Source of the DNA: Erysipelotrichaceae bacterium
GTDB lineage: Bacteria; Bacillota_I; Bacilli_A; Erysipelotrichales; Erysipelotrichaceae
Length of the DNA stretch: 39,125 nt
Assembly: GCA_017539105.1 (NCBI GenBank)
Contig: JAFYHQ010000045.1
Span: forward strand, 118,320-157,444
Reading direction: 5' to 3'
Shown: positions 1 to 39,125 of the stretch, piece after piece
Position numbering within the stretch: position 1 is the first letter of the stretch
Layout: every line of letters starts with the position of its first letter
Made by a program: the position numbers and the translations under genes
The notes under the pieces: generated by a model
The model's input: the letters and a program-made list of their open reading frames with translations, nothing else
What the model was told of the DNA's origin: nothing
Database searches by the model: none

Positions 1-833
1 ACATCAACCGCGCTCTGGCAGGAAATATCCTGCACAACACGGAATATACCGTAGATGTCCATGAACCCGAAGTGATGCTGTATGTGACAGTGGATCAGGA
101 CTGCATCTACATTTCCGATGAGAAAGTGAGAGGGATCGGCGGCTATCCGACAGGCATCAATGGAAAAGCGTTGCTGATGATGTCGGGAGGCATCGATTCT
201 CCGGTCGCAGGATACATGACGATGAAGCGGGGCCTGAAGATCGAATGCATCCACTTCGCATCCGAGCCATATACTTCAAAACAGGCAAAAGAAAAAGTGC
301 TGACGCTTGCAAGAAAGCTTTCCGTCTATCAGGAAGAAGTCATCGTACATATGATCCCGTTTACGCAGCTGCAATTAGCCATATACAAACATGTGGATGA
401 ACCGTACTGTGTCACGATCATGCGAAGAATGATGTACCGGATCGCCGATGCGATCGCCAAGGAGAGGAATATCATGGTCATCACCAATGGCGAATCGATC
501 GGACAGGTCGCTTCCCAGACTCCGGAATCGATCAGCGTCATCGCCAAAGTCTGCGACACCCTGATCCTTCGCCCGCTATGCATGCAGGACAAGCTGGAAA
601 TCATCGCGATCGCCAAGAAGATCGATACCTATGAGACCAGCATCCTTCCTTTTGAAGACTGCTGCACGATCTTCGATCCGAAGAATCCGGTCACCAGACC
701 GAAAGAGAACAAATGTCTCTACTATGAATCGCTGTTCGATTATCAGGAACTGGTCGATCAGTGCATCAGAGACAAGGAAATAGTCAGAGTATCTTATAAA
801 GACGGAGGCAATATCGATGAATCGTTATTCTGA
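1..833 (+). CDS. thiI: tRNA 4-thiouridine synthetase ThiI, 5'-truncated by the window edge
   Basis: ThiI uses ATP to adenylate U8 of tRNA and transfers persulfide sulfur from a cysteine desulfurase; it can also serve thiazole synthesis. The frame is open from base 3, so the gene enters from outside the window. The first residues (INRALAGNILHN and onward to VMLYVTVDQD) look like the end of the THUMP domain. The PP-loop ATP-binding motif SGGIDSPVAGY follows, encoded near base 185, and then the conserved stretch TNGESIGQVASQTPES. The protein stops shortly after the AANH core and has no C-terminal rhodanese domain, as in the short Firmicute forms. The last 17 bases overlap the aminopeptidase gene, so the two are probably co-transcribed. 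A cysteine desulfurase gene would be expected upstream but lies outside the window. Confidence 0.95.
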   Translation, partial: INRALAGNILHNTEYTVDVHEPEVMLYVTVDQDCIYISDEKVRGIGGYPTGINGKALLMMSGGIDSPVAGYMTMKRGLKIECIHFASEPYTSKQAKEKVLTLARKLSVYQEEVIVHMIPFTQLQLAIYKHVDEPYCVTIMRRMMYRIADAIAKERNIMVITNGESIGQVASQTPESISVIAKVCDTLILRPLCMQDKLEIIAIAKKIDTYETSILPFEDCCTIFDPKNPVTRPKENKCLYYESLFDYQELVDQCIRDKEIVRVSYKDGGNIDESLF

Positions 834-2058
834 GAGAAGAGAAAGACTGTTGGAGTATCTGCCGGATGACAGTGTCGTTCTTTTGTTTTCCGGGAAAGCG
901 CCATTCCGTTCCGCGGATGAAACATATGATTTCTACGTGGATCGCAATTTCTATTATCTGACGGGACTGGATGCGGAAGATATGGTCCTGATGCTGAGCA
1001 AGATCAACGGGACAAACAGCGAGCGGATCTTTATTCTTCCTTATGATGAAACGATGGCGAAATGGGTCGGAGGAAGATTGCTGCCTGAGAAAGTGAAAGA
1101 TATTTCCATGATCCAAGGCATATCCGACCGGGATGATCTTGATGTGACGGTCGCTTCCTTGCTGAACCGTTACCGTTTAAAAGGGGATCTGTCCTTCTAT
1201 TTCGATTTCTGGCACTACGATCCGGATCAGGCAGATACGCAGGCCCAGAAATATGCGAAGAATATGCAGGAACAGTATCCATATCTGATTATGGAAGATA
1301 TCTATCCTGTACTGACGAAAATGCGTCTGGTAAAGGATGAATATGAGATCTCTTGCATCCGCAAGGCGATCCGTACGACCAATCTGGGAATACGTCAGAT
1401 GATGAAAGTATCCAAGCCGGGTGTCAATGAAATGGTGATGGAAGGGATCTTTGAATTCGTGCTGAAGCAGGCTTCCTGCAAGGATCTGGCATTCAATACG
1501 ATCGCAGCCGGCGGTCAGAGGGCCACGATACTGCACTATGCGGACAATGACCAGGTCATGCAGGATGAAGAACTGTTCCTGTGCGATCTGGGAGCCACTT
1601 ATGACCATTACTGTGCGGATATTTCCAGGACCTTCCCGGTCAACGGACGTTTCAAAGAACGTCAGAAAGAGCTCTATCAGATCGTGCTGAACGCAAACAA
1701 GATGGTCGCTAAAAAAGCCGCTCCCGGCATGAGCCTGAAAGACCTGAACAAGATCGTGACCGATTACTATGAAGAAGAACTGCCGAAGCACGGCCTGAAC
1801 AAAGGCGTTTCCGAATACTATTACCATTCCGTTTCCCATCATCTGGGTCTTGATACCCATGATGTGGATGGCGGACCGGGAGCGCTGCTGGAAGCAGGGA
1901 ATGTCATTACCGATGAGCCCGGTCTCTATGTCGCCGACGAAGGCATCGGGATAAGGATCGAGGATGATCTTCTGATCACGGAGAATGGCGCGGTCGTATT
2001 ATCGGAAGAAATCATGAAAGATATCGAAGATATCGAGCAGTATATGAGAGGACAGTAA
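817..2058 (+). CDS. pepP: Xaa-Pro aminopeptidase (M24B, aminopeptidase P)
   Basis: This cytoplasmic metallopeptidase releases an N-terminal residue from peptides with proline at position two. At 413 aa it has the family's usual two-domain length: an N-terminal AMP_N domain (about 1-130) and a C-terminal pita-bread catalytic domain (about 170-410). All five dinuclear-metal ligands are visible: Asp257 (in CDLGATYDHY), Asp268 (in ADISRTF), a His at 341/342 (SHHLGLDTHDV), Glu367 (TDEPGLY) and Glu382 (RIEDD). Their spacing closely matches E. coli PepP. The start at 817 is supported by a GGAGG sequence about 10 nt upstream, inside the end of thiI. The gene overlaps thiI by 17 nt, implying coupled translation. 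The functional link between tRNA thiolation and proline-peptide turnover is unclear and probably only positional. Confidence 0.95.
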   Translation: MNRYSERRERLLEYLPDDSVVLLFSGKAPFRSADETYDFYVDRNFYYLTGLDAEDMVLMLSKINGTNSERIFILPYDETMAKWVGGRLLPEKVKDISMIQGISDRDDLDVTVASLLNRYRLKGDLSFYFDFWHYDPDQADTQAQKYAKNMQEQYPYLIMEDIYPVLTKMRLVKDEYEISCIRKAIRTTNLGIRQMMKVSKPGVNEMVMEGIFEFVLKQASCKDLAFNTIAAGGQRATILHYADNDQVMQDEELFLCDLGATYDHYCADISRTFPVNGRFKERQKELYQIVLNANKMVAKKAAPGMSLKDLNKIVTDYYEEELPKHGLNKGVSEYYYHSVSHHLGLDTHDVDGGPGALLEAGNVITDEPGLYVADEGIGIRIEDDLLITENGAVVLSEEIMKDIEDIEQYMRGQ

Positions 2059-2084
2059 ATGTCCTTTTCTTATGAAAAAAACAG

Positions 2085-2114
2085 TTCAAAAATGTAAACG
2101 TTTACAGGTATAAT
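2085..2114 (+). promoter_or_regulatory. Sigma-A promoter with internal cre operator
   Basis: A -35 TTCAAA (2085-2090) and a -10 TATAAT (2109-2114) are 18 nt apart. Between them lies the perfect 14-bp palindrome TGTAAACGTTTACA (2093-2106), which fits the CcpA catabolite-responsive-element consensus. A cre in the spacer is the standard arrangement for glucose repression, so the GH1/PTS unit downstream is probably repressed when a preferred sugar is present. A LacI-family local regulator could bind a similar palindrome; none is encoded nearby. Confidence 0.85.
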
Positions 2115-2135
2115 AACAGTATAAAGGAGACTCCT

Positions 2136-3662
2136 ATGAAACATAATCACAACCCTGTTTTTCCTGACGGCTTTCTCTGGGGTGCCTCGTCTGCCGCGTG
2201 GCAGGTCGAGGGTGCAACATTGGAAGATGGAAGGAGTCAGTCGATCATCGATCTGAATACGCAGACAAAGAAACCGTTTGCGGATAATTCGATCGCATCC
2301 GATCACTATCATCACTACAAAGAAGATGTAGCTCTGATGAAAGAGTGCGGATTCACCAGTTATCGTTTCGGTATTTCCTGGTCGAGGGTCATTCCTGATG
2401 CGGATCGCAAGGTCAATCCGAAGGGCATCGAGTTCTACAACAATCTGATCAACGAACTCAAGGCTGCCGGAATCGAACCGATCGTCACGATCTATCACTA
2501 TGACATGCCTTGCTGGGTCGATGAGAAATACGGTGGCTGGCATAACCGGGATATCATCGATGAATTCGATTACTACTGCAGAGTGCTGTTCGAGAACTTC
2601 GGCGACCGCGTCAAATACTGGCTATCCATCAATGAACAGAACATGCAGATCGTCTACGGCAAATGGCTGGGTGTCGCCAAGGGCCTGACCGATGAGGAAT
2701 GGGAAGTCAAGAAGTGGCAGATCAACCACATCATGAACCTCTGCCATGCCAAAGCGGTCATCGCCTGCCATGAGATGGTCGAAGGCGGCAAGATCGGTCC
2801 GGTGCCAGGATATGTTCCAATCTATCCGAAATCATGCAAACCGGAAGATCAGATTGCGGCAATGAATGCCGAAGAACTGACCGAAAAGATCTGGAACGAT
2901 ACCTATGCTTACAGGAACTATTCCTCTTTCGTTCAGAACTACTGGAAAGAACGCAACATCGATCCGGATATCCGTCCGGGCGATATGGAGCTGATCGAGA
3001 AGGCAAAGATTGATTTCATCGCAGTCAACTGCTACCGTTCCGATGTCGGCATGTGGCCGGATCCTTCGTTCGTACAGGAGATCGGCCTGAACAAGTATGG
3101 CCGCAAAGGCGAGTTCATCTACACCAACTGGCCGGGCGAATATGCATTGGATCGTAACCCTTATGTCGAAACGACAGACTGGGACTGGCACATCGATGGC
3201 GTTTCCATGAGATATGCATTGCGATACATGTGGGATCATTATCATCTGCCTATGGTCATCACGGAAGCCGGCTTCGGTGCGCATGAAGATCTGGATGAAA
3301 ACGGAGAGATCCATGACCAGTACCGCATCGATTATCTGCGGGACTACATCTACAATGTCGGTCTGGCGATTGCCGATGGCGTCGAAGTATTCGGCTTCAA
3401 CCCATGGTCTTTTACCGATCTGCTGTCTACCGGAAACGGCATGGCGAAACGCTATGGCCTGGTCTTCGTCAACCGTACCGATGATGATCTGAGAGATCTC
3501 AAGAGATACAAGAAAGATTCGTTCTACTGGTATTCCAATCTGATCAAGTCCAACGGTCAGGAATGGGGCTATGACATGTCGGCTTGGCGTGATTTCACCA
3601 AGACCAGTGAACTGGCTTCGGATATCAAAGCAAAACTACAAGAAAAGAAAGATAATCAATAA
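2136..3662 (+). CDS. Glycoside hydrolase family 1, probable 6-phospho-beta-glycosidase
   Basis: A retaining TIM-barrel glycosidase of 508 aa that probably hydrolyses phosphorylated beta-glucosides delivered by the PTS permease encoded next. The GH1 N-terminal signature FPDGFLWGASSAAWQVEG is clear. The acid/base glutamate is Glu167 (INEQN) and the nucleophile is Glu377 (ITEAGFG). The C-terminal stretch STGNGMAKRYGLVFVN carries the Ser, Lys and Tyr used by 6-phospho-glycosidases to hold the 6-phosphate, which favours a phosphorylated substrate. A strong SD (AAAGGAG, 2123-2129) precedes the ATG. The catalytic motifs differ from the usual NEP and TENG (NEQ and TEAG here), as seen in some divergent GH1 branches. 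The exact sugar (cellobiose, gentiobiose, aryl glucoside) cannot be told from sequence. Confidence 0.88.
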   Translation: MKHNHNPVFPDGFLWGASSAAWQVEGATLEDGRSQSIIDLNTQTKKPFADNSIASDHYHHYKEDVALMKECGFTSYRFGISWSRVIPDADRKVNPKGIEFYNNLINELKAAGIEPIVTIYHYDMPCWVDEKYGGWHNRDIIDEFDYYCRVLFENFGDRVKYWLSINEQNMQIVYGKWLGVAKGLTDEEWEVKKWQINHIMNLCHAKAVIACHEMVEGGKIGPVPGYVPIYPKSCKPEDQIAAMNAEELTEKIWNDTYAYRNYSSFVQNYWKERNIDPDIRPGDMELIEKAKIDFIAVNCYRSDVGMWPDPSFVQEIGLNKYGRKGEFIYTNWPGEYALDRNPYVETTDWDWHIDGVSMRYALRYMWDHYHLPMVITEAGFGAHEDLDENGEIHDQYRIDYLRDYIYNVGLAIADGVEVFGFNPWSFTDLLSTGNGMAKRYGLVFVNRTDDDLRDLKRYKKDSFYWYSNLIKSNGQEWGYDMSAWRDFTKTSELASDIKAKLQEKKDNQ

Positions 3663-3679
3663 GCAAAGGGGGTAAACTA

Positions 3680-5059
3680 ATGGCTAAAAAAGATTATAAG
3701 AAACTTTCTGATGATATTATTGCCGCCTGCGGTGGTGTCGGTAATATCCTGTCGACTTCTCATTGCATGACGCGTCTGAGAATGAACCTGAAAGATGCTT
3801 CCGTACTGAATGTGGAAGAAGCGAAAAAGATTCCTGGCGTCATCAATATCGTGACACAGAATGGCGAGCAGCAGTTCGTTATCGGACAGGATGTCGCTTC
3901 TCTGTATGAAGAAGTGATCAAGAACGATATCAAGGCTGCAGGTTCGGTCGATGATGCGGAAGCATTGAAAGCAGACTCGCAGACCAAGGGCAATGTCCTT
4001 GAGGGTATCCTGTCTTATGTCGGCGGCACGTTCTCGCCGATCATCCCGGTATTTATCGCCGGTGGTCTTACGGGTGCGGTCATCTCCTTGCTGCAGACAT
4101 TCGCAGGACTGGATTCTTCCAGCGGAACCGTCTTCGTACTTTCCGCGATCCAGCAGGCAATGCTGTACTTCTTACCGGTCTATGTCGGTTTCTCCAGCGC
4201 TACAAGATTAAAATCAAATCCGTATCTTGGCGCATTCCTGGGTGCCATTCTGCTTTATGTTACGGCAAACCGTCCTGAAGTACTGGACTTCCTGGGCATC
4301 AATGTCGCCAATATCGGCTACAACGGACAGATCTTCCCGGTCGTTCTGGGAACCTTGTTCATGTCTGTCGTTTATCGTTTCCTGCAGAAGACACTCCCTG
4401 TCGTATTGAGAACTGTCTTACTGCCTGTTCTGACGATGCTGATCGTCGTTCCGGTTACCTTGCTGGTTTTAGGTCCGATCGGCTACTGGGTAGGTACTGC
4501 TTTAGCGAATGCTGTTCTGGCAATCTATCGCGCATTCCCGGCTCTGGCTGTCGCGATCATCGGTGCAACTACCGTATGGCTGGTCTTCTTCGGTATGAAC
4601 AATGCGACTTATCCGGTTCTGTTCCTGTTGCTGGCTGAGCTCGGTTCTGACCCATTGATCTGTACCGGTATGGCTCCTGCCAACGTCGCAGTCGGCGGCG
4701 CCTGCCTGGCTTATGCTTTGCTGCAGAAAGACGCAGACAAGAAAGGCGTCGGTATCTCTTCCGGTATTACCGCATTATCTGGCATTACGGAACCTGGCGT
4801 CTATGGCGTTCTGTTCCCGAACCGTTATCCTCTGATCGGTGCGATGGTCGGCGGCGGTATCGGTGGCTTCCTGGCCGGTTTGTTTGGCCTGACGCAGTAT
4901 GTCATTGCCAACCCTGGCTTCATTTCCTTCGCAGCTTACTTCAATCCGGATGGAACCTGGGGTAACTTCTGGGGCATGATGGGTGTCATGGTTCTGGCTG
5001 TCATTATCGGTTTTGTCGTAACCTATCTCTTAGGCAAGAGAGCCGAAGCAAAGAAATAA
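3680..5059 (+). CDS. PTS EIIBC permease, glucose/beta-glucoside superfamily
   Basis: This membrane permease imports and phosphorylates a sugar. An N-terminal IIB domain (about 1-85) carries the phospho-accepting Cys29 in SHCMTRLRM. A IIC domain with about ten membrane segments follows (about 110-455), including the family signature GITEPGVYG near residue 372. It resembles beta-glucoside, sucrose or trehalose IIBC proteins. No IIA domain is fused and none of the right type is encoded here, so IIA-Glc must come from elsewhere; the mannose-family EIIA at 20024-20434 belongs to another PTS class. The start has a strong SD (AAAGGGGG, 3664-3671) and lies 17 nt after the GH1 gene, forming a two-gene cre-controlled operon ended by the hairpin at 5085. 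Confidence 0.92.
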   Translation: MAKKDYKKLSDDIIAACGGVGNILSTSHCMTRLRMNLKDASVLNVEEAKKIPGVINIVTQNGEQQFVIGQDVASLYEEVIKNDIKAAGSVDDAEALKADSQTKGNVLEGILSYVGGTFSPIIPVFIAGGLTGAVISLLQTFAGLDSSSGTVFVLSAIQQAMLYFLPVYVGFSSATRLKSNPYLGAFLGAILLYVTANRPEVLDFLGINVANIGYNGQIFPVVLGTLFMSVVYRFLQKTLPVVLRTVLLPVLTMLIVVPVTLLVLGPIGYWVGTALANAVLAIYRAFPALAVAIIGATTVWLVFFGMNNATYPVLFLLLAELGSDPLICTGMAPANVAVGGACLAYALLQKDADKKGVGISSGITALSGITEPGVYGVLFPNRYPLIGAMVGGGIGGFLAGLFGLTQYVIANPGFISFAAYFNPDGTWGNFWGMMGVMVLAVIIGFVVTYLLGKRAEAKK

Positions 5060-5084
5060 ACAAATCGACTGATTCAAACGAAAC

Positions 5085-5107
5085 AAGCGGCAGAAATGCC
5101 GCTTTTC
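5085..5107 (+). terminator. Intrinsic terminator of the beta-glucoside operon
   Basis: The stem AAGCGGCA / TGCCGCTT with GAAA loop is followed by a short T-tract (TTTC). It lies 25 nt after the PTS stop codon. Confidence 0.85.
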
Positions 5108-5119
5108 TAATAGGTTAAG

Positions 5120-5141
5120 AAAGGCATCATCGGATGCCTTT
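5120..5141. terminator. Bidirectional terminator between convergent genes
   Basis: A perfect 9-bp stem, AAAGGCATC / GATGCCTTT with a 4-nt loop, lies between the plus-strand PTS operon and the minus-strand GH2 gene. A/T-rich flanks on both sides allow use in both directions; on the minus strand it directly follows the GH2 stop. Confidence 0.75.
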
Positions 5142-5144
5142 GTT

Positions 5145-6758
5145 TCATTCACATTCTTTCTTATAGATTTCCTGAAGCTCTGTATTCAGTTCATGCAGGG
5201 TTTTTTTATTGACTTTGCATATCTTTCTGTCATAGGTATAGAGACCGTTGATTTCCGTTTCCACATCGCTGACCTGGGTATAGATGGCTCCCATCAATCC
5301 GTTTTTGATGGAAGGAATGTACATCTTCTCATGGAGTTCTCTGATCTTATCCATCAGTTCTTCTTCCGATGTCGCTGTGCCATAGCCCCAGGTGCTGCCT
5401 TTGATCTCTTCCATAGCCCGTTTGAAGCCTCCGCATTCCGACAGGAACAGCGCCTTGTCTTTTTCTTTTAGTACTTTATTGCGGAAATAGACATGATAGG
5501 AATCAAAGTCTGATTTATCGTCGAAGAACCATCCCGAAGTCGAATCGAAGAGACGGTCCGGATCCAGCGGTTTCAGGATCTCATAGCTTCCCGAAGCATC
5601 CTGCTGGCCCCAGCCTTCGTTGTAAATCGTATAGGCGATGATGGAAGGATGCGACTTGAGCTGCTGTATCGTGTCTTTGGCGTGCTGAATGAAGAAATCA
5701 TAGCGGTCCTGCTCAACGATTGGGCACTTGATCTTCTGCAGACCGATCGTGGAAATGACCGTATCCTTCAATGGCTTATAGGTTCCGGAATTGACCATGT
5801 CCTGTATCACCAGCATTCCATATTTATCGCAATAGTAATAGAATGCTTCCGGTTCCACTTTGATATGTTTTCTTAAGGTATTGAACCCCAGTTCCTTCAT
5901 ATTCAGGACGTCGGCTTCATATTCTTTAGGATCTTCCGGGGTGTAGATGCCCTTCTTGAAATAGCCCTGGTCCAGCAGGCCGTTGATGAAGACCGGTTCA
6001 TTGTTCAGATAGAAACGGTAATGTCCGTTGGCCTTCTTCAGTTCCGTTTTTCTTAAAGCGAAGTAGGAAGAAATCGTATCATTCTTCGTGCTGATTTTCA
6101 GATCATAGAGATACGGATCATCGATGGACCAAAGATGCGGTTCAGGGACATTGATTTCGATATCGTGCTGATCGAAGGATTCTTTGTATCCTTTGAATTC
6201 AATCGTGAAACGGTCCGCTTTCGAATCGATATGCAGCTTCAAGGTATCCGCATCCGTCTTGATTTCCAAAGCGTCGATCCCGTCGTTCGGATAAGCTTCC
6301 AGCCAGACGGATTGCCAGATGCCTGAAACCTGGGTGTACCAGATACCGGAAGGTTCTTTTGCCTGCTTGCCGTAAGGATAGAGCGGATCCAGTTCGTCGA
6401 TGACTTTGACCTCAAGCCTGTTGTCTTCTTTCAGAGAATCTGTGACATTGATACTGAACGGAAGATATCCTCCTTCATGGTGGCAGAGATGCTTCTCATT
6501 CAAAAAGACATCGCAGATCTGATCGACCGCACCGAAATGCAGGAGAACCTTGTCTTCTTTTCCGTAGAAACCTTTCGGAATCCTGAATTCTTTTTCATAA
6601 TGGATTTCTTTCAGATCTCCATGATAGCCGGAAGCTTCCGACTCCGGAGGGAAAGGCACTTCGATCGGTTTTCCATTCAAAGTCCATGGACCATTCAATG
6701 ATAAGAAAGAGTCTCTTTGCAGCAAGGGACGGGGATAGTAATTGTCATACTTGTTCAT
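5145..6758 (-). CDS. Glycoside hydrolase family 2, beta-galactosidase/glucuronidase-like
   Basis: A 537-aa cytoplasmic GH2 enzyme without a signal peptide. It has an N-terminal jelly-roll sugar-binding domain (about 1-165, with LNGPW and SGIWQSVWLE), a short Ig-like domain (about 165-250) and a TIM barrel (about 255-530). Catalytic residues are the acid/base Glu381 (YNEGWGQ) and the nucleophile Glu441 (LSECGGF). The segment LGFNTLRKHIKVEP before the active site is typical of an uncharacterised GH2 branch rather than classical LacZ, so the substrate is not assigned. It lacks the C-terminal LacZ domains. There is no SD: TATAAT lies exactly 6 nt before the ATG on the minus strand, so the mRNA is probably leaderless. 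It is divergent from the nitrilase-like gene, with 55 bp between the two start codons. Confidence 0.9.
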   Translation of the reverse strand: MNKYDNYYPRPLLQRDSFLSLNGPWTLNGKPIEVPFPPESEASGYHGDLKEIHYEKEFRIPKGFYGKEDKVLLHFGAVDQICDVFLNEKHLCHHEGGYLPFSINVTDSLKEDNRLEVKVIDELDPLYPYGKQAKEPSGIWYTQVSGIWQSVWLEAYPNDGIDALEIKTDADTLKLHIDSKADRFTIEFKGYKESFDQHDIEINVPEPHLWSIDDPYLYDLKISTKNDTISSYFALRKTELKKANGHYRFYLNNEPVFINGLLDQGYFKKGIYTPEDPKEYEADVLNMKELGFNTLRKHIKVEPEAFYYYCDKYGMLVIQDMVNSGTYKPLKDTVISTIGLQKIKCPIVEQDRYDFFIQHAKDTIQQLKSHPSIIAYTIYNEGWGQQDASGSYEILKPLDPDRLFDSTSGWFFDDKSDFDSYHVYFRNKVLKEKDKALFLSECGGFKRAMEEIKGSTWGYGTATSEEELMDKIRELHEKMYIPSIKNGLMGAIYTQVSDVETEINGLYTYDRKICKVNKKTLHELNTELQEIYKKECE

Positions 6759-6764
6759 AGTTCT

Positions 6765-6807
6765 ATTATAAAATGAGTGCTCCGTTTATGATACTTTTTG
6801 ATAAACT
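6765..6807. promoter_or_regulatory. Divergent leaderless promoters for GH2 and nitrilase-like genes
   Basis: On the minus strand TATAAT (6765-6770) stands 6 nt from the GH2 start codon. On the plus strand an extended -10, TGATAAACT (6799-6807), stands 6 nt from the ATG at 6814. Neither gene has an SD. Transcription starting 6-7 nt after the -10 would begin at or next to the start codon. No good -35 is visible for either. Confidence 0.6.
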
Positions 6808-6813
6808 ATTGTT

Positions 6814-7566
6814 ATGAATATAGCACTGGTATCTTACGAATTTATCAACAATGATCTTTCTTTCAATATCAAGCAGATCGAAAAAGCCTTCCGGGCTGTT
6901 TCGGATAAGGCAGATCTTTTATGTTTCGGAGAAACCTTTCTGCAGGGTTTCGATTCCTTAAGCTGGAACTATGACCGCGACAAGAAGATCGCGCTGTCGC
7001 AGGATAACCGCATCATCCGGAATCTTTGCGCCTTGACGGTACAGTATGATACGGATCTTCTGTTCGGGTATCTGGAGCTGTTTGAGGATAAGATCTATTC
7101 CTCATGCATGCTGATTGAAAAGGGAGAGATCGTTCATAATTACCGCCGTATCACCAAAGGCTGGAAAGATACAGAACTCGCGGATGAGCATTACGCGGAA
7201 GGCACAGATACGGCGCCTTTTGCCTACCAGGGGAAAGAGCTGCAGATCGCATTGTGTGGAGACCTTTGGGATGAACCGAAACGTTTCAAGACCGAAGGGC
7301 TGCTGATCTGGCCGGTCTATGTGAATTTCTCAGAAGAAGAATGGCAGGACGAGATCAAAGAATATGCTTTACAGACAAAAGCAGTTGCGAAAAACACGGT
7401 CATGATCAATTCTCTCAGCAAGGATCCTGTTTCCGTTGGAGGAGCTTTCGTTTTCGAAGATGGGGAACCGGTGAATGAACCGATCTATGATGTCGAAAAC
7501 ATTCTGATCATCGGCTATAACGATCTTTCGGATTACAGGAACGAAGAAGAAACGATCATGGAATGA
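6814..7566 (+). CDS. Carbon-nitrogen hydrolase (nitrilase superfamily)
   Basis: A 250-aa amidase-type enzyme. The Glu-Lys-Cys triad of the superfamily is readable: Glu in CFGETFLQGF (about residue 40), Lys in RRITKGW (about 113) and Cys in IALCGDLWDE (about 147). The family cleaves C-N bonds in amides such as omega-amides, N-carbamoyl compounds or other small molecules; nothing in the sequence picks one. Length is slightly below the usual 260-300 aa. The gene has no SD and probably a leaderless mRNA. Its last codons form one arm of a terminator hairpin (7551-7571), so it is probably monocistronic. Divergent from the GH2 gene; no functional link is evident. Confidence 0.85.
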   Translation: MNIALVSYEFINNDLSFNIKQIEKAFRAVSDKADLLCFGETFLQGFDSLSWNYDRDKKIALSQDNRIIRNLCALTVQYDTDLLFGYLELFEDKIYSSCMLIEKGEIVHNYRRITKGWKDTELADEHYAEGTDTAPFAYQGKELQIALCGDLWDEPKRFKTEGLLIWPVYVNFSEEEWQDEIKEYALQTKAVAKNTVMINSLSKDPVSVGGAFVFEDGEPVNEPIYDVENILIIGYNDLSDYRNEEETIME

Positions 7567-7574
7567 TCGTTTTT
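7551..7574 (+). terminator. Intrinsic terminator overlapping the 3' end of the nitrilase-like gene
   Basis: The 9-bp perfect stem AACGATCAT / ATGATCGTT with a 3-nt loop is followed by T's (run of five at 7570-7574). The stop codon TGA (7564-7566) lies inside the 3' arm, so coding and termination are encoded by the same bases. Confidence 0.75.
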
Positions 7575-7592
7575 GCTGTTTAGGGTCATCTG

Positions 7593-8036
7593 ATGGAAAT
7601 ATATCTGATTCGGGAAGGCCATCCCTTATGGGATAAGACGATCGCTTATGCGCAGAACGTTTCCTGGAACGCAGGACCTTTTCTTGCGGAAAAGATGAAA
7701 AGAAACGACTTCCTGGAATGGGAACGTGTCGTTATCGCTGTGGAAGAAGACCGCATCATCGGATTTTGTACTTATACAGAGAAAGATGCATTGCCTGAGA
7801 GATACGATTTCATGCCCTTTATCGGATTTGTTTTCGTAGATGAAAACGATCGCGGGAACCGTGTATCCGAACGGATGATCGATCAGGCCATCCGTTATGC
7901 CAAAGAAATCGGTTTTTCAACGGTATATCTGACAAGTGATGAACATGGTCTCTATGAAAAATACGGTTTCAAGAAGATCGGCGATTACGATACGATCCAT
8001 GGAACAGAAGAACAATTGTTTCAAAGAAACATTTAG
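7593..8036 (+). CDS. GNAT family N-acetyltransferase
   Basis: A 147-aa single-domain protein with the GNAT fold. After the beta-strand segment FMPFIGFVFVDE comes the acetyl-CoA pyrophosphate-binding stretch (NDRGNRVSERMIDQAI, a degenerate Q/R-x-x-G-x-G/A motif), and later EHGLYEKYGFKKIGDYD, the usual C-terminal GNAT signature. The acceptor is unknown. The start has only a weak SD (AGGG about 10 nt upstream). It lies between a terminator and the next promoter, so it may be transcribed alone from a weak promoter I could not identify. Confidence 0.82.
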   Translation: MEIYLIREGHPLWDKTIAYAQNVSWNAGPFLAEKMKRNDFLEWERVVIAVEEDRIIGFCTYTEKDALPERYDFMPFIGFVFVDENDRGNRVSERMIDQAIRYAKEIGFSTVYLTSDEHGLYEKYGFKKIGDYDTIHGTEEQLFQRNI

Positions 8037-8048
8037 ATAATCTATAAT
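8020..8048 (+). promoter_or_regulatory. Sigma-A promoter placing the start of transcription at the ATG of the methyltransferase-like gene
   Basis: TTCAAA (8020-8025), a 17-nt spacer, then TATAAT (8043-8048), followed after exactly 6 nt by ATG at 8055. It overlaps the end of the GNAT gene. No SD is present, so the transcript is probably leaderless. Confidence 0.7.
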
Positions 8049-8054
8049 TGAAGT

Positions 8055-8726
8055 ATGGATAAAAAACTGATCATTTCCGCTTTCAGCAAGTTCTTTCTTG
8101 GCGTGATCCTGGTTGGAGCGCTTTTATTCGTTCCGGCCGGTACGCTTCAGTACAAGGAAGCCTGGCTTTTCCTGGCGGTACTGTTCATTCCGATGTTTAT
8201 CGTGGGAATTATCCTGATGTTCAAGGATCCGGATCTTTTAAGAAGCAGACTGAATGCCAAAGAAAAAGTGGGAACGCAAAAGAAGATCGTAGGATTCAGC
8301 GGGCTCATGTTTCTGGTTGCTTTCATTCTGGCGGGTCTGAATTGCCGTTTCGGCTGGAACAGTCTGCCTGAGGGCGTCATTTACGGAGCGGTCGCTGTTT
8401 TCCTGATCGCTTATCTCTTGTATGGGGAAGTGTTGAGAGAGAATTCTTATCTCTCCAGGACGATTGAAGTCCGGGAAGGGCAGACCGTGGTCGATACGGG
8501 ACTTTACGGCATCGTCCGTCATCCGATGTATATGGCAACGATCTTCCTCTTTTTGAGCATTCCTTTCATTCTCAACAGTTTGTATTCTTTCTTTGTGATG
8601 CTGCTGTATATTCCCGTCATCATCAAACGTCTGCTGAACGAAGAAGAATTTCTGAAGAAAGAACTGCCGGGTTATGAAGAATATATGCAGAAAGTGAAAT
8701 ACCGGATCATTCCGTTTATCTATTAA
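8055..8726 (+). CDS. Isoprenylcysteine carboxyl methyltransferase-like membrane protein
   Basis: A 223-aa integral membrane protein with about five hydrophobic segments (about 7-30, 34-55, 77-97, 105-125, 160-190). The C-terminal third carries the signature of the ICMT/PEMT superfamily: GLYGIVRHPMYMATI, then an EE pair in NEEEFLKKELPGYEEYM and RIIPFIY at the end. These residues bind S-adenosylmethionine at the membrane surface. Bacterial members methylate lipids or unknown acceptors; prenylated protein is an unlikely substrate here. The next gene begins 5 nt after the stop, so the two form an operon. Transcription is probably leaderless from the TATAAT at 8043. Confidence 0.82.
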   Translation: MDKKLIISAFSKFFLGVILVGALLFVPAGTLQYKEAWLFLAVLFIPMFIVGIILMFKDPDLLRSRLNAKEKVGTQKKIVGFSGLMFLVAFILAGLNCRFGWNSLPEGVIYGAVAVFLIAYLLYGEVLRENSYLSRTIEVREGQTVVDTGLYGIVRHPMYMATIFLFLSIPFILNSLYSFFVMLLYIPVIIKRLLNEEEFLKKELPGYEEYMQKVKYRIIPFIY

Positions 8727-8730
8727 GGCC

Positions 8731-9060
8731 ATGAAAATCAACGAGTATCAGAAACTGGCGATGAAGAGTCTGAATCCTGCTTTGAAGAAGGATGAGGTGC
8801 TTTTGAATGGCGTCATGGGGCTGTGCGGAGAGAGCGGGGAGGTCATCGATCTTCTGAAGAAGCATCTGTCCCAGGGCCATGAACTGGATGTGGAAAAGAT
8901 GGCGGAAGAACTGGGAGATGTGGCGTGGTATCTGGCGGAAACAGCTTATGCCTTGGACTATGACCTGGAAGAGATCCTGCAGAGGAATATCGATAAACTC
9001 AGCAAACGCTATCCGGATGGTTTTACGGTCGAAGATTCGATCCATCGCAAAGAGGATTGA
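8731..9060 (+). CDS. MazG-like nucleotide pyrophosphohydrolase
   Basis: A 109-aa all-alpha protein with the MazG/dUTPase metal-binding signature: GLCGESGEVIDLLKK (about 31-45) and KMAEELGDVAWYLAE (about 56-70), giving the ExxE...ExxD set that binds Mg2+. Single-domain members hydrolyse non-canonical or excess NTPs to NMP and pyrophosphate. SD AAGG lies just before the ATG, with a 4-nt gap to the upstream membrane gene. It ends just before the promoter of the T-box transcript. Confidence 0.88.
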   Translation: MKINEYQKLAMKSLNPALKKDEVLLNGVMGLCGESGEVIDLLKKHLSQGHELDVEKMAEELGDVAWYLAETAYALDYDLEEILQRNIDKLSKRYPDGFTVEDSIHRKED

Positions 9061-9083
9061 GAATAGATCGCGGCTCTTTCCGA

Positions 9084-9112
9084 TTGAAAGATATACCGAT
9101 TTGAGATAGAAT
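9084..9112 (+). promoter_or_regulatory. Sigma-A promoter of the T-box/permease transcript
   Basis: TTGAAA (9084-9089), a 17-nt spacer and TAGAAT (9107-9112). The predicted transcript start near 9119 sits at the beginning of the T-box leader. Confidence 0.8.
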
Positions 9113-9118
9113 AACAAT

Positions 9119-9330
9119 AAATACTTTGATATGGAACGTGGTCGGGAGAAAAGACAGAGAGATTGCATATGCTGAAAGCAGTCACAGATTCCTGATGAAT
9201 TCGCCATGGAGTAGATTGCTGAAAACATAGTAGGCTGATCCGGATTTCTCCGTTACGGAACAAGAGGTTATTGATAACGAAATAAGGTGGTAACACGGTG
9301 ATGTCGTCCTTTGGGATGACATTTTTGTTT
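9119..9330 (+). promoter_or_regulatory. T-box riboswitch, specifier read as UUC (phenylalanine)
   Basis: This leader RNA senses uncharged tRNA and prevents termination when the amino acid is scarce. The T-box sequence AAGGTGGTAACACGG (9284-9298) is a variant of the conserved AGGGTGGNACCGCG. The terminator follows directly (9301-9327). Stem I landmarks are AGAGAG (9156-9161), the small hairpin GCTGAAAGCAG (9171-9181) and GATGAA then TTC then GCC (9195-9205). The triplet after GAA (9200-9202, TTC) sits where the specifier lies in many Firmicute leaders, indicating tRNA-Phe. The stem III part is TCCGGATTTCTCCGTTACGG (9239-9258). Specifier assignment is by motif position, not by folding, so it is less certain than the T-box call. 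Confidence 0.9.
9301..9330 (+). terminator. T-box-controlled terminator
   Basis: Stem ATGTCGTCC / GGATGACAT (one G-U pair) with a 4-nt loop, then TTTTTGTTT. The 5' arm is next to the T-box sequence so that the antiterminator and terminator can compete. Confidence 0.9.
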
Positions 9331-9346
9331 ATAGGGGGATGCATAT

Positions 9347-10732
9347 ATGAAGAACGAAAACAAGATGGAAAAACGTTATGGCCTGCCGACAGCGCTGGCG
9401 ATGGTGATCGGTATCGTAATCGGTTCCGGAATCTTTTTCAAGGCGGTAAAGGTCCTGAAAGTGACCGGAGGAAACATGAAAGATGCGATGATCGTGATTG
9501 CGATCGTCGGTCTGATTTGTATGGTCTGTTCCTTGTTTTTTGCGAAGATGGGCAGGGAATATGCCAGCTGCAATGGTCTGGTAGATTACGCGGAAGCGAC
9601 TCTTGGCGAGAAATATGCCTATCTGATGGGCTGGTTCCTGGCGCTGTTCTATTATCCGATCATCGGCGCGACTTTGAGTTATATCGCCGCCAGCTATGTA
9701 TCCATGATGATCGGGGTCGAAATGTACGGGCAGACGACCACAGGCATCGCGGTCTTCTTCATGCTGACGCTGGCGACCGTCAATATGCTGGCTCCGAAAC
9801 TGGGAGGGAAACTGCAGGTCTCGACGACCGTCATCAAGCTGATTCCGCTGGTCCTGATGTCCATCGTCGGTCTGATTCTCGGTTTCGTCAACGGAAACAG
9901 TCTCAACGCCATAAACAGCATCGCGACATCGCTGCCTTCTTCCGGAAGCGGGATCTTCGCAGGTGTCTGTTCCTTTGCGTTTGCTTATGAAGGATGGATC
10001 TCGGCGACCGCCATCAATTCGGAACTGAAGAACCCGAAAAGAGATCTTCCGTTCGCTCTGATCATCGGAAGCATCTTCTGTACCGTTCTGTATATGTCCT
10101 ATGTGTTCTCGATGACGGCGACACTGTCGATCGAAGAGATCGTGGCAGCAGGAGACTATCTGCCGATCATCGCGTTCGGAAATGTCTTTGGGGAATTCGT
10201 AGCGAATATCATCCTTGTGTTTATCATCATCTCCTGCCTCGGAACGGCAAACGGCATGATCATGTGTACCTTAAGAGGCCTGTATGCATTGTCTGTCAGG
10301 GGACTCGGACCGAAACCGGAAACATTAGCGGAAGTCGACGATTCCACCGGCATGCCTTTGAAGTGCAGCATCATCGGGGTAGGACTGATGGGCTTCTGGC
10401 TCTTCCAGACATCCACGCTGTTCTTCCAGGGACCGTTGGCTTTCAATGGCACGGGAAATCCTGCCTGGCTTTTTGCCTGGGAAGCGGATGAGATCTGTAT
10501 CATCACCCTTTATGCGATGTATATTCCGATGTTCATTTATGTCATGATCCATCAGAAGTCATTCAGTGTGCTCTATCGCTTCATCCTGCCGTTTCTTTCG
10601 ATCCTGGCATCGCTGTTCATGTGCTATTCCAGCTATCTCAGCTATGGCATTCAGATCCTGTACTATCTGATCTTCTATGCGATCATGATGGGAATCGGTT
10701 TGATATTCATGAAACCGAAAAAGAAACAGTGA
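9347..10732 (+). CDS. APC-superfamily amino-acid permease, probably aromatic/phenylalanine-related
   Basis: A 461-aa membrane transporter with about twelve segments. The first helix has the unwound-helix signature IGIVIGSGIFF (about residues 21-31) used for amino-acid binding throughout the APC superfamily. A second conserved region, FAFAYEGWISATAINSELKNPKRDLP, follows near residue 210. Overall it is closest to LAT/SteT-type exchangers or permeases. The T-box leader, with a UUC specifier as I read it, suggests import or exchange of phenylalanine or a related amino acid; this is inferred from regulation only. SD AGGGGG (9333-9338) is 8 nt from the ATG. A short gap separates it from the next, separately promoted gene. 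Confidence 0.9.
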   Translation: MKNENKMEKRYGLPTALAMVIGIVIGSGIFFKAVKVLKVTGGNMKDAMIVIAIVGLICMVCSLFFAKMGREYASCNGLVDYAEATLGEKYAYLMGWFLALFYYPIIGATLSYIAASYVSMMIGVEMYGQTTTGIAVFFMLTLATVNMLAPKLGGKLQVSTTVIKLIPLVLMSIVGLILGFVNGNSLNAINSIATSLPSSGSGIFAGVCSFAFAYEGWISATAINSELKNPKRDLPFALIIGSIFCTVLYMSYVFSMTATLSIEEIVAAGDYLPIIAFGNVFGEFVANIILVFIIISCLGTANGMIMCTLRGLYALSVRGLGPKPETLAEVDDSTGMPLKCSIIGVGLMGFWLFQTSTLFFQGPLAFNGTGNPAWLFAWEADEICIITLYAMYIPMFIYVMIHQKSFSVLYRFILPFLSILASLFMCYSSYLSYGIQILYYLIFYAIMMGIGLIFMKPKKKQ

Positions 10733-10774
10733 TGTGCTATCATTGATATGGAAACTGATTAGGAGGGAAGAAAG

Positions 10775-11401
10775 ATGGAATCTACCGAACTGACGGTAAA
10801 GCTGATCGTTCTGTTCGTTCCGGGCATCATCGGAACATTTATCTATGAGATATGTCAGAACAGGACCGATATGAGCAATCGGGATTTTATTATCAATGTC
10901 GTTTTAAACGCATTTGCGTCCTATTCCATCACATATGTGATTTTTAAGCTACTTCTGGGAGAAGGCACTTCTTTTCTTGATGCATTGCTGGATTCCAGCG
11001 TGAAAATCAGCATGACGGAGATCATGACAGCGAGCATATTGTCGATCGCTTTGGGTTTCTTTGAGTCGCAGCTTGTCAGGACGACGATGAAGGTCAACAG
11101 GAAGCGTAACGAGAGAAACAAACGGGTACGTCTTTCTGTATGGGATGATCTGTTTGATGAAAACGACGGATACGATGGCCATGTGAAGATCGTGCTGAAT
11201 GATCAGGGAATCGTCTATGACGGCTTTGTCGGCAAGCATTCGGCGTCCATATTGAATAAAAAAGAAATATATCTGAAGGATGTCGTGAAGTATGATTTGA
11301 AAACAGGAGAAGAACTTGCGCGTATCGGAGGGACTTATCTGCAGATCCGTGACGATGAAGATGTGATCATGGAGATGATCAGGGAGGATCAGAATGGCTA
11401 G
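10775..11401 (+). CDS. Membrane protein of unknown function with cytoplasmic C-terminal domain (DUF6338-like?)
   Basis: A 208-aa protein with three probable membrane helices in the first half (about 7-25, 40-62, 85-105), a strongly basic loop (KVNRKRNERNKRVRLS, about 110-125) and an acidic/hydrophobic C-terminal domain rich in beta-strand (VKIVLNDQGIVYDGFVG...). The layout recalls DUF6338-type proteins, but I am not sure of the family. The SD is strong (AGGAGGG), and a possible extended -10 (TGCTATCAT, about 10735-10743) lies upstream. Its end overlaps the start of the tyrosine phosphatase gene by 8 nt, so the two products are made together and may act on one membrane process. Confidence 0.6.
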   Translation: MESTELTVKLIVLFVPGIIGTFIYEICQNRTDMSNRDFIINVVLNAFASYSITYVIFKLLLGEGTSFLDALLDSSVKISMTEIMTASILSIALGFFESQLVRTTMKVNRKRNERNKRVRLSVWDDLFDENDGYDGHVKIVLNDQGIVYDGFVGKHSASILNKKEIYLKDVVKYDLKTGEELARIGGTYLQIRDDEDVIMEMIREDQNG

Positions 11402-11798
11402 AAAGATACTGTTTGTGTGCTGGGGGAATATCTGCCGCAGTCCGATGGCAGAATATATTCTGAAAAGCCTGAACAAGGACATCGAATGCGAATCCAGAGC
11501 GATTTCCAACGAAGAGCAATACAATGATATATATCCTCCGGCAAAAGTCTGTCTGCGTAAGCACGGAATTCCTTTTGAAAAGCATTATGCAAAGAAGATC
11601 ACGCAGGAAGATTATGAAAAATTCGATGAGATCTATGTCATGGATGAACTGAATATGAACAGCATCCTTAAAATCATAGATGATCATGATCATAAAATAA
11701 AATATTTAATAAATAAAGATATAGAAGATCCCTGGTGGACCGGACAGTACGATAAAGTCTACGATGAGATCTATGAAGGAATCTTACAGATATTGTAA
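11394..11798 (+). CDS. Low-molecular-weight protein tyrosine phosphatase
   Basis: A 134-aa phosphatase with the complete active-site loop CWGNICRS (Cys9, Arg15, Ser16) and the general-acid Asp112 in EDPWWTG. Bacterial LMW-PTPs dephosphorylate tyrosine kinases and their substrates, often in capsule or envelope control; arsenate reductases share the fold, but the DPW loop favours phosphatase. SD GGGAGG lies inside the end of the preceding membrane gene, which it overlaps by 8 nt. No tyrosine kinase is encoded nearby. The last codons form one arm of a terminator. Confidence 0.92.
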   Translation: MARKILFVCWGNICRSPMAEYILKSLNKDIECESRAISNEEQYNDIYPPAKVCLRKHGIPFEKHYAKKITQEDYEKFDEIYVMDELNMNSILKIIDDHDHKIKYLINKDIEDPWWTGQYDKVYDEIYEGILQIL

Positions 11799-11806
11799 GA
11801 TTTTTT
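11780..11806 (+). terminator. Intrinsic terminator overlapping the phosphatase stop codon
   Basis: Perfect 9-bp stem AATCTTACA (11780-11788) / TGTAAGATT (11794-11802), 5-nt loop, then TTTT. The TAA stop (11796-11798) is within the 3' arm. Confidence 0.85.
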
Positions 11807-11816
11807 AATTTAGATA

Positions 11817-11845
11817 TTGACAGTCATATGAACCTCTGATATAAT
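11817..11845 (+). promoter_or_regulatory. Perfect consensus sigma-A promoter of the SPFH operon
   Basis: TTGACA (11817-11822), 17-nt spacer, TATAAT (11840-11845), with TGA directly before the -10. All twelve hexamer bases match consensus with optimal spacing, the strongest-looking promoter in the window; constitutive high expression is inferred. Confidence 0.9.
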
Positions 11846-11887
11846 CAAATTACCATGAAGGAGTGAAAAGCTTCGATTGGTTGATAA

Positions 11888-11910
11888 AAATCATTAGATA
11901 TTAATGATTT
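11888..11910 (+). promoter_or_regulatory. Hairpin in the 5' leader of the SPFH operon
   Basis: Perfect 9-bp inverted repeat AAATCATTA / TAATGATTT with a 5-nt loop lies in the roughly 95-nt leader between promoter and SD (AGGAGG, 11931-11936). It has no T-tract, so it is not a terminator; it could be an operator or an mRNA-stability element. The leader also holds the minimal ORF ATG AAG GAG TGA (11854-11865). Confidence 0.5.
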
Positions 11911-11945
11911 GGTTCATTGAAAATCTATTTAGGAGGTAACAGAAG

Positions 11946-12746
11946 ATGAAGAATATCAATCTCAATTTTAATTTCAAGAGATTATTCGTCGTCATCGCAG
12001 CCTTCGCTCTGGTGATGACGATTGTCACGGCTTCGACGGTGAAAGTCGAGGCAGGTCATACCGGGGTAGTTCTTACCTTAGGTAAAGTCGAAGAAACGGT
12101 TTTACAGGAAGGCATGCATCTGAAGATTCCCTTCGTACAGGAAGTCGTGCAGATCGACAATCGTATCGTAAAGCTGGAAGTCGAAACAGAGGCCTTCTCC
12201 AAAGACTTGCAGACGGTGGATACGACGCTGGCGATCAACTATCGTATCGATGCGAACAAGAGCTACAGCGTCTACAAGAACATCGGTTCGAACTATGAAG
12301 ATGTCCTGATCGTTCCGGCAGTCAACGAGGTCCTGAAAGCCATTACTTCCCGTTATACGGCAGAAGAAAGTGTCAGCAACCGTGCGTTGATTTCCGACGG
12401 ACTGGTCGAAGGGCTCAACAAGAAGCTCAATGCTTCCGGATTATATGTAACGGATGTCAATATCATCGACTTCGACTTCTCGGAGGCCTTCATTCAGGCG
12501 ATCGAAGAGAAACAAGTCGCCCAGCAGATGCTGCTGAAAGCGGAAACCGAGAAACAGACAGCGATCACGAATGCGGAAGCGCAGGCAGAAGCGATTAAAA
12601 TCAAAGCAGAAGCCGAAGCGGAAGCAAACCGTGTACTGGCAGAGTCCCTTACCGCTGAGATCATCGAATACAACAAGATCCAGAAGTGGAACGGACAGCT
12701 GCCTCAGGTCACAGGAAGCAATGCTTCCATCATCGACCTGGACTAA
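11946..12746 (+). CDS. SPFH/Band 7 (prohibitin-like) membrane protein
   Basis: A 266-aa protein with one N-terminal membrane anchor (about 12-30) followed directly by the SPFH domain. The start of the domain reads VEAGHTGVVLTLGKVEETVLQ and the core NRIVKLEVETEAFSKDLQTV. A C-terminal Ala/Glu-rich coiled coil spans about residues 185-240 and ends in a short tail. Such proteins form large membrane-bound rings that organise membrane domains and can hold proteases. The layout is that of bacterial prohibitin homologues rather than flotillins. SD AGGAGG is optimal, 9 nt from the ATG. It is the first gene of a five-gene unit under the perfect promoter at 11817; the next gene's SD overlaps its stop codon. 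Confidence 0.92.
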   Translation: MKNINLNFNFKRLFVVIAAFALVMTIVTASTVKVEAGHTGVVLTLGKVEETVLQEGMHLKIPFVQEVVQIDNRIVKLEVETEAFSKDLQTVDTTLAINYRIDANKSYSVYKNIGSNYEDVLIVPAVNEVLKAITSRYTAEESVSNRALISDGLVEGLNKKLNASGLYVTDVNIIDFDFSEAFIQAIEEKQVAQQMLLKAETEKQTAITNAEAQAEAIKIKAEAEAEANRVLAESLTAEIIEYNKIQKWNGQLPQVTGSNASIIDLD

Positions 12747-12758
12747 GGAGGTGCAAAA

Positions 12759-12902
12759 ATGATCACATTATTTGTATTGCTTATGATGATTATCGGATTC
12801 GTCTTTGGATTGTTCGGTCTGATCATCAGACTCGGACTGGCATTGCTGCCTTATATCCTTTTGTATCAGTTGTTCAGAAGCTTTGTTTATAGAAGATACT
12901 AA
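12759..12902 (+). CDS. 47-aa membrane peptide of the SPFH operon
   Basis: A short gene with an excellent SD (AAGGAGG, 12745-12751) overlapping the SPFH stop codon. The product starts MITLFVLLMMIIGFVFGLFG, with hydrophobic residues spanning about 3-38, and ends in a basic/aromatic tail (FRSFVYRRY). It probably spans the membrane once or twice. No family is recognised. The glycine-spaced hydrophobic stretch and its place next to an SPFH gene suggest a membrane partner or inhibitor of the ring complex; this is inference. Confidence 0.75.
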   Translation: MITLFVLLMMIIGFVFGLFGLIIRLGLALLPYILLYQLFRSFVYRRY

Positions 12903-12906
12903 GAAA

Positions 12907-13416
12907 ATGAAATACTATCTGAAAGAAAACTTCCGTTTCCTGTATGCAGACGGACAGTTGTATGACGAAAACGATAATGTAGCATATTACTACGAAAACA
13001 AGACCCTGATGTATCCGAAAATCGGATTATACAAGGGCGACAAGATGATAGGTTTCGTCAAGAAGAACTTTACCTGGTTCTTAAGACAGTATGATTTATT
13101 CCTGGATGACGAGTTCGTTGGCTCCCTGGATCAGAAATTTACCTGGTTCAGGAGCCAGCTGGACCTGTCAGACCTGGGTTGGACGATCGAAGGAGATCTC
13201 TTCGACTGGCATTATGAGATCTATGATGAAGAAGGTTTCCTCATCGCCCGTGTCGATCAGGAACTGTTCCGATTGACGCAGCGATTCTACATCGATATCT
13301 ATGACGATGAAAAGGAAGAACTGATCATCCTGCTGGTAATAGCGCTGAATCAGTTCGACAAAGACCGTGCAGCTGCCGCAAGCGCAGCTTCAAGTTCTGC
13401 GCATAGCAGCCATTAA
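12907..13416 (+). CDS. LURP-one-related (tubby-like fold) protein
   Basis: A soluble protein of 169 aa counted from ATG 12907. Its repeated aromatic beta-strands (IGLYKGDKMIGFVKKNFTWF, then GSLDQKFTWFRSQLDL, then a third pair with ARVDQELFRLTQRFYID) match the LURP-one-related/YxjI fold, a tubby-like barrel around a central helix. The C-terminal helix carries VIALNQFDKDRAAA, followed by a low-complexity Ala/Ser/His tail. Bacterial members have no known biochemical role; a membrane-phospholipid or scramblase-like function has been proposed for the fold. I chose ATG 12907 over the upstream TTG at 12883 because the latter lies inside the 47-aa gene; the SD is weak, so translation probably couples to that gene. 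Confidence 0.75.
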   Translation: MKYYLKENFRFLYADGQLYDENDNVAYYYENKTLMYPKIGLYKGDKMIGFVKKNFTWFLRQYDLFLDDEFVGSLDQKFTWFRSQLDLSDLGWTIEGDLFDWHYEIYDEEGFLIARVDQELFRLTQRFYIDIYDDEKEELIILLVIALNQFDKDRAAAASAASSSAHSSH

Positions 13417-13424
13417 GGAGAAAT

Positions 13425-13973
13425 ATGATAGGGGATACGATACCGGGAACGACGATTGATTTTACGGAATACGATCAGACGATCGCTTATATCAGGCAGA
13501 TGATCGATTTCACAGGCGGATTGAGCCTGGGACAGGTCTGTAAGCTGACAGGGCTTCCTGAAACCAGCATTCAGAACTGGGTCAAACGGGGATATGTGCC
13601 GCATCCGGAACGGAAACACTACTATGAGAGGCATATGTCGAGAATATTGCTGATCTCTGCATTGAAAGATTCGATGAATATTGAAGATATCGGGGAACTG
13701 ATGGTCCTGATCAATGGCGATGCGGATGACGAGTCGGATGATATCGTTTCGGAAACGGAACTGTATCGCTATCTCTGCGAAGCGATCAAAGGTCTGGATG
13801 TCGAAGCGTTTGCGGAGAATCAGATCGAATATCGCATCAAAGCGATCCTGGCAGAGGAAAAAGCGAATGCCGAAAAGCTGTCGATGGCCCTGAAAGTGAT
13901 GGTTTATGCCTATATTTCAGGAGCCTGCTTCCGCAGATCGGACCGCTATCTGCAGGAACTGAAGAAAATGTAG
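13425..13973 (+). CDS. DUF1836 family putative regulator with MerR-like helix-turn-helix
   Basis: A 182-aa protein. The central part (about 33-65) reads as a MerR-type winged HTH: SLGQVCKLTGLPETSIQNWV then RGYVPHPERKHYY. The helices after it (SRILLISALKDSMNIEDIGELMVLIN) are the DUF1836 hallmark. The last third is helical and may dimerise. SD AAGGAG is strong, 8 nt after the LURP-one gene. As the only DNA-binding protein of this operon it may autoregulate it; the inverted repeat at 11888-11910 is a candidate target. Effector unknown. Confidence 0.8.
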   Translation: MIGDTIPGTTIDFTEYDQTIAYIRQMIDFTGGLSLGQVCKLTGLPETSIQNWVKRGYVPHPERKHYYERHMSRILLISALKDSMNIEDIGELMVLINGDADDESDDIVSETELYRYLCEAIKGLDVEAFAENQIEYRIKAILAEEKANAEKLSMALKVMVYAYISGACFRRSDRYLQELKKM

Positions 13974-13985
13974 GAGGTATAAAGC

Positions 13986-14183
13986 ATGTTCATGTTTTTA
14001 CTGGTAATGTATGTATTGTACAGAATGATGTTCAGATATCCTTACGGACGCTACATGTATCGTCCGCTGCCTCGTCCGATGTTCATGTTCGGACCGTATC
14101 TGAGAGGCCCAAGACCGATGGGTCCGGGACGCGGCCCGATGGGCCCTGGTTTCCATGGCCCGCATCACGGACACAGATTCTAA
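13986..14183 (+). CDS. 65-aa membrane peptide with Pro/Gly/His-rich tail
   Basis: Begins MFMFLLVMYVLYRMMFRY, a short hydrophobic membrane segment, followed by a Tyr/Arg/Pro-rich linker and a repeat-like tail (RGPRPMGPGRGPMGPG, then FHGPHHGHRF). SD AGGAGG is excellent, and the gap to the DUF1836 gene is 12 nt. No family is recognised. The His-rich end could bind metal and the GP repeats suggest an extended surface for protein contacts; both are inference. It is the last gene before the terminator at 14207. Confidence 0.75.
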   Translation: MFMFLLVMYVLYRMMFRYPYGRYMYRPLPRPMFMFGPYLRGPRPMGPGRGPMGPGFHGPHHGHRF

Positions 14184-14206
14184 GCATAAAGCGTATCTGA
14201 AGCAAG

Positions 14207-14230
14207 AGCCTTTCTTAGGGAAGGCTTTTT
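14207..14230 (+). terminator. Intrinsic terminator of the SPFH operon
   Basis: Stem AGCCTTTC / GGAAGGCT (one G-U pair), loop TTAG, then TTTT. Confidence 0.88.
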
Positions 14231-14233
14231 GAA

Positions 14234-14242
14234 TGTTATAAT
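14234..14242 (+). promoter_or_regulatory. Extended -10 promoter, leaderless
   Basis: TGTTATAAT (14234-14242) immediately follows the upstream terminator and stands exactly 6 nt before the ATG at 14249. No -35 is possible outside the terminator stem and there is no SD. Confidence 0.65.
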
Positions 14243-14248
14243 GATTAT

Positions 14249-14716
14249 ATGGGTTTCTTTGATTTCATCAGGGAGAAGAAGGTTTATGAGGGGGAGATCG
14301 TGGATCTCAGGGAACGCTACAGAGTCTCGGCGAAACAGGCATATGACGGCGTAGCGACGGTTTATTATGAGATCCTGCGGCATGAGGATAAGCACAGAGT
14401 CGGAACGATCGATCTGAGGCTTTCTGCCGAGGGAGACATGTATTATTACGGGAATGTAGGATACAACGTGCAGAAGGAAGAACGCGGAAACAGTTACGCT
14501 TATTACGCCTGCAAAGTGCTTTTCCGTATCGCCAAGGAAGAATTCGGGATGAAAGAACTGATCATTACGTGTTCCCCGGAGAATGAAGCTTCCTACAAGA
14601 CGCTGATGAAACTCAACGGCGAACTGCTGGAACTGGTAGAAGTTCCTTCCAGACATCTCTTGTATACTCTGGGAGAAAAGACAAAATATATTTTCCGTTA
14701 CAGGATAGACTTGTAG
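14249..14716 (+). CDS. GNAT-fold acetyltransferase
   Basis: A 155-aa protein with an N-terminal strand region (YRVSAKQAYDGVATVYYEI) and a recognisable GNAT core: GNVGYNVQKEERGNSYAYYA (about 71-90, strand 4 and the CoA-binding loop), a long helix, then IITCSPENEASYKTLMKLNG, a common acetyltransferase motif. The CoA loop (KEERGNSYA) is close to the usual R-G-x-G/A form. The substrate is unknown. No SD; probably leaderless. The mntP start follows 30 nt later. Confidence 0.82.
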   Translation: MGFFDFIREKKVYEGEIVDLRERYRVSAKQAYDGVATVYYEILRHEDKHRVGTIDLRLSAEGDMYYYGNVGYNVQKEERGNSYAYYACKVLFRIAKEEFGMKELIITCSPENEASYKTLMKLNGELLELVEVPSRHLLYTLGEKTKYIFRYRIDL

Positions 14717-14746
14717 ATAAATATATTTGTGATAAGGTAGATATGT

Positions 14747-15301
14747 ATGATTGAAGTTATACTGCTTGGTGTGGCCCTGGCCATGGATTCTCTGACGGTT
14801 TCCCTGGTCAATGGCTTGAAATATCGCGATTATGACTGGTCGAAGATGCTTCTGGCATCGTTTTCTTTCGGTTTCTTTCAGGGATTCATGCCTCTTTTAG
14901 GCTATCTGCTTCTGTATCCGTTTCTTTCCTATATCGAAAAGATCGACCACTGGCTGGTTCTGATCATTCTGAGTCTCATCGGCATCGATATGATCAAAGA
15001 AGCGTTTCAGAAGGAAGATACGACCGTTTCCGAAAGCAAGTTCACTTTAAAGATATTGTTATTAGAATCCATCGCGACCGCGATCGATGCGTTAAGCTGC
15101 GGTCTGGTCCTGCCTACCTTGACGGTCAACCCTTATCTGAGCTGTCTGATCATCGGGGTCGTGACGATGCTGATATGCATCGTGGGTCATCTCTTCGGCA
15201 AGAAAGTCGCTTTGCTTCTGAAAGACAAAGCCACCATTGCCGGGGGCATCATTCTGATTCTGATCGGGGTGAAGACCGTGATCGAACATCTGTTTGGCTA
15301 A
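14747..15301 (+). CDS. mntP: Manganese efflux pump MntP
   Basis: A 184-aa, six-helix membrane protein. It carries the MntP signatures ALAMDSLTVSLVNGL (helix 1) and FGFFQGFMPLLGYLL (helix 2), plus the second Asp-containing repeat SIATAIDALSCGL, which mirrors helix 1 through the family's internal duplication. The conserved Asp residues in AMD and AID transport Mn2+ outward. Unlike many mntP genes it has no yybP-ykoY manganese riboswitch: only 30 nt lie between it and the GNAT gene. There is no clear SD; TAAGGT (14733-14738) may act as a -10, or the gene is co-transcribed with the GNAT gene. Confidence 0.92.
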   Translation: MIEVILLGVALAMDSLTVSLVNGLKYRDYDWSKMLLASFSFGFFQGFMPLLGYLLLYPFLSYIEKIDHWLVLIILSLIGIDMIKEAFQKEDTTVSESKFTLKILLLESIATAIDALSCGLVLPTLTVNPYLSCLIIGVVTMLICIVGHLFGKKVALLLKDKATIAGGIILILIGVKTVIEHLFG

Positions 15302-15307
15302 GAGAAA

Positions 15308-15335
15308 ACAGGAGCGATGATTCGCTCCTGTGTTT
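15308..15335. terminator. Bidirectional terminator between mntP and the ABC exporter
   Basis: Perfect 10-bp stem ACAGGAGCGA / TCGCTCCTGT, loop TGAT, with GTTT on the plus side and AAAA (T's on the minus strand) on the other. Confidence 0.85.
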
Positions 15336-15347
15336 GTATGATTATCG

Positions 15348-17072
15348 TTATTGCTGGGATACGGTATATAGCGAGTAGAAGTATCCCTTGTTTTTCATAA
15401 GTTCATCAAATGTGCCCTGTTCATGGATGATTCCGTTTTTCAGAATAAATAATTCATTGCAGCGACGCAGAATGTTTTCATCCAGATCGTGTGTCACAAT
15501 GATACGGGTATAGCCATCCAGCTTCAGGATTGCATCCAGCACTTCGAAACTGATCTGTGCATCCAGGGAGGCTGTCGCTTCGTCGACGAACAGCACAGGT
15601 GTCTTGCGTAGCAGCGCTCTGGCAATCGAGATCCTCTGACGTTCGCCGCCGGAAAGCCCGGAACCGTTCTCACCGCAGAGATAATCCTCCCCTTTTTCTT
15701 CGATCAGTGTGCTGAGACCGGAAAGGCGTATCGCCCGGTCGACTTCTTCTCTTGGGAATGCGGAGAACATCGTGATATTATCGTAGATCGTGCTGTTGAA
15801 TACGAAGACGTTCTGCTGGATGATCGAGACCAGGTCATAGAGCGAACTCGGAGAGATGCTTCTCAGTTCTTTGTCGTCGTAATAGATCTCACCCTGATAA
15901 TCTTTTGAGGAAGCCATCAGCAGATTCAATAACGTTGACTTTCCGCTTCCTGAACCGCCTACCAGCGCGTAGCAGCCGCCTTTTTTGAGTTCCAAATCGA
16001 TATCGTTCAGAACCGTCTTTTCTTTCTCATAGGCAAAACTGAGGTCTCTGATGGAGATTCCTTCATTGAGCTTCGCTTCGATATGGATCCCTTCATCAGG
16101 GATATTCTGATTAAGGGCTTGGGCCAGCTTGTCGATCAGTCCGAAGGAGGATCTCATTCCCGCATAGAAGGCAGGGAAAACCCGGATCGGACTTAGGACG
16201 TAATTCATCAGCTGCACAAAAACGATTGCCGTACCGCCTGTAATGCTTCGACCGGAAAGCGCCAGCGCAGCAGCCACGAAGAACACCCCGAACTGCAGCA
16301 TGCCTCCGGCGATTCCCGAAGAATAATTCACCAGGACATTGACGCTTGTACGATGTGCCGATGCATCCGCAACGCTTTCGTTGTGTTCATCATGCATGCG
16401 GGCGATATTCTTCTCTGCCTTGGAGCTTTTAATGACCGCAAAACCGGTCAGCGTATCCTTCAGCATACCTGTGTACCGTTCTTTCTGATCGGAAAGCAAT
16501 TTCTCAGCTTCTGCCGCTTTGTTTCCCAGCAGAAGTGTCACGATCAGAGGCATGAATGAGAAAATGATGGAAATCAGTGTCAGCAGCGGGCTGTACCACA
16601 GCATCAGTCCCAATGCCCCGATGAAGGCGATGCCTGTTTCGAATACGGCCTGCAGTCTTGAGATAAAATCCTGTTCGATCGCATTGATATCATTGGACAG
16701 TGCCGAGAGATAGACGGAGCTGTTTTCGGCGGAAAAAGCCTGTATGCCTTTTTCCAGAAGTCTGTTGAAGACGTATTCCCGATACTGTTTCATGGCTTTC
16801 GCCCGGAAACGGGAAAGAAAGACAGAATCGATCACAGCCGCCAGTATCATCAGTCCGATTCCGAATGCGGTGATCGCCAGAAGCTTGCTGAAAGTGAATG
16901 CGCTGATACCGGAAATCAGATCTACGATCTCTTTGATCAGCCAGGAAATGATGATCTCGCTCCCTGCACTGCAGAAGGATGCGATGATCGTCATGAAAAG
17001 ATTGAATTTGTTCTTGTGAAAGAACTGTCGGATGAAAGGACGGCGTAAGGATTTGATTTCTTCCCTGTTCAT
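15348..17072 (-). CDS. ABC exporter, fused membrane and ATPase domains
   Basis: A 574-aa half-transporter: six membrane helices (about 20-310) then an ATPase domain with Walker A GGSGSGKST (about 369-377), the Q-loop in SIIQQNVFVF, signature LSGGERQR (about 475), Walker B PVLFVDEAT (about 490) and the H-loop IIVTHDL. This is the lipid/drug/peptide exporter type, which works as a homodimer or with a partner half; no second half is encoded here. It is the last gene of a minus-strand unit with a PadR regulator and a DUF4097-type protein, so its expression is probably induced by a PadR effector or envelope stress. No SD is visible; the start lies 5 nt after the preceding stop, so translation is probably coupled. 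Confidence 0.93.
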   Translation of the reverse strand: MNREEIKSLRRPFIRQFFHKNKFNLFMTIIASFCSAGSEIIISWLIKEIVDLISGISAFTFSKLLAITAFGIGLMILAAVIDSVFLSRFRAKAMKQYREYVFNRLLEKGIQAFSAENSSVYLSALSNDINAIEQDFISRLQAVFETGIAFIGALGLMLWYSPLLTLISIIFSFMPLIVTLLLGNKAAEAEKLLSDQKERYTGMLKDTLTGFAVIKSSKAEKNIARMHDEHNESVADASAHRTSVNVLVNYSSGIAGGMLQFGVFFVAAALALSGRSITGGTAIVFVQLMNYVLSPIRVFPAFYAGMRSSFGLIDKLAQALNQNIPDEGIHIEAKLNEGISIRDLSFAYEKEKTVLNDIDLELKKGGCYALVGGSGSGKSTLLNLLMASSKDYQGEIYYDDKELRSISPSSLYDLVSIIQQNVFVFNSTIYDNITMFSAFPREEVDRAIRLSGLSTLIEEKGEDYLCGENGSGLSGGERQRISIARALLRKTPVLFVDEATASLDAQISFEVLDAILKLDGYTRIIVTHDLDENILRRCNELFILKNGIIHEQGTFDELMKNKGYFYSLYTVSQQ

Positions 17073-17076
17073 ATGT

Positions 17077-17982
17077 TTAGTCTGTCAGGAAATGATAGCT
17101 GATATCGCCATTGACCGTGTCGATACGCAGCTTGTGATCGCAATGTCCGCCTCCGGATGTTTTTTCATGGAAGAGCGAAGTCGCTTTCACATCGACCTGG
17201 TCCCGTCTGGCATTCAGTCCGATATCGATATCTCCGTTTACGCTGTTCATGACGATATTCTTGCAAGAGATCCGATCGCCATCATAATCTCCGTTGACCG
17301 CATCGATCTTCATTGTTTCTTCGACAAGGACATCTTCCATTTCGATATCTCCGGATACCGTATTGATTTTCATATTCTGCGCTGCCGTATCTTCCAGTTC
17401 AAGATCTCCCGATACGCTGTCGATGTTCAGCTGATCCAGATGGAGTCCTTCGATCTCGATATCTCCTGAGACGTTATCCATCAGCACGGTACAGCCATCC
17501 GGGACATACAGTGTCGCTTCTCCGCCGTTGAATGAGCCATGGAACATCTTTTGGAGGATATTCACGCCCTGTCCATAGGAAGGGAAGTCCTGTTCGATGT
17601 TCAAGGTATCGCCGACCTGTTCATGCATCATCGTATCGTCGTCGCTGTCGCATTCGAAGATCGTGGTTTCATCCGGAGAACGCAGGATCTCGAAATCATA
17701 GGATGCGTTCGTGATCTTGATCGTACGGATCCCATAATAGACGCTGCGTACCTGATCGGTTTCATCGGAATGTTTCTCTTTATTGTCTGTTTCTTCTTTG
17801 CCTCCGAATGCTTTGACGATCTGTTCCGGTTCCCCGAGATCTCTCAAGACATCCTCGATGTTTTCTCCCTGTTCGATGCGATCTTCAATGATCTCATCGA
17901 AATACTGTACGATATCATCCGCTTCCGCGATTTCTTTCTTTATTAAAGCTTTTTTTAAGCGATTCAGATATTCCTCAATCAT
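17077..17982 (-). CDS. DUF1700-like / DUF4097 adhesin-type beta-repeat protein
   Basis: 301 aa in two parts. Residues 1-65 form a helical DUF1700-like domain (MIEEYLNRLKKAL...YFDEIIEDR...LGEPEQIVKAFGG), as found in genes paired with PadR regulators. Residues 80-300 are a DUF4097 right-handed beta-solenoid with the recurring phrase SGDIEIE, SGDLELE, SGDIEME, NGDYDGD, NGDIDIG about every 20 residues. There is no signal peptide or membrane helix, so it is cytoplasmic or peripheral, unlike many DUF4097 proteins with a membrane anchor. Its start overlaps padR by 8 nt and its stop is 4 nt from the exporter, placing it in one functional unit. A scaffold or sensor role is inference. Confidence 0.85.
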   Translation of the reverse strand: MIEEYLNRLKKALIKKEIAEADDIVQYFDEIIEDRIEQGENIEDVLRDLGEPEQIVKAFGGKEETDNKEKHSDETDQVRSVYYGIRTIKITNASYDFEILRSPDETTIFECDSDDDTMMHEQVGDTLNIEQDFPSYGQGVNILQKMFHGSFNGGEATLYVPDGCTVLMDNVSGDIEIEGLHLDQLNIDSVSGDLELEDTAAQNMKINTVSGDIEMEDVLVEETMKIDAVNGDYDGDRISCKNIVMNSVNGDIDIGLNARRDQVDVKATSLFHEKTSGGGHCDHKLRIDTVNGDISYHFLTD

Positions 17983-18292
17983 CTTTTACCTCCTTTGCGA
18001 TGTAGTTGAAAATGTTCATAAGTTCCTGAAAATCCTGCAGATATTCCTTGATCCTGTCTTTTCCTTTTTCCGTGATGGAATAGAATTTACGCAAACGTCC
18101 GTTGTGTTCCACGGAATAGGATTTCAGACAGTCGCCTGCTTCCAGACGGCGCAGGATGGGATACAGGGTCGATTCCGAGATCTCTACGACATTCTGCAGA
18201 GACTGGATGATCTTATAGCCGTAGGAGTCTTCCTTGAGCAGTGACGCCAGGACACAGACTTCCAGCGAGCCTCTTTTTAATTGAGCTTCCAT
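17975..18292 (-). CDS. PadR-family transcriptional regulator
   Basis: A 105-aa winged-helix repressor with typical PadR features: LKRGSLEVCVLASLLKEDSYGYKI (helices 1-2), then SESTLYPILRRLEAGDCLKS (recognition helix) and the wing NGRLRKFYSITEKGKDRI. Helix 4 dimerises. SD AGGAGG is 6 nt from the ATG. The gene heads the unit padR, DUF1700/DUF4097, ABC exporter. Two matching palindromes (ATACTAT-N7-ATAGTAT) in its upstream region are the probable binding sites, giving autoregulation with relief by an exporter substrate. Confidence 0.93.
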   Translation of the reverse strand: MEAQLKRGSLEVCVLASLLKEDSYGYKIIQSLQNVVEISESTLYPILRRLEAGDCLKSYSVEHNGRLRKFYSITEKGKDRIKEYLQDFQELMNIFNYIAKEVKDD

Positions 18293-18311
18293 AAATACCT
18301 CCTGTCATATA

Positions 18312-18342
18312 ATACTATACTATACATAGTATAATATGTAAA
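18312..18342 (-). promoter_or_regulatory. padR proximal promoter with PadR-type operator
   Basis: On the minus strand: -35 TTTACA (18337-18342), 17-nt spacer, -10 TATAGT (18314-18319). The inverted repeat ATACTAT-N7-ATAGTAT (18312-18332) covers the -10 and spacer, so bound repressor would block polymerase. Confidence 0.75.
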
Positions 18343-18371
18343 GTGAGGGTAATTGCTGATAAACAGATCAT
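18315..18371 (-). other. 18-codon leader ORF between duplicated padR promoters (tentative)
   Basis: An SD (AAGGAGG) and ATG (18369-18371, minus strand) follow the distal promoter copy. They open a frame of 18 codons, beginning MICLSAITLTLH, that stops inside the proximal promoter. It could be a leader peptide or the relic left when the promoter-SD-ATG segment was duplicated. No conservation test is possible here. Confidence 0.3.
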
Positions 18372-18393
18372 GATATATACCTCCTTACGTATA

Positions 18394-18424
18394 ATACTAT
18401 ACAACACATAGTATAAAATGTAAA
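18394..18424 (-). promoter_or_regulatory. padR distal promoter, second copy of the operator
   Basis: Same architecture 82 bp upstream: -35 TTTACA (18419-18424), 17-nt spacer, -10 TATAGT (18396-18401), operator arms ATACTAT and ATAGTAT at 18394-18414 with a different 7-nt centre. It is followed by its own SD. Confidence 0.7.
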
Positions 18425-18427
18425 GCA

Positions 18428-18453
18428 TAAAAAAACATCCCTTGAAGGATGTT
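18428..18453 (-). terminator. Intrinsic terminator of the membrane-protein gene
   Basis: On the minus strand: stem AACATCC / GGATGTT with a 6-nt loop, then at least seven T's (A run 18428-18434). It abuts the stop codon at 18453-18455. Confidence 0.85.
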
Positions 18454-19109
18454 CAGTTCAGATCATATTGGATATCGTAGCTGATCCGTTCTTTCCATTT
18501 CTTTTGCAGGAATGGTTTCATGATCAGCAGGATCACGACGGAACCGAGGATGAGCTTGCTTAGTCTGCGGTAGGCTTTGTACTGATCCCAGAACAATGGG
18601 ATGACCGCATCGCAGATGCTCATGATGATACTGCCGATGATGACAGAAAGGATCGTCTTCCTGTTGAAGATCTTGCTCCAGGGAAGATCCGGGAACAGGA
18701 TCTTGATGCAGATCGCGATGATCGCCATCAGGATCAGGGTCTGCAGCAGGAAGCCCAGGACCAGATGTCCCAAGGGAGTCAGGAAGGTCCTGACCAGGAG
18801 ATCTGCCATAAACAGCAGGGCATTGCCCATGATCCATAATGGGACACAGAGGACCATTCTTAGCTTTACCGGGATCTTCAGGATATATTTCCTGGTCGTC
18901 TGACGGAAAGACATGCCAAGCCACGGATGACGTTCTTCCAGCGTGACTTCTTTGTATTCTTCATAGAGCGGTTCCGTATCGTTTTCCAGACTCTCTAAAA
19001 AATCTTTCGGTGAATCGAAAGTTCTTCCCAGCAAGACGCTGGCAGAGGCTACGCCTGCGATCATGCCTGCGGCAAGCTTCTTGTTCCTCTGTTTCTTTTT
19101 TTCGTCCAT
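18453..19109 (-). CDS. Membrane protein of unknown function
   Basis: 218 aa from the ATG at 19109 (MDEKKKQRNKKLAAGMIAGV). A basic N-terminus is followed by a first hydrophobic stretch (13-27), an acidic soluble segment (30-70, with the odd phrase TLEERHPWLGMSF) and four or five strong hydrophobic segments (about 85-105, 108-150, 163-185, 195-210). The longer in-frame extension upstream is rejected because it crosses the promoter. TATAAT (19116-19121) lies exactly 6 nt before this ATG and there is no SD, so the mRNA is probably leaderless. I do not recognise a family. Divergent from the small gene at 19147. Confidence 0.7.
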   Translation of the reverse strand: MDEKKKQRNKKLAAGMIAGVASASVLLGRTFDSPKDFLESLENDTEPLYEEYKEVTLEERHPWLGMSFRQTTRKYILKIPVKLRMVLCVPLWIMGNALLFMADLLVRTFLTPLGHLVLGFLLQTLILMAIIAICIKILFPDLPWSKIFNRKTILSVIIGSIIMSICDAVIPLFWDQYKAYRRLSKLILGSVVILLIMKPFLQKKWKERISYDIQYDLN

Positions 19110-19115
19110 GTCACT

Positions 19116-19139
19116 ATTATACGATGAGGATGATATAAT
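19116..19139. promoter_or_regulatory. Divergent leaderless promoters
   Basis: Minus strand: TATAAT (19116-19121) 6 nt from the ATG at 19109. Plus strand: extended -10 TGATATAAT (19131-19139) 7 nt from the ATG at 19147. Only 37 bp separate the two start codons, so the two polymerases cannot bind together and transcription is probably mutually exclusive at any one moment. Confidence 0.65.
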
Positions 19140-19146
19140 GCAAATA

Positions 19147-19398
19147 ATGGAAAAACTGAAAGATATCAGGGAAGTCATCGAATATCTCAAGGATGGAGCG
19201 ATCATCACTTCGGGGAAAGGGGATCATTTCGTTATGAAAAACGATCGGATCCATCATTATATGAAGGGAACGCATTACAGCCTGAGCATCGATGAATTCA
19301 GGGAACTCTATGAAAAAAACGATCTCGGGCTTTATGAAGAAGCGTTCGAGATCGATGAAACGAAGGATGAAGCGTATTACCGTTATTATCGGAAATAG
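19147..19398 (+). CDS. 83-aa conserved-looking protein of unknown function
   Basis: From ATG 19147 the product is MEKLKDIREVIEYLKDGAII and onward, acidic and aromatic, with a beta-hairpin centre (GDHFVMKNDRIHHYMKGTHYSLS) and an acidic helix (IDEFRELYEKND). No family recognised. The start is set by the extended -10 seven nt upstream; a longer frame reaching back to 19063 would run through the promoter and the neighbouring gene. Its TAG stop touches the stop of the convergent rhomboid gene with no gap and no terminator between them. Confidence 0.65.
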   Translation: MEKLKDIREVIEYLKDGAIITSGKGDHFVMKNDRIHHYMKGTHYSLSIDEFRELYEKNDLGLYEEAFEIDETKDEAYYRYYRK

Positions 19399-19965
19399 CT
19401 ATTTTCTTTTATAGATCATACCCAGCACGGTTCCGGAGAGACCGCCGATGATGTGCGTCAGCTGCGAGATGTTGTCGGAAGCGACGAAGCCATCGTAGAT
19501 CTCCTGTCCCAGATACAATACGGCAACCAGGATCAGAGTGATCGGGATGCCGTTTTCTTTTCCGGTGATCGAAGCCAGAAGGATGAACGCGAACACGACA
19601 CCGCTGGCTCCCAGCAGCATGACATTGGGTTGCAGGATATTATGGACGATGCCTGTGACGACTGCGGTCGTCAGGATGACGGTGATCAGCCGATCGTGAT
19701 ACTTTTCTTCCAACATCGGTCCCAGCAAGAGGATATACAGCATATTCGAGACCAGATGGCTGACATTGTGGTGTCCGAACACGTGGCAGATCAGACGGAC
19801 ATAGGTCATCGGATTCAGCCAGGATGCGCCGTAAGTAGAGAAGACCATGACCGTAGACATGTCGTTCGTGATATAGGAAAGACCCAGAGCCAGGCAGCAG
19901 ATCGCTACGAAGGCCAGGGTAATCGGAGCATTGAAGTAGATAATGAATTTCTTTTTTGTTGTCAT
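19399..19965 (-). CDS. Rhomboid-family intramembrane serine protease
   Basis: A 188-aa membrane protein with six helices. The catalytic Ser lies in LLGASGVVFAF and the catalytic His in QLTHIIGGLSG; the HHNVSHLVSNMLYILLLG helix carries the conserved His/Asn oxyanion residues. Rhomboids cut membrane-anchored substrates within or near the bilayer; the substrate is unknown. No SD: CATAAT (19972-19977, plus-strand ATTATG) stands exactly 6 nt upstream of the ATG, preceded by TG, so the mRNA is probably leaderless. Confidence 0.92.
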   Translation of the reverse strand: MTTKKKFIIYFNAPITLAFVAICCLALGLSYITNDMSTVMVFSTYGASWLNPMTYVRLICHVFGHHNVSHLVSNMLYILLLGPMLEEKYHDRLITVILTTAVVTGIVHNILQPNVMLLGASGVVFAFILLASITGKENGIPITLILVAVLYLGQEIYDGFVASDNISQLTHIIGGLSGTVLGMIYKRK

Positions 19966-19971
19966 ATAACT

Positions 19972-19977
19972 ATTATG
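19972..19977 (-). promoter_or_regulatory. -10 element of the rhomboid gene
   Basis: Minus-strand TGGCATAAT with six bases to the start codon; same layout as the other leaderless genes here. Confidence 0.55.
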
Positions 19978-19995
19978 CCATTACAGGGCAAAAAG

Positions 19996-20017
19996 AAAAA
20001 GGCATCGCTGCCTTTTT
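19996..20017 (-). terminator. Intrinsic terminator after the EIIA gene
   Basis: Perfect 9-bp stem AAAAAGGCA / TGCCTTTTT, loop TCGC. On the minus strand T's follow the stem, just past the EIIA stop at 20024. Confidence 0.88.
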
Positions 20018-20023
20018 AGATGA

Positions 20024-20434
20024 TTACATATTGGCTTTCAGCGTAGCGATCAGATCGACGATGCCATCCTTGCCGGCATTGAGCAGTTCTTCGACTTCCG
20101 GATCGCCTGCTTCTCTGGTTGCCAGGATCTGCAGGATCATCGCGAGATTGACACCGGTGACGACTTTGATTCTGTCGCTTTCCAGATCTTCCGCAACGAC
20201 TCTGGCCATGCAGTTGCAAGGCGAGCCAAACAGCATATCGCAGAATACGACAACGCCTTCGCCTGTATCGACTTCGTTGATTGCTTCTTTCAGTACGTCC
20301 ACGAATTCATCCGGATTGTCGTTGGCATCCAGACAGCGGGCTGTAAGCTGCGGCTGTTCGCCAAAAAACAGTTTCGACGTTTCTAAGATTCCCTGCGCCA
20401 TCGGACCATGGCTTGTGATAACGATTCCTCTCAT
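20024..20434 (-). CDS. Orphan PTS EIIA, mannose family
   Basis: A 136-aa cytoplasmic phosphocarrier. It has the mannose-class EIIA fold, with the phospho-accepting His9 in ITSHGPMAQG and the conserved FCDMLFGSPCN strand-helix near residue 64. EIIA-Man takes phosphate from HPr and gives it to IIB. No IIB, IIC or IID of this class is encoded in the window, so it either serves a distant permease or works as a regulator. It cannot supply the IIBC protein at 3680-5059, which needs the unrelated glucose-type IIA. SD AAGGAG is good; an extended -10 lies upstream. Confidence 0.92.
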   Translation of the reverse strand: MRGIVITSHGPMAQGILETSKLFFGEQPQLTARCLDANDNPDEFVDVLKEAINEVDTGEGVVVFCDMLFGSPCNCMARVVAEDLESDRIKVVTGVNLAMILQILATREAGDPEVEELLNAGKDGIVDLIATLKANM

Positions 20435-20454
20435 AATTTACTCCTTCTCTTATT

Positions 20455-20466
20455 CAAATTATAACA
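20455..20466 (-). promoter_or_regulatory. Extended -10 promoter of the EIIA gene
   Basis: Minus-strand TGTTATAAT (TATAAT at 20458-20463) lies about 20 nt upstream of the ATG, leaving room for the SD. No convincing -35. Confidence 0.6.
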
Positions 20467-20504
20467 TGTTCACAGTTCAGCAATAGCAACATTCCCGTGC
20501 TGAT

Positions 20505-22493
20505 TCACTGATTCTTTTCGCTGAATAAAGCGATGATCGTGTCTTTGTTTAAAGCGTTCAAGGAAAGATCGAAATCGGCGTTTTCTTTGTCTGTTTCGTT
20601 TTCGATGATCACGGCGCCGCATTCTTTCAGCAGGTCTTTCAGGGATAAGGATGTTTCCTGAACAGTTGTAATGTAATTGAATGTATGAACGAATACCGGA
20701 TCGTCGTTTCGTGAGACGATCAGTCTGCTGCTGTTGAAGCTGTCGAATACCATGCGGATCGTATCGTTCGTGAAATAGACAAAGCCCAGACGCATCATGT
20801 TTTCGGATTCCGCCATTTCCATGGGGATCGTAAGAATGATGTTATTGGGGTCGATCATATGATTCTGATTCGCATCTTCCGGCGCGATTCCCGACGGGGA
20901 TCTGGCCAATACGGTATCGAACGGGATCTTTTCCGGATTATAAGTATATTTGTTGATGGAAAACATAAAGGTGCTTTCGACATTCCGACCGATGTAGTAG
21001 AGTTCGCTTGCGCCATCGGGAAGCGGCGCATCCGTCATATCGCCAGAGTAGTAGATATCGTTTGTATCTGAACGGTAGGCAGTGTTCCAGCCGTAGGATG
21101 CTTCCAGATTCTGCATATGCAGGTCGAGGTCGACTCGGGAATCTTCTTCGTCTTCGTGGTCGAGATTGGTCCAGTGGATGCCGAATAGCACATCGGAATC
21201 ATGTTCCGCTTCAAACGAAGAACCGCATGGGATATTGCCGACGAACTGTTTTTCGGAAGTCGGGGCTTTGTACAGGATATCTTTCGGCAGGTAGATGCTT
21301 TTTCCTTCCAGGGAAGATTTCAGTCTGCCGATCAGGTGTTCGTAGACCAGCTGATGGCGTTTTCTGATGAGCTCCTGTTCCGTTTCGTTCAATAATCTGC
21401 GTTCCGTAGCAAACGAGCGGCCGTTGCGGATCTTGTAGACGATGGAAGGAACACTGCTTAAGGCATAGGAAAGACCGTTGAGTATCCTGATTTCCCGGAA
21501 GACGGTAATGCCTTGCAGAGCTCTTAAAAGCTCTTCCTCGCTGATTTGTGTGGATGGCGCAGTCAGACGGTCGAGTTTGTTTATCTGCATCGGCTGATGA
21601 TACTGTTTTGCCAGTTTGGCAAGTCGGTTGATCAGATGATTCAGCTTTGCGGATTCTTCTTTGTCGACGTTGGCTGTGCCTGACTGGAAATAGCTGATGA
21701 TCGATGTTGGATCTTTCTTCTGCAGATCTGTTTTCATTGCCAGAAAGAGTTTCTTGTTTCTCAGAAAGATCGAGGCCAGTTTTTTCATGCCTGCTTCTTC
21801 ATCGTTTTCCAGATAACGCTGAAACAGCTGAAGCAGTTCTTTGCGTGAGAATGCTTTCAGGGAACCGATCGTGAATTGGTCCTGTATTTTCAGGGTGCTT
21901 CCTGTGGCTTTGTATATGAGATAGCGCAGGAATTCATCGGGATCTTCCGGTGCGATCGCTAAAGCGTCACAGAGCGCGATTCTCGCTTCCCGGTTTTTGA
22001 TTTCTTCATAGCGGCTGATATCGATCAGTTCCGCCAGATCGGCGATACAGTTGATGGTGTTTTTGGACAAGGCGATGCCGCTGGTCAGCAGGGACATCAG
22101 TTTTTCCGAGACTTCTTCTTCCGTATAGGCATGGATGCTGATGAGTTCGATGTCTTCCTTCAATTCAGGAATCTCAAGCTTCTCACGGGGAAGATAGACC
22201 GACTCATGAGAAAAGATCCCGAGATCTTCAAAGCCGTAGGTCGTCATATAGTGGATGATCTGTTCATAGAACAGCTCTTCGATCGGTGCGCTTGCAACCT
22301 TGCTCCAGGACTTATGGAAGGTTTGGTTCCAAGCTTCTGCGTCTTTGCCATAGAGTCTTATGGCATCTGCATAGACCTCGTCCGATGCGCTTGCAGGGAT
22401 CAGCAGGCCATATTTCAGAGCTTCCTTGCATATCCTGTCTGTTTTCTCGCCGATAAAGCCCTTGAATAGTTTGAGTACAGATAACTGGTTCAT
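20505..22493 (-). CDS. 662-aa cytoplasmic protein, possible TerD-like region in C-terminal half
   Basis: A large soluble protein without signal peptide or membrane helix. Residues 1-350 are helical and repeat-like (for example LMSLLTSGIALSKNTINCIADLAELIDI), which suggests a solenoid. The stretch HWTNLDHEDEEDSRVDLDLH (near 445), then SGDMTDAPLPDGASELYYI, resembles the VDLDLS...SGD...P.GASE pattern of TerD-related beta-sandwich proteins, including the MXAN_6230-type proteins. This assignment is from memory of the pattern and is moderate to weak. SD AAAGGAAG is good. The mRNA starts with a long hairpin plus T-tract (22516-22566). It is followed by the EIIA gene, which has its own -10 element. 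Confidence 0.55.
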   Translation of the reverse strand: MNQLSVLKLFKGFIGEKTDRICKEALKYGLLIPASASDEVYADAIRLYGKDAEAWNQTFHKSWSKVASAPIEELFYEQIIHYMTTYGFEDLGIFSHESVYLPREKLEIPELKEDIELISIHAYTEEEVSEKLMSLLTSGIALSKNTINCIADLAELIDISRYEEIKNREARIALCDALAIAPEDPDEFLRYLIYKATGSTLKIQDQFTIGSLKAFSRKELLQLFQRYLENDEEAGMKKLASIFLRNKKLFLAMKTDLQKKDPTSIISYFQSGTANVDKEESAKLNHLINRLAKLAKQYHQPMQINKLDRLTAPSTQISEEELLRALQGITVFREIRILNGLSYALSSVPSIVYKIRNGRSFATERRLLNETEQELIRKRHQLVYEHLIGRLKSSLEGKSIYLPKDILYKAPTSEKQFVGNIPCGSSFEAEHDSDVLFGIHWTNLDHEDEEDSRVDLDLHMQNLEASYGWNTAYRSDTNDIYYSGDMTDAPLPDGASELYYIGRNVESTFMFSINKYTYNPEKIPFDTVLARSPSGIAPEDANQNHMIDPNNIILTIPMEMAESENMMRLGFVYFTNDTIRMVFDSFNSSRLIVSRNDDPVFVHTFNYITTVQETSLSLKDLLKECGAVIIENETDKENADFDLSLNALNKDTIIALFSEKNQ

Positions 22494-22515
22494 GATCGTT
22501 CTTCCTTTGCTTATG

Positions 22516-22566
22516 AAAAACGGGCGGGAAGTAGATTCGTAGTGAATAAGGAACTTCCTATGCCCG
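22516..22566 (-). promoter_or_regulatory. Terminator-like hairpin at the extreme 5' end of the 662-aa gene's mRNA
   Basis: Read on the minus strand: CGGGC-ATA-GGAAGT, a 20-nt loop with an inner 4-bp stem, then ACTTCC-C-GCCCG and five T's, followed by the SD and start codon. The 5' arm begins within a base or two of the predicted transcript start, so it may act as an attenuator or as a 5' mRNA-protecting stem. Confidence 0.65.
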
Positions 22567-22571
22567 ATTTC

Positions 22572-22600
22572 ATTCTAGCATATCTATTGATAAACATAAA
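22572..22600 (-). promoter_or_regulatory. Promoter of the 662-aa gene
   Basis: Minus strand: -35 TTTATG (22595-22600), 17-nt spacer, -10 TAGAAT (22572-22577). Start of transcription is predicted near 22565. Confidence 0.6.
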
Positions 22601-22614
22601 TCATCGGATTGCGA

Positions 22615-22623
22615 TGTTATAAT
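22615..22623 (+). promoter_or_regulatory. Extended -10 promoter of the SIS-protein operon
   Basis: TGTTATAAT (22615-22623) precedes the first SIS gene. The start near 22630 leaves a short leader containing AAAGGAT before the ATG at 22652. Confidence 0.6.
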
Positions 22624-22651
22624 GATAGATGGAAAGGATCTTAGAAATAAT

Positions 22652-23371
22652 ATGGATATAAAGAAACGTTATTTTGGGCTGATCAAAGAACGGATCAAAG
22701 ATGCCTATGAGAATCAAGCCGATAAGCTGAAAGAAGTGGCACAGCTGTTTGGAGAGTGTGCTGAAAACGGCGGCGTCATTCAGCTGTTTGGCGTGAAACA
22801 TGGTGAGGAGTTCGTGAACGAGCTCAATTACCGGGCAGGCGGTCTGGCACCGTTCCATGCGCTGCGTCTGAAAGATATGATGCTGAAAGAACTGATCGAT
22901 CAGGATGATATCGATTCAGGCGTGATCTATGATGATCTGAGCCTGATCGGCAAGTTCAATGAAGCGTTCATCATGGATGACAGGGATATGTATGTGCTGA
23001 TCAGTTTCTATGGCAATGAGCCTGTGGTTCTGGAAATCGCGCGTAGAGCGAAGGAAAATGGGCAGAAAGTCGTGGCAGTGGTCAATAAGAAATCTTATGA
23101 TCTCTGCGGTGGCAAGCTTCTGGATTATGCCGATGTCTATCTGGACATGAATGCTGATGAGCCGGATCTGGCTTTGGATGTGGATGGCCACAGGATCGGG
23201 CAGCTTTCTTCGACGGTCACGAATGTCATCGCGCAGATGCTTACGGCAGAATTCTATGACTATTATGTCAGGCAAGGAAAAGAGGCGCCTGTGCTGCTTT
23301 CAGCAAATATCAAGGGTTCCGATGTCCACAACAATGCTTTGACTGACCCATATGGAAGGAGGGTCCGATAA
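22652..23371 (+). CDS. Degenerate SIS-domain (UPF0309-like) protein, first of three paralogues
   Basis: 239 aa from ATG 22652, preceded by AAAGGAT; the in-frame ATG at 22622 overlaps the -10 hexamer and is rejected. It shares the family's layout with its two neighbours: an N-terminal helix, IQLFGVKHGEEFVNELNYRA (compare HTFGTGHSHMLGIELFARA in the third), and a C-terminal conserved region with DVHNNAL. But the phosphosugar-binding SNSGxN motif is replaced by ISFYGNEPV, so it may have lost isomerase activity and act as a partner or regulator. Its stop overlaps the next start (TAATG), with an SD (AGGAGGG) within its last codons. Confidence 0.8.
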   Translation: MDIKKRYFGLIKERIKDAYENQADKLKEVAQLFGECAENGGVIQLFGVKHGEEFVNELNYRAGGLAPFHALRLKDMMLKELIDQDDIDSGVIYDDLSLIGKFNEAFIMDDRDMYVLISFYGNEPVVLEIARRAKENGQKVVAVVNKKSYDLCGGKLLDYADVYLDMNADEPDLALDVDGHRIGQLSSTVTNVIAQMLTAEFYDYYVRQGKEAPVLLSANIKGSDVHNNALTDPYGRRVR

Positions 23372-24099
23372 TGGTAGACGCAAAAAGATTCCTGGATGAG
23401 ATCAGCAGTCTTCTGGATACGTTGTATGAAACGCAGAAGGATGCTTTGGAGGCGACTGCGCAGGCGATGAAGGAATGCATCGAAAAGGATGGTGTCATTC
23501 ATGTCTTCGGTTCCGGACATTCCGTAGGACTGGGTATCGATATCAAGAACCGCAACGGAGCGATCGTTCCGGTCCATATCATGGAGATGTCGGATTTTGT
23601 GACCAAAGGCGGAGTCAGCGTCGAGGAGTTCATGGATAAGAATGATATCTTCGAGAGGAAGCCGAACGTAGCGGATAAACTGTATGGGCTCTATAATATA
23701 CAGCCGCAGGATATCTTCTTTGTGATTTCCAATTCCGGGATCAACGGGATCGTCATCGATATCGCGGATCTGGCAAAGAAGAACGGACATAAGGTGGTCA
23801 TCATCACTTCGATGAAGCATACTCTGGCGGAAGAGCCGAGACACCCTAGCGGGAAGAAACTCTATGAATTCGGAGATATCGTGATCGACAACTGCGGTCC
23901 GCATGGCGATGCCTTGCTGGAAACGGATGGCATAGCAAAAGTCTGTTCCGTTTCTTCCATCTGCAACAACTGTATCGCACAGGCATTGTCTGCACGTACG
24001 GCGGAATTGTTGCTGGAAGACGGTTATGAATTGCCTTATCTGAATGGCGAGAATGGCCATGATACGGCTTTAATCAGAAAATATGAAGGGAGAGCGTAA
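23371..24099 (+). CDS. SIS-domain protein, UPF0309-like, second paralogue
   Basis: A 242-aa phosphosugar isomerase/binding-type protein. Motifs: HVFGSGHSVGLGIDIKNRNG (about 46-65), the SIS signature FFVISNSGINGIVIDIA (about 117-133), and RHPSGKKLYEFGDIVIDNC (about 157-175), which is shared almost word for word with the third paralogue. UPF0309 members have an unknown substrate. The start overlaps the first gene's stop; the third gene starts directly after its own stop. Confidence 0.88.
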   Translation: MVDAKRFLDEISSLLDTLYETQKDALEATAQAMKECIEKDGVIHVFGSGHSVGLGIDIKNRNGAIVPVHIMEMSDFVTKGGVSVEEFMDKNDIFERKPNVADKLYGLYNIQPQDIFFVISNSGINGIVIDIADLAKKNGHKVVIITSMKHTLAEEPRHPSGKKLYEFGDIVIDNCGPHGDALLETDGIAKVCSVSSICNNCIAQALSARTAELLLEDGYELPYLNGENGHDTALIRKYEGRA

Positions 24100-24819
24100 A
24101 TGTTATACGAATATGGGGATAAGATCCTTGAAGTGCTGAAAAATGCAGAAGAGAAGAATAAGGATACGATCAAGAAACTGGCAGAAAAAGTAGCCGAGAA
24201 TATCGAGAATGACAAAATGATTCATACTTTTGGCACGGGGCATTCGCATATGCTGGGAATCGAACTGTTTGCCAGAGCAGGCGGTCTGGGCAATGTTGAT
24301 GCGATGCTGGATCCGGATACGCTGACTTCGTTCGGCGCAATGCGATCCGGCGCGATGGAAAAGACTTCCGGCGTTTCCGATGTCATCTATGATTCCTACA
24401 ATATCGAAAAGGGCGATATCATGATCATCACTTCCAATTCCGGAAGAAATGCGATGCCGATCGAAATGGCGATGCGTTGCCAGAAGGAAGGAGTCTATGT
24501 GGTTGCCATGACCAATCTGGATCAGTCCATGCATACGACTTCCAGACATCCTTCTGGAAAGAAACTCTATGAATTTGCGGATTGCGTCATCGATACCTGC
24601 GTGCCTGCCGGAGATGCTTCGATGGATATCGGCGGGATCAAAACAGGGCCTGCTTCTTCGATCGTTTCGATGTTCCTGATCAATACGGTTGTAACGGAAG
24701 CGATCAAGATCGTCGTTTCTCATGGCAAGCGTCCTTATGTATTCCAGTCGCAGAATGTGGATGGATTCGATAATAACGCGATCTATGAACACTTCAAAGG
24801 AAGAGTGAAACATTACTAA
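24100..24819 (+). CDS. SIS-domain protein, UPF0309-like, third paralogue
   Basis: A 239-aa protein with the most typical UPF0309 sequence of the three: HTFGTGHSHMLGIELFARAG (about 46-65), MIITSNSGRNAMPIEMAMR (about 109-127), SRHPSGKKLYEFADCVIDTC (about 148-167) and SQNVDGFDNN near the end. Two molecules, or a pair with the second paralogue, would form the active site as in other SIS proteins. Context with nagA and murQ 2.7-3.9 kb downstream suggests amino-sugar phosphates as ligands; this is inference. A terminator follows after 5 nt. Confidence 0.9.
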   Translation: MLYEYGDKILEVLKNAEEKNKDTIKKLAEKVAENIENDKMIHTFGTGHSHMLGIELFARAGGLGNVDAMLDPDTLTSFGAMRSGAMEKTSGVSDVIYDSYNIEKGDIMIITSNSGRNAMPIEMAMRCQKEGVYVVAMTNLDQSMHTTSRHPSGKKLYEFADCVIDTCVPAGDASMDIGGIKTGPASSIVSMFLINTVVTEAIKIVVSHGKRPYVFQSQNVDGFDNNAIYEHFKGRVKHY

Positions 24820-24824
24820 AAGCG

Positions 24825-24850
24825 AAGGCACCTGGGTGCCTTTTCTTTTC
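24825..24850 (+). terminator. Intrinsic terminator of the SIS operon
   Basis: Stem AAGGCAC / GTGCCTT, loop CTGG, followed by a T-rich tract (TTCTTTTC). Confidence 0.85.
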
Positions 24851-24853
24851 GGT

Positions 24854-24859
24854 TATAAT
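24854..24859 (+). promoter_or_regulatory. -10 element of the mutY-murQ operon
   Basis: TATAAT, 8 nt before the mutY ATG and just after the SIS terminator. No SD precedes mutY, so the transcript has at most one or two leader bases. Confidence 0.6.
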
Positions 24860-24867
24860 GGTAGTGA

Positions 24868-25956
24868 ATGAAAGAACTGAAGAAAGAGGAAATCGATAAG
24901 CTGCTAGATTGGTATCGCCTGAATAAGCGTGTTCTGCCTTTTCGGGATACGGGAGATCCTTATGATGTGTGGATCTCCGAGATCATGCTTCAGCAGACCA
25001 GGATCGAGGCTGCCGTTTCCTATTTCTTGCGTTTCAAGAAAGAGCTTCCTGATATCGATGCCTTGGCTCAAGTGAAGGAAGACAGGCTTCTGCGTCTGTG
25101 GGAAGGATTAGGCTATTATTCCCGGGCACGGAATCTGCAGAAATGCGCACGGATCCTGAAAGAAGAATATGGAAACGAGATCCCGCAGGATCATGAAAGA
25201 CTACTGAAACTGCCGGGGATCGGTCCTTATACTGCGGGAGCGATCCTGGCAATCGGGTTTGGAAAGCCATATCCTGCCGTCGACGGGAATGTCTTGAGAG
25301 TCCTGACGAGATATCTGGGGATCCGGGATGATATCCGTTCAAATGCGGTCAGAAAGGATCTGGAAACTGTCGTTTCCTCCTTCTATGAGAAAGAAAAGAT
25401 CACAGATCAAAGATATATCAGCGATCTGACGCAGGCGCTGATGGAACTGGGAGCTATGGTCTGCATTCCTAATGGAAAGCCTTTATGTACAGATTGTCCC
25501 ATGAAAGACCGCTGTTATGCATACAGGAAGGATCTCATCGGTCAGATCCCTTATCGCAGTCCGAACAAAGAGCGGAAGATCGTGGAACGGACCTTGTTTA
25601 TGATAAGGAAAGGGGAGGATTTTCTGTTAGGGAAACGTCCTGACAAGGGATTGCTGGCAGGAATGTATGAATTCATGGGAATCGATGAAAAGCTGAATGA
25701 AACGGAAGCCGGGGAATATCTCAGAAAGAAAGGATACGATATCCTGAAGATCGTTGTGCTTCCTTCATCGAAACACGTTTTCAGCCATGTGGAATGGCAC
25801 ATGGATGCCTATGAAGTCATCGTAGCAAATAAAGATATCCCATTCGAAGAGAAACAGATCCTTGTGGGAAAGGAAGAACTTCAGAAGCTGGCGATCCCGT
25901 CGGCTTTCAAGGCTTATGTCGATCATTATGCTTTAAGGGAAGGAGAACACTTATGA
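24868..25956 (+). CDS. mutY: A/G-specific adenine DNA glycosylase MutY
   Basis: MutY removes adenine mispaired with 8-oxoguanine. The 362-aa protein has the full set: catalytic Glu38 in ISEIMLQQTR, the helix-hairpin-helix LPGIGPYTAGAILAIGFG, catalytic Asp139 in AVDGNVLRVLTRY, and the 4Fe-4S cluster loop with four Cys (MVC-x7-C-x2-C-x5-C). The first cysteine spacing is 7 rather than the common 6. A C-terminal NUDIX-like domain (about 230-355) recognises 8-oxoG. It heads the unit with a leaderless-type promoter, and its stop overlaps the next start (ATGA). Its link to cell-wall recycling genes is probably positional. Confidence 0.95.
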   Translation: MKELKKEEIDKLLDWYRLNKRVLPFRDTGDPYDVWISEIMLQQTRIEAAVSYFLRFKKELPDIDALAQVKEDRLLRLWEGLGYYSRARNLQKCARILKEEYGNEIPQDHERLLKLPGIGPYTAGAILAIGFGKPYPAVDGNVLRVLTRYLGIRDDIRSNAVRKDLETVVSSFYEKEKITDQRYISDLTQALMELGAMVCIPNGKPLCTDCPMKDRCYAYRKDLIGQIPYRSPNKERKIVERTLFMIRKGEDFLLGKRPDKGLLAGMYEFMGIDEKLNETEAGEYLRKKGYDILKIVVLPSSKHVFSHVEWHMDAYEVIVANKDIPFEEKQILVGKEELQKLAIPSAFKAYVDHYALREGEHL

Positions 25957-26888
25957 AACTGGCAATCTTTGGCTGCGGCAATATCGCAAAACGTATCGCG
26001 GCGTCCTGTCTGAAAGTCGAAGAAATCGATCTGGTTGGTTTTGCGTCCAAGGATCTGGAAAAAGCCAAGGCATATGCGGAAAGCTATGGATGCAGAGATT
26101 ACGGAGATTATGATCATTTCCTGGACAGCGATATCGATGCGGTCTATGTGGCCACCTACAATCCTTCCCATTATGAACTGATCAGAACCTGTCTTCAGCA
26201 TGGTAAGTCCGTGATCTGTGAAAAGCCGATGCTCTCAGGAATCGAAGAGACGAAAGAACTGTTTGAACTGGCAGAACGAAACGGTGTCACGCTGATGGAG
26301 GCGTTGAAATCGGTCTTTCTTCCTCTCAATATCCGGATCAGAGAGATGATGAAAGAGAAAACGATCGGCGAGATAAAGGAAGTCTATGCCGCGTTCATGC
26401 GCTGCGGACATCATCCGGAAAGCCACTGGATCAACGAGAAAAAGACAGGCGGAGCCTTGAAAGACCTGGGGACCTATACGGTCGGAACTTTGAACTATCT
26501 CATGGACATGTGCCCGGAACTGGAACATCTTGAAACCGATGCGACGGAAGACCGGGCCGATACGACCGCGTATGCGGATCTGCGCTATGGGAATGTTAAA
26601 GGAAAGATCGCCGTTTCCAACAGGCTGGATGGCGATACGACGCTGATCGTTACGGGAAGCAGAGGCATCATTCAGGCGGATAACTACTGGAAAACCGGAC
26701 AGGGGTTCTATACCGTGGATGGCGAAAGCTTCGAACTGAACGAAGAATGCATTACGGATTTCTACTATGAACTGAAACACTTCGCCGATCTGGTCGATCA
26801 AGGGATCACGCAATCTCCGGTCATGTCCATGCAGGCCTCTTTGGATATCTTGCATATCACTGCGAATCATGGAGAATCAATTGAATAA
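25953..26888 (+). CDS. Gfo/Idh/MocA-family NAD(P)-dependent oxidoreductase
   Basis: A 311-aa two-domain dehydrogenase. The Rossmann motif is FGCGNIAKRIA near the N-terminus, then the family signature VICEKPMLSG (about 90) with the catalytic EKP lysine, and a C-terminal beta-sheet domain (about 120-300) with GGALKDLGTYTVGTLNYL. Members oxidise sugar hydroxyls or reduce keto-sugars; the substrate is not assignable. SD AAGGAG lies within the end of mutY, which it overlaps by 4 nt (ATGA). Sitting between mutY and nagA, it may act on an amino-sugar derivative; this is weak inference. Confidence 0.9.
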   Translation: MKLAIFGCGNIAKRIAASCLKVEEIDLVGFASKDLEKAKAYAESYGCRDYGDYDHFLDSDIDAVYVATYNPSHYELIRTCLQHGKSVICEKPMLSGIEETKELFELAERNGVTLMEALKSVFLPLNIRIREMMKEKTIGEIKEVYAAFMRCGHHPESHWINEKKTGGALKDLGTYTVGTLNYLMDMCPELEHLETDATEDRADTTAYADLRYGNVKGKIAVSNRLDGDTTLIVTGSRGIIQADNYWKTGQGFYTVDGESFELNEECITDFYYELKHFADLVDQGITQSPVMSMQASLDILHITANHGESIE

Positions 26889-27552
26889 AAAGAAAACAGT
26901 CACTGTCGTTCTTATGGCTGTAAGCGCCTTGCTGGCGATGGCTTACGTGGAAAGGATCATGCAGCCGGGTTACTGGATCAAGAGTCTGATCAAGCTTTTT
27001 GTATTCGGCGGATCCATTCTATTGTATGCGTATCTGTTTAAGGAAAATCTAAGGGAACTGATCCATCTGAAGAAGATAAAACCATCAAAGAAACTGATTT
27101 TCTTTATGGCTTTTGCCTATGTCGGGATCATCGTATCGTATCTGCTGCTGAGCAGTTATATCGATTTAGACAGCATCAAAGAGAGTCTCATACAGAAGGA
27201 ACATCTTTCCAGGAAGAATTTCCTGTTCATCTTTTCCTACATCATCCTGATCAACTCCTTTCTGGAAGAGAGCTTCTTCCGGGGTTTTCTCTATCAGACC
27301 TTCAAGCAACAGGGAATGGAAAAGGCCGGCATCCTCTTCAGTGCGCTGGTCTTTGCGTTGTATCATATAAGTATCATGGATGGGTGGTTTCATCCGGCAA
27401 TCATGCTGCTAGGAATCGCGGGACTGTTTCTGGTAGGGATCTTCCTGCAGATCATCATGATAAGGGAAGACAGCCTGTCGGGAAGCTGGCTGGTTCACGC
27501 GTTTGCGAATCTGGCGATCAACACGATCGCGACGATCATGCTGCTGACATAG
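26869..27552 (+). CDS. CPBP-family intramembrane metalloprotease (CAAX/Abi type)
   Basis: A membrane protein of about 227 aa with eight hydrophobic segments. The two catalytic motifs of the family are present: EESFFRGFLYQ (EExxxR) and FALYHIS (FxxxH), plus a third His/Asn region near VHAFANLAIN. Members cut proteins in the membrane, for example in bacteriocin immunity or peptide maturation; no such partner is here. The first ATG (26869) has no SD and overlaps the oxidoreductase by 20 nt; TTG at 26881, 6 nt after GGAG, is a good alternative start. Confidence 0.88.
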   Translation: MENQLNKKKTVTVVLMAVSALLAMAYVERIMQPGYWIKSLIKLFVFGGSILLYAYLFKENLRELIHLKKIKPSKKLIFFMAFAYVGIIVSYLLLSSYIDLDSIKESLIQKEHLSRKNFLFIFSYIILINSFLEESFFRGFLYQTFKQQGMEKAGILFSALVFALYHISIMDGWFHPAIMLLGIAGLFLVGIFLQIIMIREDSLSGSWLVHAFANLAINTIATIMLLT

Positions 27553-27571
27553 AAGAAAGGAATCAATCGTT

Positions 27572-28723
27572 ATGATCATTCAGAGTAAGAGAGTCTATTT
27601 TGAAGAAAAACTGCAGCCGAAGCAGATCGAGATCAGAAAGGATAAAATCGTCGGAGTTTATCCTTATGGTCTGTTTCAGGCGGATAAAGACTATGGCGAC
27701 CTGATTATTACGCCTGGCCTGTGCGATGTGCATAATCATGGCTACAATGGAGGAAATTCCAATTATGCTACGAAAAAATGGCTGAAGGAATGGACGGAAT
27801 ATCTGCCTTCGGAAGGAGTCACGGCGACCCTGGCTTCCATTTCTTCGTTCCCGAAAGAAGGGCTTTTGAAATCATTAAAGACGATCGGGGACTTCATCGA
27901 TCACGACAACGGGAATGGCACGCATATCCTGGGTGTCTATGAGGAAGGGCCATTCATTTCTTCCGGAAAAGAAAGAGGAGCACAGAGCCTTTCTTACCAG
28001 ATCATTCCAACAAAAAATGTCATCGATGAATTCAATGATGCCTGCAACGGTCATCTGATCTATGTCATGATCGCTCCGGAGATGCTGAAGGGGAATTATA
28101 GCGTCATCGATTATTGCGTATCGAAGGGGATGAAGGTCGCTTTGGGTCATACCGGCGCTTCTTTCGAGATCTGCAAGGAAGCGATCGAACATGGGGCGAC
28201 TTCCTTTACGCATACCTACAATGGCATGAAGGGCCTGCATCACCGGGAGCCTGGCGTCGTCGGAGCGGCGATGTATCATGACGGCTGTTATGCGGAATGT
28301 ATCTGTGATGGCATTCATGTGAATAAGGTCGCTGCCAATATCCTGGCAAAAACAAAGGGCAAGGATAAGCTGATCCTGATCACGGATTCTGTCACGATCA
28401 AAGGATTCAAACCTGGTGTTTATAATTATGAAGGAAAAGAGGATTCGGTTACGGTCACCGATAAAGGTGTCTCTTATCTGACGGGAACGGATACCTTATC
28501 AGGTTCCTGCCACAAACTGAATCACATCCTGGATTTTGCGATCCATGATGCGAACATCGATGAGGTCACGGCGATCAATGCGGTCACGGTCAATCCGATG
28601 AAGATGCTGGGAATCAGCGATCGGGGTCTGATCAAGGAGAACTGTTATGCCGATCTGGCGGTATTCGATGATCGTTTTGAGAATCAGGCGACTTATATCA
28701 ACGGCAAGGAATGGAAAAGATGA
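27572..28723 (+). CDS. nagA: N-acetylglucosamine-6-phosphate deacetylase
   Basis: NagA converts GlcNAc-6-P to GlcN-6-P and acetate. The 383-aa protein is of usual length. Visible are the metal-site DVHNHG (about residue 51), the EEGPFISSGKERGA loop (about 121), GHTGASFE and THTYNGMKGLHHREPG (about 189-228), and LITDSVTIKG (about 268), which holds the catalytic Asp. The HxH near the N-terminus suggests a two-metal site as in Bacillus NagA. SD AAAGGAA lies upstream. Its stop overlaps murQ, giving adjacent handling of GlcNAc-6-P and MurNAc-6-P. nagB is not in the window. Confidence 0.94.
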   Translation: MIIQSKRVYFEEKLQPKQIEIRKDKIVGVYPYGLFQADKDYGDLIITPGLCDVHNHGYNGGNSNYATKKWLKEWTEYLPSEGVTATLASISSFPKEGLLKSLKTIGDFIDHDNGNGTHILGVYEEGPFISSGKERGAQSLSYQIIPTKNVIDEFNDACNGHLIYVMIAPEMLKGNYSVIDYCVSKGMKVALGHTGASFEICKEAIEHGATSFTHTYNGMKGLHHREPGVVGAAMYHDGCYAECICDGIHVNKVAANILAKTKGKDKLILITDSVTIKGFKPGVYNYEGKEDSVTVTDKGVSYLTGTDTLSGSCHKLNHILDFAIHDANIDEVTAINAVTVNPMKMLGISDRGLIKENCYADLAVFDDRFENQATYINGKEWKR

Positions 28724-29607
28724 TGGAAACAGATAAACTTCAGACAGAGAAAAGGAATGACAAGACAAGAGAACTCGATCTTCTAAGCGTAAAAGAGATC
28801 GTTGCTTTGATGAACGAGGAAGATCTCAATGTCTATCAGACGATCAAGGAAGCAAGAGAAGATATCGCAGAACTGATCAACGCTTCGATCGATGCGTACA
28901 ATCATGGCGGTCGCATCATCTATATGGGTGCGGGTACTTCCGGCAGGCTGGGACTGATGGATGCGGTGGAGGTCGTTCCTACGTACAATTCGGATCGGTT
29001 TACGGGTCTGATCGCCGGAGGAGAGATGGCTTTCGTGAAGGCGGTCGAAGGAGCGGAAGACAGCAAGGAGCTGGCAGTATCGGATCTGAAGAATCTCGGA
29101 TTGTGTGACAGGGATATGGTCATCGGTATTGCAGCCAGCGGAAGGACGCCTTATGTCATCGGGGGACTGGAATACGCTCATAGCATCGGCTGTGTGACAG
29201 GCTGCGTCTGCTGCAACAAGGATACGCCGATCGGGAAGGTTTCCGATCATAAGGTGGAAGTGGATGCCGGTCCGGAGGTGCTGACAGGTTCGACCAGGTT
29301 AAAATCCGGAACCTACCAGAAGATCATTCTGAATATGATTTCGACGATCACGATGATCAAGGTAGGAAAAGTCTATGGCAACCTGATGGTGGATGTCAAG
29401 GCGACGAATGAGAAACTGGTGGAGCGCTGCCATAGGATCGTCATGGAGGCGACAGGCTGTACGTATGAAGAAGCGGCAGATGCGTTGAAGCAGACAGGCA
29501 ATCACTGCAAGACGGCGATCGTCATGATCCTGCTTGGTTTATCCCAAGAAGAAGCATTGAAACGATTGGAAGAAGCATCGGGGAATATAAGAAAAGCGAT
29601 TGGGTAG
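28720..29607 (+). CDS. murQ: N-acetylmuramic acid 6-phosphate etherase
   Basis: MurQ cleaves the lactyl ether of MurNAc-6-P, giving GlcNAc-6-P, the substrate of NagA encoded just upstream, and D-lactate. The SIS-fold core is clear: IIYMGAGTSGRLGLMDAVEV (with the catalytic Glu in DAVEVVPTY), then the second Glu in VEGAEDSKEL, and GIAASGRTPYVIGGLE. About 295 aa, usual length. I prefer ATG 28720, overlapping the nagA TGA, because AAGGA (28706-28710) lies 9 nt upstream; a start at 28711 would sit directly against that SD. It ends the operon at the terminator 29636. Confidence 0.95.
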   Translation: MMETDKLQTEKRNDKTRELDLLSVKEIVALMNEEDLNVYQTIKEAREDIAELINASIDAYNHGGRIIYMGAGTSGRLGLMDAVEVVPTYNSDRFTGLIAGGEMAFVKAVEGAEDSKELAVSDLKNLGLCDRDMVIGIAASGRTPYVIGGLEYAHSIGCVTGCVCCNKDTPIGKVSDHKVEVDAGPEVLTGSTRLKSGTYQKIILNMISTITMIKVGKVYGNLMVDVKATNEKLVERCHRIVMEATGCTYEEAADALKQTGNHCKTAIVMILLGLSQEEALKRLEEASGNIRKAIG

Positions 29608-29635
29608 TGTTCATTTCACACTTATCGTTATGGCA

Positions 29636-29661
29636 AACAAAGGCAATGCCTTTGTTTTTTT
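29636..29661 (+). terminator. Intrinsic terminator of the nagA-murQ operon
   Basis: Perfect 9-bp stem AACAAAGGC / GCCTTTGTT, loop AAT, followed by TTTTT. Confidence 0.9.
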
Positions 29662-29838
29662 GTATATCGAAAAATGACAAAACAATATAAAATACAATTT
29701 TTTAGACTATAATAATAATAGATTTTATAGAAATATAAAGAATTATACTGACGAAATGATTTTTAACTATTCAGTATTTAAGTATCATTATTTCTGTCTT
29801 TGTAAGACAGTTTTTGTACGTATGTAAGGAGCATCATC
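29662..29838 (+). promoter_or_regulatory. AT-rich promoter and structured leader of the giant protease gene
   Basis: A possible -10 TATAAT is at 29708-29713 (no good -35). The leader then holds a perfect 7-bp stem ATACTGA (29745-29751) / TCAGTAT (29771-29777) and a terminator-like hairpin CTGTCTT-TGT-AAGACAG (29794-29810) with TTTTTG after it. The SD (AAGGAG) and the ATG at 29839 follow the hairpin, so transcription must pass the hairpin to express the gene. Confidence 0.6.
29794..29816 (+). terminator. Terminator-like hairpin between promoter and start codon of the protease gene
   Basis: 7-bp perfect stem with 3-nt loop plus a five-T tract, 22 nt before the ATG. Probably an attenuator controlling the large protease-scaffold unit. 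Confidence 0.65.
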
Positions 29839-32800
29839 ATGAAGAAAAGAACCGTTAAAAAAGCTATTACTTTTGTCTCTCTGTGTCTGTTGGTCTCGAT
29901 GATTGCGTTAGGATGCTTGGTCGTTAAGAATTGGGATACCCTACAGGAAGAAGAAACACAGATCGTTAATGAAGAAGAACTATTTGAAACTCTGGACTAC
30001 AGGGAATTCGAGGAAGTGGAACCGGTCAATCTGACGACGGGTTTTGATCATAGTCTTCCCAACCTGGAGGATGATCCGGATTCAGGAGACGGTCCTGATC
30101 CTGCAAATAATGTCATTGAAGACGATCGAAGGGATGAAGACGGAAATCTGGAGGAACCTTTTGATATCGTTTATCCGGAAGCAATGGAAGATGTCGTATA
30201 TGATGACAAGACTTTGCTGATTAAGATTCCAAGTCATAAGGATGCTCAAACGGTACTAAAAAATACCGGAATAGAGAAGACGGAAGAGATGTTCAGTATT
30301 TCTTCCGGTACCTGGTATGAAGGTTTTGTAAGAAACGGTTCTGATATTCAGACGGTTTTGGAAAAGGTGAGAGAAATCGATGATGTTCTGGTTGTGGAGT
30401 ATAACTTTGTGTGGGAAACCACGGATACGATCATTGAATCAGATAATTTAACAGAAATTGAAGGCTTGTGCAATAACAATTATGTATATGACCAATGGTA
30501 TTTAAGATCATGTGGTATACAAGGCGCATGGCAGTATCAGCTGATGAATCATCTTCCTTTGGCTGGTGAGGGGACGGTCATTGCCGTCATTGACACCGGC
30601 GTAGATTATACGCATGCCGATCTGTTTGCCAGCATGTGGATCAATCATAATGAAATTCCCGATAATGGTATTGATGATGATAATAATGGCTATATTGACG
30701 ATTATTATGGTGCTGATATCGTTAATGGCCAGGGAAGCGCAAAGGATGATCATGGGCATGGTACGCATGTGGCAGGTATTATAGCCGCGGCAAACAACAA
30801 TGTCGGAACTGTCGGTATTGCTTTTAATGCAAAGATCATGGCGATCAAAGCAGGAAATGCCAGTGGGTATTTCCTGCAATCGGATATCGTTAAGGCGATC
30901 CTTTATGCTCACAACAACGGGGCCGATGTCATTAATATGTCTTTTGGCGGTTCTGCGAGCACGATAGCTGTACAGGATGCTTTGGAGTTTGCGTATACCG
31001 ATTGTGTACTGGTAGCAGCAGCTGGCAATGATGGAGTTATTAATGAATACATATCTGGATATACAGGGCCTGTCATTCCTTCTTACCCTGCTGCTTTTTC
31101 ATATGTGTTAGGTGTTATGTCGGTTGACTCCAACGGCGTTGAATCATATTTCACAAATTTCGACGGGATTTCTGCTTCTAAAACAGAGTACGAAGTATAT
31201 GCGCCAGGGTCAAATATCTTATCAACTATTCCAAATAATAGATATGCTTATTGGTCAGGCACATCTATGGCTACACCGGTAATCTCTGCAATGGCAGCAA
31301 TGATAAGATCAAATTATTCAGACAGAAGTATATATCCAACTAAGTTTATCTATGGGCAGATTTCCTCAACCAGTGAGTTGAATGCGGTTTGTTATAATCC
31401 TTCATTACATACTCTATATCATAACAAACCAATGATTGCTAATGCCTATTATTCGCTGACAAAAACTCCTACTCCGGAAGTGTATCTTCGTGATTATACT
31501 TTGTTTGATACGGAAAGTTTCAGTACCAAGAATAACAGCGATGGCGTTGTGGATTCCGGAGAGATAATAGCTTTAGGTTTTGAAGTATGGAACAGATGGG
31601 GCATGGCAAAAGATACAAATATAACGATTTCTGCTTATTCTCCAACAGGAATTCCTAACCCATATGTTACTTTTGCAACATCTCTAAATGGGCAATATGG
31701 TTATTCTGCGAGTATCAATTATGGCGATGTTGGTACTTATTCATCACAGGACGCCGGAAAAGTATATGATGGTGATTTATGGGTTGGCTGGGATCACCCA
31801 TTCTATGTAAAGGTTGCTGATAATTGTCCAAACGATATGTTGATTACCATCAATGTTCAAGTAACTGCTAAAAACGCATTAAATGAATACGACCACACAT
31901 TATATAACATTTACGGAAACAATCCTCCAACTATTACCCTTGCTATAAGAAATGGGTATATTTTACCATCTGTCATTAATGAAGACATGACGTGGACAGC
32001 AGATAATTACTATATATTAAGCAATTCCGTTTATATTCCTGAAGGAGTTACGGTAAATGTTGAACCTGGCACACAGATACAATTCTGGGCAAATGATCCT
32101 GAAGATACATATGCAGATACGGCGATTGTTTTTCTAAAAGTTGACGGAACTATAAATTTCAACGGAACACAAGAAAACCATATAAGAATATTTCCTAGCG
32201 AATTGTTCGGAAAATATGGCGTTCAGATTTTTGGGAATGCGAATCTCAATTATTGTGATGTGACGAACCCATACTTACGTGCTTACACAGAGAATTCTTT
32301 TGTTAATACTATAGATAACTGTAATTTCAATCAAAATTATAAAGACTATGTGTATATAAAAGAAATAAATAACGGGATAGTTCGAACACATATAAATGGT
32401 GTTTATATAAACTGCAATAATATTATAACTAATTCTTCATTTTATAAATTAGGTTCTCATGATGCGCAGTATTGTGCGGTACTACGCGGTTATTATGAAA
32501 ACTGTTCCTTTATTGATTCATGTATTTATTTCTTTACTGATCAAGATGATTCAAGTTATTCCCGTTGTTTGTTTTATGGAAATAATAACTACCTAGTTAA
32601 TGATGGCGGCGGTGTTTCTAAACTAACAACCGTGAATAATCTAATTATTTTTGATAATATCGCTATTGATAATATTATTCGAAATGAAGAAACAGGAACA
32701 ACATATGCAATTGCCAAAATCGGTATGCAACTTAAGGAAGGAAATGCTTTTAATAATCTTGATCAACTTCTTCAAAGTTTCGATGCTCATATTGTTTCGT

Positions 32801-34047
32801 TTGAGTCTGAAACAGAATATAATTATGTAAAAAACAATTATTTGCGATATCAAAATGAATACTTGTATTACAGATATATTTTCATAGATAAAAATGGTAA
32901 AGCACAAGATATTAATGGAAATGTAATTGAGTTGAATAACGATGCACGTGAGATTCATAATAAATTAATTAATGAAGTTGATTTATCTGAAGGAATGTAT
33001 ATTACCTGTGCTATCGGGGATTGCTGTGAATATGGTTATTACGAAACGTTTTATAAAAAAGAACAATATTTAAATGGTAATGCAGTAAATTATTGTAGTC
33101 CATACAATTACTATGATGGCGCTCAATATCGCTCATTCTTAATCGAAATACCAGGTGAAATATATATAACAGAAATAGGGTTGGCAGAAGATAATATTGA
33201 TATTGATGTTGATACTCTATATCAGATTGTTACGAATCCATATCCAGAAACTGACCAAAATCTCATTTATGAATCAAAAGATGAAACAGTAATCAACGTT
33301 GATGCTTCTGGTTTAATCACCCCCCGGAGTAATGGTAATACCGAAGTGTATGTATACTCTTCTGATAGAGGAGTATATAGCGTTTTAAACGTAAATGTCA
33401 TCGATACTGTTCCATTATCAACTATTTCAGCAACGATCGAGCGGAGCAAATTAAATGTTGGAGAAAAGTTGAAAATACATTATACATTACTGCCTGAAAA
33501 TACAACAAAAAAATCCATTCGATATGTTAGCAATAATGAAGATGTTTGCAAAATTGATAAAAACGGAATCATTACAGCTATTAATCCTGGTACTGCAATT
33601 ATCAGCGTTGTCAGTAATGCCGATGAAGAAATACATGGTGATGTTGAAATTACAGTTACCCAAAATATTACTGATTTATATTACAAAGACAATATATATT
33701 GTACAAACTTAGAAAAAGAAGATGGATTTGATTTTTACCCAACCATTTATCCACATGATTATACCGAGGGTCTTATATGGGAGAGTTCTAATCCAGAAAT
33801 CGCTTATGTTGATAATAACGGACAACTCGTCAAATTACAAAATGGTACCGCAAAGCTTAAAGTTATATCAGACTATACTCGTTTAGAGAGTGATGTAATT
33901 ATCAGCATCTCGGATTATCAAGATACTGCAAAAACAATAAAAATGGAGTCATTTGGTGAAAATTCTGATTATTATGTTTATGCATTACTTAATAATGGCG
34001 AATTATGGACATGGGGAACATCGATTAAATCGCCAAAAAAGTCATAG
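29839..34047 (+). CDS. Giant secreted subtilase (S8), N-terminal part, ending at a frame break
   Basis: 1402 aa. A basic, hydrophobic N-terminus (about 1-30) is an export signal or anchor, with a non-canonical ALGC. Residues 100-200 are a fervidolysin-type propeptide. The catalytic triad is complete: Asp252 (AVIDTGVDYTH), His307 (HGHGTHVAG) and Ser476 (GTSMATP), with oxyanion Asn397 (AAGND). Then come an Ig-like region, a beta-helix-like stretch (about 700-890), three Big_2-type domains (about 1115-1375) and the start of an RCC1-like propeller (LLNNGELWTWGTS), where the frame ends at TAG. From about 31080 the gene turns AT-rich. The next frame continues the same propeller, so this is either a programmed -1 shift, a mutation or a sequencing error in an A6 run. 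Confidence 0.9.
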   Translation: MKKRTVKKAITFVSLCLLVSMIALGCLVVKNWDTLQEEETQIVNEEELFETLDYREFEEVEPVNLTTGFDHSLPNLEDDPDSGDGPDPANNVIEDDRRDEDGNLEEPFDIVYPEAMEDVVYDDKTLLIKIPSHKDAQTVLKNTGIEKTEEMFSISSGTWYEGFVRNGSDIQTVLEKVREIDDVLVVEYNFVWETTDTIIESDNLTEIEGLCNNNYVYDQWYLRSCGIQGAWQYQLMNHLPLAGEGTVIAVIDTGVDYTHADLFASMWINHNEIPDNGIDDDNNGYIDDYYGADIVNGQGSAKDDHGHGTHVAGIIAAANNNVGTVGIAFNAKIMAIKAGNASGYFLQSDIVKAILYAHNNGADVINMSFGGSASTIAVQDALEFAYTDCVLVAAAGNDGVINEYISGYTGPVIPSYPAAFSYVLGVMSVDSNGVESYFTNFDGISASKTEYEVYAPGSNILSTIPNNRYAYWSGTSMATPVISAMAAMIRSNYSDRSIYPTKFIYGQISSTSELNAVCYNPSLHTLYHNKPMIANAYYSLTKTPTPEVYLRDYTLFDTESFSTKNNSDGVVDSGEIIALGFEVWNRWGMAKDTNITISAYSPTGIPNPYVTFATSLNGQYGYSASINYGDVGTYSSQDAGKVYDGDLWVGWDHPFYVKVADNCPNDMLITINVQVTAKNALNEYDHTLYNIYGNNPPTITLAIRNGYILPSVINEDMTWTADNYYILSNSVYIPEGVTVNVEPGTQIQFWANDPEDTYADTAIVFLKVDGTINFNGTQENHIRIFPSELFGKYGVQIFGNANLNYCDVTNPYLRAYTENSFVNTIDNCNFNQNYKDYVYIKEINNGIVRTHINGVYINCNNIITNSSFYKLGSHDAQYCAVLRGYYENCSFIDSCIYFFTDQDDSSYSRCLFYGNNNYLVNDGGGVSKLTTVNNLIIFDNIAIDNIIRNEETGTTYAIAKIGMQLKEGNAFNNLDQLLQSFDAHIVSFESETEYNYVKNNYLRYQNEYLYYRYIFIDKNGKAQDINGNVIELNNDAREIHNKLINEVDLSEGMYITCAIGDCCEYGYYETFYKKEQYLNGNAVNYCSPYNYYDGAQYRSFLIEIPGEIYITEIGLAEDNIDIDVDTLYQIVTNPYPETDQNLIYESKDETVINVDASGLITPRSNGNTEVYVYSSDRGVYSVLNVNVIDTVPLSTISATIERSKLNVGEKLKIHYTLLPENTTKKSIRYVSNNEDVCKIDKNGIITAINPGTAIISVVSNADEEIHGDVEITVTQNITDLYYKDNIYCTNLEKEDGFDFYPTIYPHDYTEGLIWESSNPEIAYVDNNGQLVKLQNGTAKLKVISDYTRLESDVIISISDYQDTAKTIKMESFGENSDYYVYALLNNGELWTWGTSIKSPKKS
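34035..34041 (+). other. Slippery heptamer A_AAA_AAG in frame, at the frame break
   Basis: In the zero frame the codons are CCA AAA AAG TCA TAG, so the bases A-AAA-AAG form the same heptamer used by E. coli dnaX. Slipping back one base continues as GTC ATA GCA AAT..., directly into the frame of the next open reading frame, bypassing the TAG at 34045-34047. A GGGGAA at 34013-34018 is a possible upstream stimulator, but its spacing (16 nt) is longer than usual. Only a weak 5-bp stem (TTATA/TATAA) is seen downstream. Confidence 0.6.
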
Positions 34048-34061
34048 CAAATTATTATATA

Positions 34062-36737
34062 GTGGATTTTGTTATAAACGACCATAATCTTTATATCCTA
34101 GATGATTCTGGAATCGTTTATAAGTCTGATAAGCAAATAAATAGCGAGTATAATCAGTTTAATTGTAATTTTTCACAATTTTTTGACGATGTAATTATGC
34201 TTGAGAGCAATCCTTATTATACAAATCCGGTATTTGCAATAAGAAGCGATAGAACGGCTTGGGCATGGGCAGGTAATAACTATCATGGCACATATGGCAA
34301 TGATTCATATACTAATTCACCTTTTCCAATTCAGAGTAATATTTCAAATGTTATTGATATCAAGGTTAATAATGATTTAGCTTTTTTCTTAACTGAAAAT
34401 GAAAATTTGTATGTTACAGGTGGTTATTATATGTACAATACACCTTATTTATTCGAAACAGGAGTGAAAGCAATAATCAAAAGCGACTCATTATATTATG
34501 TTACTTCTGATAGTCTTAATTATGTTAATAGTTATTTAGATATTGATCGATGTGACGAAAAATATAGTGATAAACAAATAGTATTAAATAACGGTAATTT
34601 AGGATATTATATACAGAATGGTGAATTATTTGTTAGATGCAGATACAATCGCACCGATGGGATTCTTGGTCTAGGAGAAGATGTTATTAGTACTAATAAT
34701 GAATATGTAAGAGTTGAGAGTATTGAAAACGCCGTCAATGTCTTTTCGAATAACACAACTACTTATATTCAAACTGAAGATGGTACATTGTATGGCATGG
34801 GTGTAAATTCCGGTGGACAGTTAGCTGACTTTTCAACAGCGAACAGTTTTGTACCTAAAAAAATACACTTTGGTTTGCAGCCTAATTATGATAGTTTAGA
34901 AGTAAATAGAACTAACATAACTGATGATACTCTATCGGATCAAGTTTTAGTAGTTGAATTTAATGAAGCGTTGATTAAAGGAAATAATTACGCTTATATT
35001 AGTATGATTGACGAAAACGGCAATCAGGTAGGGATTAATAAATCAATCACTTTGAATAAGTTTATTATAAGTAAAGCAAATGGTTTCGAAATCAACAAAG
35101 CATATACTTTAAATATTCCCAATGATGCTTTGATGACTTTATTTTCAAATGGTAACGAAGAGATTTCATTCACTTTTTCATATATGAATAATAGTAATCC
35201 TGAACCAGAAGAAGATTTGCCATCAATCTGGAACGAAGAATTGTTAACCGAAGAAATCGAAACAGTTGAAACATTTATAAATGAAGAAGTGCAACGTTTT
35301 TATTGGACTGAAGAATTAATTTTAGATAAGATCGATTTCTTTGCCAAACATGGAGTCAATTCTTATTTCTATAACAATGCTATAATAAATAATTTTTCTG
35401 TAGATATACCAGAGAATTATTGGTTAAGGATTCAAGGACCATCAAGTTCAACATATAACGAACTTTCAATTGCCTATAACTATTGGGGTACAACTAATGA
35501 GATATTGATTAATAAGCAGATTGTTGACTTCAATGACTATCAGACTTTAACCAATCTTAATCCTGACCCTTGGCTTACGGAAGCTCCATCTGATGTATGG
35601 CCATTCGTCGTCAATGCCGGTGTCATGAATTCAGAAGGCGAAGTCGTCGATACTGTAGGAAATGAATCTGTGACTTTCTTTACCGAATTCAACCGTCCGA
35701 TGGATCGGGAAGTTGATCTCGATTTCCGCTTTGGCTCAACATACCCATATGCCGATTATCAGATCACTGGCGAATGGGTGTCCGATACCAGATGGGAAGG
35801 CAATGCCACGATCAATACAAGAATCGAATCAGGTGCACAGTATCTGTCTATCAGCAATGCTTATTCTGGTGATGAACAGCATCTTCAGTTTTTCAAAGAT
35901 TGGGGAAGATTTACATTCAATATTGATATGTCTAATGCTTTGTCGATGACGATGCATGGCGAAGCAATGGATACGGGCATTCAGCTTACTTGGGAACAGG
36001 ACGACTTCGACACGCTGATCGGTTACAATGTTTACCGTTCCTACAGTGAAGACGGTTTCTACACAAGATTGAATTCCGTTGTCATACCGGTTGGCGAAGA
36101 AGAATTCTTCGATGACACAGTCGAACCTGGTCAAGTCTACTATTATAATTTCACAGTTGTCATGTCTGACTTGAGTGAATCGACACCATCAGGAAAGATC
36201 GTCATCAGATCAAAGGATACGATGGCTCCGAACATCTATCATTCTCCTGTTTATACAGCATATACAGGATCGAATCTGGTCATCAGTGCTACGATCATAG
36301 ATAATATCGGAGTACAAAGAGCGAAACTGTATTATCGTATCACTGAAACGGAAGAATGGCATTCTGTCGAGATGACAAAGAATAACGACAAATACTATGG
36401 AACGATTCCTAGTTCCTATGTCACTACCGCGGGCATCGATTACTATATCGAAGCGTTTGATGGCGTATCTTATACTTATTCCAGAACTGCCGAGAATCCA
36501 TACAACATTCTTGTGAAGGAAGCGATAGGCAATGATCAGCTGGGCGATGTCGATGGTGATGGCAAGATCACAAATAAAGACGCATTGATGATCATTCAGG
36601 CAGTCAACGACTTGCTGAACCTGACAGAGGATGAATTCACCAGAGCAGATCTCAACAAAGATGGCGAACTGTCTTCTACCGAAGCTTTGCTTATTCTGAA
36701 ATATGTGAGCGGAAAGATCACAAGTCTTGTTATCTGA
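34062..36737 (+). CDS. Continuation of the giant protease: RCC1-like, Ig-like, FN3 and C-terminal dockerin
   Basis: 891 aa counted from a GTG, but the frame truly begins at 34041. It has no SD and no signal peptide, and its first residues complete the RCC1-like repeat of the upstream frame (with WAWAGNNYHGTYGND and LYGMGVNSGGQLAD). Then come a Big_5-type Ig-like domain (about 285-370), a second structured region, an FN3 module (about 640-715), an Ig-like domain with IDNIGVQRAKLYY (about 745-790) and a type-I-like dockerin (about 826-888). The dockerin has two EF-like calcium loops, GDVDGDGKITNKDALMIIQ and ADLNKDGELSSTEALLILK. Joined to the upstream part, the protein would be about 2299 aa. 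It is not an independent gene; treat it as the 3' half. Confidence 0.85.
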   Translation: MDFVINDHNLYILDDSGIVYKSDKQINSEYNQFNCNFSQFFDDVIMLESNPYYTNPVFAIRSDRTAWAWAGNNYHGTYGNDSYTNSPFPIQSNISNVIDIKVNNDLAFFLTENENLYVTGGYYMYNTPYLFETGVKAIIKSDSLYYVTSDSLNYVNSYLDIDRCDEKYSDKQIVLNNGNLGYYIQNGELFVRCRYNRTDGILGLGEDVISTNNEYVRVESIENAVNVFSNNTTTYIQTEDGTLYGMGVNSGGQLADFSTANSFVPKKIHFGLQPNYDSLEVNRTNITDDTLSDQVLVVEFNEALIKGNNYAYISMIDENGNQVGINKSITLNKFIISKANGFEINKAYTLNIPNDALMTLFSNGNEEISFTFSYMNNSNPEPEEDLPSIWNEELLTEEIETVETFINEEVQRFYWTEELILDKIDFFAKHGVNSYFYNNAIINNFSVDIPENYWLRIQGPSSSTYNELSIAYNYWGTTNEILINKQIVDFNDYQTLTNLNPDPWLTEAPSDVWPFVVNAGVMNSEGEVVDTVGNESVTFFTEFNRPMDREVDLDFRFGSTYPYADYQITGEWVSDTRWEGNATINTRIESGAQYLSISNAYSGDEQHLQFFKDWGRFTFNIDMSNALSMTMHGEAMDTGIQLTWEQDDFDTLIGYNVYRSYSEDGFYTRLNSVVIPVGEEEFFDDTVEPGQVYYYNFTVVMSDLSESTPSGKIVIRSKDTMAPNIYHSPVYTAYTGSNLVISATIIDNIGVQRAKLYYRITETEEWHSVEMTKNNDKYYGTIPSSYVTTAGIDYYIEAFDGVSYTYSRTAENPYNILVKEAIGNDQLGDVDGDGKITNKDALMIIQAVNDLLNLTEDEFTRADLNKDGELSSTEALLILKYVSGKITSLVI

Positions 36738-39125
36738 TGGCTATGAAAAAACTATTGATACTATTGCTATCGGTGATGCTGGTGTTTGCTGATACCGCTT
36801 ATGTATCGGCAGACGGACCAAGCGTATCGGCTTCAGATGGAAGCGGTTATCCCGGCAATACGGTTTATACTTATATAGATGCCAATGATTTCAATCATAT
36901 CGGAGGATTGGATCTGAATGTATATTATGATTCCGATGTATTGACGCTGGTATCCTGTGATGAAACGGGTATTTTGGCTTCTTCTGAACATCTGACCGAT
37001 ATTAATACCAATACGGTAGGTCAAATCAATACCAGTTCGATTTTTACGAATTCACTTTCGGGAAGCGGATCTCTTATCGTGGTTGGTTTCAGAATCAAAC
37101 AGGATGCGACACCGGGAGAAACTACTGTCAATATCGCGATAGGTGATGTCTATGATCAGAACCTGAACCCGGTTTCGCTGAATGGAACCAGCTACATAAT
37201 CATGATCAACGAAAGACCGACTGTTATCAATACGATGAGTCTGTCTTCTACCACAGGTATTTCTGCTTACGAGAACGATGTGTTCAGTTTGAATCTGTGG
37301 ACCAATAATGCATACAATATGGCTGCTGCAGATTTCATCATCGCATACGACAGTGAAAAACTGGAGTATCAGGAACTGACACTAGGTTCTGCGATGCTGG
37401 AAGCCAATGGGGCTCTATATGACATCAATGCCAGAGACGGATATATAGAAGTCTCTTATATCTGCCTGAATGGCATCGATGGTTCGATCAATCCGATCAT
37501 GAGTGTTGAATTCAAATCTGTTGCGGATGAAAACGGGCAGACAAGCGTTTCTTTCACGAGTGAAAGCGTCTATGATTCGGCACTGAACCTTATTAATGGG
37601 AGCAGTGTAACATCCATCATTGCTTTGCGTGAGCAGGGAATCATTGATGATAAACTGAAAATCACCACTTCCAATGAATTGGATGAAAACAGGGATGTCA
37701 TTGTCCGATTCTATGTCCCGGGAGAAACCAACCTGGCTGCTGCAGATTTTATCGTCAGTTTTGATAATACAAAAGTAACATGTTCAAAAGTGGAAAAGAT
37801 ATGCAGTTGCGGTTCCATTACGTACAATATTAAAAATGAAAATGGTCAGGTTAAGTTCTCTTATATCGATATGGATGGAGGATTGACGGAAGACACGGAA
37901 CTACTTGCTTTAACATTCGTAACTGCAAACAATGATTGTGTTGATGTTCCAATCGACTTCATTGTTAAAAATCCGATCAATGATGCTTTTGAGAACTTAG
38001 ACCTTGAATGCGTCGGAACCAGTTTTCATATGCATAAGTATTCCGGAGAACCAAACTACATGGAAGATGTAGTTTGCGAAATATGTGGGGAAGTCATTTA
38101 TCCAAAACTATGTCCGACAGATTATACGATCCATTTTGATGCAAATGACGGAACAGGAGAAATGGAAGATCAGCTGTTCCTGTATGGCGTTCCGCAAGCA
38201 TTAAGCAAGAATCAATTTACCCGTCAGGGATATCGTTTTACAGGTTGGTCATGTAATGACGTAATCTATCAGGATGAGCAAGAGATCTCATTAAATGAAT
38301 TCGTTCAAGACCATGAAACATTCACTTTCTATGCGAACTGGGCCGCAAACGATGATACGCCTTACACCGTCAACCACTGGCGGGAAGACCTTTCCGGAAA
38401 CTATCCGGATTCGCTGAAAGAGAGCCAGACCCTCTACGGCCAGACGGATTCAACGGTCACTCCTGAAGTCAGAAGCTACGAAGGCTTCCGTTCTCCTGAA
38501 CAGGAAAGCCTCGAGATCAGCGCGGACGGAACGGCCGTCCTGGACTACTACTACACCAGAAACTCCTACGTACTGACTCTGGAGAAGGGAAGAGGCATCT
38601 CTTCCGCATCCGGGGCGGGGACCTACAAATACGAGCAGCAGGTATCGCTGTCCGCCGTCCTTCTTGAAGGCTACGAGAACATCGTCTATTCCGGAGACTT
38701 CAGCACGGCTTCCTTTGCGATGCCTGCAGGCAACGTGGCGATGTCCGTATCCGCCTCGCCGATCCTGTATTCGATCAGCTACGATCTGGACGGAGGCGTT
38801 CTTGAGGAAGACAATCCTTCCTCCTATACTGTGGAATCACCGGCCATCGTCCTGAACGAACCGTCAAAACAGGGATACGTCTTCCTGGGCTGGACGGGAA
38901 CGGATCTCGATGAACCTACGAAGGACGTGACGATCCCATCGGGGTCCACCGGAGACAGGGAATACACCGCGAACTGGCGATTTGCCGACATTCTCGTCGA
39001 ATCCGTCACCCTGAACAAGACGGAACTCGAGCTGACGATCCTTGGATCCGAGACCCTGCAGGCTACCGTGCTTCCTGAGGATGCCACAAACAGGAACGTC
39101 ACATGGTCCTCTTCCGACATGACCG
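36737..39125 (+). CDS. Cohesin-bearing surface scaffold protein, open at the window end
   Basis: 796 codons without a stop; the gene leaves the window. The ATG at 36737 overlaps the dockerin gene's TGA (TGATG); ATG 36743 is a close alternative. A signal peptide (MKKLLILLLSVMLVFADTAYVSA) is cut near residue 26. Three cohesin-like modules follow (about 28-155, 165-300, 305-425), each with the GG/AA-D-x-x-I-x-Y/F-D core, e.g. HIGGLDLNVYYDSDVLTLVS and MAAADFIIAYDSEKLEY. Next are a His/Cys cluster (HMHKYSG...CEICGE, about 430-455), an InlB-type repeat (about 463-535), a MucBP-like region, a second InlB repeat (about 676-747) and a Big_2 domain cut by the edge. From about 38345 the DNA is much more GC-rich. 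It is probably a surface scaffold that captures dockerin-bearing proteins. Confidence 0.85.
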   Translation, partial: MAMKKLLILLLSVMLVFADTAYVSADGPSVSASDGSGYPGNTVYTYIDANDFNHIGGLDLNVYYDSDVLTLVSCDETGILASSEHLTDINTNTVGQINTSSIFTNSLSGSGSLIVVGFRIKQDATPGETTVNIAIGDVYDQNLNPVSLNGTSYIIMINERPTVINTMSLSSTTGISAYENDVFSLNLWTNNAYNMAAADFIIAYDSEKLEYQELTLGSAMLEANGALYDINARDGYIEVSYICLNGIDGSINPIMSVEFKSVADENGQTSVSFTSESVYDSALNLINGSSVTSIIALREQGIIDDKLKITTSNELDENRDVIVRFYVPGETNLAAADFIVSFDNTKVTCSKVEKICSCGSITYNIKNENGQVKFSYIDMDGGLTEDTELLALTFVTANNDCVDVPIDFIVKNPINDAFENLDLECVGTSFHMHKYSGEPNYMEDVVCEICGEVIYPKLCPTDYTIHFDANDGTGEMEDQLFLYGVPQALSKNQFTRQGYRFTGWSCNDVIYQDEQEISLNEFVQDHETFTFYANWAANDDTPYTVNHWREDLSGNYPDSLKESQTLYGQTDSTVTPEVRSYEGFRSPEQESLEISADGTAVLDYYYTRNSYVLTLEKGRGISSASGAGTYKYEQQVSLSAVLLEGYENIVYSGDFSTASFAMPAGNVAMSVSASPILYSISYDLDGGVLEEDNPSSYTVESPAIVLNEPSKQGYVFLGWTGTDLDEPTKDVTIPSGSTGDREYTANWRFADILVESVTLNKTELELTILGSETLQATVLPEDATNRNVTWSSSDMT

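Follow-up and report, generated by a model that had tools for sequence, protein, structure and literature searches.

A dockerin-tailed subtilase gene beside a three-cohesin gene, a candidate two-gene surface display module in an Erysipelotrichaceae bacterium

Results

The protease gene and its frame break

The 39,125-nucleotide stretch analysed here (the window) forms the 3' terminus of contig 41 in an Erysipelotrichaceae genome of 2.09 Mb in 48 contigs, about 89% complete. On its forward strand a protease gene in two pieces (29839-34047 and 34062-36737) is followed by a gene for a cohesin-bearing scaffold protein (36737-39125). The first piece encodes a hydrophobic N-terminus, an S8 subtilase domain at residues 243-494 (PF00082, E 8.5e-47), Big_2 Ig-like repeats (PF02368, E 7.9e-16) and, by eye, the start of an RCC1-like region. 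Within the S8 domain lie DTGVD at 252, HGHGTHVAG at 305 and GTSMATP at 474, the Asp, His and Ser motifs of subtilases; the assignment to this family was based on the profile match together with these motifs. The second piece continues with RCC1-like repeats and an Ig/FN3-like region and ends in a dockerin. The RCC1-like and Ig-like repeats suggest that the protein may use them for reach and for protein binding. The original prediction had placed no cellulase nearby, and none of seven other ORFs scanned between 20505 and 29607 was a glycoside hydrolase by Pfam, a result that holds for these seven only. A 662-residue ORF at 20505-22493 on the reverse strand had no Pfam match at E<=0.001.

The two protease pieces, about 2,300 residues together, stand in different frames, the first stopping at 34047 and the next ORF running from 34062, with the break (34035-34062) beside an A run. 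They are read here as one gene in two frames, because an unbroken homologue in a second species (G010, listed in the same genus) covers most of both: one uninterrupted frame there, 1,974 codons long, spans residues 193-1401 of the first piece and 2-617 of the second, with neither an A run or heptamer nor a break at the corresponding site. The break may stem from an assembly error, from a genuine change or from an A run that can switch, and all three would look alike. The middle of the gene (31800-35400) has 30.7% GC, compared with 44.8% for the window and 44.3% for roughly the same part of the congener; this mosaic or AT-drifting stretch also contains the frame break.

Both the break and the AT-rich middle would be expected if the locus were decaying or switched off, with the protease separated from its dockerin and the pair non-functional. 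This appears unlikely: past the break 891 codons remain open and align in frame with the homologue (46% identity over residues 2-617 and 73% over 610-809), the catalytic motifs are present, and the picture would be no different with an assembly error or with phase variation of the A run. The A run contains the heptamer A AAA AAG (34035-34041), a slippery sequence as in dnaX, correctly phased for -1 slippage into the next ORF, which is in the -1 frame. Programmed frameshifting at this site, yielding a soluble protease as well as a dockerin-tailed one, is nevertheless most improbable, given the congener's lack of both heptamer and break and the unremarkable RNA fold downstream of the heptamer (z -1.09).

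The dockerin and the cohesin scaffold

The predicted two-repeat dockerin at the end of the protease unit was recovered by profile search, albeit on the second piece of a gene split into two frames. It is a type I dockerin at 36540-36707 (residues 827-882 of ORF 34062-36737; PF00404, E 2e-11, 44.3 bits relative to a cut-off of 22.9, and 49.4 bits in the whole-genome search). The match spans profile positions 1-56 of 57 and comprises two calcium-loop/helix repeats, of which both loops are recognizable by eye (DVDGDGKITNKD and DLNKDGELSSTE). By sequence, the best solved relatives were 8x39_A, deposited as 'Serine protease' (2.1e-8), and 1ohz_B, the dockerin of a C. thermocellum xylanase (2.8e-8). 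The structural model of the dockerin was poor (pLDDT below 50) and, with helices positioned as expected, adds little.

The stop codon of the dockerin gene and the start codon of the scaffold gene overlap as TGATG (36735-36739). The scaffold gene encodes a leader, three cohesins, List_Bact repeats and the beginning of a Big_2 domain; by eye, its N-terminus is hydrophobic and resembles a signal peptide. As anticipated from the sequence, there are three cohesin modules (PF00963, E 1.6e-20, 74.1 bits, three stretches), so that both partner modules exceed their Pfam cut-offs. In the genome search each passed the cut-off of 24.1 bits alone: cohesin 1 (36821-37213) with 42.6, cohesin 2 (37241-37639) with 31.5 and cohesin 3 (37658-38044), barely, with 24.9 bits. 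A model of the cohesin region made from two sequences was confident for cohesin 1 (pLDDT blocks of 75-92 over residues 31-160), of lower confidence for cohesin 2 and weak for cohesin 3. The expected fold was found for cohesin 1, which matched 6kge_A (CohA2 of C. acetobutylicum) and 2xdh (a non-cellulosomal cohesin of A. fulgidus) with a TMt of 0.83 each (Foldseek). Among 141 PDB matches of the cohesin region at E<=0.001, the best 50 included many cohesins; the top match by E-value was not a cohesin but the Ig-like domains of PrgB (8beg_B), and further chains from adhesins and integrins matched as well, in multi-domain Ig-like overlaps with an rmsd above 10. No PDB sequence matched the cohesin region at E<=0.01 (phmmer).

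As foreseen, the scaffold gene runs off the window edge without a stop, and the contig ends there too; the congener's scaffold gene is likewise cut by a contig end, leaving any anchor region outside the sequence in both genomes. The last 166 bases of the window matched, besides themselves, contig 20 alone, which ends at the same base and offers no continuation. The identity covers 141 bases (38985-39125; query 26-166, 100%), and at the end of contig 20 (L115) a different surface-protein gene stops within the same 141 bases. This suggests a repeated region common to two surface-protein genes of the genome, and the sharing probably explains the assembly breaking off within the scaffold gene.

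The pair in a congener

A scan for named relatives with the same pair returned one locus, the contig sequence of the congener, and the congener's contig with the pair is identical base for base to the record Solobacterium sp. UBA3303. There the protease frame runs to a contig end, and the dockerin and the cohesin gene are on a separate contig, which begins with the matching protease tail and continues with the dockerin and a three-cohesin gene. The dockerin stop ends at 849 and the cohesin gene starts at 851, with a single spacer base, and thus the pair, its gene order and its tight spacing are common to both species. The congener's cohesin protein is 45% identical to the scaffold of the window over 441 residues; Pfam counts two cohesin stretches in it, the third coming from our own profiles. 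The dockerin is better conserved between the two species (55 of 64 residues identical) than the cohesins (44-51%). A second dockerin ORF of the congener, on contig 99 (L084:5943-8570), scored 41.5 bits with PF00404, over the cut-off, and 36.9 bits with a profile of related dockerins. The frame of this ORF has 875 residues, with the dockerin close to the N-terminus.

Dockerin and cohesin content of the genome

PF00404 gave two matches at E<=1 in the window's own genome, with the window's dockerin alone over the cut-off; of the further dockerin proteins suggested as possible, none passed it in this 89% complete genome. The other match, of 18.4 bits, falls within a contig 28 S8 protease (L007:7266-14480) that also has PA, Big_2, DUF218 and SLH domains. 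With profiles built from related modules (12 dockerins and 11 cohesins, those of the window included), no second dockerin was found in the genome at E<=10, contig 28 included, and one cohesin-like stretch was found (13.1 bits, E 0.094), in the same contig 28 protease. PF00963 detected the window's three modules only.

With three cohesins in one protein, the scaffold is a multi-cohesin scaffoldin, and to this extent a complex of several enzymes, in which the three cohesins would hold different dockerin enzymes around the protease, has something in its favour, as it has in the weak dockerin-like stretch on contig 28, in the roughly 11% of the genome that may be missing and in the second dockerin ORF of the congener. 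Instead of several different dockerin enzymes, though, the genome holds one dockerin over the cut-off and one weak match, the related-dockerin profile adds none, and such a complex is rather unlikely. Neither a dockerin-bearing glycosidase over the cut-off nor, as a mucinolysome would have, a dockerin-bearing mucin glycosidase was found in the genome, the weak second dockerin being in an S8 protease. A cellulosome or mucinolysome in this genome was rejected because a single protein of each kind, dockerin and cohesin, exceeds its cut-off and the related profiles add nothing strong. Of the proposed protease-based, cellulosome-like system, what stands is the pairing of an S8-dockerin gene with a multi-cohesin gene, which is real and recurs in a second species, together with the lack of a dockerin-bearing glycosidase over the cut-off; the multi-enzyme complex is not supported.

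Neighbouring pairs among relatives

In 147 genomes searched at E<=0.01 (own included), a cohesin match was present in 29, a dockerin match in 62 and both in 25. Dockerin and cohesin genes were neighbours in 12 of these 25, again counting the window's own genome (G000, G001, G002, G010, G049, G050, G052, G054, G092, G094, G113 and G129), whereas a nearby pair occurred only within one polypeptide in five (G014, G015, G028, G055 and G108), one (G081) combined both modules in one polypeptide with a further cohesin gene two genes along, and the modules were apart in seven (G009, G064, G072, G083, G084, G110 and G134). The profile of our own used in assigning these neighbours was built from the same hits and is biased towards them; it alone reported the neighbouring cohesin of the five-dockerin cluster in G113 (18.0 bits, absent from the Pfam list), and it did not report the G054 dockerin, which Pfam scored at 21.2 bits (26.8 with its neighbours). 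Matches within 3 kb of each other were observed in 16 genomes, several of them within one polypeptide, compared with 0.2 expected under uniform placement, an estimate that ignores relatedness and operon structure, relatives not being independent samples.

Ten cohesin partners were complete, those of the window, G010, G092 and G129 being cut by contig ends, and eight of the ten have a hydrophobic helix at the C-terminus and, behind it, basic residues (KD19 1.97-3.52). For one of the eight, on contig 48 of G113, a gene separates the cohesin gene from the dockerin gene. The two partners without a C-terminal helix are a cohesin-LRR protein of G002 (0.55) and the partner in G001 (1.14), which by eye starts with a lipoprotein-like leader. 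A C-terminal membrane helix was found in none of the 17 dockerin proteins tested, the window's included (0.05-1.21). In G094, from another genus, an S8-dockerin protease gene is divergent from a membrane-anchored cohesin gene, and the cargo of other dockerin partners includes a glucosaminidase (G092), NPCBM and F5/8 domains (G050) and LRR proteins (G113). The latter belong to a cluster (L090:1-12038) of five tandem dockerin-ended genes, four of them with LRR by Pfam and the first truncated by the start of the contig; a single small gene for a membrane-anchored cohesin protein comes after them.

Cohesin anchoring as a substitute for sortase was rejected, with a sortase over the cut-off in 11 of the 12 genomes tested, own included; G002 was the sole one of the 12 without a sortase match. 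Four large polypeptides of relatives (L072:7278-13460, L073:2992-8094, L092:723-9092 and L095:7082-12202) carry an internal dockerin-like module and later a cohesin-like one, and such large secreted polypeptides could link together in chains. Two of them (L073:2992-8094 and L095:7082-12202) end in R/K-IPxTGID plus one residue, which resembles a sortase motif but lacks the usual membrane helix.

Adjacent genes need not encode partners: the dockerin could serve another scaffold while the cohesins catch dockerins of foreign bacteria, and scavenging has been suggested for Paenibacillus guangzhouensis in the part of the source available (PMC11557425). For the window this is very unlikely: beyond the scaffold, the genome has no cohesin protein that passes the cut-off, only the one 13.1-bit stretch below it, and the adjacency is kept in the congener and recurs in relatives.

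Discussion

The locus is likely to be a two-gene surface display module, made up of an S8-dockerin protease and a neighbouring tri-cohesin protein, and as judged from sequence this reading is better supported than a multi-enzyme, protease-based cellulosome. The subtilase, predicted to be secreted and active, has a type I dockerin at its C-terminus and lacks a membrane helix there, and the downstream gene would supply an exported protein in which repeat domains come after three type I cohesins. The stop/start overlap suggests that translation of protease and scaffold is probably coupled. Loaded with calcium, the dockerin would bind the neighbouring cohesins in a calcium-dependent manner, and the cohesins, if the scaffold is located at the cell surface, may hold one to three copies of the protease there. 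Counting against this module are the frames as assembled, from which the exported protease product would lack the dockerin; the presence of three cohesins for one clear dockerin protein in the genome; the poor dockerin model; the two complete cohesin partners of ten with no C-terminal helix; and the 13 of 25 genomes in which the two modules are not in neighbouring genes.

Cohesin and dockerin modules outside cellulosomes were reportedly described by Peer et al. in 2009. The Archaeoglobus fulgidus pair is non-cellulosomal like that of the window, and its cohesin (2xdh) is among the fold matches obtained here. Both modules occur across a range of bacteria and archaea that are not regarded as cellulose degraders, and, in the text available, multi-cohesin proteins were absent from earlier archaeal cases, whereas a single protein of ANME archaea can contain as many as five cohesins (PMC9012536); relative to the archaeal modules covered there, the window differs in having three tandem cohesins beside a protease gene.

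The original prediction had stressed that known cohesin-dockerin machines mainly display glycosidases; a dockerin-bearing subtilase is already known, however, from C. thermocellum, whose S8 protease carries a double dockerin, dDoc_0689, of solved structure (PMC12484212, available portion). The first dockerin of dDoc_0689 prefers the cohesin of a cell-bound scaffoldin, and surface anchoring of the protease was proposed (same portion of PMC12484212); the 'Serine protease' of PDB entries 8x39 and 8x3a is presumably this protein. As in the window, an S8 subtilase is thus carried on type I dockerins, but according to that portion the C. thermocellum protease has two dockerins and belongs to a cellulosome with many dockerin proteins, whereas the window's protease has one, is the only clear client in its genome and has its own adjacent three-cohesin gene. 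The mucinolysome of the gut bacterium Limousia is a predicted complex unrelated to cellulose. In the accessible text, strain ET540 has six peptidases that bear dockerins, each genome encodes 3-6 scaffoldins and as many as 22 dockerin CAZymes, and both modules occur in 4,333 of 289,232 human gut genomes (PMC12997984). The window is like the mucinolysome in its gut-type bacterium, its non-cellulose setting and its dockerin-bearing peptidase and unlike it in that no dockerin CAZymes were seen in its genome. In C. alkalicellulosi and A. cellulolyticus, the scaffoldins ScaO and ScaP combine peptidase, cohesin and dockerin modules, all, from the part of the source at hand, in one polypeptide within a full cellulosome, unlike the two-gene pair described here (PMC6780208). 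The presumably non-cellulolytic Lachnoclostridium sp. MSJ-17 has single-cohesin proteins with C-terminal membrane helices, scaffoldins that, again unlike the window's, might accommodate up to 39 dockerin proteins (PMC11557425, in part). Every element is already known as far as these partial sources go, including dockerin-bearing S8 proteases and non-cellulosomal cohesin-dockerin pairs; what is new is the combination of a giant subtilase and a tri-cohesin partner encoded next to it, in a genome with no other clear pair.

The wider pattern of neighbouring pairs in the Erysipelotrichales is a more interesting lead than the single locus. We tentatively propose, as a real but less than even prospect, that Erysipelotrichales around this genome use cohesin and dockerin as a general anchor between neighbours, outside any cellulosome: unanchored subtilases, a glucosaminidase, LRR proteins and sugar-binding proteins would each be held by a dedicated, adjacent membrane cohesin, and the window would show this arrangement with three sockets, for a giant protease. 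No study of cohesin and dockerin genes paired as neighbours in Erysipelotrichales was among the literature matches listed, which scarcely cover subscription literature. Two purified modules would suffice to test each of these small pairs, and orthogonal pairs that are new would be useful as laboratory connectors. If the proposal is true, the cohesin-dockerin interaction, best known from degraders of plant cell walls, would also be a means of simple surface attachment in gut Erysipelotrichales, a device that would serve proteases and other surface proteins.
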